Of a stretch of 64,000 nt of DNA, positions 1 through 64,000 are shown piece after piece. The stretch is from an uncultured Prevotellaceae bacterium. GTDB lineage: Bacteria; Bacteroidota; Bacteroidia; Bacteroidales; Muribaculaceae. Under the pieces are notes generated by a model that had not been told where the DNA came from, ran no database searches, and saw only the letters and a program-made list of their open reading frames with translations. The first letter of the stretch is position 1, and each line of letters starts with the position of its first letter. A program made the translations under genes and the position numbers. The DNA is taken from the NCBI GenBank assembly GCA_900318335.1, contig ONKF01000009.1, positions 17,869 to 81,868 of the forward strand, read 5' to 3'.

Positions 1-788
1 CGCACTTTCAACTTTGTGAAGAACAAGCTGAAGTAAACCGAGGAAATCATTATAAACGGTGAGTTGTAAAGGAACAATTTACCATTGTGGTGCCATAGTG
101 AAGGTGCCACATGGGCTGCCACCATCACCACAATTGGAGTCAGAATCGAAATAGCCAGATAGATGAGCATATCCCATTTCTTGTCCAGTGAGAACCACTT
201 GCAGCCATGCACCCTGATATACCTCGCTATCAGGTAGATGACCATGAAATGCAGCAACGAATACCCCCCGTCAAAAAGCAGGTAATCGACAAACCAGCCA
301 AAGATGAGGTCGAGGGCAATAAAAAACCATATTGTCCTGCGCGCCACAACCTTAGTGGCATTATCGATAAAGGTATTCAGTATCGGAGACAACAGGTACA
401 GGGCGATATAACAAGCCAGGAACCAATAATCAAAGAAATTGGAATGGGCGATAAACCCCTTTATATCAAAGGGTATTATGCCCGCAGCGCAGAATGAGAA
501 ATAGAGCAGGAAGCTATAAAAAAGAATCTGGAACAACAAGTTTGCAAAGCCCTTGACCGATTGCCTGATAGAGAACCATCCCGAGATGAAAACGAAGCAA
601 TTCACACAGACGATGGCAAAAGACTCGACCAGATACTGGCCCGAAGCCTTGAGAAATTCAGTCCTGCAGAAGTCGAGTGACGGTTCTCCCAGCGCCCAGA
701 AGTCGGTATGGACCAGGACCACCATTGCCATGGCAATAATCCTGAGCAATTCCACTCCCGATAGCCTCGTTTCCCTTGATGTACCCAT
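1..788 (-). CDS. Acyltransferase family 3 membrane protein (partial, C-terminus outside window)
   Basis: The gene reads leftwards off the window edge, so only about 262 residues are visible. The start is the ATG at 788; an in-frame TGA lies just upstream. The N-terminus reads RLSGVELLRIIAMAMVVLVH, the usual opening of family 3 acyltransferases, with the conserved His in the first membrane helix, followed by several further hydrophobic helices. Such inner-membrane enzymes O-acetylate or otherwise acylate sugars of surface polysaccharides. It lies 42 nt after the PP-loop gene and downstream of a flippase, so it probably modifies the glycan made by this operon. The substrate is unknown. Confidence 0.85.
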   Translation of the reverse strand, partial: MGTSRETRLSGVELLRIIAMAMVVLVHTDFWALGEPSLDFCRTEFLKASGQYLVESFAIVCVNCFVFISGWFSIRQSVKGFANLLFQILFYSFLLYFSFCAAGIIPFDIKGFIAHSNFFDYWFLACYIALYLLSPILNTFIDNATKVVARRTIWFFIALDLIFGWFVDYLLFDGGYSLLHFMVIYLIARYIRVHGCKWFSLDKKWDMLIYLAISILTPIVVMVAAHVAPSLWHHNGKLFLYNSPFIMISSVYFSLFFTKLKV

Positions 789-830
789 TCTGTTTCAGTC
801 CAATTTTAATTAAACATCATCTCATGCAAC

Positions 831-2054
831 TCACTGTACCGGATAAGGGCTACGGCTTGAAGTATTGCGGCGCAGAATCCACTTGGCCACCTTCTTAATC
901 GCAGCCATGATGATGTGGGGCGACTCGTGCAGCCACGCCGCAAGATAAGACGGCATCGGATAGTTCATCCGCTTAGCCAACTCATAATTATCGTTGGCAT
1001 AGATGTCGCTCTTGCGGTGCAGGACGGTAAAACACTTGTAGGCATAGCTCTGAGCGTAATACTTCTCCTTATCAAATATCTCACTGAAATCGTCAATCCG
1101 ACCAAAGATTTCAAGCGCCAGCAGGGTGCGTTTACACTTGTGGCAAACTGAGCAATTATTGGCGGTCGTGATGTCTCCCACACACACGTTCAGATGCCTC
1201 TGCATTACCGGGTAATCGAGCAAGCGTTGCGTCTTGTCGCTACGACGGAATTGGGCACCGTCAGAAATCACCTCAAGCGTCTCGGTGCCGAGCATCATCT
1301 CGTTGCACAGGTCGGTCACCGAACCATAGTCCAATTTGGTGAGATGGGTAATTTCCCAGTAGGAGTAGTCATAGGCCGTGTAGTATTTATCCAACACCTT
1401 CTCAAAAACCAGAATGCCAGTGGCGCGGCACAGCATACCAGCGTTGTACTCCCATTCATATTGGTAAAAGTCAAACAGGTTGGAGTCCATCGGCACAAAC
1501 GGCAATCCCAATTCTTGGGCACAAGGCAAGAGGAAGTCATAGCGTGTGTGGAATTTCCGCCTGGCTTTCTCAGTGCCTCCGCCATGAGAGCCCACGTTAA
1601 AGAAAAACAGAGCCGACAGTTTGTAATCGGGTTTCTCCTCGTTGACAAACCTGTCAAATAACGTGGAAAAAGCATCAATTCCTGCCGAGAAGCCTGTGCC
1701 GACAAGGTGATTGGTCTTGACTGTGTTGGCAAATCCCGCTACCTCGACTTTCACTTCATGCAATTCGGGCAGGAACGCCCTTTCACATGGCTGCACGTAG
1801 TGGGTGACGTTGTCATAGAGTTTCTCGCTGACGCAGCCCTCCACCTTGATATCATGCCCGTAGAACATGGCAGGGAACAACATGGCCACAAGGAATGCAT
1901 CGTAAACGTCATCGGTCAGCCAGTCGCTAAATTGCACTGGCACCGAGAACCATAATTGCTTACTCTGCGAGAATGGACAGTCCACGTCACACACTATGCG
2001 ATACTCCTGTGATTCAGGCAGATGTTCTTTCCTTAAATTAGAAACCCGTATCAT
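831..2054 (-). CDS. QueC-like PP-loop protein in a polysaccharide operon (function unknown)
   Basis: A 407-residue soluble protein that I cannot assign to a named family. Residues about 118-131 (LVGTGFSAGIDAFS) look like a PP-loop (SGGxDS-type) pyrophosphatase loop. Residues C291, C301, C304 and C307 form a C-x9-C-x2-C-x2-C cluster very like the zinc site of QueC. This suggests an ATP-dependent enzyme that adenylates a carboxylate, for example to make an amide or nitrile, but that is inference. The ATG overlaps the stop of the upstream flippase gene (ATGA), implying translational coupling. Together with the acyltransferase this suggests a role in modifying a surface glycan or its precursor. 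Confidence 0.6.
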   Translation of the reverse strand: MIRVSNLRKEHLPESQEYRIVCDVDCPFSQSKQLWFSVPVQFSDWLTDDVYDAFLVAMLFPAMFYGHDIKVEGCVSEKLYDNVTHYVQPCERAFLPELHEVKVEVAGFANTVKTNHLVGTGFSAGIDAFSTLFDRFVNEEKPDYKLSALFFFNVGSHGGGTEKARRKFHTRYDFLLPCAQELGLPFVPMDSNLFDFYQYEWEYNAGMLCRATGILVFEKVLDKYYTAYDYSYWEITHLTKLDYGSVTDLCNEMMLGTETLEVISDGAQFRRSDKTQRLLDYPVMQRHLNVCVGDITTANNCSVCHKCKRTLLALEIFGRIDDFSEIFDKEKYYAQSYAYKCFTVLHRKSDIYANDNYELAKRMNYPMPSYLAAWLHESPHIIMAAIKKVAKWILRRNTSSRSPYPVQ

Positions 2055-3589
2055 GACTTTTTAAGATGTAATCTCTCAACAATGATGTTTTTAATAAACT
2101 GCCGCTCGGGAACGGTCATGCCGGCTTTCCAGATAAACGGCAGTACCAGTGCCTCAAAGGCGATTGTAAAGGCTATCAACTTCAAGAAGGTGTCATTCCC
2201 GACAAACAACAGATAGACCAATGAAATCAGACAGCCAAAAACCAGAATGGGTATAATCCTTGTCACAAACATCCTGAAGTAACGCTTGATGTCGAAATCA
2301 AGCAGTTTCTTGCTCTGATGAATCAACAGCACCACGACAAAGAACTTGAACAAAATGGCCAATACAAATACCGACTCTGGCGCCATACCCATTTTCAGCG
2401 CCAAGTAAGAGCAGATGACATTCAAGAAATACAAGATGGTGAGCACGACCTCATAGGTCTTGATCTTGCTCGTGGCCAACACTGCCGTATAGAGCGGAGT
2501 GGTGAAACAATCTATGAAGGTATAAACAAGGATCAGGTTGGCAAAGTTCACCGCATGGTCAGGCACCTCGACGAGCCACACGTCAAGCAGGGTGCGCGTG
2601 TTGTTGATGAGCGGGAATATCAGGATGACCGTCAAGAAGAACGAGAACTTGGTGCTCTTGACAAGCAGGTCGTTCAAGCGGCCCACCTCATCAGAGGCAT
2701 AGGACTTGGTAATCTGTGGCTGGACCGCGGTCATGAATCCGCTGATGAAGCGGGTCACCACGCCATTGACCTGCATAGCCACGCCCTGGGCAGCATTGAC
2801 TACTGGGCCGAAGAAGATGTTCAGCAGCATCACGACACCCTCGTCCTTGAGCACCACAGCGGCATTGCCGATGAAAGTCCAACCCACAAACATGGAGATT
2901 TCCTTCACTATCTTTCGGTCGAGGGCAGGACGCGCCTTGCACTCGGGGAACTTGACCGCACAGTAGAAGAAATAGATCGCTTGATATATCACACTGGTGA
3001 TGAATCCCAGGATTGAATAAAACACGAGTTTATCAATGGGCGAGATATAGAGCAGGACGACGATGAGCAGCTTGATGACGACATCGAGGATGCTCAAATA
3101 GGCAAAAGTCGTCATCTTCTCGTGGGAAATCACCGACGCGCCATAGGGTACCGCAAACAGCGAGAGCGAGAAGCAGGCAATTGAGCAATGCAGCGCCCAT
3201 TGGGCCGCGTGCATGCGCTCGGCAGGGATATTCAACTTGGTGTTGAGGAACCACATCGCCAGTATCTCACAGATAATGAACATGGCGATTGCAAGCAGGA
3301 TGTGGATAGCGCTGACGGTGGCAAACGTCTTCTTCAACTGGGCAAAGTCGCCGCGTCCCAACTCATAGGTCAAGTAACGGCTCGTGGAAACCGACAGGGA
3401 ACCCGACAGGATAGTGAACATGCCCACAAGTCCTCCGACCACGCTATAGATGCCATAATCAACAACGCCCAGCACGGCAAGCACCAGTCGGCTCGTGTAG
3501 AGCGTGACGAGCATGACCACAATCATGCGGATGTAAAGCATGACTGTGTTCTTGGCAATGCGTCGGTTACTGCTCTGTTGCCCCTCCAT
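2051..3589 (-). CDS. Polysaccharide flippase (Wzx/MATE-like)
   Basis: A 512-residue polytopic inner-membrane protein with about 12-14 hydrophobic helices and the N-terminal pattern of oligosaccharide flippases (RIAKNTVMLYIRMIVVMLVT, then SRLVLAVLG and DYGIYSVVGG). Members of this superfamily export lipid-linked oligosaccharide units for O-antigen, capsule or exopolysaccharide. It is the first gene of a minus-strand operon, with a strong promoter match upstream at 3623-3653. Its stop overlaps the start of the next gene by 4 nt. The family is clear; the glycan is not. Confidence 0.9.
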   Translation of the reverse strand: MEGQQSSNRRIAKNTVMLYIRMIVVMLVTLYTSRLVLAVLGVVDYGIYSVVGGLVGMFTILSGSLSVSTSRYLTYELGRGDFAQLKKTFATVSAIHILLAIAMFIICEILAMWFLNTKLNIPAERMHAAQWALHCSIACFSLSLFAVPYGASVISHEKMTTFAYLSILDVVIKLLIVVLLYISPIDKLVFYSILGFITSVIYQAIYFFYCAVKFPECKARPALDRKIVKEISMFVGWTFIGNAAVVLKDEGVVMLLNIFFGPVVNAAQGVAMQVNGVVTRFISGFMTAVQPQITKSYASDEVGRLNDLLVKSTKFSFFLTVILIFPLINNTRTLLDVWLVEVPDHAVNFANLILVYTFIDCFTTPLYTAVLATSKIKTYEVVLTILYFLNVICSYLALKMGMAPESVFVLAILFKFFVVVLLIHQSKKLLDFDIKRYFRMFVTRIIPILVFGCLISLVYLLFVGNDTFLKLIAFTIAFEALVLPFIWKAGMTVPERQFIKNIIVERLHLKKS

Positions 3590-3622
3590 GGCTTATTGCA
3601 TCTTTTTCACTTGCATAAATTG

Positions 3623-3653
3623 CAAATGTAGTCAGAATCGATGACACGACAAA
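3623..3653 (-). promoter_or_regulatory. Promoter of the flippase operon
   Basis: On the minus strand TTTG (3653-3650), a 19-nt spacer and TACATTTG (3630-3623) match the Bacteroidetes primary-sigma consensus. The flippase ATG lies 33 nt downstream. Confidence 0.7.
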
Positions 3654-3745
3654 AAGATTTGCCGAAATTTTCCCCATCCCGGGCGTTTTTGGGGCTCACG
3701 GTACCGTTGCCACACGGCGAATTGCATAGCGTTAGAGACAATATA

Positions 3746-3777
3746 TTTGGCTGTAACAGGAAAAATGACTAAGTTTG
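3746..3777 (+). promoter_or_regulatory. Promoter of the WG-repeat lipoprotein gene
   Basis: TTTG (3746-3749), 20 nt, TAAGTTTG (3770-3777). It excludes the TTG codon at 3775 as a start and points to the ATGs at 3793 or 3805. Confidence 0.7.
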
Positions 3778-3792
3778 CACCCTCAAAACAAC

Positions 3793-5322
3793 ATGATTCA
3801 AGAAATGAAGATTATTGCTCAGATTGCACTTGCCGCGATTGTGGCATTGCTGATGACCGCCTGTGGCGGCAACGATACAACTTACCAGTACAAGACGCAA
3901 TATCTGCCCGTGCAACTCGTGGGCAGTGAGAAGTGGAGCATCCTCGACATCAACTCGGGCGAGGTGGTCGCCAAGGATGCGTTTGACAATGCACCGTCGC
4001 CTGTTGTTGACGGCATGTTCTATGTGAAGAACAACGAGGGGAGTTACGACTACTATGACGTGAGTGCTCCCACCCAGCCCGTGGCTGGCCACTATGGCAG
4101 CGTGACCTCCTTCAGCGACGACGGCGTGGCCGTCGCCAGCCGTGTGGGCGGTTCGTTGTGCGTCATCAACCGCAAGGGCGAGGTTGTCAAGGAGTTGCCC
4201 AAGGACGTGTCACAGTGCTCAATGTTTGCCCGTGGCATGGCTGCATTCCAGAACGACAACGGCTCGTGGGGCTTTATCAACGCAAGCGGCGACACGATTG
4301 TGCCCGCCAATTACAATAGCGTGAACCTGTTCCTGTATGACGACTATGCTGTGGTCATCGATGCCGTCCAGCCAAGCGACAGCATCCTGAACTTCAGTGT
4401 CATCAACAAGAGCGGTAAGGTGATGTTCACCGCTGCCAGCAACGAGTACCAGCCTGTGCAGCCTTACTTCATCAACGGAGTCCTGCCCGTCATCAAGGGT
4501 GACACGATCGTGTGCCTCAACCCGGACGGCAAGGAGGTGCCCAACCCCATCGACGACAAGCAGAAGGTTGAGAAAGGCGGATATGCCGATTTCTCCCGCA
4601 CTCCGTCAGGTGACTATATTGTTTTTAAGGACAAGAAAACCGGATTGGTGGACAAGGCAAACAATGTGCTCATTCCCATCGAGCACGACAACCTTATCGA
4701 CATCAATGGTGACCGCCTGATTGCTGTTGACGGCGACACCTACCACATCGTGGACCGCAACGGTAAGGCCGTTGGCAACGCCAAGTTCAACGATGCCCAC
4801 GTGAGTGAGGACAACCCCTATGCCGCACGTGGCTTCATTGACACCGACCTTGCTGCAGCAGCCATGATGATGATGTTTGACGAAACCAACTGCTGCGGTG
4901 CTACTGCTACCACCACGCTCATGGACATGAACGGGATGGTGGGTACCGACGCCCGCATGTATGTCGGCAACAACACCCTGATGTTGCCCCAGGGACCCTA
5001 CATGATTCAATATGTGTTTGATCGCGAAGTTGCATCGGCCAATGCCGACAGCACCAGCGCCGAGTTCAACTACGACGCACGCGTGAAATGTGTCATCATG
5101 TCGCTCAACGTCAAGCACTGCCCGTCGAGCACCGAGCCCGCCATCGTCAACAAGGTGGAGAGCCGTCTGGGCACCAAGGGGTTTGTCCTTGCGAGAGACG
5201 GCATCTTCTGCAGCGATTACCAGACGGCCATGACTCTGGGCTACGACAAGGGTATCGTCAACGCCATCTACTACATGCGCTTCAACGAGTCTGTTCCTCA
5301 AAGCAAGAACAAGAGAAACTAA
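3793..5322 (+). CDS. WG-repeat lipoprotein
   Basis: A secreted lipoprotein of about 509 residues. The lipobox LMTAC-GG follows a hydrophobic stretch. The body is made of WG/KWG-type repeats of about 40-50 residues (segments such as SEKWSILDIN, GSWGFINASGD, KKTGLVDKANN). These form beta-rich, probably propeller-like domains of unknown role on the cell surface or in the periplasm. The promoter at 3746-3777 favours the ATG at 3793, with 3805 (MKII) as an alternative. It is followed by queD after a 69-nt spacer that consists mostly of a dispersed repeat, so co-transcription with queDE is possible. Confidence 0.8.
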   Translation: MIQEMKIIAQIALAAIVALLMTACGGNDTTYQYKTQYLPVQLVGSEKWSILDINSGEVVAKDAFDNAPSPVVDGMFYVKNNEGSYDYYDVSAPTQPVAGHYGSVTSFSDDGVAVASRVGGSLCVINRKGEVVKELPKDVSQCSMFARGMAAFQNDNGSWGFINASGDTIVPANYNSVNLFLYDDYAVVIDAVQPSDSILNFSVINKSGKVMFTAASNEYQPVQPYFINGVLPVIKGDTIVCLNPDGKEVPNPIDDKQKVEKGGYADFSRTPSGDYIVFKDKKTGLVDKANNVLIPIEHDNLIDINGDRLIAVDGDTYHIVDRNGKAVGNAKFNDAHVSEDNPYAARGFIDTDLAAAAMMMMFDETNCCGATATTTLMDMNGMVGTDARMYVGNNTLMLPQGPYMIQYVFDREVASANADSTSAEFNYDARVKCVIMSLNVKHCPSSTEPAIVNKVESRLGTKGFVLARDGIFCSDYQTAMTLGYDKGIVNAIYYMRFNESVPQSKNKRN

Positions 5323-5340
5323 AAACACTTAATGCATGAG

Positions 5341-5385
5341 TGCGGATGCCCCTTTAAACTGTAAACTTTAAACTTTAAACTATAA
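5341..5385 (+). repeat. Dispersed intergenic repeat, copy A
   Basis: The core GCGGATG is followed by YYYCTTTAAAC and tandem TTTAAAC units. It fills the spacer between the WG-repeat gene and queD. Related copies are at 7198-7245 and, on the other strand, at 10872-10915. Confidence 0.6.
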
Positions 5386-5391
5386 GCATAT

Positions 5392-5727
5392 ATGTATTAC
5401 GTACAAAAGACACTCGAGATTTCATCGGCCCACATGCTGTACCTCGACCATAACAGCAAGTGTGAGAATCTGCATGGCCACAACTGGATTGTGAACGTCT
5501 ATTGCAAGGCCGAAGAGTTGGACGACAATGGCATGGTCACCGATTTCACTATTATCAAGGAGATGGTGCATGGCAAACTTGACCACCGCAACCTGAACGA
5601 GGTGCTTGACTTCAATCCCACGGCCGAGAACATTGCCCGTTGGATCGTCGATACCATCCCCAACTGCTACCGCGCCGACGTGCGCGAAAGCGCCAACAAC
5701 CTGGCCATCTACATCAAGGACGAATAG
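5392..5727 (+). CDS. queD: 6-carboxytetrahydropterin synthase QueD
   Basis: A 111-residue cytoplasmic enzyme of the 6-pyruvoyltetrahydropterin synthase fold. It converts dihydroneopterin triphosphate to 6-carboxytetrahydropterin, an early step to preQ0 and queuosine. The zinc ligands H14, H28 and H30 (SSAHML and LHGHNW) and the catalytic C24 (KCENLHGH) are visible. The length is typical of the short QueD type. queE follows after a 57-nt spacer, and queC and queF lie a few kilobases away on the other strand. Confidence 0.95.
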   Translation: MYYVQKTLEISSAHMLYLDHNSKCENLHGHNWIVNVYCKAEELDDNGMVTDFTIIKEMVHGKLDHRNLNEVLDFNPTAENIARWIVDTIPNCYRADVRESANNLAIYIKDE

Positions 5728-5784
5728 GAGTTAGGAGTTAGGAGTTGGCATCCGCCAACTTGGGACTAAGGACTAAAAACTAGG
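5728..5784 (+). repeat. Low-complexity spacer with tandem GGAGTTA units and a small hairpin
   Basis: Three tandem GGAGTTA-like units are followed by the 6-bp hairpin GTTGGC-ATCC-GCCAAC and then by GGACTAAGGACTAA repeats. It is the whole queD-queE spacer. The hairpin loop region contains CATCCGCC, the reverse of the GGCGGATG core of the dispersed repeat. Confidence 0.5.
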
Positions 5785-6375
5785 ATGTACAAAGTCAACG
5801 AGATCTTCCAGTCGCTGCAAGGTGAGGGCTATAACACAGGAACCGCCAGCGTGTTCATCAGGCTGAGCGGCTGCAACCTGCGTTGCTCTTTCTGTGACAC
5901 ACGGCACGAGGAAGGCACGATGATGTCACTGCCCGAAATCGTGGAAGAGGTCATGCAATATCCACTTGCACCGCTCATCGTGCTCACGGGCGGTGAGCCG
6001 TCGTTGTGGATTGATGAGGATTTTGTGTCGGGGCTCAAACAGATGACAGGCAAACGCATTGCCATCGAGACCAACGGCACCCATTCCCTGCCAAGCAACC
6101 TCGACTGGGTAACATTTTCTCCAAAAACAGGCCTCGGCAACAGCGGCAACATTCCTGTGGTGCTCACCCATTGTGACGAACTCAAGGTGGTGTATTTGGG
6201 ACAAGACTTGTCACAGTATGACAGCATTCAAACTAATCACCGCTACCTGCAACCTTGCTGGGTGAGCGATGAGAATCAACGCTTCAACAACATGCGGGCC
6301 ACAGTCCAGGCTGTCCTAGAAAACCCCCAGTGGCGGCTCTCGCTCCAAACTCACCGCATCCTAGGCATCCAGTAA
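5785..6375 (+). CDS. queE: 7-carboxy-7-deazaguanine synthase QueE
   Basis: A 196-residue radical SAM enzyme that rearranges 6-carboxytetrahydropterin to 7-carboxy-7-deazaguanine. The [4Fe-4S] ligands are C30, C34 and C37 (CNLRCSFC, the usual CX3CX2C). An N-terminal FQSLQGEG and LTGGEPSLW (GGEP motif) are also present. It works directly after QueD and before QueC. The bidirectional terminator at 6394-6436 ends this plus-strand unit. Confidence 0.95.
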   Translation: MYKVNEIFQSLQGEGYNTGTASVFIRLSGCNLRCSFCDTRHEEGTMMSLPEIVEEVMQYPLAPLIVLTGGEPSLWIDEDFVSGLKQMTGKRIAIETNGTHSLPSNLDWVTFSPKTGLGNSGNIPVVLTHCDELKVVYLGQDLSQYDSIQTNHRYLQPCWVSDENQRFNNMRATVQAVLENPQWRLSLQTHRILGIQ

Positions 6376-6393
6376 AGATATCAGAGAAAAAAG

Positions 6394-6436
6394 AAGAGTT
6401 AATAGTTCTCGGAGATGATTCCGGCTATTAACTCTT
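6394..6436. terminator. Bidirectional terminator between queE and the toxin gene
   Basis: A perfect 12-bp inverted repeat (AAGAGTTAATAG at 6394-6405 and its complement at 6425-6436). It has a T-rich flank on both strands, TTTTATTT on plus and CTTTTTTCTC on minus, and sits between convergent genes. Confidence 0.8.
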
Positions 6437-6712
6437 TTATTTGTCGTTATAATGACCGTAAGAGGTAAGTATCAGCACCAAGACCTCATCTTCAAAGATG
6501 CGATAAATCATTCTGTGCTTCTTGGTGATTTCACGACTCCAGCGGCCCTCGGGCTTTCCCTTCAATGGTTCAGGATGCCCAGTCCCTGTCTTAGGGTGTT
6601 CACGCAACTCGTCAATAAAACGCAATGCTTTCTTAAAAGCCTTAGGTTCGCTCTTAGCAAGACGGGCCAACCCCTCATTGGCTAAATCGGTAAACCTCAG
6701 TTCATACATCAT
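6437..6712 (-). CDS. yoeB: YoeB/Txe-family mRNA interferase toxin
   Basis: A 91-residue RelE-fold toxin that cleaves mRNA at the ribosome. It matches YoeB along its length: HPEPLKG, GRWSREITKKHRMIYRI and the C-terminal SYGHYNDK. The catalytic residues E48, R67 and H87 correspond to those of YoeB. The ATG at 6712 lies inside the end of the antitoxin gene, so the two genes overlap by about 11 nt, with the antitoxin first, as usual for this family. A GTG six bases further upstream is a less likely start. Confidence 0.85.
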   Translation of the reverse strand: MMYELRFTDLANEGLARLAKSEPKAFKKALRFIDELREHPKTGTGHPEPLKGKPEGRWSREITKKHRMIYRIFEDEVLVLILTSYGHYNDK

Positions 6713-6962
6713 ACCCACTTCTCTTAAGCATGTCTTCCACAGATTCGCCAGGCTTCAAAGTCGTAAATTGCCCTTGACGATATTGTTCTTCGGCCTCTTC
6801 AACACGTGAAAAGAACTCTTCTTCGGTCATCAAGGTTGTGTCTTTCTGTTTCTCGGCAACAACGCGACGCAGATATTTGGCCACACGCTTGAGCAGATTC
6901 TCATCTTCAGCAACAATACTCAAATTGCGGAGCACTTCAGCATTTAATTCAGCAGTAGTCAT
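6702..6962 (-). CDS. Antitoxin partner of the YoeB-like toxin
   Basis: An 86-residue acidic, helical protein encoded directly upstream of and overlapping the toxin. Its C-terminal part (EEAEEQYRQGQFTTLKPGESVEDMLKRSG) has the look of an extended antitoxin tail that wraps the toxin. I do not recognise a clear Phd/YefM signature at the N-terminus. The assignment rests on position, size and charge. TA pairs usually repress their own promoter; a strong promoter match lies at 6985-7016. Confidence 0.8.
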   Translation of the reverse strand: MTTAELNAEVLRNLSIVAEDENLLKRVAKYLRRVVAEKQKDTTLMTEEEFFSRVEEAEEQYRQGQFTTLKPGESVEDMLKRSGYDV

Positions 6963-6984
6963 AATCTTAGTATTTTATTGAGTG

Positions 6985-7016
6985 CAAAGATATGTTTTCT
7001 TTCTGAAAAATGCAAA
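6985..7016 (-). promoter_or_regulatory. Promoter of the toxin-antitoxin operon
   Basis: On the minus strand TTTG (7016-7013), exactly 20 nt, TATCTTTG (6992-6985). The antitoxin ATG is 22 nt downstream. Confidence 0.75.
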
Positions 7017-7167
7017 AACCAAGCCATAAACCTTGACACATGCACTGCCAACAACGCTAATCAATCCCTTCCGCTAAACTACAAGCGTAATTATGGATTC
7101 CATTCATTTCATTCTCTTTAGTACAATTTGAATGAAATCAACAAACGAAAAACTCCCACATCATCGC

Positions 7168-7212
7168 AAAGAAACATCCGCACTCCCTCGATTGGAATGC
7201 GGATGTTTCTTT
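7168..7212. terminator. Perfect 15-bp inverted repeat downstream of fabD
   Basis: AAAGAAACATCCGCA (7168-7182) and its exact complement (7198-7212) enclose a 15-nt loop. On the minus strand it ends in TTTCTTT and lies 38 nt beyond the fabD stop, so it probably terminates fabD. The right arm is also the start of dispersed repeat copy B. Confidence 0.65.
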
Positions 7213-7245
7213 AACCTTTAAACTCTAAACTGCGAGCGCAGCGAG
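7198..7245 (+). repeat. Dispersed intergenic repeat, copy B
   Basis: GCGGATGTTTCTTTAACC is followed by TTTAAACT units and GCGAGCGCAGCGAG, the same order of elements as copy C at 10872-10915. It abuts the fabD stop codon in antisense orientation. Confidence 0.6.
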
Positions 7246-7249
7246 CATA

Positions 7250-8128
7250 TTACTGACGACCCGAGAGGACGACGTCGCGGCTGGTCTTGGCGATAAGGCC
7301 TTGCAGCACCTTGCCGGGACCCAGTTCCTCGGCTTCGGTCATGCCGTCGGCTACCATGTTGGCAACGATGTGGCTCCAACGTACGGGAGCGGTGAGCTGT
7401 TGCAGCAGGTTGGCCTTGATTTCGGCAGGATCGGTGTGGGGCTTAGCGTCCACGTCCTGATAGATGGGGCAAACGGGAGCCGAGAAGTCAGCAGCCTCGA
7501 TAGCCTCGGCCAGTTCGGCACGGGCGGGCTCCATTAGGGGCGAGTGGAAAGCGCCACCCACCTTGAGGGGCAACGCGCGGCGAGCGCCAGCCTCCTTGAA
7601 TTTCTCACAAGCGGCCTCGATAGCGGCAATCTCACCCGAGATGACCACCTGACCGGGGCAGTTATAGTTGGCAGGAACACAGATGCCATCGATCGAGGCA
7701 CAGATTTCCTCCACCTTAGCATCGTCCATACCGATGATGGCAGCCATCGTCGAGGGAGCGGCCTCACAAGCCTTCTGCATGGCCAGGGCACGTGCCTCGA
7801 CCAATTTCAAGCCCTGCTCAAAGGGCAGTGCGCCAGCAGCCACCAGTGCCGAGAATTCACCCAGCGAGTGTCCAGCCACCATGTCGGGCTTGAACTCATC
7901 ACCCATCGTGAGGGCGAGAATTACTGAATGCAGGAATACGGCGGGCTGAGTGACCTTGGTCTGCTTCAGGTCGTCCTCGGTGCCTTCAAACATGAGATCT
8001 GTGATGCGGAAACCCAGCACCTCATTGGCTTTTTCAAACAATTCTTTGGCCTGAGGGTTGTTGTCATACAGTTCCTTGCCCATACCGACAAACTGTGCGC
8101 CCTGACCAGGGAATACGAATGCTTTCAT
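7250..8128 (-). CDS. fabD: Malonyl-CoA:ACP transacylase FabD
   Basis: A 292-residue cytoplasmic enzyme that moves malonyl from CoA to acyl carrier protein for fatty acid synthesis. It shows the N-terminal FPGQGAQFVGMG, the nucleophile S88 in GHSLGE, and the catalytic His in GGAFHSPLM near residue 195. The length is typical. It stands alone, not in a fab cluster, with its own -7 box at 8179-8186. Confidence 0.97.
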   Translation of the reverse strand: MKAFVFPGQGAQFVGMGKELYDNNPQAKELFEKANEVLGFRITDLMFEGTEDDLKQTKVTQPAVFLHSVILALTMGDEFKPDMVAGHSLGEFSALVAAGALPFEQGLKLVEARALAMQKACEAAPSTMAAIIGMDDAKVEEICASIDGICVPANYNCPGQVVISGEIAAIEAACEKFKEAGARRALPLKVGGAFHSPLMEPARAELAEAIEAADFSAPVCPIYQDVDAKPHTDPAEIKANLLQQLTAPVRWSHIVANMVADGMTEAEELGPGKVLQGLIAKTSRDVVLSGRQ

Positions 8129-8178
8129 TGTCTTGTTATTTTAGTAGTTAATGATGTTTCTTTATCTCAAAACGGCTG

Positions 8179-8186
8179 CAAAGATA
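8179..8186 (-). promoter_or_regulatory. -7 box upstream of fabD
   Basis: TATCTTTG on the minus strand, 50 nt before the ATG. No clear -33 TTG is visible. Confidence 0.5.
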
Positions 8187-8195
8187 ATCATTTTT

Positions 8196-8314
8196 AGTGA
8201 ATAGTGAACAGTTAATAGAGAATAGTTTAATCAACTAACCAGCAAAAACAACACAATTAATTGATTATCAGCCAACTATCAACTATTATCTATTAACTCT
8301 TAACTATTAACTAT
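8196..8314. repeat. AT-rich imperfect inverted repeat between fabD and queC
   Basis: GTTAATAGAGAATAGTT (8211-8227) matches 16 of 17 bases of the complement of 8281-8297. The flanks are tandem TTAACTATTAACT-like units. It lies directly after the queC stop and may act as its terminator. Confidence 0.5.
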
Positions 8315-8970
8315 GCCAAGTATTCCGTAGTGTCGTCAATGCCGGCATCCCGCAAGGCTTGACGCCTCTCGGTGCAGGTGCCGCAGGTGCCACAATGCTT
8401 CTCGCCGCCCTTGTAACAGGAGTAGGTCTCGCTGTAGTCCAGCCCCAGGGCCGCACCGTGGCGGGCGATGTCGGCTTTGGTCAAGTCGGTATAGGGGGCA
8501 TAAACCTTAACGCCCTCGTAGGTACCCGTCATCATCGCAGTGCTCATCGCCTCGATAAAAGGTGAGCGGCAGTCGGGATAGATGGAATGGTCCCCCGCAT
8601 GATTGGCAATCATGACACGCCTCAGGCCGTTGCTCTCGGCAATGCCGCAGGCGATAGCCAGCATGATGCCGTTGCGGAAGGGCACCACCGTCGATTTCAT
8701 GTTCTCGTCATTATAGTTGCCATCGGGGATAGCGTCGGCACTCTCGAGCAAGGCGCTCTTGAAGTATTTGTGCATGAAATCCAGAGGAATTATCAGGTGC
8801 TTGATGCCCAAGCGCTTACAGTGCATGATGGCACAACGGCGCTCACGGCCGTTCTGGGTGCTACCGTAGTCAAAGGTGATAGCCAAGGCAATCTCGTCCT
8901 TGTACTCATAGAGCATGGTCGTCGAGTCCATGCCGCCAGATGTGATAATAACAGCGTCTTTCTTAGCCAT
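8311..8970 (-). CDS. queC: 7-cyano-7-deazaguanine synthase QueC
   Basis: A 219-residue ATP-dependent enzyme that turns 7-carboxy-7-deazaguanine into preQ0. The PP-loop is TSGGMDSTT (residues 10-18). The zinc site near the C-terminus is CYKGGEKHCGTCGTC. The start at 8970 (MAKKDAVIIT) places the PP-loop at the usual position and avoids overlap with queF. The gene starts 7 nt after the queF stop, so queF and queC form an operon. Confidence 0.96.
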   Translation of the reverse strand: MAKKDAVIITSGGMDSTTMLYEYKDEIALAITFDYGSTQNGRERRCAIMHCKRLGIKHLIIPLDFMHKYFKSALLESADAIPDGNYNDENMKSTVVPFRNGIMLAIACGIAESNGLRRVMIANHAGDHSIYPDCRSPFIEAMSTAMMTGTYEGVKVYAPYTDLTKADIARHGAALGLDYSETYSCYKGGEKHCGTCGTCTERRQALRDAGIDDTTEYLA

Positions 8971-8977
8971 GGTTATC

Positions 8978-9448
8978 TCAATCGTTATGGAAGTTGCTGA
9001 TAAGGCGCATGCGCACCATGTCCTGATGGTCGCTGTCGCCATAGTTGGCAAACGGCTTGATGCTGATGCCACCGCGCGGGTTGAACAGGCCGATAACCTC
9101 AAGGTACTTGGGATCCATCAACTTGACCAGGTCTTTCATGATGATATTCACACAATCCTCATGGAAGTCACCATGGTTGCGGAAACTGAACAGGTAGAGT
9201 TTCAGGCTCTTGCTCTCGACCATGCGCACGCGGGGGATATAATTGATAATGATGTGACCGAAGTCGGGCTGACCCGTCTTGGGGCACAGCGAGGTGAACT
9301 CGGGACAATCGAGCGTCACCACATATTCATTCTCGGGGTGCTTGTTCTCGAAGGTCTCAAGCACGTCGGGACGGTAGTCAAACTCATATTGCGTGCCCTG
9401 GTTGCCCAACAGGGTCACGCCCTCGAGTTCTTTATCACTTCTTGACAT
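8978..9448 (-). CDS. queF: NADPH-dependent 7-cyano-7-deazaguanine reductase QueF (type I)
   Basis: A 156-residue enzyme that reduces preQ0 to preQ1, the base inserted into tRNA. The catalytic C55 and D62 ([12 protein letters not shown]) fall at the positions known for the short type I enzymes. The QueF motif [20 protein letters not shown] follows. The start MSRSDKEL at 9448 gives the typical length; an in-frame extension upstream crosses the promoter. It is first in an operon with queC. Confidence 0.96.
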
Positions 9449-9479
9449 AAATCTACTGTTTTTTACGTTATTAGGACTG

Positions 9480-9487
9480 CAAAGGTA
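9480..9487 (-). promoter_or_regulatory. -7 box upstream of queF-queC
   Basis: TACCTTTG on the minus strand, 31 nt before the queF ATG. The -33 element is not clear. Confidence 0.5.
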
Positions 9488-9529
9488 GTAAAAAAAACGC
9501 ACTCACGAGCCATCTTATGAACGCCAGGC

Positions 9530-10237
9530 TCACTTGAGCAGCAAGTCGAGGGCAAATCGGGCTGCCTCATTGCCCTGTGGCTGCAACCGGTCGAGGCTCT
9601 GTAATCCCGCCAGTCGCACTTGCTCGTCAATGTCATCACTGCAGTTGGTGAGCAGGTGACGGCTGTAAGCGACGGTGAACTCGGGATGCCCCTGGAAAGT
9701 GATGACCTGGGTGCCCATCCTGAATGACTCGTTCTCGCAGAAGTCGCTGATGGCGCAACGCGTGGCACCCTGTGGGAGCCTCATCACCTGGTCATGATGG
9801 CTATAGAGCAGGTGCATCTTTCCTTGTGGGAAATAGGGTTTCATCTCATCGTCAAGGACACGTGAAGCCCTGATTCCGGTTCCGAAGCCGCCATCATACT
9901 TACTCACTTCTCCGCCCAATGCCCGTGCAATCAACTGATGCCCAAAGCACACGCCCATCATTTTCGCTCCACGGCTATAGGCTTTTTCAATCCACTGCAT
10001 CAGAGCCACAATCCAAGGCTTGTCATCATAAGCCGAATCGAGGCTGCCTGGAATGATGTAAAGTTCTCCGCTATTGATTTCGGCAGGCAATTCCCCTTGC
10101 CACGACTGGAAAACACGATAGCTTGCCTGCTCGCCGACTGCAGCGAACAAATCAAAAAACAAGGACTCGTAATTGGGGATAAACGACGGCAGGCGCCCCG
10201 GGAATGTGTCACACAACAATATGTTGATGCGGGTCAT
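9530..10237 (-). CDS. Class I glutamine amidotransferase-like protein
   Basis: A 235-residue protein with the complete glutaminase triad of class I amidotransferases: C97 in GVCFGHQ, and H184 and E186 in FQGHPEF. It resembles the GMP-synthase-like free-standing amidotransferases. Some members act on glutamyl conjugates rather than supplying ammonia, so the substrate is open. Its ATG overlaps the stop of the HD gene (ATGA), so the two are translationally coupled. Confidence 0.85.
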   Translation of the reverse strand: MTRINILLCDTFPGRLPSFIPNYESLFFDLFAAVGEQASYRVFQSWQGELPAEINSGELYIIPGSLDSAYDDKPWIVALMQWIEKAYSRGAKMMGVCFGHQLIARALGGEVSKYDGGFGTGIRASRVLDDEMKPYFPQGKMHLLYSHHDQVMRLPQGATRCAISDFCENESFRMGTQVITFQGHPEFTVAYSRHLLTNCSDDIDEQVRLAGLQSLDRLQPQGNEAARFALDLLLK

Positions 10238-10866
10238 AATTCGTCGATTTCCTCACCGGTGCGCTCCATGATGCTGGCAGCCAGACCGTCGGCAGTCTGG
10301 ATGATGGTCACAAGGGGATAAAGCTTGCGGGCCGCGTCATAGTTGCGCACGTCCTCATAGCTGTTCTGGTTCACGCCCCATGCGCCCATGTGCCAGCGGA
10401 TGGCCAGCATCTCGTCATCATTGAGAGCCAGTCCACTGCACAGCAGCAGCGTGAGCGATTTCTCGCCATGACCCATCGGGAAACTCTTGTAGGTGATTTT
10501 ATAGCCCTCGGCATCTTCCCAAATGCCAAGCGCGTTCTTGCGTTTCTTGACCGAGCGCTTGTAGATGTCACACTTGCACACGTCGTGCAACAGGCTGGCC
10601 AGGATGATGCTGTCGCGCTTCACCTCATGCTCCAGGCTGGGTTCAATAGCCTTCATCGCTTCCCACACGGCAAGCGCGGCCTTACATGTATTGAGCGAGT
10701 GCTTAGCCAAGCCGCCCTCGGTATTCAGGTGGTGTCCTGCCGAAGCCGGGGCAGTGAAAAATCCCCACTCCTCCAGATCACCTATCACGTCCTCGAGACC
10801 GTCACGCCCTGTCGAACGCAACAACTCGAGTATTTCTTCTTTACAATCCTTATTACTGGTTTTCAT
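10234..10866 (-). CDS. HD-domain phosphohydrolase-like protein
   Basis: A 210-residue soluble protein. H56 (GLAKHSLNT), H94-D95 (SLLHDVCK) and later HGEKS, IRWHMG and a C-terminal QTADGLA make a plausible HD metal site. HD proteins hydrolyse phosphate esters of nucleotides or other small molecules; the substrate cannot be told. The start at 10866 is preferred because upstream in-frame codons lie in a dispersed repeat and in the preceding gene. It is coupled to the amidotransferase downstream. Confidence 0.75.
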   Translation of the reverse strand: MKTSNKDCKEEILELLRSTGRDGLEDVIGDLEEWGFFTAPASAGHHLNTEGGLAKHSLNTCKAALAVWEAMKAIEPSLEHEVKRDSIILASLLHDVCKCDIYKRSVKKRKNALGIWEDAEGYKITYKSFPMGHGEKSLTLLLCSGLALNDDEMLAIRWHMGAWGVNQNSYEDVRNYDAARKLYPLVTIIQTADGLAASIMERTGEEIDEL

Positions 10867-10871
10867 ATTAA

Positions 10872-10915
10872 CTCGCTTTGCTCGTAGTTTAAAGTTTAAA
10901 GAAGCATCCGCCCCC
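10872..10915 (-). repeat. Dispersed intergenic repeat, copy C
   Basis: On the minus strand GCGGATGCTTCTTTAAAC, TTTAAACT, then ACGAGCAAAGCGAG. It fills nearly the whole spacer between the mlaF-like stop and the HD gene start. The order of elements matches copy B. Confidence 0.6.
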
Positions 10916-11716
10916 TCATTTCTTATCCCTCGAAGGCTTATATCCGTGTTCACGGCGGTACTTGCGGACATCGCGGAACAGGTCGGTGGCGTACACAAAA
11001 TTGTTCAGGTCGTCGTTGTCCACGTCATAAATCTCGTCCTTAGTGCCAATCCAGCCCACATGGCCCTTGTTGATAAACACGATATTCTCGCCGATTCCCA
11101 TCACCGAGTTCATATCATGGGTATTGATGATGGTCGTGATGCCAAACTCGTGGGTGATATCGCTCAGCAACTCATCAATCACGATCGAGGTTTTGGGGTC
11201 GAGGCCCGAGTTGGGCTCATCACAGAACAGGTACTTGGGATTCAACGCGATGGCACGTGCGATGGCACAACGCTTCTGCATACCTCCCGACAATTCGCTG
11301 GGATACTTGTTCTCACTACCCGTGAGGTTCACGCGGTCGATACAGAATTGGGCTCGATCCTTTATCTCGCCTGCACTCATCTGGCTGAACATGATTAACG
11401 GGAACATCACATTACCCATCACCGTCTCGCTGTCAAACAGGGCACTGCCCTGGAACAGCATACCGATTTCCTTGCGCAGTTCCTTGCGCTGCTTGCGGTC
11501 CATCTTGGTAATGTCACGGTTATCGTATAGGATTTCGCCCTGATCGGGGTCAAACAGGCCCACGATATTCTTAATCAGCACCGTCTTGCCCGAACCCGAC
11601 TGGCCGATGATGAGGTTGGTCTTGCCGTCATAGAGCTTGGCATTGATGTCAAACAACACCTGGCGCGGACCTGTCTCTTCCTTGAATGTCTTGGATAAAT
11701 GCTTAACTTCAATCAT
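10916..11716 (-). CDS. MlaF-like ABC transporter ATP-binding protein
   Basis: A 266-residue cytoplasmic ATPase. It has Walker A IGQSGSGKT (residues about 38-46), the signature ELSGGMQKRCAIARA, and Walker B YLFCDEPNSGLDP. The long first domain and the MlaE partner directly upstream (4 nt away) identify the MCE/Mla type of importer-exporter, which moves phospholipids or other lipids between membranes. No MlaD (MCE domain) gene is next to it. Confidence 0.9.
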   Translation of the reverse strand: MIEVKHLSKTFKEETGPRQVLFDINAKLYDGKTNLIIGQSGSGKTVLIKNIVGLFDPDQGEILYDNRDITKMDRKQRKELRKEIGMLFQGSALFDSETVMGNVMFPLIMFSQMSAGEIKDRAQFCIDRVNLTGSENKYPSELSGGMQKRCAIARAIALNPKYLFCDEPNSGLDPKTSIVIDELLSDITHEFGITTIINTHDMNSVMGIGENIVFINKGHVGWIGTKDEIYDVDNDDLNNFVYATDLFRDVRKYRREHGYKPSRDKK

Positions 11717-11720
11717 GATG

Positions 11721-12467
11721 TCACAGTAATAACAGGGTTAAAATGACGTCGGCCACAAGAATCATGATGTTGCTGACAACTACAGTATCGGTACTGGCCT
11801 TGCCCACCTCGACCGAGCCACCCTGTACCGCGTAGCCATAGTAGCAGGCAATGGTGGACATCAGGAAAGCGAATACCAGCGACTTGATTAACGCGAACCA
11901 CACATACCACTCAATAAACAATGACTGGATGCCAAACAGATACGTGTCCGGTTCGACTATCCCCGTGATGACACAGATGAGCCAGCCGCCAAACAAGCTC
12001 GTCGCCATACAGATGACAACCAGGAACGGCAGGATGGTAATCAGGGCAAGGATCTTGGGCAGTGCCAGGAAATTGGCGCTGTTGATACCCATGATATCGA
12101 GGGCGTCAATCTGTTCGGTAGCCCTCATGGTACCTATCTCGCTGGCGATGTTTGAACCTATCTTGCCCGACAGGATCAGGCACAGGATGGTGGATGAGAA
12201 CTCCAGCAGGATAATCTCGCGGGTTGTCAAGCCCACCGTATAGCGGGGCAACAACGGGTTGGAGATATTCAGCTTAATCAGGATGGTACACAATGAGCCG
12301 ATGAACAGCGACACAATGATAATCAACGGTATCGAGTCAATACCCAGTTTGCCTATTTCATCGAGGTAGCGTTTGAAGAAAACCTTCCACTTGTCAGGGA
12401 TGGCCATGACCCTCCACATGAACATGCAGTAGTCTCCAAACTTATCGAGCATTTTAGTCAAAAACAT
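11721..12467 (-). CDS. MlaE-like ABC transporter permease
   Basis: A 248-residue inner-membrane protein with 5-6 hydrophobic helices. The family hallmark GSNIASEIGTMRATEQIDAL lies in the middle. It forms the membrane part of an Mla/MCE lipid transporter with the ATPase encoded 4 nt downstream. A -7 box is visible upstream at 12491-12498. Confidence 0.9.
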   Translation of the reverse strand: MFLTKMLDKFGDYCMFMWRVMAIPDKWKVFFKRYLDEIGKLGIDSIPLIIIVSLFIGSLCTILIKLNISNPLLPRYTVGLTTREIILLEFSSTILCLILSGKIGSNIASEIGTMRATEQIDALDIMGINSANFLALPKILALITILPFLVVICMATSLFGGWLICVITGIVEPDTYLFGIQSLFIEWYVWFALIKSLVFAFLMSTIACYYGYAVQGGSVEVGKASTDTVVVSNIMILVADVILTLLLL

Positions 12468-12490
12468 ATCTTTCGTAATATTACAACCTG

Positions 12491-12518
12491 CAAAAATACA
12501 AAAAATAGTGCAAGTCGA
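12491..12518 (-). promoter_or_regulatory. Promoter of the mlaE-mlaF operon with a TCGACTTGCAC element
   Basis: TATTTTTG (12498-12491) is preceded, 9 nt upstream, by TCGACTTGCAC (12518-12508). The same element stands at nearly the same distance before the promoters at 21506 and 27622. Confidence 0.55.
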
Positions 12519-12593
12519 GCACAGATTCCACTAAAACTTGTTTTTTGATTGGTGGCAGCGAGTGCACACACATGGGAAAAGACGGGAAACGGA

Positions 12594-13166
12594 CTATAGC
12601 AGGGCGCTCTCGTCGATGAGATTGTTGAGCATGGCATAGACGGTAAGGCCGGCCACACTCTTGATACCCGTCTTGCGGGTGATGTTCTTGCGGTGGCTGA
12701 TCACAGTGTGGATACTCACGTTGAGTGCTTCGGCCACCTCCTTATTGGTCTTGCCTTGGGCCAGCTGAATCAGGACGGCAGTCTCGCGCTTAGTGAGCTC
12801 ATAGTTGTTCTGATTGTGCTGCTCGGCAACGGGTGATGCCTGGGCAAGGGTCTCAATAATGACTGTGCGGCCGTCACGTATCTCTACCACGCCGTCATAC
12901 CCCTTGAGCACCTCTCGCTCGACATACTGGTAGACCAGCGCCACGACGGCCACATGATACTCGCTACGCAACGACGACACGCTCTTGTTGAGCAACGTCG
13001 GGTTGATCAGCACGACATCTGGATGCGTGGCGATGATACGTTCCTCGATATGGTCGGCGCTCACTTCGGGCTCCAGGAGCTTGAAGCGCGACTGGCTCTC
13101 GAGGATGGTTTTCAGCCCTTCGACGATCACCTCCGACGGTTCAACGATGAGTAAACGCTGTTTCAT
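12594..13166 (-). CDS. LuxR-type regulator with degenerate receiver domain
   Basis: A 190-residue DNA-binding protein. The C-terminal GerE/LuxR helix-turn-helix is intact (LTKRETAVLIQLAQGKTNKE, then VSIHTVISHRKN). The N-terminal receiver-like domain has lost the key residues: the acidic pair is E9-P10, and the phospho-acceptor position is N55 (VVLINP instead of VLLDxxMP). It is therefore unlikely to be phosphorylated. The ATG overlaps the stop of the hemerythrin gene (ATGA), which suggests that the regulator works with that protein as its sensor. A role in oxygen or nitric oxide stress is inference. Confidence 0.85.
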   Translation of the reverse strand: MKQRLLIVEPSEVIVEGLKTILESQSRFKLLEPEVSADHIEERIIATHPDVVLINPTLLNKSVSSLRSEYHVAVVALVYQYVEREVLKGYDGVVEIRDGRTVIIETLAQASPVAEQHNQNNYELTKRETAVLIQLAQGKTNKEVAEALNVSIHTVISHRKNITRKTGIKSVAGLTVYAMLNNLIDESALL

Positions 13167-13867
13167 GACAGAATGGCTTTTTCGAGGTGATGTACCAGCG
13201 GCACCATGATTTTTTCCTCAATAAAGGTATGCTTCTTGAGATCCTCGCTCAATCTCAAGATATCGTAAACCACATCCAGCACGTTGTCGTCATCGACTTG
13301 GGGAGGCAGGTACTTGAAGACAATGTTCAGCAAGTCATCAAGCTTGCCCTCGATATCACTGTGTGTCTGCAGGAATTCGTTGATGCCGTAGGTCTTGTCA
13401 CGCTCACCGGCCATGAGGGCACGGATGTGAGGAAACACGTCAAGCTCCTCATGCAGGAAATGGGCCTCGACCTCTTGCTTATACTGATTAAAGAAGCTGA
13501 TGAACACCTTGCCGATGGGACCATTCAGTTCCTGAGCAATGGAATCCAAGTGGCGCTCGATGTGAGGCAGTCGCTTCTCGACATAGTACTTGTGCGACTT
13601 CTCGAGATAGGGCACGAGACCTGTCATGTCGGTACCCAGGATTGTCGCTGTCGAGGGCACATAGTTGTTGAAGGTATAGACGTTGCAGATGAGCAGGAAG
13701 AATGAGGTATCCACTCCACTGGCCTCACACACGTCGGCAATGGAACGGTCACCGAAGCCCAACGAGATACCTAACCGGGTAAGTAACGAGAGTAATGACG
13801 GATGAGCGGTAATCAGGTCGCTCAGGCGGCTCTCACTCGAGAAAAGCCGAGACTTGAAATCTTTCAT
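13163..13867 (-). CDS. Hemerythrin-domain protein (RIC/ScdA-like)
   Basis: A 234-residue cytoplasmic protein. An N-terminal ScdA-like helical domain (residues about 15-60, HPSLLSLLTRLGISLGFGDR) lacks the CC pair found in many relatives. A hemerythrin four-helix bundle follows, with candidate di-iron ligands H92, H136/H139-E140, H169, H213 and E217. Relatives bind oxygen or NO, or repair iron-sulfur clusters. Here the coupling to a LuxR regulator suggests a sensor role. The start at 13867 is chosen because the promoter at 13899-13930 excludes longer forms. Confidence 0.85.
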   Translation of the reverse strand: MKDFKSRLFSSESRLSDLITAHPSLLSLLTRLGISLGFGDRSIADVCEASGVDTSFFLLICNVYTFNNYVPSTATILGTDMTGLVPYLEKSHKYYVEKRLPHIERHLDSIAQELNGPIGKVFISFFNQYKQEVEAHFLHEELDVFPHIRALMAGERDKTYGINEFLQTHSDIEGKLDDLLNIVFKYLPPQVDDDNVLDVVYDILRLSEDLKKHTFIEEKIMVPLVHHLEKAILS

Positions 13868-13898
13868 TGACTGTTTACTATTTTTAATTTCAGGGGAA

Positions 13899-13930
13899 CA
13901 AAGGTAGCAATAATTCTCCACTCCCACAAA
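13899..13930 (-). promoter_or_regulatory. Promoter of the hemerythrin-regulator operon
   Basis: On the minus strand TTTG (13930-13927), exactly 20 nt, TACCTTTG (13906-13899). The start codon is 31 nt downstream. Confidence 0.75.
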
Positions 13931-15676
13931 TCATTTCCACAACCCACCGTAAATCATACGCTCGCTGATGTCCCATGCCCGCCGCTGGTGCGGGGTCAAG
14001 GCGGTACTGTCGCCAATGACCGACATATTGCGCGGAAATATCGTACCCTTCACGGGATAGCGCAGGATACTGTGGCCCAGCCCTTTCCAGAAATAGGCAT
14101 TAGCGCCCATCACATCGAGCAACGTGGGAAAAACGTCCACCTGGCCGATAACGGGCTCATATCGGAGCGTGGTGTCACACCCGGCGACAATCAAGGGAAT
14201 GCCCCAGTCATCGGGGGTGGCTATGCTGTCATGGCGCCCCTCGACGCGATTGAGATAGACCTGGGTGTGGTCGCTCACGATAGCCACCACGGTGTTACGT
14301 GACAGCCCCAACCGATGCAGGTCATCCATCAAGGCTCCGATACAACTGTCGGTCAGGTTCACACAATTCAGGTAACCACGGGCCTCGGCATTAAGGGTGT
14401 CGCTTGAGGTAATCCAAGAGCGGCGCACCTTGTCCTCGGGATAAGGGGTGTGCATGGTCATAGTCACCATCTCGAGGAAGAAGGGCTGACGCAACTGGGG
14501 AATCAATCGGGCCGCAAAATCGGTCAAGGCCGCGTCATCCACATTGCCATGGCGGGCAAAGGCCCCGTCGGCCATCAGGTGTTCGCGGGTATAAAGGGTG
14601 TCAAACCCGTATGTTCTCGACGTGACATTCTGGTTCCAGTTGACGCCAGGAGTGCAGATGATCTCACGGCAGTCATAGCCCTCAAGAGCCGCCGCCAGTG
14701 ACGGGTAACGGGCATCGCCCCAATTAACGGCGACAGCACCATCGCGTAATGGCAAGAGCCCTGTATTGTATATGAAATGGGCATCGCTGGAATGACCATG
14801 ACTGGTCTGGAACATGACATGAGGGGCATAGATGACACTGTCATTGGCAATCAAACGGTTGAGCACAGGAGTCACTTCACGGCCTTCAACGGTCATGCCG
14901 ATGGGCCACGTGTGCAAAGACTCGACAATAACCAGAATCAAGTTGCGACCAGTTGTGCTGCAATAGCGGTTATCGGTGTACCGCGGGCAGTCCTCATCGA
15001 GGAACCGCTGAATCTCAGCCCGTTCCTCGTTGCTCAAGTCATGGCTCTTGAAAGCATCATGCAACGTGAACACGCCATAGGGTATCAAGCCATTTTGGGC
15101 AAAATAGCGGCAATTACCGAAGTTGTGCAGGAAACGTGTCTTGTAATCCTCACCAATTTTGACATAACCCAAGAGAGCGAACGCGGCACATGCCAGCAAT
15201 GTGTAGCCAAACCGCTTGAAGGCTATTTTATTCTCATGGGCACGGCGGGCCAACAAGCCGACTACAATCAGCAAGAGATAGGGCACCAGGATGAGTAAAT
15301 CCTGCCAGCGCAACAGGGCCAGAGTGCTTGATGCCAAAGTGGAATTGACATTCTGGGTCAAGGTCAGGCTGCGCCAGGGCATCAGGTCGTCATAGGCGCG
15401 GCAGTAGCACGTCTGCATCAAGCACCAGATGGTGAGCAGTGTCAATGGTATCCACACCAACCAGCGCCAACGCCGCCTCAACAGCCAGTAGGGAGACAAG
15501 AGCAAGAGGGCATTGGCTACCGAAATGGCTACCACATGCCACTCGCTGAACAGCCGCCCCACCCCACCCAACTGGGTATCGAGGGCAACGATAAAGCACT
15601 GCCATGCGGCCACGGCAACACACAACATGAAAAACAGCGTGCCGTATCGCTCAATATGTACGTCCCATTTCTTCAC
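13931..15676 (-). CDS. LTA-synthase-like membrane phosphatase/sulfatase-fold enzyme
   Basis: A 581-residue protein with about five N-terminal membrane helices, then a periplasmic alkaline-phosphatase-superfamily domain. Visible motifs are NLILVIVESLHTWPIG, the putative nucleophile region FQTSHGHSSDAHF, and VAIVSDHTQVYLN with the metal-binding DH. Such enzymes transfer phosphoglycerol or phosphoethanolamine to glycolipids or periplasmic glucans. Gram-negative members are not LTA synthases in the strict sense, and the acceptor is unknown here. Confidence 0.85.
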   Translation of the reverse strand: MKKWDVHIERYGTLFFMLCVAVAAWQCFIVALDTQLGGVGRLFSEWHVVAISVANALLLLSPYWLLRRRWRWLVWIPLTLLTIWCLMQTCYCRAYDDLMPWRSLTLTQNVNSTLASSTLALLRWQDLLILVPYLLLIVVGLLARRAHENKIAFKRFGYTLLACAAFALLGYVKIGEDYKTRFLHNFGNCRYFAQNGLIPYGVFTLHDAFKSHDLSNEERAEIQRFLDEDCPRYTDNRYCSTTGRNLILVIVESLHTWPIGMTVEGREVTPVLNRLIANDSVIYAPHVMFQTSHGHSSDAHFIYNTGLLPLRDGAVAVNWGDARYPSLAAALEGYDCREIICTPGVNWNQNVTSRTYGFDTLYTREHLMADGAFARHGNVDDAALTDFAARLIPQLRQPFFLEMVTMTMHTPYPEDKVRRSWITSSDTLNAEARGYLNCVNLTDSCIGALMDDLHRLGLSRNTVVAIVSDHTQVYLNRVEGRHDSIATPDDWGIPLIVAGCDTTLRYEPVIGQVDVFPTLLDVMGANAYFWKGLGHSILRYPVKGTIFPRNMSVIGDSTALTPHQRRAWDISERMIYGGLWK

Positions 15677-15731
15677 TGTCTTTCAATAAGGGTTGGTTAT
15701 CGGTTGAATCTGATACCGGCGGAACTGAAAT

Positions 15732-16169
15732 TTACAGGCGCTTGATAATATGGGAAACCACGCCCCACACCTGGAAATTGCTCTCGTCGCTGACCTTCAG
15801 CTCGGGGAACTTGGCATTGGCTGGAGTCAAGTAGACGCCATCATCACGCACACTCAGGCGCTTGACGGTGAAATCACCGTCCACAAAGCAGACGGCAATA
15901 TTCCCGTCATGAGGCGTGAGCGAGCGGTCGATAATCAACAGGTCGCCCTCGTTGATTCCCGCATCCACCATCGAGTTTCCTATCACGCGCGCACAGAAGG
16001 TGGCGGCAGGATTGGTGATAAGCGCACGGTTCAGGTCGATACTGTCGGCATATTCTCCCTGGGCGGGGCTGGGGAAACCAGCCTGCACACGAGACTCAAA
16101 GAACTGCAATCCGGCAGTCTGTTCTTCTACAACAGGCTTAACCTCTGTTATTTTGGTTTCGTCTTGCAT
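15732..16169 (-). CDS. umuD: UmuD-like S24 autoprotease (translesion polymerase subunit)
   Basis: A 145-residue LexA/UmuD-type protein without a DNA-binding domain. The cleavage site is A30-G31 (VQAGFPSP), and the catalytic dyad is S66 (GNSM) and K103 (TVKRL). After SOS-induced self-cleavage, UmuD binds UmuC to form polymerase V. No umuC is adjacent: the next gene is the LTA-synthase-like one. The gene starts one base after the stop of the MBL hydrolase gene (TGAGATG), so it is read as part of that operon. Confidence 0.85.
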   Translation of the reverse strand: MQDETKITEVKPVVEEQTAGLQFFESRVQAGFPSPAQGEYADSIDLNRALITNPAATFCARVIGNSMVDAGINEGDLLIIDRSLTPHDGNIAVCFVDGDFTVKRLSVRDDGVYLTPANAKFPELKVSDESNFQVWGVVSHIIKRL

Positions 16170-16170
16170 C

Positions 16171-16938
16171 TCACACTTTTACTATCAGTCCATCGTAAGC
16201 CAGTTCCACTCCTGGCGGCAGACGCCGGGGAGAATCGGCATGAAATCCCATGCCGTCACTCATGTGAATGAGGTAAGCGCGGCCAGGCTTTACACGGTTG
16301 ATGATGTCGAGCGTCTCGTCCAGGCACATGTGTGACAGGTGCTCCTCTATCCTCAACGAGTTGATGACAAGCAGAGGCACACCCTTGAGGCGCTCCACCA
16401 CGTCATCGCCAATGACCTTAGCATCGGTGATATAGGCCAGCGGGCCGATACGAAAGCCATAGATGGGCAACTTATAGTGCATCACAGGGAGAGGCTCCAC
16501 ACGCACGCCCTCGACCAGAAATGGCTTGTCGTCGATGATATGCTCCTCAAATTGAGCCACTCCAGGATAAGGATTTGTGGCAAAGCAATAAGGGATGCGC
16601 TTGTGCAGGTTATCCAGCACATCGGCACGGGCATAAACCGGGAACGGACGCTCAAAGCAATAAGTCCTGAGGTCATCCAAGCCGGCCACATGGTCATAGT
16701 GGATGTGGGTCAACAGGACAGCATCCAGGTTGTCATCGCTGGCACGGAGCATCTGGGTACGGAAATCCGGGCCGCAATCGATGAGAATCCTCGCACCCTG
16801 ATAACGGACGATGGCCGAGGTGCGCAATCGATGGTCACGGGGGTCATTACTATAGCACACGGGACACTTGCACCGCAGCATGGGCACACCTGTTGATGTC
16901 CCGGTCCCAAGGAATTCTATTTCTAATGTAGTCAGCAT
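16171..16938 (-). CDS. MBL-fold metal-dependent hydrolase (PhnP-like)
   Basis: A 255-residue enzyme with metal-binding LTHIHYDHVAGLDD (HxHxDH). It opens with LEIEFLGTGTSTGVP and a cysteine cluster (LRCKCPVCYS) seen in PhnP-type phosphodiesterases. Likely substrates are cyclic nucleotides or cyclic phosphosugars. The start at 16938 lies 7 nt after the previous stop; longer frames would run into that gene. Confidence 0.85.
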   Translation of the reverse strand: MLTTLEIEFLGTGTSTGVPMLRCKCPVCYSNDPRDHRLRTSAIVRYQGARILIDCGPDFRTQMLRASDDNLDAVLLTHIHYDHVAGLDDLRTYCFERPFPVYARADVLDNLHKRIPYCFATNPYPGVAQFEEHIIDDKPFLVEGVRVEPLPVMHYKLPIYGFRIGPLAYITDAKVIGDDVVERLKGVPLLVINSLRIEEHLSHMCLDETLDIINRVKPGRAYLIHMSDGMGFHADSPRRLPPGVELAYDGLIVKV

Positions 16939-16945
16939 AACTAAG

Positions 16946-17908
16946 TTACCTCCTGAATTGCCGCAGCAGGCCATCCACAAAGTAAAGGTAGGTCCCGCCA
17001 TCGTAATACCAATATTCCCTCATGCCCCGCTGGTCAGGAATCTCATTGATTCGTTTGGGCGATCCCATGGCCAGGCCGCATTCCACCTTAGTCATGCCCT
17101 CTGCCACCTCGCCACGCGTGATTTTCAGCCAGTTTTCAGCGGAGATATCGGGATAGGCAGCATGGGGGTCATTGGCAACAAACAGGGCGTCAAAGTCCCG
17201 GCCATGCATTGTCGAGGCATTGTCACTCATCCACACCATCGCCTTCTCACGGGTGTCGATAGTGGTGAACAGCACCCGCAACGGCATGACGGCATTGCCA
17301 GGCAACACGCTGTCGATGTGGACCTTAATATAGTGGCGGCCGTTTTTCATCTGCTCGGTTTCACGGTCATACCAGATGGAGGTGCGGATATAGAAATCCT
17401 TTCCTTGAATCTGGTTGGCAATGAAATCGACCATGTCCAGATCGATGAGCATGGGCAGCGAAAAGCCCTGATGGGCGGCCTCAACAGGCTTGCCATAGCG
17501 GTAAACGAGCCGCTGGCCGCTGGCTTGGTCAATAAACCGGATATCCACATTGCGGTTATCTCCAGTGAACAGGCCGCTGCTCACCATGCCATCATAGCTT
17601 AGCACATGATGCGCCAAATGCAGTGAGTCCAGGTCATGACCCGAGTACAGGAGCATCTGGCGGACTTGGTCATCGGCAACCCAGAAGCGTTTGCCGATTT
17701 TCCATGCAGCAAGTGAATCGGTATAGGCGTCAAGGGTCACGGTGGCCTGCTTGCTGTCCACCCGCTCGATGACCTTGCGGACATCCTTGTCGGTGACATG
17801 CTCGGTCATCTCGATACCCGTGCCACAAGCGGTCATGAGGACACACATGATCATCCCCACCACCGCATGGCGACTGACTCCCGTTACCCGATGCAACCGC
17901 TGCTGCAT
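16946..17908 (-). CDS. Predicted lipoprotein of unknown function
   Basis: A 320-residue protein. The hydrophobic stretch MIMCVLMTACGTG carries a lipobox with Cys near residue 28. The rest is soluble, with no domain I recognise; the C-terminus ends YYDGGTYLYFVDGLLRQFRR. It lies 9 nt after another lipoprotein gene, and the MBL hydrolase follows closely, so these genes are probably one transcript. Confidence 0.7.
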   Translation of the reverse strand: MQQRLHRVTGVSRHAVVGMIMCVLMTACGTGIEMTEHVTDKDVRKVIERVDSKQATVTLDAYTDSLAAWKIGKRFWVADDQVRQMLLYSGHDLDSLHLAHHVLSYDGMVSSGLFTGDNRNVDIRFIDQASGQRLVYRYGKPVEAAHQGFSLPMLIDLDMVDFIANQIQGKDFYIRTSIWYDRETEQMKNGRHYIKVHIDSVLPGNAVMPLRVLFTTIDTREKAMVWMSDNASTMHGRDFDALFVANDPHAAYPDISAENWLKITRGEVAEGMTKVECGLAMGSPKRINEIPDQRGMREYWYYDGGTYLYFVDGLLRQFRR

Positions 17909-17917
17909 GAATGATTG

Positions 17918-18319
17918 TTATTTCTTCTTCCCTTCGAGGACTTTGTCAACGCTCTTGGTGACTGCATCGATGCCGACACCACCCTCAAGAGCGTCCTTCA
18001 TCACATCCTCGATGGCTTCCTTCTTATCCTGGCCACCCTGGACCTTGAGCGAAGTGATGTAAGGGGCATTGCGCTCACGCGATTCCTTGAGCGCGTCACG
18101 GAATGCGGCAATAGCTGCCGAGTCGCCTGTAGCCACAACCTCATCTTCAATGGCTTGGATGCTGTCCTCGTAAATCAGGACAGCTGCCGAATCCTGTTTC
18201 TCGCACAGTTCATCGAGATGTTTTGCCATCTGCTCACCCTTAGCCTTGTAATCCTGGTTAGTACAGCTCATCAATGACAGGGTTGCGATAGTTGCAATCA
18301 ATAAAATGTATTTCTTCAT
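17918..18319 (-). CDS. Small predicted lipoprotein, unknown function
   Basis: A 133-residue charged, helical protein with a clear lipoprotein signal (MKKYILLIATIATLSLMSC, Cys at 19). Similar small lipoproteins are common in Bacteroidales. It sits between the TSCPD gene and a second lipoprotein gene, all on the minus strand with short spacers. No function can be named. Confidence 0.75.
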   Translation of the reverse strand: MKKYILLIATIATLSLMSCTNQDYKAKGEQMAKHLDELCEKQDSAAVLIYEDSIQAIEDEVVATGDSAAIAAFRDALKESRERNAPYITSLKVQGGQDKKEAIEDVMKDALEGGVGIDAVTKSVDKVLEGKKK

Positions 18320-18346
18320 AATTGTCTGGTTATTTTGTTGGTTTAT

Positions 18347-18604
18347 TTACTGTTGTTTATTCATTGCCTCGCGCAGGGCCGTAGCCAACTGGTCGGGGCA
18401 GGACGTGTTCTTGTACCCGCAGCGGATGCCCTGGAGCTTGCCAATGATTTCCTCGGCCTTCATGCCGCGCACGAGTGTGGAAATGCCTTGCAGGTTGCCA
18501 TGGCAGCCGCCATAGAATTGCACATCACGCAGGATGCCCTGCTCATCGATGTCAAAATCAATTTGGGACGAGCATGTGCCTTGGGTATAATAAGTATATT
18601 TCAT
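18347..18604 (-). CDS. TSCPD-domain protein
   Basis: An 85-residue protein named for its C-terminal TSCPDQLATAL motif. Conserved cysteines lie in GTCSSQI, YGGCHGN, IRCGYKN and TSCPD. The TSCPD domain also occurs at the C-terminus of B12-dependent ribonucleotide reductases; the free form has no firm function. It is 6 nt downstream of a Crp-family regulator gene. Confidence 0.85.
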   Translation of the reverse strand: MKYTYYTQGTCSSQIDFDIDEQGILRDVQFYGGCHGNLQGISTLVRGMKAEEIIGKLQGIRCGYKNTSCPDQLATALREAMNKQQ

Positions 18605-18610
18605 TCTAAG

Positions 18611-19288
18611 CTAATCCTTAATTAAATCCATCAATTTCCTGAAATCGAGCAGCCTCAACTCATTACTGTCGTAATCCAAGATATCCTGTTCACACAACTT
18701 GTCGAGCGAGGAGACCAATGTTGTGCGCTGGGTGCTCAACAGGGTACACAGGTCCTTCTGCTTATACCGCAGCGAGATGTCGGCAGCACCAGGAACGATG
18801 AGCATATCCACCAATATAGCCAAGCGCTCGGCAACCGAACCGTCCCTGATGGACAAGGCCGATGCCATGCCTCGCTGACTACCTGACGAGAGGTAGTTCA
18901 AGATGTTGAACAGAAACACCTTGTCACTGTTGATCATCTTGATGTAATCGCTCTTGCGCAACTGGAGGATACCGCAGGGGCCATCGGCAAATGCGGCATA
19001 AGGATAAACGGTTTCACGCCCAAACAGATATTCAGGCGCAAGGACATTGGGAGTTGACAGCGTCTGCGACAGCGAGACCTTTAAGTGGGCACATGGCGTC
19101 TCGAGACGAACCTTACCCGACACGATAAAACGGATGTGGGTGCAGGCGTCACCCGCAGCGAGAATCTGCTCACCATTGCGGTACTTGAGGAAATGGAATG
19201 GGAGTTTCTCGACCAGCAGTGTGATGCTGTCGGCGCTAACGCCTTGAAAGAGCGGCAACTGCATCAGCTGTTCATACATACTGTTCAT
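18611..19288 (-). CDS. Crp/Fnr-family transcription regulator
   Basis: A 225-residue regulator with an N-terminal cyclic-nucleotide-binding-like barrel (residues about 15-120) and a C-terminal winged helix (LCTLLSTQRTTLVSSLDKLC). It lacks an FNR-type N-terminal Cys cluster, so the signal is unknown. It is encoded upstream of the TSCPD gene with a short spacer. Confidence 0.88.
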   Translation of the reverse strand: MNSMYEQLMQLPLFQGVSADSITLLVEKLPFHFLKYRNGEQILAAGDACTHIRFIVSGKVRLETPCAHLKVSLSQTLSTPNVLAPEYLFGRETVYPYAAFADGPCGILQLRKSDYIKMINSDKVFLFNILNYLSSGSQRGMASALSIRDGSVAERLAILVDMLIVPGAADISLRYKQKDLCTLLSTQRTTLVSSLDKLCEQDILDYDSNELRLLDFRKLMDLIKD

Positions 19289-19319
19289 AATCGTGCTGTC
19301 TCGTATTTCAGTTTGTCAA

Positions 19320-20681
19320 TCAGCCTAATTGTTCTATCACCTGCTCGACAGTCAGGGACTGCTGCTCACCGGTCACCATGTTCTTGAGGGTGATGGTGCC
19401 ATTCTGCACCTCATCGGTCCCGACAATAGCGACGTAGGGAATCTGACGGTCGTTAGCGTAGTTCATCTGCTTCTTCATCTTGGCGCTGTCGGGATACAGT
19501 TCTGCACTGATTCTAGCACGGCGCAATGCCATGATGTGGTTCAACGACGTCGAGGCTTCCTGCTCTCCGAAGTTGACAAACATCACACGTGCCGTTGCCA
19601 TCGTGTCGGCAGGATACAGGTCGAGCGCATTGAGCACGTCATAAATGCGGTCGGCACCAAAACTGATGCCCACGCCCGACAATCCAGGCATGCCAAACAC
19701 GCCCGTCAGGTTATCATAACGGCCACCTCCGGTGATGCTGCCGATAGCCACATCCAGGGCCTTGACCTCAAGGATTGTGCCCGTGTAGTAGTTCAAGCCG
19801 CGGGCCAGAGAAACGTCAAGTTCCACATGGGCACGGGTGCCGAGCTGAGACACGTGGTCGAGAACATAGCGCATCTCTTCGATGCCCTTCATGCCCACCT
19901 CGCTGCTTGCCAGCATTCCGGCAAGGGATGTGAGACGCTCCTCGTTTGTGCCATCGAGCGCCAACAGGGGTTGAAGGGTGGCAACAGCCTCTTCGCTCAA
20001 GCCTTTCTCCTTCAACTCGGCATTGACGTTATCAATACCGATTTTGTCGAGCTTGTCGATAGCTACGGTAATATCCACAATCTTGTCGGCAGCACCGATG
20101 ATCTCGGCAATGCCGCTCAGGATTTTACGGTTGTTCAGTTTGATGGCAACGTTGATATTGAAGCGGTTAAACACCTCATCAATCATGGTCACCAGCTCCA
20201 CCTCGTTGAAAAGGGAATCACTGCCCACGATGTCGGCATCACACTGATAGAACTCACGGTAGCGGCCTTTCTGGGGACGGTCGGCACGCCACACGGGCTG
20301 CACCTGATAGCGCTTGAAAGGCATCTGCAGGTCGTTGCGGTGCTGCACCACATAGCGAGCAAACGGCACCGTCAAATCATAGCGAAGACCTTTCTCGCTG
20401 ATTTTTGTCGTCAAGTGCAATGAGTCATGTGACGTCAACAGGTCATCGGGAGCATCCTTCAGATAGTCACCGCTATTCAGAATCTTAAACAGCAGCTTAT
20501 CGCCCTCCTCGCCATACTTACCCATCAGCGTGGACAGGTTCTCGATAGCGGGGGTTTCAATCTGCTGAAAGCCGTAGAGCAGGAATACGTCCTTAATTGT
20601 ATTAAAAATATAGTTACGGCGCGCCATCTCTATGGGAGAGAAATCGCGCGTACCTTTAGGAATCGATGGTTTTTGTGCCAT
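19320..20681 (-). CDS. hisS: Histidyl-tRNA synthetase
   Basis: A 453-residue class II synthetase. It has motif 1 and 2 regions ([43 protein letters not shown]), the histidine-specific motif ARGLNYYTG and the GGGRYDNL block. The C-terminal anticodon-binding domain ends at the stop. It charges tRNA-His. Confidence 0.97.
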
Positions 20682-20723
20682 TTCTAGTTTTTACTTCTTT
20701 GTATTGGGATGTTGTGTTTTGGA

Positions 20724-21404
20724 TTATCTGCGGTTTCCACCAAAAATCATTAAAATATAATATAATAATGTAGCCAATGAGCCAATGGCAGCGACAACAT
20801 AGGTATAGGCTGCGGCATGGAGGGCGTCCTTGGCATACTCCAGCTGCTGACCGCTAACGATGCCCGAGCCCTGGAGCCATTGGATAGCCCGGCGGCTTGC
20901 ATCCACCTCAACCGGCAGGGTCACAAAGCTGAACAGCACCGTGCAGGCAAACAATGCGATAGCGATATACAAGGGAATCGGAGTCCACTGTGCAACCACA
21001 ATACCGGCAAGCAGCAGCCACTGGATGGTGTTGGAGGCAAAGGACACAAGGGGCACCATCTTGGTGCGGAGCTGCAACATGCTATAGCCCACCTTGTGCT
21101 GCACAGCATGACCACACTCATGAGCAGCAACGGCAGCAGCGGCAATACTGTTGGTGCCATAAACAGGCTCACTCAGGTTTACCGTCCTGTTGGCAGGATT
21201 GAAGTGGTCAGTCAGCTGGCCGCTCACGCTGGTCACCTGCACATCGCCACAACCATTCTGCTGCAACATCGCCATTGCTATGTCACGGCCTGCCATGGGT
21301 ACACCTAAAGGCACCTTGCTGTACTTTGCGAATTTTGATTTGAGGGAGTTCTGAACAATGAAGCTCAGGATAAATACACCTCCCATTAAAATCCAGATAA
21401 ACAT
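20724..21404 (-). CDS. Membrane zinc metallopeptidase (YugP-like)
   Basis: A 226-residue protein with an N-terminal membrane helix, the zinc motif AAHECGHAVQHK (HExxH-like, residues about 100-110), and three further hydrophobic segments. This is the neutral zinc metallopeptidase family found in many bacteria; its substrates are not established. It has its own -7 box upstream, in a divergent region. Confidence 0.85.
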   Translation of the reverse strand: MFIWILMGGVFILSFIVQNSLKSKFAKYSKVPLGVPMAGRDIAMAMLQQNGCGDVQVTSVSGQLTDHFNPANRTVNLSEPVYGTNSIAAAAVAAHECGHAVQHKVGYSMLQLRTKMVPLVSFASNTIQWLLLAGIVVAQWTPIPLYIAIALFACTVLFSFVTLPVEVDASRRAIQWLQGSGIVSGQQLEYAKDALHAAAYTYVVAAIGSLATLLYYILMIFGGNRR

Positions 21405-21505
21405 ATTGATTACATTTTTTAGTGATTATTTTTATTTTTCATGTCCTAAACGCAACAGTTGGCACGAAAATTGTGACTGAATTCGCTGGACAAAATTCCG
21501 CACCG

Positions 21506-21534
21506 CAAAGTTAAAGAAAAAATGTGCAAGTCGA
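21506..21534 (-). promoter_or_regulatory. Promoter of the zinc peptidase gene with a TCGACTTGCAC element
   Basis: TAACTTTG (21513-21506), with TCGACTTGCAC (21534-21524) 10 nt further upstream. This is the same arrangement as before mlaE (12491-12518). Confidence 0.55.
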
Positions 21535-21656
21535 ATACAAAAACAAAATATTATTTAGATTTTGTTGAAACTCAGCCAACTTTAATGAATTTTGACCGCA
21601 AAAATGCCCAAACGGGTACTAAAAGTGCTAAAAAATGAAAATTAGGCCAAAAAAAA

Positions 21657-21687
21657 TTTGCTAATTCAAAAATAGCCGTTACTTTTG
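21657..21687 (+). promoter_or_regulatory. Promoter of the Ala-rich lipoprotein gene
   Basis: TTTG (21657-21660), 19 nt, TACTTTTG (21680-21687). A close consensus match with an AT-rich leader of about 50 nt. Confidence 0.75.
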
Positions 21688-21743
21688 CGGCGTTGAATTT
21701 ATCGTTTTATTATTAATTTTTTAAATCAAAAAGTTGTTTTATT

Positions 21744-22301
21744 ATGAAGAAGTATTTATTGATCTTTGCAGCTGTTGCTGCCGTTGCTTTTGTTGGTTGC
21801 AAGACTGAGACCAAGCCCGCTGAGGAAGTTGCTCCCGAGCAGACCGAAGAGGTAGCTCCCACCGTTGAGAGCGTTGCTGCCGACCTGCTGAATTGCGCTG
21901 ACGAGGCTAGCGCTGTTACCCTGCTCGATGGCCTGAAGGAGAAAGCTCAGGCTCTCCTCGATGGTGGCGACCAGGCTGGTTACTTCAACATCATCAACAT
22001 CATCAAGACCGTTTGGGAGAACAACAAGGATGCCATCCTCGCTAAGATCCCGACCCTGGCCGAGAAGATGACCAATTACATTGATGTTCCCGAGAACCTG
22101 AAGGCTGGTTTTGCTGATTTCGTAGCAAAGCAGGCTGCTGAGAAGGTTGGTCAGGCTGTTGACGCTGCCGTTGACGCTGCTGGCGAGAAGGTTGACGCCG
22201 CTAAGGACGCCGTTAAGGATGCCGCTGGTGACGCCGTTGACGCCGCTAAGGAGAAAGGCGCTGAGGCTGCTCAGGCTGTAGCTGACGAGCTCAAGAAGTA
22301 A
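21744..22301 (+). CDS. Alanine-rich small lipoprotein with 11-residue helical repeats
   Basis: A 185-residue protein with lipobox FVGC (Cys at 19), an acidic linker (residues 20-45), a helical middle, and a C-terminal stretch (about 130-185) built of near-11-residue units. Examples are VDAAVDAAGEK, VDAAKDAVKDA and AGDAVDAAKEK. This pattern gives amphipathic helices like those of LEA proteins or apolipoproteins. Codons are biased to GCT and GTT, unlike the GCC/GTC-rich neighbours, which suggests high expression, as does the strong promoter. It ends at a good terminator. Function unknown; an abundant envelope protein is likely. Confidence 0.85.
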   Translation: MKKYLLIFAAVAAVAFVGCKTETKPAEEVAPEQTEEVAPTVESVAADLLNCADEASAVTLLDGLKEKAQALLDGGDQAGYFNIINIIKTVWENNKDAILAKIPTLAEKMTNYIDVPENLKAGFADFVAKQAAEKVGQAVDAAVDAAGEKVDAAKDAVKDAAGDAVDAAKEKGAEAAQAVADELKK

Positions 22302-22331
22302 TCTGAGAAAACAAGATTAATCCTTTATACA

Positions 22332-22372
22332 AATCAGGGCTGGCTCTTTCTGAGTCAGCCCTGATTGTCTAT
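22332..22372 (+). terminator. Terminator of the Ala-rich lipoprotein gene
   Basis: A 14-bp stem with one G-T pair (AATCAGGGCTGGCT at 22332-22345, complement at 22353-22366), a 7-nt loop, then GTCTATT. It may serve both strands, as the acetyltransferase gene converges. Confidence 0.8.
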
Positions 22373-22418
22373 TGATGGCCACGGCAGGAGACATGGCAAG
22401 CATAAACGCACTTGCTCC

Positions 22419-22916
22419 CTACCCTCGACCTAACTGATAGGCCAGGCGCTCGTCACCATTAAGCAGGTAGATAACGCCGCAATAGGTGAAGCCATAGCGG
22501 TCGATGACATGGCGCATGATCACATTGTCGCGATGGGTGTCGATGCGCAGATTTCTTGCCACATCCAAGCAATAGTCCATCACGTCATTAAACACGCCAT
22601 GACTGCCGACACTACTGGCCAAGCGATGTACCACATAATAGGGCTTGTCGTCAAGCCACTGGCCCTCATAAATCTCTTTGTATGTCGGCTCCGGGCCAGG
22701 GATAAAGGCGAATGAGGCCACAATCACCCCACCCTCTTCCACACACAGGAAACAGTGCCCGTTGTGGATGTCATCCTCGATGGTCTCACGGCTGGGATAG
22801 CCATCAGTCCACTGGTTCATGTTGCCGCTCGAGCGCATGATGCCTCGTGCCTCGTCAACGAGTCGCATTATCACAGGCACATCCTCGAGCACAGCTTTTC
22901 TAATCATCCTTTTCAT
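22419..22916 (-). CDS. GNAT-family acetyltransferase
   Basis: A 165-residue protein with GNAT layout: MIRKAVLEDVPVIMRLVDEA at the start, the central strand GGVIVASFAFIPG, and VHRLASSVGSHGVFNDVMDY as the probable acetyl-CoA segment, with the usual Q/RxxGxG loop modified. The C-terminal HVIDRYGFTYCGVIYL fits the family. The substrate is not predictable. Confidence 0.8.
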   Translation of the reverse strand: MKRMIRKAVLEDVPVIMRLVDEARGIMRSSGNMNQWTDGYPSRETIEDDIHNGHCFLCVEEGGVIVASFAFIPGPEPTYKEIYEGQWLDDKPYYVVHRLASSVGSHGVFNDVMDYCLDVARNLRIDTHRDNVIMRHVIDRYGFTYCGVIYLLNGDERLAYQLGRG

Positions 22917-22938
22917 AACAATATGGCTTCTAATCAGT

Positions 22939-24987
22939 TCATTCAGTGGGGGCTATGCCATCACGGCGCATCATGGCGTCGATGCGGGGTTCGCGGCCTC
23001 TGAATCGTTTGTAAAGCGTCATCGGAGCCTCGGTGCCGCCACGCGAGAGGACATTCTCGAGCCACGAGCGGGCTGTGGCTGGGTTAAAAATGCCGTCCTC
23101 CTTAAACTTGTCAAAGGCGTCACACTCAATCATCTCGGCCCACTTGTAGCCATAATAGCCTGCCGCATAGCCACCTGAGAAGATGTGAGTGAAATGGGTT
23201 GACATGATACAACCCTCGACAGGTTCAAAGGCCTGCACATCCTTGGCCGCATGATGCTCAAACGTGAAATCGTCGCCCTGGTAAGGCTCCATGATGCTGT
23301 GCCAAGCCATGTCAATATAGCCAAATCCCAACTGGCGCACACAAGCATAAGCAGCAGCATACTGCGAAGAAGCCAATAGACGGTCAATCAATTCCTGTGG
23401 CACTGGCTCACCCGTCTGGTAATGACGTGCGAAGCTATCAAGGAACTCACGCTCATAGACGTAGTTCTCGTTGAACTGCGACGGGACCTCAACAAAGTCA
23501 CGATAGACGTTGGTGCCCGACAACGACTGGTACTTGCAGCGGGACAGCAACTGGTGCAACGCGTGTCCAAACTCGTGCATGAAGGTCTCGACCTCACGCA
23601 CGGTGAGCAACGAGGGCTTGGTGTAGGTGGGACGGGTAAAGTTCATTGTCAAGGTCACCAACGGGCGCACATCATTGCCGCTATCATCGATATACTGCTC
23701 ACGGAAACTTGTCATCCAGGCCCCACTCTGCTTGGTGGCACGCGGGAAGAAATCAACATAGAGCATGCCTACCGCCTTGCCATCCTCATCGGTCACATCA
23801 TAGACCTCGACCTCGGGATGGAAGACTTGTGCGTCATGGTTGGGCACGAAACGAAGGCCATACATCCGGGTAGCGAAGCCAAATACGCCCTTGGTCACCT
23901 GGCTCAGCTCGAAATACGGCCTCAAGAGCTCGTCGTTGATGTCAAACATCGAGTCTTTCTCCTTGTTGCTGTAGTAGCTGTAATCCCACGGCATGATTTC
24001 CACGGGCTTGCCCTCAACCCCACTGGCAAACGCGGTCAATCGCTTCATCTCATTGCGCTCCACAGGCAGATAGGCGTCACGCAGCTGGTTCAGCATGTCA
24101 TAGACGGCCTCAGGCTTCTGGGCCATCGTGTGCTGCAACTTATACTCTGCATAGCACTTGCATCCCATCAGGCGGGCAATCTCCAGGCGGGTGTTGGCGA
24201 TGTCACGCAACACGTCAAGATTGCAGTACTCACCACTGGTGCACTGACGGTTATACATCAAGTACAACTTCTCGCGCAAGTCACGGCGGTCACTGTATTT
24301 CATGAAGGGGACATAGCTGGGAGCGTCCAGAGTTACCAGCCAGGCGTCCTCGCGCCCCTTATTCTTTGCGGCTTGTTTGGCCGCATCGAGTGCACTCTCG
24401 GGCAGGCCACTCAGGTCATCGGCAGTGAGCCACAACTCATATTGTGAAGTTTCCTTGAGTGCATTCTGGTCAAACTTCAAGGTCAACTCGGTCAAGCGCT
24501 TAGAGAGTTCACGATAGCGGTCGCGGTCGGCACCTTGCAGATTGGCACCGCTACGCACAAATCCGTCGTAGGTCTCACGCATCAGCATCCTGTCTTCCAC
24601 ATCATAGCGCTCAGCATCAAAGTGGTCATGAACATGTTTCACGCGTTGCCACAACTGCTCATTGAGCGTGATGCTGTTGAAGTGCTCGCTCATCACGGGC
24701 GCCATGCGCTCGCTGATTGCCATCAACTCGTCATCGGCATTGGCCGACAGCATGGGGTAAAACACGCCGAGCACACGATTCAACATCGCGCCGGCACGTT
24801 CTAACGCAACAATGGTATTCTCGAATGTCGCCTCTTCTCCACTCTGGGCTATCGCCTGAACCTCGGCATCATGTTCCTTAATGCCCTGACGGATAGCTGG
24901 CTCAAAATCAGCGTTAGTGATGCGGTCAAACGGAATCGCCCCACCTGTTGTCTTGAATGGCTTGTAAAATATATTGTTCTCTATCAT
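22939..24987 (-). CDS. M3-family oligopeptidase (peptidyl-dipeptidase Dcp-like)
   Basis: A 682-residue zinc peptidase. The zinc motif is FMHEFGHALHQLLS, with the downstream Glu region. The N-terminus (NADFEPAIRQGIKEHDAEVQAI) and the all-helical body match M3A enzymes such as Dcp or oligopeptidase A. It carries no signal peptide, so it probably recycles peptides in the cytoplasm. The C-terminus is typical. Confidence 0.93.
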   Translation of the reverse strand: MIENNIFYKPFKTTGGAIPFDRITNADFEPAIRQGIKEHDAEVQAIAQSGEEATFENTIVALERAGAMLNRVLGVFYPMLSANADDELMAISERMAPVMSEHFNSITLNEQLWQRVKHVHDHFDAERYDVEDRMLMRETYDGFVRSGANLQGADRDRYRELSKRLTELTLKFDQNALKETSQYELWLTADDLSGLPESALDAAKQAAKNKGREDAWLVTLDAPSYVPFMKYSDRRDLREKLYLMYNRQCTSGEYCNLDVLRDIANTRLEIARLMGCKCYAEYKLQHTMAQKPEAVYDMLNQLRDAYLPVERNEMKRLTAFASGVEGKPVEIMPWDYSYYSNKEKDSMFDINDELLRPYFELSQVTKGVFGFATRMYGLRFVPNHDAQVFHPEVEVYDVTDEDGKAVGMLYVDFFPRATKQSGAWMTSFREQYIDDSGNDVRPLVTLTMNFTRPTYTKPSLLTVREVETFMHEFGHALHQLLSRCKYQSLSGTNVYRDFVEVPSQFNENYVYEREFLDSFARHYQTGEPVPQELIDRLLASSQYAAAYACVRQLGFGYIDMAWHSIMEPYQGDDFTFEHHAAKDVQAFEPVEGCIMSTHFTHIFSGGYAAGYYGYKWAEMIECDAFDKFKEDGIFNPATARSWLENVLSRGGTEAPMTLYKRFRGREPRIDAMMRRDGIAPTE

Positions 24988-25053
24988 GTTGACTATAATA
25001 ATAATTCAAGTGATTATTGTAAATTGAACAATCCCTCAAGGGGTGTCCACACA

Positions 25054-27510
25054 TTATTCCAGTTCCACCACCGTGATGCCGGCTCCACCGAATTGCACAT
25101 GCTCGTCACGGTAGGACTTCACGCCGTTCACACTATGTAGATACTCGCGGATTGCGACCTTCAGGGCTCCCGTTCCTGTACCGTGCAGGATGCGCACCCG
25201 CTGGGCACTGAACTGGATAGCATCGTCGATAAAATAGGTAATGGCCTGCAATGCCTCATCGGCGCGCATACCGCGAACATCGATATCGGGCTTGAAATTC
25301 AACTGGCGGGCACGTATCTCGTCGGTCGTGCTGCGGCCAAGCGACTCGGCTTTGGGCATCTTCTCCTTGCGCATGGTTCGCTCCACCTTGTCGGCCTCGA
25401 TGCGGGTTTTGATGTTACCAAAAGCAACCAGCGCATATTTCTCATCAATGCTGATGAGTGTCCCCACGGTTGTCGTGCCCTTGAGCACTACATTATCGCC
25501 GGCCTGCAAGGGGCGGTCTTTGGCAACCGACTGGGAGGCCGCTTTTTTCTTGGGTGGTTTGCGGTGGGCCTTATCTTTGGGTGTGAGTTCCTTCAGGCGG
25601 GTGGGCACTTCGGGTTCCTCGGCATTGAGGCGTTGCTTGAATTCGTCGAGCTGGCGCCGCAATTCCTTGGTGCGCTCCTTCTCGGCCTGTTCCCGACGTA
25701 TTTCCTTGATGGTACGCTCAATCTGGGCATTGCTGCCTTGCAGGATTTCCTGGGCCTCAGCTCGGGCATCATGAATGATCTGGCGATGCTCAGCACGAAT
25801 GTTGTCCAGACGCTCGTCATAGCTGGCAATCATCTGGTCAAGACGTTTCTCCTTAGCCCTGATATCCTGGCGCTTGTTCTCCCAGTAACGGCGGTCACGC
25901 ACGATATCAAGCAGATACTTGTCCATATTGATATAGTCGCTACCCACAATCTCGCTCGCCTTGTCGATGACCTGCTGCGGCAACCCAGTCTTACGGGCAA
26001 TCTCGATGGCAAACGAACTGCCCGGATAACCTATCGATAACTGGAACAGGGGCTGCATGCGCTGGCGGTCATAGAGCATTGCTCCGTTGATCACGCCGTC
26101 GGCTTCGTCGGCAAAATGCTTCAGATTCTGGTAGTGGGTCGTTACCACACCCATTACCTGATGCTCATTGAGCTGCTCGAGAATCGATTGGGCAATGGCA
26201 CCGCCTATCTGGGGCTCGGTGCCGCTACCCATCTCATCGATCAGGATGAGGGTCTCCTTGCCGCCCTTAGACAGGAACAACTTCATGTTCTGCAAGTGGC
26301 TGCTATAGGTACTCAAGTCATTCTCGATACTCTGCTGGTCGCCGATGTCGATAAAGATGTCGCGGAAGATACCCATGTGGGAATTATCCCTTAATGTGGG
26401 CAACAAGCCACATTGCATCATGTATTGAACCACTCCCACGGTCTTGAGGCACACCGACTTGCCACCGGCATTGGGGCCGGAAATCACCAGGATGCGGTCC
26501 TGCTTATTCAGGTTGATGTTGAGCGGCACCACCTCTTTTCCCTGGGCCCGTAACGACAGCATCAGCGCGGGATGAATGGCTGTGTACCACTCAATGACGG
26601 GTTTGCGGTCCACATGGCACAACTGTGCTCCCACATCGCGTGCAAACAATGCCTTGGCACGGATAAAGTCCAATTGCCCCAATGTTTCCAGCACGCCTGC
26701 CAGTTCATCGAGGTGGGGACGGATCTGGTCGGTCACCTCGGTGAGAATGCGGATAATCTCACGTGCGATCTCGGCTTCGGTCTCGCGGATGCGGTTATTG
26801 GCCTCGACGATGGCATCAGGCTCAATAAACACGGTCTTTCCCGTCGCACTCTCATCGTGGACGATACCGTGCAGTTTACGCTTGTTCATAGCACTCACGG
26901 GCAACACCAAGCGGCCGTCGCGCAACGACGGTTGCACGTCGTTGTCCAAAATGCCATCCTGCTTGCCCTGGCTGATAATGCGGCGCAAGGTGCCGTTGAT
27001 GCTGCTGGTAACACGGGCGATGGCCGTGCGCAGTTCCTGCAAGTGGGGAGATGCGGTGTCCTTGATATTGCCCGCCTTGTCGAGCACGTGCCCGATAGCG
27101 GCGCTCAGTTCAGGGAAAGCCTGCATGCCACCAGTCAACTCACGCAGCCGCGGATAGGGTGTGCCGCCCTCGCCATCGGTGGCGAAGAAACGGACCACCT
27201 GACCCACGGTCACCAACAGGCGTTGCAGGTCAAACAGCCTTTCGGCCGACAGGAAGGTGCCTGGTGTGGAAATCTCCTTGAGAACGACACGCAGGTCGAA
27301 GTAATAGCTCAAGGGGAACTCCCTACCCGTCTGCACAATAGACAAGAATTCGTTGGTCTCTTCCAACCAGCGGATAACCTCGTCACGGCGGGTCGAAAAA
27401 CGCAGCCGGGGCACATTGGCAGCTCCTAACGAACTAACACAATGACGCTCCAGCTCACGCCTCACGGCATCAAAGCCTATTTTGCTCTCAAAATTTGAGG
27501 GATAAATCAT
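25054..27510 (-). CDS. mutS2: Endonuclease MutS2
   Basis: An 818-residue protein. It has a MutS-like clamp and ATPase with Walker A ISGPNAGGKSV, a long coiled-coil linker, a basic region, and a C-terminal Smr nuclease domain (DVRGMRADEALQA and LHGTGTGALKVAIREYL). MutS2 acts in recombination control and ribosome rescue in different species. The start MIYPSNFESKIGFD at 27510 matches the conserved family N-terminus and lies only 4 nt after a -7 box, so the mRNA may be leaderless. Confidence 0.95.
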   Translation of the reverse strand: MIYPSNFESKIGFDAVRRELERHCVSSLGAANVPRLRFSTRRDEVIRWLEETNEFLSIVQTGREFPLSYYFDLRVVLKEISTPGTFLSAERLFDLQRLLVTVGQVVRFFATDGEGGTPYPRLRELTGGMQAFPELSAAIGHVLDKAGNIKDTASPHLQELRTAIARVTSSINGTLRRIISQGKQDGILDNDVQPSLRDGRLVLPVSAMNKRKLHGIVHDESATGKTVFIEPDAIVEANNRIRETEAEIAREIIRILTEVTDQIRPHLDELAGVLETLGQLDFIRAKALFARDVGAQLCHVDRKPVIEWYTAIHPALMLSLRAQGKEVVPLNINLNKQDRILVISGPNAGGKSVCLKTVGVVQYMMQCGLLPTLRDNSHMGIFRDIFIDIGDQQSIENDLSTYSSHLQNMKLFLSKGGKETLILIDEMGSGTEPQIGGAIAQSILEQLNEHQVMGVVTTHYQNLKHFADEADGVINGAMLYDRQRMQPLFQLSIGYPGSSFAIEIARKTGLPQQVIDKASEIVGSDYINMDKYLLDIVRDRRYWENKRQDIRAKEKRLDQMIASYDERLDNIRAEHRQIIHDARAEAQEILQGSNAQIERTIKEIRREQAEKERTKELRRQLDEFKQRLNAEEPEVPTRLKELTPKDKAHRKPPKKKAASQSVAKDRPLQAGDNVVLKGTTTVGTLISIDEKYALVAFGNIKTRIEADKVERTMRKEKMPKAESLGRSTTDEIRARQLNFKPDIDVRGMRADEALQAITYFIDDAIQFSAQRVRILHGTGTGALKVAIREYLHSVNGVKSYRDEHVQFGGAGITVVELE

Positions 27511-27514
27511 AGCA

Positions 27515-27522
27515 CAAAGGTA
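27515..27522 (-). promoter_or_regulatory. -7 box directly before mutS2
   Basis: TACCTTTG on the minus strand. Its last base is 5 nt from the first base of the ATG. Confidence 0.55.
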
Positions 27523-27600
27523 GTCATTTTTCCTCATTCAGCGAAATAATGTAGAAAATTGGCCATATCGCAATAGATTCAAATTAATCTGCTTTTGTTT

Positions 27601-27629
27601 TTGACTTGCAGAAATATTTTATAATTTTG
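27601..27629 (+). promoter_or_regulatory. Promoter of a candidate small RNA
   Basis: TTGACTTGCAG (27601-27611), 10 nt, TAATTTTG (27622-27629). The upstream part resembles the TCGACTTGCAC element at 12508 and 21524. Confidence 0.6.
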
Positions 27630-27635
27630 CCGCAA

Positions 27636-27750
27636 TAATCGGGAATCCCTTTCCCGGTTATAACATCATCAATCAAATCTTATCTATCCGATTCTGGAAA
27701 AAACTACGCCCCGTCGACGGTTTCCATGCCAGCAACGGGGCACTTTTTTT
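27636..27750 (+). ncRNA. Candidate small RNA (about 115 nt)
   Basis: No open frame of note. A promoter stands just upstream. The 5' part has a CGGGAA/TTCCCG hairpin near 27640-27657. The 3' end is a terminator: GCCCCGT (27708-27714) pairs with ACGGGGC (27735-27741), followed by AC and seven Ts. A separate promoter for the next gene lies at 27769-27801, so the transcript looks independent of that gene. I do not recognise an RNA family; the position divergent to mutS2 and upstream of a C1 peptidase does not reveal a target. Confidence 0.6.
27708..27750 (+). terminator. Terminator of the candidate small RNA
   Basis: A 7-bp GC-rich stem with a 20-nt loop, then ACTTTTTTT. Confidence 0.75.
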
Positions 27751-27768
27751 GCATTTTGTCATTCCAAA

Positions 27769-27801
27769 TTGCCCTACTTTCAAAAATAATGATTACATTT
27801 G
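27769..27801 (+). promoter_or_regulatory. Promoter of the C1 peptidase gene
   Basis: TTG (27769-27771), 22 nt, TACATTTG (27794-27801). It leaves a leader of roughly 50 nt. Confidence 0.6.
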
Positions 27802-27859
27802 CAAGTTATATTCTTAGAAAAAGTAATTAACCTAATATATTAATAACTAACTCAACTGT

Positions 27860-29065
27860 ATGAAGAAATTATTTTTAGCACTGCTCGCTTCGGCTATCGC
27901 TATTAACGTCATGGCCGACGACAAGGTTGTCGTTCCCGACAGCACTGGTTTCAAGTTCACCGACACCAAGGTTATCCGCCACACTCCCGTCAAGGACCAG
28001 AACAAGTCCGGTACGTGCTGGTGCTACTCGACCAACTCCTTCTTTGAGAACGAGATCCTGCGCCTCACCGGCAAGGAGGTTCACCTGAGCGAGGGTTTTG
28101 TCGTTAACCACTGCTATTATGACAAGGCCATTAAGTACATCCGCATGGATGGCACCATCAACTTCGCCGAAGGTGGCGCTGCCGAGGATGTGCCCTACGT
28201 ATGGCGCAAATACGGTATGGTGCCCAACGAGGTGTACACCGGCATGACCTATGGTGACAAGAAGTTCGACACCAGCGAGCTGACCGCTTTGCTGAAAGGT
28301 TACGTTGGCACCATCAACAAGAACAGTCGCGGCAAGCTCACTCCCGCCTGGATGGACGGTCTGAAGGGCATTCTCGACGGTTACATGGGCAAGATGCCAG
28401 AGACCTTCGTCTATGAGGGCAAGACCTACACCCCGCAGACTTGGGCTGCCAGCCTGGGCCTGAACATGGACGATTATGTACCCATCGCATCGTTCACCCA
28501 CCACCCCTACTATCAGCCCTTCGTCCTTGAGGTGGCCGACAACTGGTTGTGGTCCAGCTATCAGAACGTACCCATCGACGAGCTGCTCGAGATTGCCAAC
28601 TATGCTATCGACAACGGCTACAGCATCGCTTGGGGCTCTGACGTGAGCGAGAAAGGCTTCAAGTGGCGCAATGGCTATGCTATCCTGCCCGTCAAGAAAG
28701 AGGTTCCCGATGCAGCCGGTACCGACATGGCACGCTGGGCTCAGCTGAGCGACAAGGACCGTGAGGCCGAACTTTGGGACATCAAGGGCCCGGTAAAAGA
28801 GCAGTGGGTAACCCCTGAAGAACGTCAGGAGATGTTCGACAACAAGGAGACCACCGACGACCATGGTATGGTTATCATGGGCAAGGCTGTTGACCAGGAA
28901 GGCAACAAGTACTTTAAGGTACAGAACAGCTGGGACACCAACCAGCTCTATGAAGGCTACTTCTACTGCAGCGAGGCCTTCTTCCGTGCCAAGACTTTGA
29001 ACATCCTCGTTCACAAGGATGCCATCCCCGCCAAGATTGCCAAGAAGATGGGTATCAAGAAGTAA
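27860..29065 (+). CDS. Secreted C1-family cysteine peptidase (bleomycin hydrolase-like)
   Basis: A 401-residue papain-fold peptidase of the aminopeptidase C/bleomycin hydrolase type. The catalytic Cys is C53 in QNKSGTCWCYS, the His lies in DDHGMVIMG near residue 335, and the Asn in KVQNSWDTN. A signal peptide (MKKLFLALLASAIAINVMA) predicts export, whereas classical members are cytoplasmic; exported forms are known in Bacteroidales. It has its own promoter and a strong terminator. Confidence 0.93.
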   Translation: MKKLFLALLASAIAINVMADDKVVVPDSTGFKFTDTKVIRHTPVKDQNKSGTCWCYSTNSFFENEILRLTGKEVHLSEGFVVNHCYYDKAIKYIRMDGTINFAEGGAAEDVPYVWRKYGMVPNEVYTGMTYGDKKFDTSELTALLKGYVGTINKNSRGKLTPAWMDGLKGILDGYMGKMPETFVYEGKTYTPQTWAASLGLNMDDYVPIASFTHHPYYQPFVLEVADNWLWSSYQNVPIDELLEIANYAIDNGYSIAWGSDVSEKGFKWRNGYAILPVKKEVPDAAGTDMARWAQLSDKDREAELWDIKGPVKEQWVTPEERQEMFDNKETTDDHGMVIMGKAVDQEGNKYFKVQNSWDTNQLYEGYFYCSEAFFRAKTLNILVHKDAIPAKIAKKMGIKK

Positions 29066-29096
29066 TTCCATCTCTTAGCAAAAGCGAAAGACCATC

Positions 29097-29137
29097 GAGG
29101 CCTGCAAACATGTCGGTTTGCGGGCCTCCGTGTTTAT
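29097..29137 (+). terminator. Terminator of the C1 peptidase gene
   Basis: A 13-bp stem with one G-T pair (GAGGCCTGCAAAC at 29097-29109, complement at 29116-29128), then a T-rich stretch. Confidence 0.75.
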
Positions 29138-29154
29138 TTGCGGCAGACACGGTA

Positions 29155-29184
29155 TTGACATTTGCTAATAATGTATTAACTTTG
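29155..29184 (+). promoter_or_regulatory. Promoter of the GT-C-like membrane protein gene
   Basis: TTG (29155-29157), 19 nt, TAACTTTG (29177-29184). The ATG is 29 nt downstream. Confidence 0.65.
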
Positions 29185-29213
29185 CATGCAGTAACTTCAA
29201 TATTGACCCGATC

Positions 29214-30758
29214 ATGATAACCGACCGACTTGACCACGCACGACGCAGCGTGCCTGCCATTTTAGCAATTATCGGCTTTGCAATACTTGCTATACTGCTC
29301 ACCTCGTGGGACTCCTACCTGTATGACCTGTGGCAACACCACGATGTCATCTGGTTCTACGCCTGTGGGAAGGCATGGATGAACGGCATGACACCCTATG
29401 TCGATTTTGCTGACAGCAAGGGACCTCTGCTGTGGCTCATCTATGGTATCGGTTACCTGTTGAGTCCCCACGATTACGTGGGATGTTTCTGGATAGGGTG
29501 CGTGCTCTATGCCGTCATTTTTTACTACTGCTACAAGTGCGCGCTCATTTTCACGCGCGACGTGCGCCTCTCGCTGGTTGCAGTGGTGCTGTCGGCATTG
29601 TTCTTCCTCAGCTATTTTACCCACATCGAGGTGCGCACCGAGGACTTCTGCTATCCTGCTATGTTGGCCGTACTCTACAGGTTCATGCGACACACTTTCC
29701 TCCACGAGGAGAGCCGCCGCTTTGCCCGTCAGTCAGCCATTGTGCTTGGAGTGGCATTAGGCTATACTTTTCTTATCAAGTACAGCTGCACGCTCATGCT
29801 CGCCATCTTCATCCCCTACTTTTGCATCGTGGTGCCAAGCCGATGCAGCTACTCCGTCTGGCGAGCCATTGGGTGGTGCATCCTCGCTGCTGTGCTCACT
29901 ATCCTGCCAATGGTCATCGTCCTGGCTGTACAGGGATGCCTGGGTGAATTCATTAACGAGTATTTCCTGGTTACGGCCAGCACATTTGACAACATGAACG
30001 GCACGTGGATTACCGCCAGGGGGGTGTTGATGATGTTCTTAGGCAAGCGCCTGGCCATCTTCTCCCTGCTCATGATTGCGGGCATGATTTTGTACTTGAT
30101 GCGCGCCACAACCCACCGCATTTGGGCCGTGTTAGCCTTTATCTGGTTTTTAGCTGTCATCATGCTCAACGGTACAGATGCCATCTACTTCAACGTCCTC
30201 TCGGTATTCACCGTGCTTTTTGCCGGAATCATCGCACAGTTGCTTGGGCGCTGGTTCCACCACTGGGCCGTCATCCTGCCGTTGGCCATAGCCGTTCTTG
30301 CCCCATTGTTCTACATGACCGACCGTTCGTCGTTGTTCAACAGCCGCACCCCGCAGCAGGAAGCCTGGCACTACTACGCCAATCTGATGCAACAATATGA
30401 CAAGCCCCGCACGCTCTACCTGATGTGCCATGACCATGGCGAAGGCGTTCCCAGCGAGGCTCTACCCGCATGTAAGTATTGGAGCCTGCAAGTGGGTTAC
30501 ACCCAAGAAATGCTCAATGACCAACTTGATGCCGTCAAGCAGCACCGCAGCGACGTCGTCTTTGTCATGTCTGACAACGCCGAGATGGTCGCACTTCTCG
30601 ATGCCACGGGCTATCACCGCTATGACTTCACCGACGCTGGTATCGGTGATAAGCAGTACCCGCGCTATATCCTCTACAGCCGCCGTCCGTGTGACACCAA
30701 AGCCTTCAAGGTTCCCTCTCCCACTGACATCTTGCTGAAACGCCACAAACTTTCATGA
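29214..30758 (+). CDS. Polytopic membrane protein, GT-C glycosyltransferase-like
   Basis: A 514-residue protein with 9-11 hydrophobic helices and a C-terminal soluble part (about 380-514). The first periplasmic loop has YVDFADSKGPLLWLIYGIGY, similar to the D-x-K-x-P loop of ArnT/PMT-like glycosyltransferases that use lipid-linked sugars. The match is by pattern only. It is a single-gene unit with its own promoter. Confidence 0.65.
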   Translation: MITDRLDHARRSVPAILAIIGFAILAILLTSWDSYLYDLWQHHDVIWFYACGKAWMNGMTPYVDFADSKGPLLWLIYGIGYLLSPHDYVGCFWIGCVLYAVIFYYCYKCALIFTRDVRLSLVAVVLSALFFLSYFTHIEVRTEDFCYPAMLAVLYRFMRHTFLHEESRRFARQSAIVLGVALGYTFLIKYSCTLMLAIFIPYFCIVVPSRCSYSVWRAIGWCILAAVLTILPMVIVLAVQGCLGEFINEYFLVTASTFDNMNGTWITARGVLMMFLGKRLAIFSLLMIAGMILYLMRATTHRIWAVLAFIWFLAVIMLNGTDAIYFNVLSVFTVLFAGIIAQLLGRWFHHWAVILPLAIAVLAPLFYMTDRSSLFNSRTPQQEAWHYYANLMQQYDKPRTLYLMCHDHGEGVPSEALPACKYWSLQVGYTQEMLNDQLDAVKQHRSDVVFVMSDNAEMVALLDATGYHRYDFTDAGIGDKQYPRYILYSRRPCDTKAFKVPSPTDILLKRHKLS

Positions 30759-30814
30759 ACAGTCATCATTACACCAAATCAAGGAAAACGCTTCACTGTT
30801 CACCAAAAAAGTAT

Positions 30815-30822
30815 TACCTTTG
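30815..30822 (+). promoter_or_regulatory. -7 box upstream of ridA
   Basis: TACCTTTG, 50 nt before the ATG. The -33 element is weak. Confidence 0.5.
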
Positions 30823-30872
30823 TAGTATCTAATTAACTCACATTATTAACAACAATACAACTTATCAAATCA

Positions 30873-31250
30873 ATGAAAGCATTAAACACCGATAAGGCAC
30901 CCGCTGCCATTGGACCTTACAGCCAAGCTATCCGCACTGGTAACATCGTATTCGTATCGGGCCAGCTGCCCATCATCCCCGAGACCGGAGCATTCCCCGA
31001 GGGTGGTATCAAGGAACAGACCCACCAGAGCCTTAAGAATGCCCGGGCTATCCTCCAGAGCGAGGGTCTCGACCTCAAGGACGTGGTTAAGACCACGGTA
31101 TTCCTCAGCGACATCGCCAACTTCGGCCCCATGAATGAGGTTTACGCCGAGTATTTCACCGCCCCCTATCCTGCACGCTGCGCTTTTGCCGTCAAGGACC
31201 TCCCCAAGGGTGCCCTCGTCGAGATCGAGCTCATTGCCGAGGCTCTCTAA
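30873..31250 (+). CDS. ridA: RidA-family enamine/imine deaminase
   Basis: A 125-residue protein of the YjgF/YER057c/UK114 family that hydrolyses reactive enamines such as 2-aminoacrylate. It shows IGPYSQAI near the N-terminus and the catalytic Arg in PYPARCAFAVKDLPKGALVE, with the closing Glu in IELIAEAL. The length is standard. A perfect terminator follows. Confidence 0.95.
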   Translation: MKALNTDKAPAAIGPYSQAIRTGNIVFVSGQLPIIPETGAFPEGGIKEQTHQSLKNARAILQSEGLDLKDVVKTTVFLSDIANFGPMNEVYAEYFTAPYPARCAFAVKDLPKGALVEIELIAEAL

Positions 31251-31285
31251 GCATTCACGAGCAATTACTGCCCCCATTATATTAT

Positions 31286-31320
31286 AGAAGCGCCATCAAC
31301 CGATTGGCGCTTCTTTTTTT
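31286..31320 (+). terminator. Terminator of ridA
   Basis: A perfect 10-bp stem (AGAAGCGCCA at 31286-31295, complement at 31305-31314), 9-nt loop, then a run of Ts. Confidence 0.9.
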
Positions 31321-31396
31321 ACCCAAATCCATCAAGTCTTTTTTCCTCCCATCATCTATTCTCGGAATATCTGTTCTCTATTATCCAAAAAAATGC

Positions 31397-31404
31397 TATC
31401 TTTG
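31397..31404 (+). promoter_or_regulatory. -7 box upstream of gpmI
   Basis: TATCTTTG, 47 nt before the ATG. Confidence 0.5.
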
Positions 31405-31451
31405 CAGTTCCAAAAATCAGGTAAAAAACATTTTAAGGTAAAATTTCTATT

Positions 31452-32975
31452 ATGGCAAAGAAAGCTTTATTGATGATATTGGACGGCTGGGGTGAGGGCC
31501 CCAACGGTCAGAGCAACGCGATTTACAGTACTCCCACTCCCTATCTTGACTTCCTGCGCGCAGCCTATCCCCACAGCACGCTCAAGGCGTGTGGCGAGGA
31601 TGTGGGTCTGCCCGATGGCCAGATGGGTAACAGCGAGGTGGGTCACCTGAACATTGGTGGCGGCCGCGTGGTTTATCAGGACCTGGTGAAAATCAACAAG
31701 AGCATCCAGGATGGTTCCATCATGAAGAACCCCGAGATTGTCAATGCCTACACCTATGCCAAGGAGCATGGCAAGGCACTGCACATCATGGGACTGACAA
31801 GTACCGGTGGAGTACACAGCTCACAGGACCACTTGATGGCACTGTGCGACATCGCTAAGGAATACGGTCTGGAACGGGTGTATGTTCACTGCTTTATGGA
31901 TGGCCGTGACACCGATCCCGAGAGTGGCAAGGGATTTGTCAACACTGTTGCTGAGCACTGCAAGCAGAGTGCGGGAACAGTCGCCACCGTCATTGGACGC
32001 TACTATGCTATGGACCGCAACAACAACTGGGACCGCATTAAGGTGGCATACGATATGCTGACCGCTGGAGAGGGCAAGAAGAGCGATGACATGGTTAGAG
32101 CCATCCAGGAATCCTATGACGAAGGCGTGACCGATGAGTTCATCAAGCCCATCGTCAACTCTACCGTCGATGGCCGCATCCAGGAGGGTGACGTGGTGAT
32201 TTTCTTCAACTTCAGGAATGACCGCGCCAAGCAGATTACCATCGCTTTGACCCAGAAGGATATGCCTGAAGAGGGCATGAAGATTATCCCCGGCCTACAG
32301 TATTACTGCATGACCCCCTATGATCCTACCTTCAAGGACATGCATATTCTTTTCCCCAAGGAGAATGTGGACAACACGCTGTCAGAATACCTGTCGAGTC
32401 AAGGCAAGCGTCAGTTACACATTGCCGAGACCGAGAAATATGCTCACGTGACCTTCTTCTTCAGCGGCGGTCGCGAACAGCCATTCGACGGCGAGGACCG
32501 TATCCTGGTTCCCTCACCCGATGTGGCTACCTATGACCTGAAGCCTGAGATGAGCGCCTATGAGGTACGCGACAAGTTGGTGGCTGCCATCCGTGAGGAC
32601 AAGTATGACTTTATCGTGGTCAATTATGCCAACGGCGACATGGTGGGACACACGGGTGTATATGGTGCTATCACCCAGGCAGTCAAGGCTGTTGACCGCT
32701 GCGTGCACGACACCGTCGAGGCGGCCCGCGCCACTGGCTATGAGGTAATCATCATCGCCGACCACGGCAACGCCGACCACGCCATCAACAGTGACGGTAC
32801 TCCCAACACTGCCCACTCATTGAATCCTGTGCCCATCATCTACGTCACTGAGGACCCCGAGCTCATCATCAACACCGGCCGCCTGGCCGATGTGGCGCCC
32901 TCGATTCTGCAGATCATGGGACTGCCCCAACCCAAGGAGATGACTGGCCACGGCCTGATTGACGTGACAAAGTGA
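31452..32975 (+). CDS. gpmI: 2,3-bisphosphoglycerate-independent phosphoglycerate mutase
   Basis: A 507-residue glycolytic enzyme of the alkaline phosphatase superfamily that interconverts 3- and 2-phosphoglycerate. The phosphoserine is S61 in [42 protein letters not shown] and IADHGNADH carry the metal and substrate ligands. The length is typical. Confidence 0.98.
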
Positions 32976-32996
32976 CCATAGCCAACAAACCATAGA

Positions 32997-33036
32997 AATC
33001 CGCCAGCGCAGCCATTGTTGCACTGGCGGATTTTAT
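32997..33036. terminator. Terminator between gpmI and the subtilase gene
   Basis: A perfect 10-bp stem (AATCCGCCAG at 32997-33006, complement at 33023-33032), followed by TTTAT. It lies between convergent genes and may work both ways. Confidence 0.75.
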
Positions 33037-33055
33037 AATCAAGGATATCAATAGG

Positions 33056-35314
33056 TCAATAAGCTATTTCACGCCCGGTGACTAAAGCATCGATAAGGAT
33101 GGTTGCATCAGCTATATCGACATTCCCGTCACAATCGACGTCGGCATTCAGTAATTGGATCGATGAAACACTGTCGCCCAACAGGTAGTCAATGAGCGCC
33201 GTCAGATCCTTGATACCGACATCACCATCATGATCAACGTCACCAAGCAAGAAACCCATCCTGTCCAAGACACTTCTCATGCCTGCCATGGCATCTATCT
33301 TGCCGTTAGGGCCAAAATGGGCCGCATTGGCTCCCGTGGTGAAACTGTCATGGATAGCGGTTTCGGCTATGATTTCCTTGACCTGACGGACACAGAGGGT
33401 GGGATTAGCCTGTAACCACAGGGCGATGATACCCGCTACAGTGGGTGCTGCCATCGATGTGCCGGTCATCACACCCCAATAGCTGCCGTCATCGGTCTTC
33501 ATGACAGTGGCAACATTATTGTTGGCAAAATAGGAATAACGGCTACCAGCAGCCACAACGTCAAAGCCCGGAGCACATATAGTGGGCAATGCGACACCAG
33601 TGGGGCCATAACCTGCGGCCTGATAGGACGAGAATGATGTGATATCTCCTACAGTTTGCGTCCTATCAGTAACAATACTATTCTGGAAATAGGAATAATA
33701 GCTATTGCGTGCGGCAAATGCTCCAGCCGAGATAATAGAATCGTTGACAGCATAGGTACCTATCGAACACAAATCATTGCCTGGAGTATAATAAAAAGCA
33801 GACTGGAGTGAAGTAAGGCCGGCACCTATCATTACAGGGTTATCGTAGGTACCGAAACTGCAAGAGGAGTTGCATACCCAAGCATCGGCTTCACAGGTCA
33901 AGTCATCAGCCTGTGGAAAGGCTGTCATTCCTATAGCATAACGACTCACCTTTCTACCATTGACCGTTGTGTATTGTTGCGACATCAGGTTACGCAACGA
34001 GACACTCAACAACGATTTCTTGCCATCAGATGAGGTCTTGCGGGTCACCTTGATATAGGCGACAGTGTCGGTCGAGGACTCATAACTGTAAAAATCTTTC
34101 AGGTCCGAGGCATTGAGTTGGATAGCGTCATTGTATATTGGCGACTCCCAAACGATTCTTCCAGTAGTCTTGTCCAAGACATGAAACTTGAAATCAAATC
34201 GTTTCCACTGGGTGCGCATCCACAGCTCGGCCTGGAAAGACTTATAATAATAAGTGGAGTCCATACTGCTTGACGGTTTACAGTAGAACAATAAGTTCAG
34301 CGGGTTCTTAGTGGAAATCTGTTTATAGGCATAGAAATCACGACCTGCTGTATTTCCTGCCGCAATCACAAAGATACGTCCCGGTCCAGTAACCTGGGCA
34401 ATGGCCTTGGACAAATAATCATTGCCATCATGCTGGCCTCCAGGAACACTGATACTCAAACTCATAACACACGGCTTACCCACGCTGTCGGCATAACACT
34501 TGATATAGCGAGCGCAATTGGCCAGTTCCACTACCGACAAGCTGCCGTCAGTTCTGGAAACGGGACACAGGATGATGTCGGCAGCGGGAGCCATGCCTCC
34601 ATAACCATTGACGATGGAGCCAGCGGCGATACTTGCGGTATGAGTGCCGTGGGTGCCCGTGTTGTCATCGGTTGTCAACGAGTAAATCTCATCACCCATA
34701 AAGACCGAACCTGGCAATTTGGAATTCCTGTAATAGACAGGGTGTCCCGTGCTGACCTGGGTATCATAAACCCTGACAATGCGTGTTTTGTTCACGTTGT
34801 CATTGGACCTGAAAGCACGATGCTGGAAATCAAATCCCTTATCGATAACACCGATGATGACGCCCTTGCCGTTGAAATTGTGAGGCAAGCCATTCTGTTT
34901 CCCGTTGATGACTTGACCGGCATGGGTCACGCTCATCGTTGAATCGGTACATAATTCAGCCCTGAGGCTTACTTCGACGTCGTTTACTCCAGGCAGTGCC
35001 GATACTGCAGCCAAGCGCTCGAGAGGAATCTGTGCCGTGACAAAGCCATCAAAAAGGCTGTTGACAATAACCCCCTGACTCTCTAAGGCATCAAGCGTGC
35101 GCTCATTATCGATGGCAATGAACGCATCCACCATTTCCACACCATCAATTAAGCGTGGCGACACATAGCGGTTATACTGGTTCATCCCTGATTTACCGCT
35201 CCACATCTGTTCCTCAAAAAAATCCTGGACAGATGATGGTAACACTCTTTGGGCTAAACTGTTTGCATAGCACAAGAGCACAAAGAGAGAGAACAAATAA
35301 AATACTTTTCTCAT
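33056..35314 (-). CDS. Secreted subtilisin-like (S8) protease with dockerin-like tail (copy 1)
   Basis: A 752-residue exported protease. The signal peptide is MRKVFYLFSLFVLLCYANSLA. The catalytic residues are D158 (GVIDKGFDF), H222 (GTHGTHTAS) and the Ser in GTSMAAPTVAGI. The last 65 residues hold two calcium-loop repeats of dockerin type I (GDVDHDGDVGIKDLTALIDY and ADVDCDGNVDIADATILIDA). The start at 35314 gives the signal peptide; an upstream in-frame ATG at 35374 would overlap the neighbouring gene. It follows its paralogue after 56 nt and has no clear promoter, so co-transcription is likely. Confidence 0.9.
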   Translation of the reverse strand: MRKVFYLFSLFVLLCYANSLAQRVLPSSVQDFFEEQMWSGKSGMNQYNRYVSPRLIDGVEMVDAFIAIDNERTLDALESQGVIVNSLFDGFVTAQIPLERLAAVSALPGVNDVEVSLRAELCTDSTMSVTHAGQVINGKQNGLPHNFNGKGVIIGVIDKGFDFQHRAFRSNDNVNKTRIVRVYDTQVSTGHPVYYRNSKLPGSVFMGDEIYSLTTDDNTGTHGTHTASIAAGSIVNGYGGMAPAADIILCPVSRTDGSLSVVELANCARYIKCYADSVGKPCVMSLSISVPGGQHDGNDYLSKAIAQVTGPGRIFVIAAGNTAGRDFYAYKQISTKNPLNLLFYCKPSSSMDSTYYYKSFQAELWMRTQWKRFDFKFHVLDKTTGRIVWESPIYNDAIQLNASDLKDFYSYESSTDTVAYIKVTRKTSSDGKKSLLSVSLRNLMSQQYTTVNGRKVSRYAIGMTAFPQADDLTCEADAWVCNSSCSFGTYDNPVMIGAGLTSLQSAFYYTPGNDLCSIGTYAVNDSIISAGAFAARNSYYSYFQNSIVTDRTQTVGDITSFSSYQAAGYGPTGVALPTICAPGFDVVAAGSRYSYFANNNVATVMKTDDGSYWGVMTGTSMAAPTVAGIIALWLQANPTLCVRQVKEIIAETAIHDSFTTGANAAHFGPNGKIDAMAGMRSVLDRMGFLLGDVDHDGDVGIKDLTALIDYLLGDSVSSIQLLNADVDCDGNVDIADATILIDALVTGREIAY

Positions 35315-35370
35315 ATGATCTTTTTTATATTTCAATTTTAATTGTATCAAATCGATGTCTATGCCATATA

Positions 35371-37671
35371 TCATGCCGGTTCATCTCCTGATGGCCCCAG
35401 AATCAAATCAATCATTGCACCGATATCCTTGATCGAAATGAAACCATCCAGATTCACATCGGCTGCCGGTGAAACAAACACCAGCAGATTCTCTCCTAAC
35501 AGATAATCAATCAAGACCGAAAGATCTTTAATAGAGAACTTGCCATCGCCATTCACGTCACCCAACATAAAGTTAGGATTGTTATTAATCAGATACACGG
35601 CTCCTCCCAGAGCATTGATCTTGCCATTAGGTCCAAATCGAGGTGAAGTGTAAGTATAATTGTCCTTGATAGCAGTCCGGGCCATAAGATCCTTGATCTG
35701 CTGCACTGATAGATCGGGCTGAATCTGCAGCCACTGCGCGATGATACCAGCCACAGTCGGTGCAGCCATTGATGTGCCCGTCATTACACCCCACAAGCTA
35801 CCGTTATCAGACCTCATCACCAGGTCGCGGTGAACAAGATTAGTCTGGAAATAAGAATAACGGCTACCTGCAGCTATTACGTCAAAACCTGGAGCAGTAA
35901 TTGTGGGCAATGCGACACCAGTGGGGCCAAATCCTGCCATCTCGTAACTCGATGCTCCATAGATTGCACCCACGGTTCCGGTTGGGTCTATCACAACCGA
36001 GTCGCGATTTAACGAGTAGAAGGTATTACGAGCCACATAGGCACCAGCCGAAATCACCGAATCACAAACGGCATAACTGTTAATCGAGCAATTATTATCA
36101 GGAACTGCATAGAAATTATTATGCACAATCGTAACCACACTGCTGTCTTCGGTAATAGAGTCGGAATACACAGGACCTATCATCCGGCCAAAGCGGCCAT
36201 TACTCGAACCCATCCAGGCATCCACATAATTCTCGGCACCCTCATTTTCAGGGTAAACACTGAGTCCTAACCTGTAATTGCTGACAAAACGTCCAGAAGG
36301 TTCAACATAGTAGGACTTGGATCTCATATTGAATAGGCTCACATTCATGTAGTATCTGCTGGAATTAGCATCCTGCATCAGATGGGCCTGAATCATGCTC
36401 ATATTACTTAACGCCGGGTCTGGTCCATAAAACTCTCCGAAATCATCAGCAGTAAATATACCTGACATACCTACGGGTTCACTTTCCCAAACAATGCGGT
36501 TGGTCCTCTTGTCAAAAACATGAAACTTTACTTTCAGACGATTACCGGTGCCACGGGTCCAAACGTTAAAGGACTCATTGAGATAATAGTAGTTGTTATC
36601 GGTTTGAGAATAAAAGTAGTCAACGAGGATATTCAGCGGTTTGTCGGATGTGGATGGGCCATGCACATAATAAGGCAAGCTACCGCTATTGCCAGCAGCC
36701 ATCACAAAGATACGTCCAGGTCCCACCAGGTTCTTGACCGCCCTCGAAATGTAGTCCTTGCCATCGTGAGACCCCAGGTTGGTACTCATGCTCACATTGA
36801 TGACACAGGGTTTATTCACACTGTCGGCATAAGCAAAGATGTACTTGATGCAATTCACAACCTCAGTCTCCGAGACACCGGAATTCAGAGTGCGCGACGA
36901 ACACAAAACGATGTCGGCACCAGGGGCCATGCCGCCATAGCCGTTCACATGGGTGCCGGCAGCGATACTGGCCACGTGAGTGCCATGAGCCCCATTGGCA
37001 TCATAGGTCATTGTATCAATCTGCTCTCCCATAAAAACAGATCCTGGCAATGTCCTGCCTTCCACAACTGCTGGACTTCCCTTAGTGTTCATGGGGTCAT
37101 ATACCCTGACGATACGTGTCTGGCTCTGGTCTCCTGCACTCTTGAAAGTCTCGTGCTGGTAATCAAACCCTCCGTCAATCACACCTATGATCACGCCACT
37201 TCCATCATAAGCCTGGGGCAGTCCGTTTGCTATTCCATCCAGCAATTGTCCGGCATGGGTGACACGCAGTGTGCTATCGGTGCACAGGTCCATATATCCA
37301 CTTATCTGCACATCGTTCACTCCGCCAAGCTGCGATACACTGGTCAGGACATTCAAGGGAATGCGCGCTGTGACAAAACCGTCAAATGCACAATTCACCT
37401 CAACCCCCATTGACTGCAGGACATCAATCACAGCATTATTGTCAATACCGATAAAGGCATCAACCATCATGACACCATCCACTTTGCTTGGTAGCACAAA
37501 TTGGGACCTCATCAGCGGTGATGATAAGACAGCCTTGTCGGTCACGCGATCCCTGACTTGCATCTGACCCAGGAATTGCGGGATATTACCTTGCTTGAAC
37601 TCATCTCCGAACTGGGCATAACCGATGCCCAATGACATAAAAGCGATAAAGGCAAATAATAATTTTTTCAT
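35371..37671 (-). CDS. Secreted subtilisin-like (S8) protease with dockerin-like tail (copy 2)
   Basis: A 766-residue paralogue of the next gene. It has a signal peptide (MKKLLFAFIAFMSLGIGYA), then D in GVIDGGFDYQ, H in GAHGTHVAS and Ser in GTSMAAPTVAG. The tail has two dockerin-type calcium loops (GDVNGDGKFSIKDLSVLIDY and ADVNLDGFISIKDIGAMIDL). The prodomain-like N-terminal part, including the DAFIGIDN-type segment, is shared with copy 1. The promoter at 37702-37733 serves this gene first. Confidence 0.9.
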   Translation of the reverse strand: MKKLLFAFIAFMSLGIGYAQFGDEFKQGNIPQFLGQMQVRDRVTDKAVLSSPLMRSQFVLPSKVDGVMMVDAFIGIDNNAVIDVLQSMGVEVNCAFDGFVTARIPLNVLTSVSQLGGVNDVQISGYMDLCTDSTLRVTHAGQLLDGIANGLPQAYDGSGVIIGVIDGGFDYQHETFKSAGDQSQTRIVRVYDPMNTKGSPAVVEGRTLPGSVFMGEQIDTMTYDANGAHGTHVASIAAGTHVNGYGGMAPGADIVLCSSRTLNSGVSETEVVNCIKYIFAYADSVNKPCVINVSMSTNLGSHDGKDYISRAVKNLVGPGRIFVMAAGNSGSLPYYVHGPSTSDKPLNILVDYFYSQTDNNYYYLNESFNVWTRGTGNRLKVKFHVFDKRTNRIVWESEPVGMSGIFTADDFGEFYGPDPALSNMSMIQAHLMQDANSSRYYMNVSLFNMRSKSYYVEPSGRFVSNYRLGLSVYPENEGAENYVDAWMGSSNGRFGRMIGPVYSDSITEDSSVVTIVHNNFYAVPDNNCSINSYAVCDSVISAGAYVARNTFYSLNRDSVVIDPTGTVGAIYGASSYEMAGFGPTGVALPTITAPGFDVIAAGSRYSYFQTNLVHRDLVMRSDNGSLWGVMTGTSMAAPTVAGIIAQWLQIQPDLSVQQIKDLMARTAIKDNYTYTSPRFGPNGKINALGGAVYLINNNPNFMLGDVNGDGKFSIKDLSVLIDYLLGENLLVFVSPAADVNLDGFISIKDIGAMIDLILGPSGDEPA

Positions 37672-37701
37672 GATTCGGTAATAATTTTAGTCTACGACTT
37701 A

Positions 37702-37733
37702 CAAAGGTAAACATTCTTCTATATTTCGCCAAA
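37702..37733 (-). promoter_or_regulatory. Promoter of the tandem subtilase genes
   Basis: On the minus strand TTTG (37733-37730), exactly 20 nt, TACCTTTG (37709-37702). The ATG is 30 nt downstream. Confidence 0.75.
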
Positions 37734-37758
37734 CTACTCGTGTCGGTCACACTGGTGA

Positions 37759-39444
37759 TCAGTTACTCAAAATCATATCAATGAGAAACGTGATATCGGT
37801 GATAGTGATTGACTCGTCTTGATTGACATCGGCATTTAAGAAGTTGAAGTGCTCCAATTCACTGCCCAAGACGTAATCAATGAGTGCAGTCACATCATTG
37901 ATGGCCACATTCCCATCATCGTTCACATCTCCCAGGATGATAACGGGTTGGGGCTCAATCACCTCCAGCCTGAAGGCAAGGTTATCCAGGTCGAAAGTTA
38001 TCAGATATTCATCCCCGTTGCCAGTGAAGTAATAAGAATAGTCATTGGCACGCTTTGCGGTAGCATAAGTGACATCTGTGGTGATGGTTGTAGTGGCCGC
38101 TGGGCCATAACGGTAAGTCCCATTGAATGCTGTCCAATCATTGTTCCACAAGTCGGGGCCACCATCGGCAAACACAAAGTAGATGGGGGCGCTGATTGTC
38201 AGCGTGTCCACATAGGTTCCATTACCCAGGTTGGTCATTTTGCTCATGGGTTCGGTCAGGCTCCATGCGCCCTCACCGCCCACGATATAGATGCTGGCGC
38301 TGTCAGTGGGTTCAACGGGGTCGTCACCGCCGCCGTCAAGGAAAGCGGGCATTTCTAACAAGGCATCCATTAACTGACCGTTCTGGTTGTCCCACCAGCC
38401 ACAGTTGTACCAATCGGTAGTCACATGGTTACTGTAATTGATGCCATATTCGTTGGCCTCCGGGAACCACCAGTAAAGGCCATTCACTCGGCTGTGGGCA
38501 TTGAGCATCGTAATCAAATCGGCTGCAAACGCCTTCTGCCCTGCTTCGGTGGCAGGCCATGTGGACTGCAGGTCATATGAGGCATCCGAGGGATAGTAAG
38601 CATGAGGATAACCAGTCTCAACAATCTGAATCTTCTTGGCCGGATAGGACGTCTCGAGCGTCGTGAGCAAATCATCAAGCACACTGAGGCCACCATGCCA
38701 GTAAGGATAATAACTGAGACCGATAATATCAAAATCGGTTGTATAGTTCCTAAGCGTCTGGTAGAAAGAGATCACGTTTGTCACACGACCCATCTCGGTA
38801 TGAACAACGATCTTGGCAGCGGGACACATCTCGCGACAAGCCTTAATGCCCTGCTTGAGATAGTTCGCAAAATTCTCAAAGGTACCGTTACCGTAATTGG
38901 CACCACTGGGGTAACAATGCCCTGTGGGCCATAACATGCCATAGGTCACCTCGTTACCGACCTGAATGAAATCGGGCTTGGCACCAGCGGCTATCATGGC
39001 AGCGAGTACCCGCCTGGTATAGTTATAGACACTATCGCCCAGGGCGCTCGCCACTGTCCATGACGAGGGGGTGGAATGCTGACCCGGATCCGTCCAGGTG
39101 TCGCTGTAATGGATATCAAGCAGGAAATCAAATCCTGCGGTCTTGATGCGCTGGCCCAGGGCGATGACATAGGGCAAATCCTGGCACACACCTTGGCCCT
39201 GATGCTCGGCACTGGCCTGGGAAGGATCGACAAACAGGCGAACACGCATTGCGTTCAACCCCATTGTTTTCAGGTAGTTGAGCATATTGGTAATCCTCTT
39301 ACCATTCTCATCGTAATAAATGGCACCACGTTGCTCATATTTTGTAAGCAGGGAAATATCACCGCCCACATACCTGGAAGTGGCCGCATTGCTGATAGAG
39401 CACGTCAGCAGCATGCAAGCAAACAAATAGTATAATCTTTTCAT
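37759..39444 (-). CDS. Secreted GH53 endo-beta-1,4-galactanase with dockerin-like tail
   Basis: A 561-residue enzyme that cleaves beta-1,4-galactan side chains of pectin. A signal peptide precedes the GH53 barrel (about 25-340), with the acid/base Glu near residue 165 (QVGNEVTYGM) and the nucleophile Glu in IQIVETGYPHA. A beta-rich middle domain (about 385-490, with AFNGTYRYGP) resembles SusE/starch-binding modules. The end has two dockerin-type loops (GDVNDDGNVAINDVTALIDY and ADVNQDESITITDITFLIDM). No SusC/SusD genes are adjacent. Confidence 0.9.
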   Translation of the reverse strand: MKRLYYLFACMLLTCSISNAATSRYVGGDISLLTKYEQRGAIYYDENGKRITNMLNYLKTMGLNAMRVRLFVDPSQASAEHQGQGVCQDLPYVIALGQRIKTAGFDFLLDIHYSDTWTDPGQHSTPSSWTVASALGDSVYNYTRRVLAAMIAAGAKPDFIQVGNEVTYGMLWPTGHCYPSGANYGNGTFENFANYLKQGIKACREMCPAAKIVVHTEMGRVTNVISFYQTLRNYTTDFDIIGLSYYPYWHGGLSVLDDLLTTLETSYPAKKIQIVETGYPHAYYPSDASYDLQSTWPATEAGQKAFAADLITMLNAHSRVNGLYWWFPEANEYGINYSNHVTTDWYNCGWWDNQNGQLMDALLEMPAFLDGGGDDPVEPTDSASIYIVGGEGAWSLTEPMSKMTNLGNGTYVDTLTISAPIYFVFADGGPDLWNNDWTAFNGTYRYGPAATTTITTDVTYATAKRANDYSYYFTGNGDEYLITFDLDNLAFRLEVIEPQPVIILGDVNDDGNVAINDVTALIDYVLGSELEHFNFLNADVNQDESITITDITFLIDMILSN

Positions 39445-39471
39445 CACATGGAAGTTTTTATTGATATAATG

Positions 39472-39479
39472 CAAAATTA
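39472..39479 (-). promoter_or_regulatory. -7 box upstream of the GH53 gene
   Basis: TAATTTTG on the minus strand, 27 nt before the ATG. The -33 element is not clear. Confidence 0.45.
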
Positions 39480-39559
39480 ACTCATAATCATTAAATTAGC
39501 CTAATCCTGCTGACTTTTTAACACTATTTGCAGAAAAGCCAGCATTCCCGACCCGTCGG

Positions 39560-40606
39560 TCAAGCATGCAGGATTTTATAGATAAGCTCCTTGAGCAAAG
39601 CATACTGATCTTGACGCGATCCGATTCCCTTGCTTCTCGTATCACATTCCCTCAAGAACCCGATAATGTTGACCAGCGAGCGGGTATTGTACATGCGGGT
39701 GGCATCCAGGAACTTACGGGCTCTCCACTGGCTGCGGGTGCCTACCAGCGCCATGATAGCATCTGGAGACTTGTCGCGTGCGGTCGCTGCAAGCAACACG
39801 CTCGAGAAGAACGAGAATAGCATCGCTACACTTATCATGGACGGGTTATTCTTAGGGTTACGCTCAAAGTAGTCCACGATGCGGAAGGCCTTGGCAGCAT
39901 CACGCCGTGCAAGGGCGTCTTCAAGCTCAAAATTGTTGAAGTCCTTGCTGATGCCGATGTTCTGCTCTATGAGCAAGGGGGTGATGTTGTTGTCGTTGGC
40001 AAGCATCGACAGCTTGTCGAGTTCGCTGAATAAGCGGGCGATATCGGTCCCGATGTGGTCGGCAAGCATGCTGGTGGCCTTGTTATCGATATTGCAGCCC
40101 AAGGAATTGGCATAATTGACAATAAGCGTTTCAAGCTCACGCCCTTCACGTACTTTATTGGAGTCAAAAATGACACCGGTTTTAGCGGCCTTGAGCGCAT
40201 CGGCAAACGGTTTGCTCTTAAGCGTCTCACCCTTGATGCAAATCACCAGGATGGTAGAGGGAAGAGGTTTTTCGGCATAGGTAGAGAACAAGTCCAAGTC
40301 ATTCTTGTGACCTGGCTGCTTAGGGATGAGCTGTGCCTCACGCACGACGATAACCTTGTACTGGGAGAAGGCGGGATACTGCTGGCAGGCACTGATCACC
40401 TCACGAACATTTGCCGTGTTACCATAGAAGAGTGACAAGTTGAAGTCGCGCTGGTCCTGGGTCAACGCGGTGTCAATGATGAGCTGCTGCAGGCGGTCGA
40501 TATAATAGGGTTCCTCGCCTTGCAGGATATAGATGTTCCTGAACTTGCCGCCCTTGATTTCTTTAGTCAGCGAAGTATAAGTTACCGTTTCTCGTTTAAC
40601 TGCCAT
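39560..40606 (-). CDS. holA: DNA polymerase III delta subunit
   Basis: A 348-residue clamp-loader subunit that opens the sliding clamp. The start MAVKRETVTYTSL at 40606 fits; the following segment FRNIYILQGEEPYYIDRLQQ is the conserved N-terminal block of HolA, with FYG and VVVREAQLIP later. It starts 13 nt after the M64 peptidase stop, so the two may share a transcript. Confidence 0.9.
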   Translation of the reverse strand: MAVKRETVTYTSLTKEIKGGKFRNIYILQGEEPYYIDRLQQLIIDTALTQDQRDFNLSLFYGNTANVREVISACQQYPAFSQYKVIVVREAQLIPKQPGHKNDLDLFSTYAEKPLPSTILVICIKGETLKSKPFADALKAAKTGVIFDSNKVREGRELETLIVNYANSLGCNIDNKATSMLADHIGTDIARLFSELDKLSMLANDNNITPLLIEQNIGISKDFNNFELEDALARRDAAKAFRIVDYFERNPKNNPSMISVAMLFSFFSSVLLAATARDKSPDAIMALVGTRSQWRARKFLDATRMYNTRSLVNIIGFLRECDTRSKGIGSRQDQYALLKELIYKILHA

Positions 40607-40619
40607 TGCTTTGATATCA

Positions 40620-42032
40620 TTAATGGGAAGTGTAGAAATCGGTGATACGGACAATCGCACGCGAGCACACGGGACAGAACTGAGAAACCTCATTGATTTT
40701 CATGCGGCACTCCTGAGCGGGACGATAAACACCCTTGGACTGGTATCCCCCACCCTCAAACACGCCCACACGCTGAGTGGCAGCATCGAGCAGGCGCTGT
40801 TCCTTTTCATTGGTGATCTTGCGGTAGTTGGGAACCTTGGGGTCGGCGGGTGTAGGAACCGGAGTACCCTTGGGCATCATGTCGGCCCACTTGCTCTGGA
40901 AATCGACAAGCGTCGTCAGGTTAGGCTCCCAGGGCTCAGTATCGGCAGGATACATCGACTCATAGGCGTCGTCATAGAAGTATTCATCGCCAAGACCCGC
41001 ATAAGCATGGCCAAACTCATGAACCAGGACCTGATGGAAAGTGGGATGGTCACTGGTGGTGACGGTAATTTGGTTATAGATGCCGCCACCGCCATAGGTG
41101 TCGCTGTTGACCAAGACGATAATGTGCTCAAAGGGCACACCTGACAGCACATCATACAGGCGGTGAATATCCTGGGTCATCAGGTAACGGTCGCTATAGA
41201 AGGTGTCGTAGTGGGTGCCAACAGGCGTCGAACTCCAGCGGCCCAAATGAGGCACACTGGGACCGCTCGTCAGTGACTCGGCAGCCACTGCCACGACATT
41301 GAATCTATTCTTCAACGAGGTGAATGGCTCATGGGCAAACAGCGCATCCACCACACGCTGGCAGTCGCTGTAGAATTTACCCATTTGGGCTCGGGTGTAG
41401 CCCTCGGCCACAATGGCAAGATCGATGCACTCGGTGATGTCGGGTTCTCCGTCCAAGGGGCCTTCAGTAGGCATATAGTCACGCTTGCCAGGCTGGTCTG
41501 CCGCTTTCTCGGCGATCGGCAAGGTTTTGCCTTTCCAGATGTAATGATACGGTATGCCGTTGTCGCCTATCTGCTTAATGAGAATGTCTGCGGGGTCCAC
41601 CGTGTGGGTCATCGACCCCACCACCTTGCCATGGAAGTCGGTGAGCGAAACGGTCACATCTACGGGCTGCTTGGGCATCGGCACATTGTAGCTGGCGGCA
41701 AAGGCCTTGTTGACCTTGGTGGCCTCCTCGGTAGCCTGCCATTCCTGGAACAGGGTCGAGAATGTGTGGACAAATAGGGTTGTGCCGCTGGCATGGTCCT
41801 TGACGGTAATCTGGCCATTGCCTTTCAATGGGACATCGGCAAGGCGGCTTTTTCGACCTGCCCAGCGGGGAGTGGAGCACATCTGCTCCAGGTAAATCTG
41901 CTGGTCATGGTTATTGCCGGCAAAGATATAATCGAGCCGCAACGTGCGGTCCACAAAGTATTCGTCAAACTGTTGCGCGCTTGCAGCAAGGCTAAGCAAG
42001 GCTATAGAAAGTGAAAAAAGTAATCTTTTCAT
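40620..42032 (-). CDS. Secreted M64-family (IgA peptidase-like) metallopeptidase
   Basis: A 470-residue exported protein. The signal peptide MKRLLFSLSIALLSLAASAQ is followed by an N-terminal beta domain and the M64 peptidase domain with the zinc motif VHEFGHAYAGLGDEY. Cysteines near the C-terminus (AQECRMKINEVSQFCPVCSR) are typical of the family. Its founder is the Clostridium ramosum IgA protease; most Bacteroidales members have unknown targets. The start at 42032 gives the signal peptide. Confidence 0.9.
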   Translation of the reverse strand: MKRLLFSLSIALLSLAASAQQFDEYFVDRTLRLDYIFAGNNHDQQIYLEQMCSTPRWAGRKSRLADVPLKGNGQITVKDHASGTTLFVHTFSTLFQEWQATEEATKVNKAFAASYNVPMPKQPVDVTVSLTDFHGKVVGSMTHTVDPADILIKQIGDNGIPYHYIWKGKTLPIAEKAADQPGKRDYMPTEGPLDGEPDITECIDLAIVAEGYTRAQMGKFYSDCQRVVDALFAHEPFTSLKNRFNVVAVAAESLTSGPSVPHLGRWSSTPVGTHYDTFYSDRYLMTQDIHRLYDVLSGVPFEHIIVLVNSDTYGGGGIYNQITVTTSDHPTFHQVLVHEFGHAYAGLGDEYFYDDAYESMYPADTEPWEPNLTTLVDFQSKWADMMPKGTPVPTPADPKVPNYRKITNEKEQRLLDAATQRVGVFEGGGYQSKGVYRPAQECRMKINEVSQFCPVCSRAIVRITDFYTSH

Positions 42033-42052
42033 TGTACTCATTATTTTTCTTG

Positions 42053-42060
42053 CAAAGATA
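42053..42060 (-). promoter_or_regulatory. -7 box upstream of the M64 peptidase gene
   Basis: TATCTTTG on the minus strand, 20 nt before the ATG. It diverges from the promoter at 42159-42190. Confidence 0.5.
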
Positions 42061-42158
42061 GTCATTTTTTAGAGAATATGGAAGGGATAATGGAGAATAG
42101 ACATGGCATTGACTATTATTTGCCTATGTTCTTTAGCCTGAAAGTTTTCATTCATTCA

Positions 42159-42190
42159 TTTGGCTCTTCATCCGACTTGCAGTAATTTTG
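42159..42190 (+). promoter_or_regulatory. Promoter of the HsdR_N-like gene
   Basis: TTTG (42159-42162), 20 nt, TAATTTTG (42183-42190). The sequence CGACTTGCAG abuts the -7 box. The ATG at 42216 is 25 nt downstream. Confidence 0.75.
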
Positions 42191-42215
42191 CCCAGTTAAT
42201 CATCATGAATTAGGT

Positions 42216-42668
42216 ATGGTGGAGTTGAATTTGCCCGAATATGAGTACAAGGTGAAAAAGCGGGAGGATGGCTCGTGGGCCATCTGGGACCGGCTGCGCG
42301 AGCGCTGGGTCTCGTTAACACCCGAGGAATGGGTACGGCAGCACTTTGTCGAGATGCTGATCAGCGACAAGGGGTTTCCAGCCGCACTCATGGGCAATGA
42401 GGTGTCGTTGACCCAGAATGGCATTGCCCGCCGCTGTGACACCGTGGTGGCCGACCGCACTGGACAGCCATTGGTCATCGTGGAGTACAAGGCACCGAGC
42501 ATCAATGTGACGCAGAAGACCTTTGACCAGATTGTGCGTTACAACATGGTACTGCATGCACGTTACCTGATTGTGAGCAACGGCCTGCAGCACTATTGTT
42601 GCCGCATCGATTACGACACCGCCAGCTACAGCTTTTTGGAAGACATCCCCCATTACAATGACCTGTAA
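42216..42668 (+). CDS. HsdR N-terminal-domain-like PD-(D/E)XK nuclease protein
   Basis: A 150-residue protein related to the N-terminal nuclease domain of type I restriction subunit R. The PD-(D/E)XK core can be read as RRCDTVVADR followed by PLVIVEYKAP. No helicase domain, specificity or methylase subunit is attached or adjacent, so it is not a restriction system by itself. The UvrD-type helicase gene follows after 111 nt with its own promoter. The role is unknown; DNA or RNA processing is plausible. Confidence 0.8.
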   Translation: MVELNLPEYEYKVKKREDGSWAIWDRLRERWVSLTPEEWVRQHFVEMLISDKGFPAALMGNEVSLTQNGIARRCDTVVADRTGQPLVIVEYKAPSINVTQKTFDQIVRYNMVLHARYLIVSNGLQHYCCRIDYDTASYSFLEDIPHYNDL

Positions 42669-42740
42669 GGGCAACTGTACAGCAGCGTTTTTGAATAACG
42701 GTTTAATATCTCAAACAACTTCTTAATAACTCTTGTGTTG

Positions 42741-42772
42741 TTTGATAAAATGATGAAAAAGTAGTATCTTTG
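42741..42772 (+). promoter_or_regulatory. Promoter of the uvrD/pcrA-like gene
   Basis: TTTG (42741-42744), 20 nt, TATCTTTG (42765-42772). Only 7 nt separate it from the ATG, so the mRNA is leaderless or nearly so. Confidence 0.75.
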
Positions 42773-42779
42773 CACAACC

Positions 42780-45149
42780 ATGAATGAGAATTATCTGGAG
42801 AAACTGAATGAGCAGCAGCGGGTGGCAGTCGAGTATTGCGACGGGCCACAGCTCGTTATTGCCGGTGCGGGGTCGGGCAAGACTCGTGTGCTGACCTACA
42901 AAATTGTGCACCTGCTGCACGAGGGTTACGAGCCCTGGCGCATCATGGCGCTGACGTTCACCAACAAGGCCGCACGCGAGATGCGCGAGCGCATTGAGCC
43001 GCTGGCCGGACCGGAGGTTGCCGCACAGTTATGGATGGGCACCTTCCATTCCATATTCTCTCGCCTGTTGCGCCGTAATGCCGAGCGCATCGGGTTCAAG
43101 CCAGACTTCACCATCTACGACCAGAGTGACTCCCGCTCACTCATCAAGCTCATTGTCAAGGATATGGGGCTTGATGACAAGGTATATAAGCCCGCCACGA
43201 TTCAGAACCAGATCAGCAATGCCAAGAATGCCCTGATCACGCCCGACGACTATGCCCGCAACCAGGGGCTAATCGATGCCGACCGCAATGCCCAGCGTCC
43301 CGAGACTGTGGCCATCTATCGCGCATACTGGAACCGCTGCCGCATTGCCGGAGCGATGGACTTTGACGATCTGCTGCTTTACACCAACATCCTGTTGCGT
43401 GATAACGAGGACGTTCTGGAAAGGTATCAGGAGTTTTTCCGATATATCCTTGTGGACGAGTATCAGGACACAAACTTCTCGCAGCACCTGATTGTGCACC
43501 AACTGAGTAAACGTTACAACCGGCTGTGTGTCGTGGGAGATGATGCCCAGAGCATCTATAGCTTCCGCGGCGCCAACATCGACAACATCCTGAGGCTGCA
43601 ACGCTTCTATCCCGATATCAAGACCTTCAAACTCGAGCGCAATTACCGTTCCACCCAGACCATCACCGATGCCGCCAACAGCCTCATCGAGAAAAACAAG
43701 GGTCAGATTGCCAAACATCTGTTCAGCAAGAACCAGGTGGGCGAGAAAATCCCGGTCATCAGGTGCTTCAGCGATTATGAGGAGGCCTATGTCGTTGCCA
43801 ACCAGATTGCTGCCCTCAAGGCGCGCCAGGGCGACAGCTACGAGGACTATGCCGTGCTCTACCGCACCAATGCTCAGTCCCGTGTCCTCGAGGAGGCCCT
43901 GAGCAACGGTGGACGCCGCGATAAGCACGGTAATATGCGCAACGCGATTCCCTACCGCATCTATGGCGGACTGTCTTTCTACCAGCGCAAGGAGGTGAAA
44001 GACGCCATCTGCTATTTCAGGCTCGTTATCAATCCAGATGACGACGAGGCCGTCAGGCGTGTCATCAACTACCCCACCCGCGGCATCGGCGACACGACTG
44101 TGGGCAAGATTAACCACTGCGCCACCCAGAATGGGGTGAGCATGTGGCAAGTGATGACCCACCCAGAGCAGTATGAGCTGAACGTCAACCGAGGCACCCT
44201 GGCCAAATTAGAGGGCTTCAGCACTCTGATCAACGGTCTGATAGAACTGAATCAGAGCGGCAGTGACGCCTTGACAGTGGCCCGGGAAACAATCAAGCGT
44301 TCCCGCATCAAGAGTATTCTCATGGGTGACAACACACCCGAGAACATCAGCCGCATCGAGAACCTCGACGAGTTGATGAACGCGGTGAGCGACTTCCAGC
44401 AAGGCAAGGAGGAAAGCGGCGACGAGCATTGCCAGATTGGCGACTTCCTGGCCGAGACCTCATTGCTCACCGATCAGGACATGAATGACCCTGATGGCGA
44501 GAAAGTCACCCTGATGACGGTTCATGCCGCCAAGGGACTGGAATTCCGTAATGTCATCATCGTAGGCGTGGAAGAAGACCTGTTCCCCAGTGCCATGAGC
44601 ATGGACTCGATCTACCAGATTGAGGAGGAACGGCGACTGCTGTATGTCGCCATCACCCGAGCCGAAGTGAACTGCGTCATCACCTATGCCACGTCACGCT
44701 ACCACAATGGCCAGACCAAGTCATGTGTGATGAGCCGTTTCCTGCGCGACATCTCGCCCGAATATCTGCTGATGGGCAGCACCAACTCGGCACCCGTTCC
44801 GTCCCGCAAACGTAACCGATGGGACGATGACTTCGATGATACTCCCCGACCCGCCCCCGCAAGTCGGGCAAGACCCTCGATAACTCCCAGCCCATCGACG
44901 CCACCGAGGACCCCCATGCCACCGAGACCCACAGCTCCCACTCCACCACCGGCCAATGCAAGCGGTAACTTTACTATCCACACCGCCGAAGAGTTGAGCG
45001 TGGGGTGCGAGATTCTGCACCAGCGTTTCGGTCACGGCACTGTTGCCGGAATTGACACCAGTGGCAGCGATGCAAAAATCGACGTCACCTTCAATGACGG
45101 GCAGACCCGCAAACTGTTATTAAAATTCGCAAAATTTGAAATATTGTAA
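42780..45149 (+). CDS. UvrD/PcrA-type superfamily 1 DNA helicase
   Basis: A 789-residue 3'-5' helicase for repair and for removal of proteins from DNA. It has the Q motif LNEQQRVAVE, Walker A AGAGSGKTRVL, motif II VDEYQDTN, motif III GDDAQSIYSFRGA, motif IV YRS, motif V TVHAAKGLEF and motif VI LLYVAITRAE. The linker before the C-terminal Tudor-like domain is proline-rich and low in complexity (about 695-735), as in PcrA. nspC follows after 5 nt. Confidence 0.96.
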   Translation: MNENYLEKLNEQQRVAVEYCDGPQLVIAGAGSGKTRVLTYKIVHLLHEGYEPWRIMALTFTNKAAREMRERIEPLAGPEVAAQLWMGTFHSIFSRLLRRNAERIGFKPDFTIYDQSDSRSLIKLIVKDMGLDDKVYKPATIQNQISNAKNALITPDDYARNQGLIDADRNAQRPETVAIYRAYWNRCRIAGAMDFDDLLLYTNILLRDNEDVLERYQEFFRYILVDEYQDTNFSQHLIVHQLSKRYNRLCVVGDDAQSIYSFRGANIDNILRLQRFYPDIKTFKLERNYRSTQTITDAANSLIEKNKGQIAKHLFSKNQVGEKIPVIRCFSDYEEAYVVANQIAALKARQGDSYEDYAVLYRTNAQSRVLEEALSNGGRRDKHGNMRNAIPYRIYGGLSFYQRKEVKDAICYFRLVINPDDDEAVRRVINYPTRGIGDTTVGKINHCATQNGVSMWQVMTHPEQYELNVNRGTLAKLEGFSTLINGLIELNQSGSDALTVARETIKRSRIKSILMGDNTPENISRIENLDELMNAVSDFQQGKEESGDEHCQIGDFLAETSLLTDQDMNDPDGEKVTLMTVHAAKGLEFRNVIIVGVEEDLFPSAMSMDSIYQIEEERRLLYVAITRAEVNCVITYATSRYHNGQTKSCVMSRFLRDISPEYLLMGSTNSAPVPSRKRNRWDDDFDDTPRPAPASRARPSITPSPSTPPRTPMPPRPTAPTPPPANASGNFTIHTAEELSVGCEILHQRFGHGTVAGIDTSGSDAKIDVTFNDGQTRKLLLKFAKFEIL

Positions 45150-45154
45150 TCATC

Positions 45155-46300
45155 ATGACCGACTACAAAACACCATATTATATCGTGTATGAGGAAAAGC
45201 TGCGCAAGAACATTGAGTTGATTACCGGTGTTGCACAGCGCACTGGAGTGGACATCATCATGGCCTTCAAGGCCAATGCCTTGTGGCGCACGTTTGACGT
45301 GTTCAGGGAATACGGCATCGAGTCCACTGCCAGTTCTATCAACGAGATGCTGCTGGCCAACGACGAGCTCAAGTGCCGCACCCACACCTATTGCCCGGCC
45401 TATACCGACGATACGATCGACGCCTATATCGCAGGCAGTTCCCACATCACGTTTAACTCGGTAGAGCAATACAAGCGCTTTGCCGACAAGGTGAAGCAGC
45501 ACAATATGGACTGGCCTGGAGAACAGGTGAGTTGCGGCTTGAGGGTCAACCCGATGTGCTCGGTCATCGAGACCGATATCTATAATCCCTGCTGCCCGGG
45601 ATCACGATTTGGTGTGCTTGCCAGCGACCTCAAGGAGTTGCCCGAGGGCATCGAGGGTTTCCACTTCCATGCCTTGTGCGAGAGCACGAGTTTTGACTTG
45701 GAGAAGGTATTGTTGGCATTGAAGCAGCAATTTGGCCATTTTCTGCCCCGCCTCAAGTGGCTCAATATGGGCGGCGGCCACCTGATGACCCGCAAGGGAT
45801 ATAATATCGGCCATCTGGAACAGGTGTTGGGCGCATTCCAGGGTGCTTACCCCAACCTGCAGCTCATCCTTGAGCCTGGCAGCGCCTGGTGCTGGCAGAC
45901 GGGCGACCTCGAGGCCTCGGTAGTCGATGTCGTGACCAACAGTGGCATCAGCACAGCGATTGTGGATGTGTCATTTGCCTGCCACATGCCCGATTGCCTG
46001 GAGATGCCCTATCAACCTAAAATCAGCCAAGCCCTCGACGAGGTGGATCCGATGAAGCCCACTTACCGCATGGGCGGCAATTCGTGCCTGAGTGGTGATT
46101 ACGTGGGTGACTGGAGCTTTGAAAAGCCGCTCAAACGCGGTGACCGCATCACATTTGAGGACATGAACCACTACACCACCGTCAAGACCAACATGTTTAA
46201 CGGTATACAACATCCGTCTATCCTTTACAAAAGAATAGACGGAACTATAGAAGTGCTGCGGGAATTTGATTACATCGACTACAAGACCCGCATGAGCTAA
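45155..46300 (+). CDS. nspC: Carboxynorspermidine decarboxylase
   Basis: A 381-residue PLP enzyme of the fold III (alanine racemase-like) decarboxylases. The PLP lysine is K39 (MAFKANALW); HALCES, MGGGH and the C-terminal GGNSCLSGDYVGDW are characteristic of NspC. It makes (nor)spermidine from the carboxylated precursor, the last step of the alternative polyamine route common in Bacteroidales. The partner dehydrogenase is not in the window. It is read through from the helicase gene. Confidence 0.95.
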   Translation: MTDYKTPYYIVYEEKLRKNIELITGVAQRTGVDIIMAFKANALWRTFDVFREYGIESTASSINEMLLANDELKCRTHTYCPAYTDDTIDAYIAGSSHITFNSVEQYKRFADKVKQHNMDWPGEQVSCGLRVNPMCSVIETDIYNPCCPGSRFGVLASDLKELPEGIEGFHFHALCESTSFDLEKVLLALKQQFGHFLPRLKWLNMGGGHLMTRKGYNIGHLEQVLGAFQGAYPNLQLILEPGSAWCWQTGDLEASVVDVVTNSGISTAIVDVSFACHMPDCLEMPYQPKISQALDEVDPMKPTYRMGGNSCLSGDYVGDWSFEKPLKRGDRITFEDMNHYTTVKTNMFNGIQHPSILYKRIDGTIEVLREFDYIDYKTRMS

Positions 46301-46338
46301 AGCTTAAGAAATCAGGATTTTCCTGCCCCAATCGGGTA

Positions 46339-47616
46339 TCAGCGGCCAGAATGGGCTACACCATAGCCCACTAAGTGGTCGTAACGGGCACCCAGGGGAT
46401 GGTCATATACCTTGACAAGGTATTCGTTGACCGTCTCAAAGTGGTCACCCTCGATGCGGCCGGTCTGACCCGTGGTAGTGCCATCAGGAACCCAGAGGTA
46501 CATATAATTATAGGCACCCTGCTTGAGCAACAGCTCGGCAGTGTAGCAACCTGAGCTTGCATCATATTTCATGATGGACTGTGACGCGGGATAACCCTCA
46601 TTGAACTCGCCGTAGAGCCACACGTTGCCGCCATTGAGTTTGCCATAGGTGTTCAAGGTGAAGTGAGTGATCATGTAATCGGCCTGTAGGGCGTTCTCGC
46701 CATAGGCTTCGGCATTGCGGATGGTGAAACGGCCAAATTGGGTCTGGTCATAGAGATACTGCATCTCGTTGCGAGGCTCATCGACCATCAGGGTGGCATG
46801 ATACATGGGGTCGTAATAACGGATGGACTGCACGCCCATATTCAGGTTGTGGGCATTGACTGTCTCAAAACGGCGGAACTCGTTACCGGCGGGGAAAATC
46901 AGGTCGCGGTTGTGATCATAGGTCACGTAGTCCACTCCCACCATCATGGGACGGCGAACCACCACCGAATTGTCTTGACGTGAGTTCTGGGTGACCTCGC
47001 AGATAAACTCGCTATAAGGATCCTTGATCTGGTTGGGCTTGTACCGCACATCGAACGACACCTGCTGGAAACGGTTATTATACTCGATATCAGTGCGTGA
47101 AGTGACCTCGGGTAGCACGCTCACCGTGCCCTCACACACCGAGAAGCGCGTCTGGAACAGAAGCTTGTCGGGATCATCCTGTTCATAGACCGTGAGCAGG
47201 TAGTTACCGCTCACGAGAAACTCCATGTCGGCATTGGGGAGGATGAACTGGTAATTGTAATAATGCACATAGGTCGCCTCGCTTTGGGCATAGTCATCGA
47301 TGTCGGCATAGTTAAAACCAGAAACATACTCGCTCTCGACCAGTTGAGACGGTTGCCAGTCGGCATTACAATGGGTCACACTGTAGCGCAGGTAGTGCAC
47401 ATCATAATCCAGATAATCAAAATTGACAAGCAGTCGCTGGTCCCCTCCCATCATGAGGATTGGCGGGATGTACATGTTGTTGGCAAGACACACCTTGAGT
47501 GAACGAACATTGTTGTCAAAGATGCGCACTTGGGTGTCTACTGCACGCTGAGCCACTGCGGCAAGGGCAATCATGCCGACGCACAGTATTGTGATTATTC
47601 TATTCCATTTATTCAT
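46339..47616 (-). CDS. Type IX secretion system plug protein-like (DUF5103)
   Basis: A 425-residue exported beta-rich protein. A signal peptide (ending near AVAQ) is followed by the conserved DUF5103 body, with VRSLKVCLANNMYIPPILMM, LVNFDYLDYDVHYLRYSVTH and the C-terminal GQTGRIEGDHFETVNEYLVKV. In Flavobacterium a member of this family plugs the SprA translocon of the T9SS. The start MNKWNR at 47616 is set by the signal peptide. It is convergent with nspC. Confidence 0.85.
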   Translation of the reverse strand: MNKWNRIITILCVGMIALAAVAQRAVDTQVRIFDNNVRSLKVCLANNMYIPPILMMGGDQRLLVNFDYLDYDVHYLRYSVTHCNADWQPSQLVESEYVSGFNYADIDDYAQSEATYVHYYNYQFILPNADMEFLVSGNYLLTVYEQDDPDKLLFQTRFSVCEGTVSVLPEVTSRTDIEYNNRFQQVSFDVRYKPNQIKDPYSEFICEVTQNSRQDNSVVVRRPMMVGVDYVTYDHNRDLIFPAGNEFRRFETVNAHNLNMGVQSIRYYDPMYHATLMVDEPRNEMQYLYDQTQFGRFTIRNAEAYGENALQADYMITHFTLNTYGKLNGGNVWLYGEFNEGYPASQSIMKYDASSGCYTAELLLKQGAYNYMYLWVPDGTTTGQTGRIEGDHFETVNEYLVKVYDHPLGARYDHLVGYGVAHSGR

Positions 47617-47662
47617 AGCAAGTTTCCAGTTTTTTTGTAAGACATGAAAACACGCGACTGGT

Positions 47663-48637
47663 TTAACGCAGGAGCAGATATACGGTATAGGCCACATAGG
47701 CGCCAAAGAAGATGACGCCCTCGATGCGGTCAAACTTGTCCTTCTTAAATGTAAGAACAACCACATAGAGCATGATAGCCGACACAAACATCACCGCATA
47801 GTCCCATATATTGATATCACGGAACTCCAACGGCTTAACTGTCGATGCGGTACCCAATATAAACATCAAGTTGAACAGGTTGCTGCCGATGACGTTTCCA
47901 AGGGCCAACTGGGGGTTCTTCTTGGAAGCGGCGATGACGGCAGTGACCAGTTCTGGCAGAGAAGTGCCCACAGCGACAATGGTGATGGCGATTACCGCCT
48001 CGCTCATGCCCCATGCGCGAGCCAGATTCTTGGCACTGTCAAGGAACAGGTTTCCACCATAGATGAGGCCGGCCAGCGAAACGATGGCGATGCCCCACAG
48101 GAGCAAAGGATTCTTGCCCGTTAACGAGGAAGAGGCCTCCTCGTCGGCTTCCTCGATAGCCTTCATGGGATTCTTGCCCTTCTGGACAACCACCCAACCC
48201 ATGTAGGTGACGAAGCAGGTCAACAATACCAGACCGTCCAGGCGATTGAGTGAATTCTTGGAGAATCCCGGCAGAATCGTGTCATTGGCAATCAGGGCAA
48301 CAAATATCGTTGCGATGATCAGGAACGGGATGTCACGATGACGTTGCAGCCGCTCGATGGCAAACGGGTAAATCATTGCGGTGACACCGAGGATAAGGAA
48401 GATGTTGGCGATATTGGAGCCGATAACATTTCCCATGGCGATGTCTCCGCTATCACTCAACGCCGATGACACCGAGACAAACAGTTCGGGTGCACTGGTG
48501 CCGATGCCCACGATAGTAAGTCCAATGATGAAATTGGAAATCTTGGCACGCTGGGCAATGGCCACCGACGAGTCAACAAGATAGTTGGCAGCGAGCAACA
48601 GCAACCCCAGACCGACTACAAGAAGGATATAATCCAT
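47663..48637 (-). CDS. Calcium/sodium antiporter (YrbG-like)
   Basis: A 324-residue CaCA-family exchanger with about ten membrane helices. The two alpha repeats are clear: GIGTSAPELFVSVSSA with GNVIGSNIANI, and AVGTSLPELVTAVIAA with GNVIGSNLFNL. It exchanges Na+ and Ca2+ across the inner membrane. It lies downstream of alaS, beyond a terminator. Confidence 0.95.
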   Translation of the reverse strand: MDYILLVVGLGLLLLAANYLVDSSVAIAQRAKISNFIIGLTIVGIGTSAPELFVSVSSALSDSGDIAMGNVIGSNIANIFLILGVTAMIYPFAIERLQRHRDIPFLIIATIFVALIANDTILPGFSKNSLNRLDGLVLLTCFVTYMGWVVVQKGKNPMKAIEEADEEASSSLTGKNPLLLWGIAIVSLAGLIYGGNLFLDSAKNLARAWGMSEAVIAITIVAVGTSLPELVTAVIAASKKNPQLALGNVIGSNLFNLMFILGTASTVKPLEFRDINIWDYAVMFVSAIMLYVVVLTFKKDKFDRIEGVIFFGAYVAYTVYLLLR

Positions 48638-48655
48638 ATTCTATTGATAAAAGAA

Positions 48656-48714
48656 AGGATGTGCCATAATGCAAGGTCCTATCAGGAAACCAGAGGCTAA
48701 TTATGACACATCCT
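48656..48714 (-). terminator. Terminator of alaS
   Basis: A 15-bp inverted repeat with one mismatch (AGGATGTGCCATAAT at 48656-48670 and 48700-48714), with TTTCTTTTATC after it on the minus strand. It lies 14 nt past the alaS stop. Confidence 0.75.
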
Positions 48715-48728
48715 CAACAATTTAAATT

Positions 48729-51344
48729 CTATTTAAGGGCCTCACGCATGGCAACCATAGCATCCTCGAGACCTTGAGGATTGCGGCCACCAGCCTGAGC
48801 GAAGTGAGGCTGACCGCCACCACCGCCCTGGATGCACTTGGCTGCGCCACGCACGATGTTGCCGGCGTTCTTGCCTGCCTTGACGAGATCCTCGGTGAGC
48901 ATCACAGTCAACATGGGCTTGCCCTCATATTCGGTGGCGGCAAGGAATGCGGTTGCCGGCTGGCAATCGGCCTTGATGGCGAGGGCGACACCCCTGACGA
49001 CATCAGGCAGGCGATTACCAGTGAGAGTAATCACATGAATGCCGTTTTCCTCCTTGGCCTCGGCAATGAGCTGCTTGGACAGAATGGATATGCGCTGCTT
49101 CATGAATTCATCGACCTGCTTCTTGAGGTCGGCATTCTCGGCAAGTGACTTATTGAGTGCCGCAATGGCATCGGGAGCGTTGTTCAACATCTCCTTGATG
49201 TGTCCCAACGTGTCCTGAACGGTATCGAGCATTTCCTCGACACGGGCACCAGTGACGGCTTCGATACGGCGGATGCCGGCGGCAATACTGCTCTCGCTGA
49301 CGATGCGCACCATGCCGATATTACCCGTGTTGTTCACGTGGGTACCACCACACAGCTCGACCGAATCGCCATACTTGATGACACGCACACGGTCGCCATA
49401 CTTCTCGCCGAAGAGAGCCATAGCACCCATCTGCTTGGCTTCATCGATGGGCACCTCGCGATGCTCTTCACGAGGAATGGCGTTGCGGATCATCTTATTG
49501 GCCAGATGCTCCACCTGACGGATTTCCTCGGGAGTCACCTTGCGGAAGTGCGAGAAGTCAAAGCGCAACGAGACGGGGTCAACATAGGAACCCTTCTGCT
49601 CAACATGTGTACCCAGCACTTGACGCAGGGCAGAATGGAGCAAGTGGGTTGCGGTGTGGTTGCACTCGATGGCATGACGAGCCTCGAGGTCGATAGCGGC
49701 ATGGAAGGTCGCATTGACATCGGTGGGCAACTTGGCGGTGATGTGCACGGGCAGGTTGTTCTCGCGCTTGGTGTATTCCACCTCGATGACCTCGTCACCA
49801 TTGGTGAGCGTGCCGCGGTCACCTACCTGACCACCCATCTCGGCATAGAACGGGGTGCGGTCCAGCACAATCTGATAGAATGACTTGTTCTTCTGGGTCA
49901 CTTTGCGGTAACGCAGGATGTTCACGTCACACTCGGTGAGGTCATAGCCCACAAACTCGGTAACGCCGTCCTTGAGTTCCACCCAGTCGGTAGCCTCGAC
50001 GGCTGCAGCGTTGCGGGCACGTTCCTTCTGTTTCTGCATCTCGACATTGAATTCCTCCTCGTTGACGGTCATTCCGTTCTCACGCAGGATGAGTTCGGTC
50101 AAGTCGAGCGGGAAGCCGAAGGTATCATAGAGCGTGAACGCCTCCTTACCATCGACAACGGTCTTGCCAGCGCCCTTGGTGTCGGCAATGACCTTCTCGA
50201 TGAGTTTCATACCGGTATCCAGCGTGCGCAGGAAGGCGTCTTCCTCCTCCTTAGTCACGTGCTTGATGAGGTCGGCTTGAGCCTTAATCTCGGGATAGGC
50301 CTCGCCCATGCCCTCGATAAGGGTATCGATGAGACGATACATGAAGGCCTCCTTGAAGCCCAGGAAAGTGTAACCGTAGCGCACAGCACGACGCAGGATG
50401 CGACGGATAACGTAACCTGCCTTAGCATTGCTGGGCAGCTGTCCGTCGGCTATCGAGAAGGCGATGGTGCGCACGTGGTCGGCAACAACACGCATGGCAA
50501 CGTCAACGTCCTTGTTGTCACCATATTTCTTGCCGCACATCTCACCCAGCTTGCCGATGAGGGGCTGGAAGACGTCGGTATCATAATTGGATTTCTTGCC
50601 TTGCAGGGCCATGCACAGGCGCTCGAGGCCCATACCGGTATCAATCACCTTGTTGGGCAGGGGCTCCAGCGAGCCGTCGACCTTGCGGTTGTACTGCATG
50701 AACACGAGGTTCCAGATCTCGATGACCAGCGGATGATCCTTGTTGACGAGCGACACACCGGGCACAGCAGCCTTTTCCTCGTCGCTACGCAAGTCGATAT
50801 GAATCTCACTGCAAGGACCGCAGGGACCGGTATCACCCATTTCCCAGAAGTTGTCATGGGCATTGCCGTTGAGGATGTGGTCCTTGGGCAGATGGGCTTC
50901 CCAGAACTTGGCAGCCTCATCGTCACGGCTCACACCGATACTCTCATCACCCTCAAACACGGTAGCATACAGATTCTTGGGGTCGAGCTTGTAAACATTG
51001 ACCAGCAAGTCCCATGCCCAGTCAATGGCCTCATGCTTGAAGTAGTCGCCAAACGACCAGTTGCCCAGCATCTCAAACATGGTGTGATGGTAGGTGTCGT
51101 GGCCCACCTCTTCCAGGTCATTGTGCTTGCCGCTAACGCGAAGGCACTTCTGGGAGTCGGCAGCACGGCGCCACTGGGCATCCTTGTTACCGAGGATGAT
51201 GTCCTTGAACTGGTTCATTCCGGCATTGGTAAACATGAGGGTAGGATCGTCCTTGATTACCATGGGAGCCGAAGGCACGATGTGGTGGCCATGCTCCTCA
51301 AAGTAACGCTTGAACGTCTCGCGGATTTCATTTGCAGTCAGCAT
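48729..51344 (-). CDS. alaS: Alanyl-tRNA synthetase
   Basis: An 871-residue class II synthetase. The catalytic N-terminus ([30 protein letters not shown]) is followed by the editing domain with [12 protein letters not shown] and [13 protein letters not shown], and the C-terminal [13 protein letters not shown]. The start [11 protein letters not shown] at 51344 matches the family; the longer frame from 51389 overlaps the promoter of the divergent merR gene. Confidence 0.98.
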
Positions 51345-51383
51345 AATATTTTGTGTTAATATGTTATTAATGTTCGATTTTTG

Positions 51384-51414
51384 TTGCAAAGTCTAAACTA
51401 ATTGTTTACCTTTG
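51384..51414 (+). promoter_or_regulatory. Promoter of the merR-like gene
   Basis: TTG (51384-51386), 20 nt, TACCTTTG (51407-51414). The ATG at 51469 follows a leader of about 50 nt. Confidence 0.7.
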
Positions 51415-51468
51415 CGGTGTTATAAACAACCTGCAAAGTTAATTATTTCCATTAATTTATGCAAGACC

Positions 51469-51825
51469 ATGCGTGAACTGGATAAAAAATTCTACAAGAT
51501 TGGTGATGTTTCGGAGATTTTAGGCATCCCCGAATCTACCTTGCGCTACTGGGAGACGCAATTCACCATCATCAAGCCCAAGCGTAACAAGAAGAACATC
51601 CGTTACTACACCCCCAATGATATCGAGATCATCAGCAAGGTGTATTACCTCGTCAAGGAGAAGGGTTTGAAGCTGGATGCCGCCCAGGCACAGATACGCC
51701 ACAACCGTGACGGCGTGGACAAGCGTTTTGACGCCATCGAGCAGCTCAAGAACATCAAGGAACAGCTCATGGGCTTCCAGCGAACGCTTGATGAAGTTTT
51801 CCCTGACGTCCCGGCAGCCAGGTAA
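51469..51825 (+). CDS. MerR-family transcription regulator
   Basis: A 118-residue protein with an N-terminal MerR helix-turn-helix (KIGDVSEILGIPESTLRYWE) and wing, then a helical dimerisation stretch. The effector domain is short, so a small-molecule or protein signal cannot be named. The gene is divergent from alaS, an arrangement I recall for related Bacteroidetes. The start at 51469 avoids the promoter at 51384-51414. Confidence 0.88.
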   Translation: MRELDKKFYKIGDVSEILGIPESTLRYWETQFTIIKPKRNKKNIRYYTPNDIEIISKVYYLVKEKGLKLDAAQAQIRHNRDGVDKRFDAIEQLKNIKEQLMGFQRTLDEVFPDVPAAR

Positions 51826-51858
51826 ACCACTACTTGCCAATCCATTCCACCGATATTT

Positions 51859-51900
51859 AATCAGGCGGTCGCCCCATGAGCAACCGCCTGATTTTCTTTC
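51859..51900 (+). terminator. Terminator of the merR-like gene
   Basis: A perfect 11-bp stem (AATCAGGCGGT at 51859-51869, complement at 51883-51893), then TTCTTTC. Confidence 0.85.
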
Positions 51901-51918
51901 AATTCTCCCATGAATACA

Positions 51919-51958
51919 TGAAAAAAGGCTGGCGACGCGCGGTCACTGCGCATCGCCA
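51919..51958 (-). terminator. Terminator of the OmpP1/FadL-like gene
   Basis: On the minus strand CTGGCGA and TCGCCAG pair, extended by GCG/CGC after one mismatch, and are followed by CTTTTTTC. Confidence 0.75.
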
Positions 51959-52014
51959 GTCAAAAAATGAATTTTATAAACGTAATTTCTGGGTTGAAAT
52001 CAATTGTAATCCGA

Positions 52015-53655
52015 TCAGAACCTCACGCCCAGGGTGAGTGAGACGCGATGGTTACGGTCCTTCACATCGGCGCTCACGTTGGGCTCATAGCCAAACTCGT
52101 CGTTGATGGGCGAGAAGGCATTGTAAACGCTATTGCGCATCTTGTGGACATAGGACAGGTCGGTGTAGAATCCCTTGTAGCGATAGCCCACGCCGCAGGT
52201 GAGGTACTGCACACTGTTGTCATACTGATAGGCAGGGTTAGTGCCCACGGTAGCGATGTTGTAGTCATACTTGTCAACACCGTCCTCGACCTGGGTGGTC
52301 TTGTAGCTGTAACCTGCACGCAAGCTGAAGCTGGGATTGACGCGGTACTCTGCACCCAGGCGGAAGATGTGCGAGGGCTTGAAGTAATACTTGACATTGT
52401 CGGTCACGTCGGGATAATTGTTACCTCGGTCATCACCGATGCGCATGGTCTGGTTGGCCACATACTCGTAGTCGAAGCTCACGATACCTCTCGTGCCAAT
52501 CACACCAGCCAAACTGCCCATGAAGCGCCACGGCGTGCTGATGGTGTAGGAACCGCTATAGTTGTAACCATCGTTGCTCTCCTTCGAGGCATTGTAAAGC
52601 AGGTTGCTGTACTGATAGCCCTTGAGTGAAGTGCTCACACGGTAAGTGTCGCGCATATCATAGTAGGTGGGCGTATGGAAAGCGGCACCGACACGCAGGA
52701 ACTGGTTGGGACGCCAGATGAGGCCTAACTTGAAGTTCACACCAGTGCCCTTGGTATGCAGGTAGTTATAGATGCCCCAGTCGGCCGAGGTGTGATCGTT
52801 GCTAATGTCACTGTAGAGCAGGTCCTCATCATCCATCATGATGTAAGGATTCTCCAACTCCTCCTCATAGGCCTGGAAACTGGTGTAATCCAGATCGAGG
52901 ATGCCAAAATCGAGTCCCCAATACACCTTGTCGGCAAAGTTGCCACCGAAGGCGATATTATACTCGTCGGCATGGCCTCTCTCTTCCACCTCATAGTAAC
53001 CATCGCCCCAGGTTCCCTCGCCAAAGAGGCCCTGCATCATGCCGTCACCACGGTCGTTGATGATACCAACATAACCATTGGTCCTGGTGGGCATGTCAAA
53101 CATGGTCACGGCTGCCCAGGGAGCATAACCGTCAAAGTATGGGTTGTAATTATCGCCGTAGAGCAAGTCCTCGACATCCAGTTGGGGAACGTTGACAAAC
53201 TCGTCGGCAACAAAGTTACTCATCGAGGTGGGGATATCGGCTACACCACCCACGTAGTGACGGTTGTAGGAATGCAGACGGTTGTAAGAGAAACCGAAGT
53301 TCAGGTTGGGCAATGTCTCGTTATCCAAACGTATGGCTCCGATATAGCCCACGTTGTTGACATTAAAATTGGTCTGATTCATCTTATCCACGCCAGCCTT
53401 AGTGCTATTGAAATCCAGGCTGAGGGTGATACCCAGGTCGGAACTGCGATAGACTCCGATACCACCGGGGTTCTGGGTCAGGACTGAGAGATCGCCTCCC
53501 AGTGCTCCGAAGGCCCCAGCCATCGACTGGAATCGCGAGGTGCCACGGAGCTCGGTTTGTGACATCTGCAGGACATCAAATGCGTCCTGTGCGTTTATCA
53601 TAAGAGGAAGTCCGCACAACAGCAGGGCAAAAACTTTCTTCTTCATTATCTTCAA
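52015..53655 (-). CDS. OmpP1/FadL-family outer membrane protein
   Basis: A 546-residue outer-membrane beta-barrel. A signal peptide (ending near MINAQ) is followed by the FadL-like opening GTSRFQSMAGAFGALGGDLS and NPGGIGVYRSSDLG. Alternating beta strands follow, with the terminal aromatic F (LTLGVRF). FadL relatives let long-chain fatty acids or other hydrophobic compounds cross the outer membrane; the Bacteroidales subgroup has no fixed ligand. Confidence 0.88.
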   Translation of the reverse strand: MKIMKKKVFALLLCGLPLMINAQDAFDVLQMSQTELRGTSRFQSMAGAFGALGGDLSVLTQNPGGIGVYRSSDLGITLSLDFNSTKAGVDKMNQTNFNVNNVGYIGAIRLDNETLPNLNFGFSYNRLHSYNRHYVGGVADIPTSMSNFVADEFVNVPQLDVEDLLYGDNYNPYFDGYAPWAAVTMFDMPTRTNGYVGIINDRGDGMMQGLFGEGTWGDGYYEVEERGHADEYNIAFGGNFADKVYWGLDFGILDLDYTSFQAYEEELENPYIMMDDEDLLYSDISNDHTSADWGIYNYLHTKGTGVNFKLGLIWRPNQFLRVGAAFHTPTYYDMRDTYRVSTSLKGYQYSNLLYNASKESNDGYNYSGSYTISTPWRFMGSLAGVIGTRGIVSFDYEYVANQTMRIGDDRGNNYPDVTDNVKYYFKPSHIFRLGAEYRVNPSFSLRAGYSYKTTQVEDGVDKYDYNIATVGTNPAYQYDNSVQYLTCGVGYRYKGFYTDLSYVHKMRNSVYNAFSPINDEFGYEPNVSADVKDRNHRVSLTLGVRF

Positions 53656-53731
53656 AGTATTATTTGGTTACAGGTATATTCAACTAACACTAATAAATGT
53701 AGCAGAATGTGCGTGTGTGAAATTGCTCCGG

Positions 53732-55030
53732 TTAGCGACGATGTCCTCCGCCACCCGATGATCCACCATGGCTACCGCCACCACCGCCACTGCTGTGTGA
53801 GCCGCCGCCAAAGGAGCCGCTGCTGCCACTGCTGCGTGAACCGCCATAGGACGATGAGCTGCTGCTACTGCTGCGCGAACCGCCGTAAGACGAACCGCTG
53901 CTGCGTGAGCCGCCGTAGGACGATGAGCCGCTATAGGAACGGTTGCCACCATAGGATGAACCGCCGCTGTAGGAACGGGTGCCGCCCGACGAAGACTGGC
54001 GAGTGGTTACACCAGACGATGTGCCACGGGTTGTTACACCCGATGTGCCACGGGTTGTTACGCCACCTGAACGGGTAGTCACGCCGCCTGAAGTGCGGTA
54101 TCCGCCATTGCGTGAGGTTGCGGTACTGGTGCGGCCTGTGGTCGAGGTGCCCACACGTGTGCCACGATTACCGTCGTTGCTGCGGGGCGAGATGCCATTG
54201 CGGCCACCGTCAGGATTGTTGAATGAGCGAGTGCGGCCATTGCGGTTGCCAGCGGTGCCTACGCGACCGCCCCTGTTACGCCAACCGTAGTTGCCATCGG
54301 CAGTATATCCTCCAGGACGAGCGGGAGAAGTGCCCCAGTGCCAGTTGTTCCAGCCCCAATGGGTATCCCATCCGTGAGGACCCCCGTAGTATCCCCAGTA
54401 ACCCCAGGGACGCCATGAACTCCAGTGCCAGAGCATCGGGCCATGCCAGCGCCAGCCGTAATAGCCAAAGTAATAGGGGCTATACCAGTCTGAATACCAA
54501 GGATCAAACCATGTGTAGTAGAAACGGGAATAATAGGGATAACTCCATCCCCATCCATAGGGAGCATAGCTCCATTCACTGCCGATAATCAGATTGATCG
54601 TGGGGGACTCGTCATAGTAGAGCTCCACCAGATCCTCGTCATCGCTCAGGATAACAATATCGGGGTTGTAGAAGCGCTCGATGCGGCGGGTGTTGGCAAA
54701 TGCCTCATCATAGATCGAGTCACCATCAAAATAGATGGTGTCGCCATTGATGTCCACCTCAAACGTGGGCTCATCATAACCACCACGGCGGTTATACTCG
54801 TCTTCATCACGCTCAACGCGGTAATTACTCTGAGCTGCCACCTTATACTTCTCGGGAACGTCGCCATAGACCGCAGTCGTCTTGGCTGGGGTCTCGGCCT
54901 TGATAGCCTTGACTGTCTTAGCGTTCTTGGACTTGGAAGCATCGTAATAAATGTCATCATAGTCCTGGGCTTGAACCAAGCCGGCTCCTAACGCAATCAA
55001 GCCTAATAGTGTGAAAATTCGGTACTTCAT
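53732..55030 (-). CDS. Exported low-complexity protein with Gly/Ser/Arg-rich tail
   Basis: A 432-residue protein with a signal peptide (ending near LVQAQ). An N-terminal acidic soluble part (about 20-140) precedes a Trp/Tyr/Gly-rich segment (about 150-230, YGWGWSYPYYSRFYY). The tail (about 240-432) contains four GVTTR units and many SSYGGSRS-like units, ending in GGGSHGGSSGGGGHRR. The tail is low complexity and may bind RNA, sugar or the cell envelope. Relatives with a similar layout occur in Bacteroidales, but I know no function. The serine codon runs are prone to slippage. Confidence 0.8.
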   Translation of the reverse strand: MKYRIFTLLGLIALGAGLVQAQDYDDIYYDASKSKNAKTVKAIKAETPAKTTAVYGDVPEKYKVAAQSNYRVERDEDEYNRRGGYDEPTFEVDINGDTIYFDGDSIYDEAFANTRRIERFYNPDIVILSDDEDLVELYYDESPTINLIIGSEWSYAPYGWGWSYPYYSRFYYTWFDPWYSDWYSPYYFGYYGWRWHGPMLWHWSSWRPWGYWGYYGGPHGWDTHWGWNNWHWGTSPARPGGYTADGNYGWRNRGGRVGTAGNRNGRTRSFNNPDGGRNGISPRSNDGNRGTRVGTSTTGRTSTATSRNGGYRTSGGVTTRSGGVTTRGTSGVTTRGTSSGVTTRQSSSGGTRSYSGGSSYGGNRSYSGSSSYGGSRSSGSSYGGSRSSSSSSSSYGGSRSSGSSGSFGGGSHSSGGGGGSHGGSSGGGGHRR

Positions 55031-55273
55031 AATAATTACGTTTTAAAAATTCATTAATAATCTTCTCTGTCTTTTAGACCAAAATCTTTTAAAAAAGTTT
55101 AAGAACAATGCAAATTCTTTTTAAAAGCGCTGCAAGTTATAAAGTAAAATGATGTCGATGCCTCTTTTTTCAGTGAAAAAATGCTAAACACATTCATTTT
55201 TAACTTTGTAGCGCTCGTTCATGGGCAAAAACCGTGCCAATGGCACAAAATGCGGCAGAATGGGGCGCGAAGC

Positions 55274-55304
55274 TTGCCGGCATGCCGTTTTTTAACTATT
55301 TTTG
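55274..55304 (+). promoter_or_regulatory. Promoter of trmN6
   Basis: TTG (55274-55276), 20 nt, TATTTTTG (55297-55304). The transcript would start near 55310, so the ATG at 55320 is the start. Confidence 0.7.
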
Positions 55305-55319
55305 TGCCACAATTGCAAT

Positions 55320-56030
55320 ATGGCAAGAGAAAAAGTTTTCAGATTCAAGCAATTTGCAGTGGTGAACGACCGCACGGCGATGAAGGTGGGCACCGATGGG
55401 GTCCTGCTGGGCGCCTGGTGTCCGGTAGAGGGCATGAAGCGGGTGCTCGACGTGGGCACCGGCTGCGGCGTCATAGCCTTGATGGTTGCCCAGCGCAACA
55501 GCGAGGCCCTCATCACCGGCATCGACATCGATCATAACGCTATCGAGGAAGCATCACTCAACATGGAGCGATCGCCATGGAAGGAGCGGCTGACCGCTCT
55601 GGAACGCGATTTCAACGACATGGAACCGGCAGAAGACTATGACCTGATTGTCTCTAACCCACCCTTTTTTACCAACGGAGTTCTGCCCACCGGCGACTCA
55701 CGCACAGTGGCCCGTCACACCCAGTCGCTGACCTATCGGCAACTCATCGAGGGAGCCGTTAAGCTGCTGACAGCCCGTGGCACGCTGGCGCTCATTTCCC
55801 CCACCGATGCCGAGGGCGACATCATCGAGGCAGCGGCTTTCGCCTCACTTCCCGTGCGGTGCGTCACGCGGGTAATACCCGTCGAGGGGGCGCCACCCAA
55901 GCGCACCCTGTGGCAGTTATCGCGCGACAATTCATCCTACCGCGAGGACACACTCACCATTGCTCACGGTGACGGCTCTTTCACTCGAGAATATGTCGAG
56001 TTGACCGGAGCATTTTACCTGAAGATGTGA
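55320..56030 (+). CDS. trmN6: tRNA1(Val) A37 N6-methyltransferase (TrmN6/YfiC-like)
   Basis: A 236-residue SAM-dependent methyltransferase. The SAM loop is VLDVGTGCGVIALMVAQR and the target-binding motif is VSNPPFF. FKQFAVVNDRTAMKVGTDGV is the typical N-terminus. In E. coli the enzyme methylates A37 of tRNA1(Val). A GTG 18 nt upstream lies within the promoter's -7 region and is rejected as start. Confidence 0.93.
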   Translation: MAREKVFRFKQFAVVNDRTAMKVGTDGVLLGAWCPVEGMKRVLDVGTGCGVIALMVAQRNSEALITGIDIDHNAIEEASLNMERSPWKERLTALERDFNDMEPAEDYDLIVSNPPFFTNGVLPTGDSRTVARHTQSLTYRQLIEGAVKLLTARGTLALISPTDAEGDIIEAAAFASLPVRCVTRVIPVEGAPPKRTLWQLSRDNSSYREDTLTIAHGDGSFTREYVELTGAFYLKM

Positions 56031-56053
56031 TGCACGTGAATACAAAAACAAAA

Positions 56054-56082
56054 GTCCCGCGACAGTAAATGTCAATCGGGAC
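56054..56082. terminator. Nested hairpin after trmN6
   Basis: GTCCCG (56054-56059) pairs with CGGGAC (56077-56082), and inside it GACA pairs with TGTC. There is no T-run on the plus strand; the minus strand is T-rich after it. Its role as a terminator of trmN6 is uncertain. Confidence 0.45.
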
Positions 56083-56250
56083 CTATATGTTCTGTGTCTA
56101 GTGATGCTTCGTCAGCAGTTCGGCACAAGGTTGTTGAAGTGTTTTATTATTAAGAAAAAGTCAGTTTTATTTCGTTTGAAGCAGTTATTCTTCATTGAAC
56201 TCGCTATATTGACTAACAAAAGAAAGAAAAGTTTAATCCACATCCGATAT

Positions 56251-56310
56251 TTAACACTCATTAACATTCATATCCCCATTTGATGGCAAATATCCCCATA
56301 AATGGGGATA
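56251..56310 (+). promoter_or_regulatory. 10-bp-phased repeat array upstream of feoAB
   Basis: TTAACACTCA and TTAACATTCA are followed by TATCCCCATT (56271), TGATGGCAAA, TATCCCCATA (56291) and AATGGGGATA (56301). TATCCCCAT occurs twice, 20 bp apart, and once inverted, giving a 9-bp palindrome with a 2-bp gap. It lies about 70 nt before the expected transcription start and looks like an operator for an iron- or redox-responsive regulator. Confidence 0.55.
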
Positions 56311-56340
56311 AAAAAAGCGGGAAAACATCATTTTTAGTGA

Positions 56341-56371
56341 TTGTGGTAGTGTCTGGGATAGTGTATTTTTG
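56341..56371 (+). promoter_or_regulatory. Promoter of feoAB
   Basis: TTG (56341-56343), 20 nt, TATTTTTG (56364-56371). The ATG is 27 nt downstream. Confidence 0.7.
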
Positions 56372-56398
56372 CAAACTGGAAAATAATACATACACGTA

Positions 56399-58774
56399 AT
56401 GATGACAGATAAAGACAAAAAAGATATAACGCCCCGTCTGCTCGACAATGAGCCTGTGGGTATGACCGTGCAGGTAGTGCGTGTGATGGGCGACGGCGCT
56501 TTCCGCCAGCGACTGCTCGAGATGGGCTTCGTTCGTGGCGCTCGCGTGACCGTAATCAAGAACGCCCCGCTCAAGGACCCCGTGGAATACATGATTATGG
56601 GATCCCACATCTCGTTAAGGCACAGCGAGGCCGCTCAGGTCGAAGTGACTGATAAGGATGCCGACTTCTGTGACATGGAGGATGCCTATAACGGCATTGT
56701 CGAGACCGAGGTAGCGGGCATGGACCCGATGAGCGACAATGTACTGCGCGTGGTGCTCATCGGTAACCCCAACTGCGGCAAGACGTCCCTGTTCAACAAT
56801 GTTACCGGAGCCAAGGAGAAAGTGGGCAACTACGGTGGTGTCACCGTCGACAGCAAGGAGGGCTGGTTCAGCATCGGCGGACGCAAGGTACAACTCGTTG
56901 ACCTGCCCGGCACCTACTCCCTGACCGAGTACTCTCCCGAGGAGATGTATGTGCGCACCTACATCCGCGACAACCACCCCGACGCCATCCTCAACATCGT
57001 GGATGCCGGCAACCTGGAGCGCAACCTGTACCTGACCACTCAGGTCATGGATATGAATATACCCATGGTGGTAGCCTTGAACATGTGGGACGAGCTGGAA
57101 AAGAGCGGTGACAAACTCGACATCGAGATGATGAGCCGTCTGCTGGGTGCACGCATGGTACCACTCACGGCCTATAACGGCCACGGTGTGAAAGAAGTGC
57201 TTGAAGCGACAATGGAAACCATCGAGGAGAGCGAGAAGGAAACCAAGCATCACAATGTGAACTATGGCCCGCTCATCGAGGACTGCCTCAAGGAACTTGG
57301 AGCCATGTGCCCCGAGCTGGACCGGTACACGGTGCTCAAGATTATTGAGAACGACCAGCACGCAGTCGAGTTAGTCAACAGCCAAGACAATGCCGAACTG
57401 GTGAAAAAGACTGCCACCGACATGCGCCAGCGCATCGAGCGCGACTTTAACGACGACATCGTGAGCATCATCACCGACCTCAAATACGGATTTGTGCGCG
57501 GTGCCTTGGCCGAAGCGCTGACCCCCAACCCCGACAGGGCCACAGGAGAGACCAAGCCGGGCTATTCCTTTGACCGCCTGCTCACCAACCGCTGGCTGGC
57601 GCTCCCCATCCTGCTGGTGCTGATGTGGCTGATGTTTGAAGCCACATTCACTCTGGGCGCCTACCCGCAGGAATGGATTGAGAACGGCATCGGCTGGTTA
57701 GGCCAATGGATAGGCAAAGCACTGCCCGACGGCATCCTGCGGGACTTGATTGTCGATGGCATCATCGGCGGCGTGGGAGGCGTTCTCGTGTTCCTCCCGC
57801 AGATTCTGATCCTGTTTTTCTTCATCTCGCTGTTGGAGGATAGCGGCTACATGGCTCGAGCCGCGTTTATCGTCGACCGCATCATGCACCGCGTGGGCCT
57901 GCATGGCAAGTCGTTTATCCCCTACCTCATCGGCTTTGGATGCGGAGTGCCCGCCATCATGGCGACCCGTACGCTCGAGAACCGCCGTGACCGCCTGGTG
58001 ACCATTCTGACCGTGCCATTCATGTCGTGCTCGGCCCGACTGCCGGCCTACCTGCTGCTGGTGGCCGCATTCTTTACCGCCAAGCAAGGCCTGATCCTGA
58101 TGAGTATCTATCTGATTGGTATCCTTGTGGCAGCCATCACCGCCATCATCATGAGCAAGACTTTCCTGAAGCATGACAAAACGCAATTTGTGATGGAGTT
58201 GCCGCCCTACCGCAAACCCACGGCCCGCAACGCCACCATCCACATGTGGAGCAAGGGCAAGCAATATCTGCAGAAGATGGCCACCATTATCCTTGCCGCC
58301 TCGATCATCGTGTGGGCGCTGGGCTACTTCCCCCGCCATGAGGGACAGACGCCCCAAGAGCAGATTGAGAACTCCTACATGGGACAGATGGGTAAGGCCA
58401 TCGAGCCCGTCGTTGCTCCGCTGGGATTCAACTGGCAGATGGGTGTGAGTGTGCTCACGGGTGCTGCGGCCAAGGAGATTGTCGTTTCGACGATGGGTGT
58501 ACTCTACACGGGCGAGGCCGACGCCACCGAGGAGAGTGCGTCGCTCAAGGAAAAGCTGCAAACGGCGACAAAGCCCAACGGCGAGCACGTCTTTGACCCG
58601 ATAGTAGCCTACTCGTTCATGCTGTTCATCCTGCTATATTTCCCGTGCATTGCGGCACTTGCCGCCATCAAGCGGGAAGCCGGCACCAAGTGGATGATCT
58701 TTGAGATTTTCTATACCACTGGTGTGGCTTGGCTCATCTCGTTCATCTTCTATCAAGTGGCAAGGATGTTTTAA
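56399..58774 (+). CDS. feoB: FeoA-FeoB fusion ferrous iron transporter
   Basis: A 791-residue protein. An N-terminal FeoA SH3-like domain (about 15-85) precedes the G domain with GNPNCGKTSLFNNVTG (G1, about residue 121) and VDLPGTYSL (G3). A helical stalk and a polytopic membrane part from about residue 400 follow, including FGCGVPAIMATRTLENRRDR. It imports Fe2+ using GTP or ATP. The fused form is usual in Bacteroidetes. A Cys-rich small partner follows. An ATG at 56402 is an equally good start. Confidence 0.96.
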   Translation: MMTDKDKKDITPRLLDNEPVGMTVQVVRVMGDGAFRQRLLEMGFVRGARVTVIKNAPLKDPVEYMIMGSHISLRHSEAAQVEVTDKDADFCDMEDAYNGIVETEVAGMDPMSDNVLRVVLIGNPNCGKTSLFNNVTGAKEKVGNYGGVTVDSKEGWFSIGGRKVQLVDLPGTYSLTEYSPEEMYVRTYIRDNHPDAILNIVDAGNLERNLYLTTQVMDMNIPMVVALNMWDELEKSGDKLDIEMMSRLLGARMVPLTAYNGHGVKEVLEATMETIEESEKETKHHNVNYGPLIEDCLKELGAMCPELDRYTVLKIIENDQHAVELVNSQDNAELVKKTATDMRQRIERDFNDDIVSIITDLKYGFVRGALAEALTPNPDRATGETKPGYSFDRLLTNRWLALPILLVLMWLMFEATFTLGAYPQEWIENGIGWLGQWIGKALPDGILRDLIVDGIIGGVGGVLVFLPQILILFFFISLLEDSGYMARAAFIVDRIMHRVGLHGKSFIPYLIGFGCGVPAIMATRTLENRRDRLVTILTVPFMSCSARLPAYLLLVAAFFTAKQGLILMSIYLIGILVAAITAIIMSKTFLKHDKTQFVMELPPYRKPTARNATIHMWSKGKQYLQKMATIILAASIIVWALGYFPRHEGQTPQEQIENSYMGQMGKAIEPVVAPLGFNWQMGVSVLTGAAAKEIVVSTMGVLYTGEADATEESASLKEKLQTATKPNGEHVFDPIVAYSFMLFILLYFPCIAALAAIKREAGTKWMIFEIFYTTGVAWLISFIFYQVARMF

Positions 58775-58793
58775 TCACCGGAACTTAAGGATT

Positions 58794-58961
58794 ATGACGA
58801 CATCAACGATTATACAGACGATAGTAGTGCTCGGCATCGTGGCTGTGGCACTGGTGTATGTGCTCAGGCGGGTTATAAAAACAAGCCGCGGCCACGGGGA
58901 CTGTGGCTGCGGTTGTGGTAAGGATTGCCAGTGCAAGAATAAGCCCGGCAAGAAGTATTAG
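58794..58961 (+). CDS. FeoB-associated Cys-rich membrane protein
   Basis: A 55-residue protein: one N-terminal membrane helix, then a short basic stretch and the cysteine cluster CGCGCGKDCQCKN. Small proteins of this type are encoded next to feoB in many bacteria and may accept or deliver iron at the inner side; they are not FeoC. The start at 58794 follows the feoB stop by 19 nt. Its stop overlaps the radA end by 4 nt, tail to tail. Confidence 0.85.
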   Translation: MTTSTIIQTIVVLGIVAVALVYVLRRVIKTSRGHGDCGCGCGKDCQCKNKPGKKY

Positions 58962-60343
58962 CCGAAAAGAAAACGGAACGAGTCCTCGACTCGGGCGACC
59001 TCTACCACACGGATGGTCCATGCGTCGCGCTTCACGCCCTTGAGATTGTTCTTGGGGATAATGATGGTCTCGAAACCGAGTTTCTGGGCCTCGATGACCC
59101 GTTGCTCGCAGCGTGTGACCTGACGGATCTCACCCGAGAGGCCTACCTCGCCGGCGAAGCACACATTATTATTAATAGCCATATCAACGTTAGACGACAA
59201 AATCGCACTGATGACAGCCAGATCGAGAGCGGGGTCGTTGACCTTGATGCCTCCCACGATGTTGAGGAAAACATCCTTCTGAGCCAACTTGAAGCCCAAC
59301 CGCTTTTCCAGAACAGCCAGGAGCATGTTCATGCGTCGCTGGTCAAATCCAGTCACCGAGCGCTGGGCGGTACCATAGGCCGCGGTGCTCACCAGTGCCT
59401 GCACCTCGATAAGGAAAGGCCTCATCCCGTCGATAGTCACACCGATTGCCGTTCCTGACAAGTCGCCGTCCCTATCGCTCAGCAACAGTTCACTGGGATT
59501 GGTCACTTCCCTCAATCCATCCTCCTTCATTTCATAAATGCCTATCTCGCTGGTGTTGCCAAAGCGGTTCTTGATGGGCCGCAGGATACGGTACAGGTAA
59601 TTGCGGTCGCCCTCAAACTGGATGACGGCATCGACAATGTGCTCCAGCACCTTGGGGCCTGCGATGCTGCCCTCTTTATTGATATGGCCGATGAGGATGA
59701 CGGGAGTGTAAGTCTCCTTGGCATACCGCTGGAAAGCGGCGGCACACTCGCGCACCTGGGTCACACTGCCGGGGGCACTCTCCAGCTGCTCGCTCGCGAT
59801 AGTCTGGATAGAGTCCACAATGATAAGCCCGGGCAGGAATGACCGGATGCTGTTGAAGATGTTGTCAAGCGAGGTTTCACACAACAGGTAGCACTCACAG
59901 TCCATGCGCCCCCCAGCGATGCGGTCGGCACGCATGCGCAGCTGTTGAGGGCTTTCCTCACCCGAGACGTACAGCACACGACGGGAGCGGATGCGCAGCA
60001 CGTTCTGCAAGACCAAGGTGGATTTGCCGATACCCGGCTCGCCGCCCAGCAGCACAATGCTGCCCGGGACGAGTCCTCCGCCCAGCACGCGGTTCAGCTC
60101 ATTACTGGGCAGGTTGATACGGGGCTGGTCCTCGGCGTGTATCTCCGAGATTTTGACGGGCTCGAGGGTCTTGTGCCCACCCGTCTCGGCCACGGCATAT
60201 CGCATGGACGACGACTTGGGGGCTTTGGGCTCCTCAATATAGGTGTTCCACTCACCGCATGCGGGGCACTTGCCAAGCCACTTGGGTGACTCGTTGCCGC
60301 AATTCTTGCAGAAGAATGTGGTCTTTGCTTGCTGCTTGGCCAT
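58958..60343 (-). CDS. radA: DNA repair protein RadA
   Basis: A 461-residue protein that drives branch migration in recombination. It has an N-terminal zinc finger (FCKNCGNESPKWLGKCPACG), a RecA-like core with Walker A GGEPGIGKSTL, the RadA motif KNRFGNTSEIG, and a C-terminal Lon-protease-like domain. It is the last gene of a three-gene operon with a SpoU methyltransferase and an ADP-ribosylglycohydrolase. Confidence 0.96.
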   Translation of the reverse strand: MAKQQAKTTFFCKNCGNESPKWLGKCPACGEWNTYIEEPKAPKSSSMRYAVAETGGHKTLEPVKISEIHAEDQPRINLPSNELNRVLGGGLVPGSIVLLGGEPGIGKSTLVLQNVLRIRSRRVLYVSGEESPQQLRMRADRIAGGRMDCECYLLCETSLDNIFNSIRSFLPGLIIVDSIQTIASEQLESAPGSVTQVRECAAAFQRYAKETYTPVILIGHINKEGSIAGPKVLEHIVDAVIQFEGDRNYLYRILRPIKNRFGNTSEIGIYEMKEDGLREVTNPSELLLSDRDGDLSGTAIGVTIDGMRPFLIEVQALVSTAAYGTAQRSVTGFDQRRMNMLLAVLEKRLGFKLAQKDVFLNIVGGIKVNDPALDLAVISAILSSNVDMAINNNVCFAGEVGLSGEIRQVTRCEQRVIEAQKLGFETIIIPKNNLKGVKRDAWTIRVVEVARVEDSFRFLFG

Positions 60344-60357
60344 TTCGGTTATCGGTT

Positions 60358-61107
60358 TTAGCGTCTGAAGAACTCGCTGATGGTGATGGCGGCGGCTACT
60401 CCCACATTGAGGGATTCACTGCCAGCGGTCTTGGCCTTGGGGATAAGCAGGCGGCTATTGACATGCTTGGCGACCTTGGCGCCGATGCCCTGGCCCTCGT
60501 TGCCGAACACGACAAATCCCTTCTTGCCCAACTCGCTCTTGTAGATGTCCTTTCCATCAAGGAAGGTGCCATAGATGGGCAGGTCGGGAAACTCCTCAAA
60601 CAATTCCTCCAGGTCACCGTAGTGCACCTTGACCCGGGCGATAGCACCCATGGTGGCTTGAACGACCTTGTGGTTATAGACATCCACTGTGGTGCGGCTG
60701 GCAAAGATGTCACGGATACCGAACCAGTCGGCAAGACGTATAATCGTGCCCAGGTTACCCGGGTCCTGGATGTTGTCGAGAACGATGTTGAGGCTTGAAG
60801 CAACGCGCTCACTGTCAATGGTGTCAACTGGCTTCTCATAGACGGCGATGACATCGCTGGGGGTATCAAACTGCGAGATACGCGCCATCTGCTGGCCATT
60901 GGCAAACACGATCTTGTCATAGTGCTCGGCCGTGCCGCACTGGTCATACCACGAGCGCTTGGCGATGAGCCAGCGGCAGTTGAAGTGCTGCCACGTGTCA
61001 CGCACACACTTGGTTCCCTCGGCCACAAACAGGCCTTCGTCATCTCGGTATTTCTTGGCAGCCAGGCTTTTCACCACCTTCAGGATGCCGTTGTTCATGT
61101 CCATCAT
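60358..61107 (-). CDS. TrmH/SpoU-family RNA 2'-O-methyltransferase
   Basis: A 249-residue enzyme with a SPOUT knot. The motifs are NIVLDNIQDPGNLGTIIRLA (motif 1), VVFGNEGQGIG (motif 2) and AGSESLNVGVAAAI (motif 3). The N-terminal substrate-binding domain (EGLFVAEGTKCVRDTW) matches RlmB/TsnR-type members that methylate rRNA or tRNA; the exact site is open. Its start overlaps the preceding stop (ATGA). radA follows after 14 nt. Confidence 0.93.
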   Translation of the reverse strand: MMDMNNGILKVVKSLAAKKYRDDEGLFVAEGTKCVRDTWQHFNCRWLIAKRSWYDQCGTAEHYDKIVFANGQQMARISQFDTPSDVIAVYEKPVDTIDSERVASSLNIVLDNIQDPGNLGTIIRLADWFGIRDIFASRTTVDVYNHKVVQATMGAIARVKVHYGDLEELFEEFPDLPIYGTFLDGKDIYKSELGKKGFVVFGNEGQGIGAKVAKHVNSRLLIPKAKTAGSESLNVGVAAAITISEFFRR

Positions 61108-61913
61108 AAGGCTTCATTCTCTCGTTGCGCCACGAGTTCGTTGAACCGCAGCAGGATTGTACAAAACTCCTCGCTCAGCAGAGCGATGGCAGGCTGTGAA
61201 ATCTCATTGGGCACATCCCACACGGCCGATGCGATGGGGCCAGCGATGGCTGCAAGGGTATCGGCATCGGCTGCAAGCGACACGGCCAGACGGATGACAT
61301 CCTCATAGTCCTTGCCCTCCAGGTAACACGTGAGAGCCTCGGGGACCGTGGTCTGGCACAGTTCGTTGAAGGTATATGTTGGACGGATCTGCTCAAGGGT
61401 TCGGCTCAGGTCATATCCGATTTCCTGCTCCACATAGTCACGGATTTCCTGCTTGCTCTTACCCTTGCGTGCCATGTAAATGGCCACTGCAGTGGCTTGG
61501 GCTCCCTTGATTCCCTCGGGGTGGTTGTGAGTCACCTCGGCCGAAATCCGGGCTAACGTCAATGCTTCTTCGAGCGACCGCGCATAGTAACCCACAGGAC
61601 TCACACGCATTGCCGATCCGTTGCCATAGGAATTATACGGCTGAGGATTCCTCGTACCAATCCATCGGGCAAACCGGCCACCATAGCCGCGGTTATCATA
61701 CCGGGTACACAGGTCCTGCATGATGGCTACCAGTCGCTCGTGGGTGTGCTGCTCATCATCAAGCAGCCACTGTGCGTTGGCTATCGTGAGTACCGTGTCA
61801 TCGGTAAAAGTGCTCTCGGGCCTGAACAACTCGAAGTTGTAGTCCCTTGTCGGGTTAAACTCGTATGCCGACCCAATGACATCGCCGGCAATAGCTCCAA
61901 TAATTCCTTTCAT
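61104..61913 (-). CDS. ADP-ribosylglycohydrolase-family protein
   Basis: A 269-residue protein of the DraG/ARH type. The start MKGIIGAIAGDVIGSAYE at 61913 gives the family N-terminus. TFTDDTVLTIA, NGSAMRVSPVGYYA and AADADTLAAIAGPIASAVW carry the di-metal ligands. It removes ADP-ribose from proteins or nucleic acids. It is the first gene of an operon with a SpoU methyltransferase and radA, which hints at nucleic acid substrates, but this is inference. Confidence 0.9.
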   Translation of the reverse strand: MKGIIGAIAGDVIGSAYEFNPTRDYNFELFRPESTFTDDTVLTIANAQWLLDDEQHTHERLVAIMQDLCTRYDNRGYGGRFARWIGTRNPQPYNSYGNGSAMRVSPVGYYARSLEEALTLARISAEVTHNHPEGIKGAQATAVAIYMARKGKSKQEIRDYVEQEIGYDLSRTLEQIRPTYTFNELCQTTVPEALTCYLEGKDYEDVIRLAVSLAADADTLAAIAGPIASAVWDVPNEISQPAIALLSEEFCTILLRFNELVAQRENEAL

Positions 61914-61988
61914 AGTACTATTATGTTTTGAGATTACAAATTTACAACTTATTCGCCAATCATGGTTCAATCAGGGGCACAATAATTT

Positions 61989-62288
61989 TCAAGAAGCCCA
62001 GGGGATGAGGTACTGGGCGCCCACGCGGGGAGCGGCAGTGGGGATTGTCGCAGCAGCGCGGCGCATGGTGGCAAGCGCTGTCACATCACGCCATCCCTGG
62101 GTGCAGTTGCGCACCGTCAGCACAGCCATGCCCACATAGCGGCCTGCAAGGTCAAGCAAGGCACGCCTAACGGCCTCAAGACTGTTAAAGTTGGATCCAT
62201 TCACACTAGCAAGACGACGCCCGTTGCACTCAAGCGTTGCACAGATGCGGTCGCCCAGATTCACGATGTTGCTGATGTTCTTGTTCAT
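61989..62288 (-). CDS. Small protein of unknown function
   Basis: A 99-residue protein (MNKNISNIVNLGDRI at the start). The middle part AVRRALLDLAGRYVGMAVLTVRNCTQGW and the Ala-rich end have no motif I know; it has no signal peptide. A strong Shine-Dalgarno-like AAGGAGG lies before it, with ATGs at 62294 and 62288; the spacing favours 62288. A -7 box is at 62320-62327. It may be co-regulated alone. Confidence 0.7.
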   Translation of the reverse strand: MNKNISNIVNLGDRICATLECNGRRLASVNGSNFNSLEAVRRALLDLAGRYVGMAVLTVRNCTQGWRDVTALATMRRAAATIPTAAPRVGAQYLIPWAS

Positions 62289-62319
62289 AATCATTCCTCC
62301 TTGTTTTTCTTTTACACTG

Positions 62320-62327
62320 CAAAGGTA
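62320..62327 (-). promoter_or_regulatory. -7 box upstream of the 99-residue protein gene
   Basis: TACCTTTG on the minus strand, about 30 nt before the start codon. The -33 element is not at the usual distance. Confidence 0.45.
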
Positions 62328-62430
62328 GAATGAGCAAGTGCCAAATCTTGGCACCCCAATCACAACAAAGCATAAAAAGCCAGCCTCGTATTTTTCTTAA
62401 AGAAATTGATGCATTAAACGAAATAATCAT

Positions 62431-62438
62431 TACTTTTG
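62431..62438 (+). promoter_or_regulatory. -7 box upstream of the first AT-rich membrane gene
   Basis: TACTTTTG, with TTG 22 nt upstream (62406-62408). The ATG at 62502 lies downstream. Confidence 0.5.
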
Positions 62439-62501
62439 TAAACTATTGATGGTCCAATGTGTCTAAATATTGAAATTATTAACCAATTTATACGAATCAT
62501 T

Positions 62502-63008
62502 ATGGAAACGGAAACATTAGACAACCTGAGTCGAGGTGAACGGTTCGAGATGCTCAAGAAAATGTGTAAATCAAGAACAATAATGCATATCACTATCTTG
62601 GCTATGGTGGCTGTGCTGTTCTCGATCCTGGTATTCAAGATGTACTCTGGGCCAAGGCCATTTGATACTAAAGACATGATAAGCTTCGTGATTTGGTTGG
62701 TTATTGGTTGCATAGCGGGATGGTTCGGTCTGTACAACTACCGGTTTAAAAAGAAAATTGACGACCTTGAAACTCCAGAGCAGCTATTGTCTTGGTTTAG
62801 AAAGAATTCTCTAATCGAAAAAATAGCTGGAAATGCCGGCTGGCTTCTAATAATTGTTGAAAGCGTCATACATGTAAATCTGTTTTCGATTATTGAGGCG
62901 GTAGTAGCATTCGTGATTATTTTAGTCCTTACCATCAAGAGTTATGGCCCCTGGTATCGCAAAGAGAAGGAGATCATAGAACAGCTGCAAGAACTCATTG
63001 AGAAGTAA
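62502..63008 (+). CDS. Small membrane protein of unknown function (first of two)
   Basis: A 168-residue protein with a charged N-terminus, two membrane helices (about 30-50 and 65-85), a basic helical middle loop (FKKKIDDLETPEQLLSWFRK), and two further hydrophobic helices before a coiled-coil-like end (KEKEIIEQLQELIEK). No family is recognised. The codon use is more AT-rich than that of the neighbours to the left. A second protein with the same layout follows. The upstream ATG at 62457 is possible but less likely. Confidence 0.7.
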   Translation: METETLDNLSRGERFEMLKKMCKSRTIMHITILAMVAVLFSILVFKMYSGPRPFDTKDMISFVIWLVIGCIAGWFGLYNYRFKKKIDDLETPEQLLSWFRKNSLIEKIAGNAGWLLIIVESVIHVNLFSIIEAVVAFVIILVLTIKSYGPWYRKEKEIIEQLQELIEK

Positions 63009-63102
63009 TGACATCTTCTTTTATCGCCATCATAGTTGAACAACTTATTTCCCTCGACTAAGGTTCCTCATGGACCGACAATATTCAAAATGAGATATTA
63101 TT

Positions 63103-63681
63103 ATGGCAGATTTTCAAGAACCTCAGACGGTGAACGATGAACAGCACTTGCAGGAGTTGCGAGAGCGCATTAACGCAAAGGCCGAGAATTTGGTCAAATG
63201 GCATAATACACAAGGCAGGAAGAAGCATTGGGAGTTTATTACTGTATGGATCATTTTGATCGCAATTCTTATTGCGGTCGAAGTATATAGCTATGTCAAG
63301 AATGATTTATGGGAATATAACGTCTGGTGCGGCATTTTCATCGTTGCGGCATTTATTGTAGATCGTATCCATACCCTGATTATGCAGCGCTATCTCACAA
63401 GAATGAAAAACGCAAATAAAGCGCCACAGTATTTAAGGGAAGTGAAGCGGTTGATAACTACCCATAAATTGCGACTATGTATCCCCTATCCTGTTGCGGT
63501 ACTTTGCGCTTGTTTTGTCTGGTATGGACCAGATTCCTGGCCATACGCGCTTTTCATGAATAGCTCGTTAGTTATAGGTGCGATTTGGGGTGCGTGGATG
63601 CGTAACTGGTTTCTTGATGATGATTTTTGTTTTGACGTCGATGAACTTGGAGAAATGATTAATCAAAAGAGCGCCACTTAA
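63103..63681 (+). CDS. Small membrane protein of unknown function (second of two)
   Basis: A 192-residue protein with an N-terminal helical cytoplasmic part, two membrane helices (about 46-67 and 76-92), a basic middle loop (TRMKNANKAPQYLREVKRLI), two more hydrophobic segments and an acidic end (DDDFCFDVDELGEMINQK). The layout parallels the previous gene, so the two may be distant paralogues. No family is recognised. It is relatively AT-rich. Confidence 0.7.
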   Translation: MADFQEPQTVNDEQHLQELRERINAKAENLVKWHNTQGRKKHWEFITVWIILIAILIAVEVYSYVKNDLWEYNVWCGIFIVAAFIVDRIHTLIMQRYLTRMKNANKAPQYLREVKRLITTHKLRLCIPYPVAVLCACFVWYGPDSWPYALFMNSSLVIGAIWGAWMRNWFLDDDFCFDVDELGEMINQKSAT

Positions 63682-63864
63682 TGCCATTTCCCATCTTAAT
63701 CGGTTGAGCAACTTTTCTAAAATTATAAAAGTCTGGCGAATACCAGCGCCTCATGAACAATAAATCACCAAAAAATGAACGCAAGTAAAATAATAATCGC
63801 ATTTATCCTACGTTAATCAGTAGTGTTAATCAGTAGTATTTAATATGTAAACAAGGGTAATGAA
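63682..63864. other. AT-rich intergenic region
   Basis: A spacer before the last gene. It contains tandem-like CGTTAATCAGTAGTGTTAATCAGTAGTATT (two TTAATCAGTAGT units near 63810-63840). No gene is seen. Confidence 0.4.
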
Positions 63865-64000
63865 ATGAGAAAATTAAAGTTTTTAGGTTTTATCCTAATA
63901 TTGTTCACATTGTTCTCCTTGGCATCCTGCGGTGACGATGATGTCAAGAGTATTGACTCAAGTAAACTTGAGGGCATTTGGACACAAGTATTTGATAGTA
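63865..64000 (+). CDS. Predicted lipoprotein (partial, C-terminus outside window)
   Basis: Only 45 residues are visible. A signal sequence with lipobox FSLASC (Cys about 22) is followed by GDDDVKSIDSSKLEGIWTQV. The LEGIWT segment resembles the first strand of lipocalin-like Bacteroidales lipoproteins, but the visible part is too short to be sure. The start is the ATG at 63865; an ATG at 63860 ends after two codons. Confidence 0.7.
   Translation, partial: MRKLKFLGFILILFTLFSLASCGDDDVKSIDSSKLEGIWTQVFDS

Follow-up and report, generated by a model that had tools for sequence, protein, structure and literature searches.

A QueC-like PP-loop protein family found in many surface-glycan loci and its candidate role in glycan assembly

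PP-loop enzymes split ATP into AMP and pyrophosphate (PPi), activating a carbonyl or carboxyl oxygen that is then replaced by a nitrogen or sulfur nucleophile. QueC-like proteins have been linked with the synthesis of 7-deazaguanine and, in recent work, with the modification of proteins during defence against phages. In the portions of the work of Libby and colleagues drawn on here (PMC13329287), canonical QueC (PF06508; 3bl5 in Bacillus subtilis) is defined by the motifs YxQxHxxE, VPxRN and YPDC, and clusters are described for QatC, Cap9, LarE, WbpG and GMP synthetase, together with one linked to PfkB-type genes. QatC (9y01; NF041925) belongs to the qatABCD phage defence system and Cap9 (9nto) to type IV CBASS. 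Excerpts from Gao and colleagues (PMC13279940) state that Cap9 joins a deazaguanine to a protein, that the Tyr and Asp by which it recognises the deazaguanine have counterparts in QueC, with Thr at that place in QatC, and that a S156A/S161A double mutant of QatC abolishes defence. A further group, the NASAT enzymes (WbpG, WbuX and LpNASAT), comprises PP-loop proteins with a zinc tetracysteine site that act in LPS synthesis, as set out in part of PMC10607449.

Here we describe a gene of an uncultured Prevotellaceae bacterium whose product resembles these proteins; it lies in a stretch of 64,000 nucleotides that was analysed as a whole and is called the window below (Table 1). On the evidence of predicted structures, profile alignments and gene neighbourhoods, the best explanation is that the protein belongs to an unnamed branch of the QueC/PP-loop ATP-pyrophosphatases that serves surface-glycan assembly.

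Table 1. Features of the window gene, its protein, the surrounding locus and the related loci with an adjoining polysaccharide pyruvyl transferase (PSPT) gene
Feature	Position	Strand	Remarks
QueC-like PP-loop and tetracysteine protein	831..2054	minus	407 aa, ATG start
N-terminal extension, about residues 1-112, beta strands and helices, absent from QueC	1719..2054	minus	secondary structure from AlphaFold model
PP-loop-like SAGIDA, residues 123-128	1671..1688	minus	S/T123, G125, D127 in 31/31 members
Conserved basic pair R271-xx-K274	1233..1244	minus	R271 in 31/31; position 274 Lys in 26/31, Arg in 5/31
Tetracysteine C291 to C307, probable zinc site	1134..1184	minus	four Cys and N300 in 31/31; aligns with QueC cluster
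C-terminal helical extension, about residues 320-400	855..1097	minus	AlphaFold model
Polysaccharide flippase (MatE, PF01554), upstream	2051..3589	minus	ATGA overlap with QueC-like gene
Acyltransferase 3 (PF01757), downstream	3..788	minus	runs past window edge; whole in L013 17631-18656
MenD-like ThDP enzyme of glycan cassette	L013 15000-16745		G000:C34, left of window
Large protein, weak WG-repeat match	3775-5322
Queuosine-precursor cluster: queD-like (PF01242), queE-like (radical SAM), fabD-like ORF, queC, queF (PF14489)	5392-9502
True queC	8311-8970		219 aa; PF06508 195.8 bits, cut-off 22
PSPT as immediate neighbour	L011, L012, L019, L033, L034, L037, L038, L039, L040, L041

The window protein and its PP-loop core

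A sequence-only reading of this DNA had proposed that the protein pairs a PP-loop-like GFSAGIDAF segment with a C-x9-C-x2-C-x2-C cluster, that it is nearly twice as long as QueC, that its gene is coupled to that of a flippase, and that the true queC lies elsewhere in the window. All of this was borne out. The two motifs are present, the first as GTGFSAGIDAFST and off-consensus (SAGIDA against SGGxDS), the second as C291-x9-C301-x2-C304-x2-C307, and [ST]xGxD and the four cysteines are conserved in 31/31 aligned relatives; the protein is 1.86 times the length of QueC (407 against 219 aa); at the gene junction, which reads GTCATGATACG on the minus strand, the flippase stop TGA and the ATG of the QueC-like gene share ATGA; and the gene named as queC matches PF06508 far above the cut-off (Table 1). 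The PP-loop alone is little proof, because a loose [ST]xGxD arises in 12.6% of 20,000 residue shuffles of the window protein; C-x(6-30)-C-x2-C-x2-C arises in 0.33% of such shuffles and both motifs together in 0.055%. Judged from the alignment, motif conservation across all 31 relatives is stronger evidence than a PP-loop in one protein.

No Pfam family, that of QueC included, matched the window protein at E-values up to 10, and a PF06508 search of its own genome at E <= 0.01 did not recover it; its lone NCBIfam match was to quinate/shikimate dehydrogenase, at E 0.21 and far under the cut-off. Among family members PF06508 matched weakly in 2/11 (best E 0.013), and a Priestia copy reached 16.6 bits against the cut-off of 22. 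DUF6395 (PF19932) likewise gave weak matches in 2/11 members and one Priestia copy, and was found in 0/61 genomes and 0/14 controls. A single-sequence search of the PDB returned one match, Cas6b (E 0.084); profile searches returned weak matches around the PP-loop, mainly to GMP synthetase, TilS and MnmA.

An AlphaFold model of the window protein, built on a 13-row alignment (pLDDT 88.9, pTM 0.85), predicts a Rossmann-like PP-loop core between N- and C-terminal extensions. In Foldseek its sole PDB match at E <= 0.001 was QatC (E 1.3e-4, probability 1.00; TM 0.38 and 0.37, rmsd 6.9), followed by TilS and NcsA, with Cap9 in sixth place (E 0.06, probability 0.82). The first seven matches among viral-protein structures were 7-cyano-7-deazaguanine synthases, all predicted viral proteins (probability 0.97 to 1.00), of which the first alone reached E <= 0.001. 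The model of a second member, L040, which is 18% identical to the window protein (10 rows; pLDDT 85.1), gave B. subtilis QueC as its top PDB match (probability 1.00, E 9e-3, TM 0.61 on QueC), with zero matches at E 0.001 and with epimerases and other Rossmann folds in its list. The TM-scores are modest (at most 0.38 on the query and up to 0.61 on the target) and several of the E-values are weak. Structure prediction and fold search nonetheless gave a QueC-type core with a Rossmann-like PP-loop domain, as the sequence-only reading had anticipated, and no homologue of known, unrelated function came to light.

Profile comparisons point in the same direction. With hhalign, the alignment of 31 members matched that of 16 QueC proteins at 94.7% (score 61.5; best of 40 column shuffles 21.1), and a set of 17 members did so at 93.0% (score 56.3; best of 30 shuffles 24.2), with the PP-loop and the cysteine cluster in register with those of QueC in both comparisons. 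Against seven QatC proteins the match was partial only: 34% over 28 columns in a first comparison (score 38.4; best of 30 shuffles 24.1) and 56% over 109 columns for the larger set (score 42.7; best of 40 shuffles 20.8), the QueC and QatC profiles themselves matching at 97%. By sequence the family therefore stands closer to QueC; by layout the window model comes closest to QatC. That the predicted core of the window protein belongs to the QueC/PP-loop superfamily is well supported by these models and alignments, and the Cx(n)CxxCxxC pattern occurs in 31/31 members.

Distribution of the family and its conserved sites

The family has a broad yet sparse distribution. The same genome (3.15 Mb, 70 contigs) carries a second copy on another contig, sharing 54% identity with the window protein. 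With the single protein as query, relatives were found in 7/101 genomes of related organisms, the genome of origin included (E <= 1e-5); an 11-row alignment found them in 3/395 genomes of the phylum and 5/393 of the order (E <= 1e-8). Plasmid records added relatives from Paracoccus, Azospirillum, Gloeothece, Nostoc, Gemmobacter, Priestia, Pseudobutyrivibrio and haloarchaea, so that the aligned proteins come from Bacteroidota, Pseudomonadota, Cyanobacteriota, Bacillota and haloarchaea; the viral contigs and phage records searched held no relative. In all plasmid matches listed the relatives are annotated as 'hypothetical protein', one match also naming an overlapping acyltransferase. Thirty-two loci longer than 9 kb were searched for ORFs that fit the family profile (E <= 1e-10); the 33 rows obtained were reduced to 31 members from 30 loci by removal of L021 and L023 as duplicates of L015 and L016; further Azospirillum, Haloterrigena, Natronorubrum and Priestia records lie outside this set. 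The congener G037 also holds a more distant family copy (31%), away from its WG/que locus. A 558-aa Paracoccus protein was considered as a PSPT fusion, its N-terminus looking PSPT-like by eye, and was rejected, since no HMM matched and comparison of the profiles reached 0.3%.

The motif [ST]xGxD, R271, N300 and the four cysteines are kept in 31/31 members, and N192, G155 and K306 in 30/31. The exact SGGxDS occurs in 10/31 members, and the window protein lacks it. Position 128 is Ser in 20/31, Ala in 10/31 (the window clade, L014, L040, L041, L082 and L088) and Thr in 1/31. The Ala that replaces the last Ser of SGGxDS in the window clade (A128) counts against our preferred reading of an active enzyme, and it could mean that the window protein is catalytically dead and serves as a binding partner or scaffold for the flippase or a neighbouring enzyme; the loss of defence in the QatC double mutant lends this some weight. 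We nevertheless consider a dead protein improbable: the window protein keeps S123, G125, D127, R271 and the cysteines, Ala at 128 is found in further branches, and dN against its relative L015 is 0.097, though dS is saturated at 2.0 in that pair. Across the dN/dS comparisons dS was at least 2.0 or not computable, which makes the sign of constraint weak. The member at L019 (~9438-10452, G068:C31) is a 266-aa piece following two in-frame stops and adjoins a PSPT gene; it is perhaps decaying or mis-assembled.

VPxRN is found in 0/31 members and 15/16 QueC proteins and YPDC in 0/31 and 16/16; YxQxHxxE is found in 0/31 members but does not discriminate, being found in 0/16 of the QueC control set as well. 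Because VPxRN and YPDC are missing from every member, preQ0 synthesis is unlikely, and so, as far as these residues can tell, is a deazaguanine substrate. The family thus shares with QueC the core fold, the PP-loop and a cysteine cluster in register, and differs in length, in these motifs and in the glycan setting of many members; Cap9 shares the QueC core, but it is far shorter (~185 aa) and retains the QueC motifs, in the portions of PMC13329287 drawn on here. By motif and neighbours, no cluster described in those portions fits the family; three small archaeal clusters lie outside the analysis given there.

One alternative is a NASAT-like enzyme, in which a separate superfamily branch would transfer ammonia to a sugar N-acetyl group at the expense of ATP, giving an acetamidino sugar. 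The family resembles NASAT in its PP-loop, its tetracysteine site (zinc-binding in NASAT, predicted to be so in the family) and its surface-polysaccharide setting (PMC10607449, in part, for NASAT). However, the NASAT cysteine pattern given there, CxxC-xn-[GN]xCxxC, occurs in 0/31 members, the Pfam and NCBIfam amidotransferase models matched none of the members scanned, and NASAT is missing among the 50 PDB matches listed for the window model; we regard this alternative as unlikely.

It is far less likely still that the window protein serves in defence as QatC and Cap9 do, modifying a partner protein and standing in a glycan locus by chance. QatC is its best PDB match and has a similar three-part layout, with a QueC core between N- and C-terminal extensions, at a similar length of ~400 aa. 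Yet T-x-T-x-HP, present in 7/7 QatC proteins, occurs in 0/31 members ([ST]HP is found in 11/31 members, 7/7 QatC and 0/16 QueC). PADLOC reported nothing for the window protein and single weak matches only among 17 members (JAB 0.0015, QueC 0.014, QatC 0.071); the NCBIfam QatC model (NF041925) matched one of 17 members at E 0.054 and did not match the window protein; and among the neighbours of the window gene, as named by Pfam, similarity or eye, none was recognised as qatA, qatB or qatD.

Gene neighbourhoods

The window operon runs from the flippase through the QueC-like gene, acyltransferase 3, an SDR and the MenD-like ThDP enzyme to groES and groEL (the gro genes named by eye). At 148 to 150 bits, the MenD-like protein stays under the menD cut-off of 244.2; contig C46 of the same genome carries a menD that passes it (323 bits). 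On the other side stand the gene with the weak WG-repeat match (the WG gene), found in 39/41 genomes of the genus searched, and the que cluster, whose order is similar in several congeners. Six congeners were compared at the WG/que locus, with genes labelled by similarity to window ORFs, and the cassette was seen in 0/6. Two (G036, G037) have groEL, groES, the WG gene, queD, queE, fabD and queC in order without the cassette, and in G006 groES directly adjoins the WG gene without it (groEL being unlabelled there); the WG gene of G024, G025 and G033 has different neighbours, in a stretch that did not include groES. The cassette is a variable insertion. In the four nearest relatives of the window gene (L015, L016, L017, L022) the flippase again adjoins, and the sets of SDR, acyltransferase and ThDP genes vary.

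These comparisons bear on the idea that the protein acts on 7-deazaguanine, whether by making preQ0 alongside QueC or by attaching deazaguanine to a glycan, with the nearby que genes as suppliers. Genes for queD-like, queE-like, queC and queF products do lie within 8 kb of the window gene, and there is the precedent of deazaguanine-to-protein joining by Cap9 (PMC13279940, in part). Because three congeners share the groES/que locus without the cassette, the nearness is positional and says little on function, and a functional link of the window gene to the queuosine genes is unsupported; no que gene was seen by eye in the 20 kb listed for the locus of the second copy. With the family's lack of YPDC and VPxRN, this is the least probable alternative of all.

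The second copy lies among two flippases, glycosyltransferases and EptA-like and FrhB-like proteins, with a PSPT gene three genes off. A PSPT gene is the immediate neighbour in 10/30 loci (Table 1; L011 and L038 share a genus, as do L012 and L039) and lies within three genes in 13/30, adding L014, L082 and L087; at L033 and L040 it overlaps the family gene by four bases. It was not seen in 17/30, the window's own clade included: the window and its nearest relatives L015, L016, L017 and L022, L010, L018, L020, L032, L035, L036, L088 and five haloarchaeal loci, these five and L088 being judged from record annotation alone, which is incomplete and includes several hypothetical proteins. Eleven family-bearing genomes hold 13 PSPT genes (in 10/11 genomes) and 231 GT2 genes; the PSPT genes have at most 26 flanking genes, which makes 26/231 an upper bound for the rate in a GT2 control. 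At that rate, PSPT beside 4/12 family genes has a probability of 0.038, and beside 4/8 outside the window clade of 0.008. The association is support, not proof, since PSPT was chosen post hoc and the statistic ignores kinship.

ATP-grasp genes stand beside members in L018, L034 and L036 and PGA_cap genes in L020 and L040, neighbours that fit ligase chemistry. At L018 (10875-12101, G037:C3) the ATP-grasp protein directly adjoins the member and weakly matches LAL_C2, the L-amino acid ligase C-terminal domain (22.6 bits, cut-off 29.4). On the Pseudobutyrivibrio plasmid pNP95 (L082 5992-10698) the member is followed by a radical SAM protein, a PSPT that the annotation gives as two pieces and an FrhB-like protein, a set resembling the PSPT-FrhB set of the second copy. 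The 50-kb Priestia plasmid pG5.MM8 carries two tandem family copies after a PSPT gene (L037 8224-10828), as well as galU, glycosyltransferase and spore coat protein genes.

Among the five Natrialbaceae copies, four have a polysaccharide deacetylase gene close by; near the fifth, in Halomontanus, are a flippase and a glycoside hydrolase. Not every homologue lies in a glycan locus: no glycan gene was recognised at the Paracoccus and G172 (L032) loci, insertion sequences surround one Nostoc copy, and the PSPT and family gene pair of Azospirillum stands amid unrelated genes, PSPT being the sole glycan-type neighbour. A surface-glycan setting for many family members is well supported.

Proposed chemistry and its meaning

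The sequence-only reading had suggested an ATP-dependent amide- or nitrile-forming step on a surface glycan or its precursor. An ATP-dependent glycan step is in keeping with the QueC-type core and the setting of many homologues; nothing specific points to a nitrile, because VPxRN and YPDC occur in 0/31 members. We give an even chance to the reading in which the protein serves surface-glycan assembly as an ATP-dependent, AMP-forming ligase or amidase whose target is a carboxyl or acyl group on a glycan precursor. The QueC-like protein would bind ATP at its PP-loop; the carboxyl (or an acyl or carbonyl oxygen) of a sugar precursor or substituent would be adenylated with release of PPi; and ammonia or an amine would displace AMP, leaving an amide or perhaps an amidine. 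The substrate would presumably be a cytosolic glycan precursor, modified before the flippase exports the unit.

The best hint to the substrate comes from PSPT: going by the name of its family, it would add a carboxylate derived from pyruvate, the obvious substrate candidate at loci where PSPT is a neighbour; in the window cassette, which lacks PSPT, one may speculate that the MenD-like ThDP enzyme supplies an acyl or carboxylate group. A more specific proposal is that QueC-derived ligases, often paired with PSPT, activate glycan carboxylates such as pyruvate ketals with ATP and convert them to amides with ammonia or amines; we advance it tentatively, as rather doubtful in this form. Neither the QueC-like family in glycan loci nor such a glycan modification and enzyme class is described in the open-licence PMC literature that was searched (subscription journals lay outside its scope).

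Surveys built on PF06508 would miss the family, because the members scanned escape that model and the plasmid matches listed are named 'hypothetical protein'. If our preferred reading is true, the family brings the QueC scaffold into the assembly of surface glycans in bacteria, and perhaps in archaea; and if its chemistry is amidation, it would offer an enzyme, open to testing, for modifications that neutralise charge on capsules and O-antigens.
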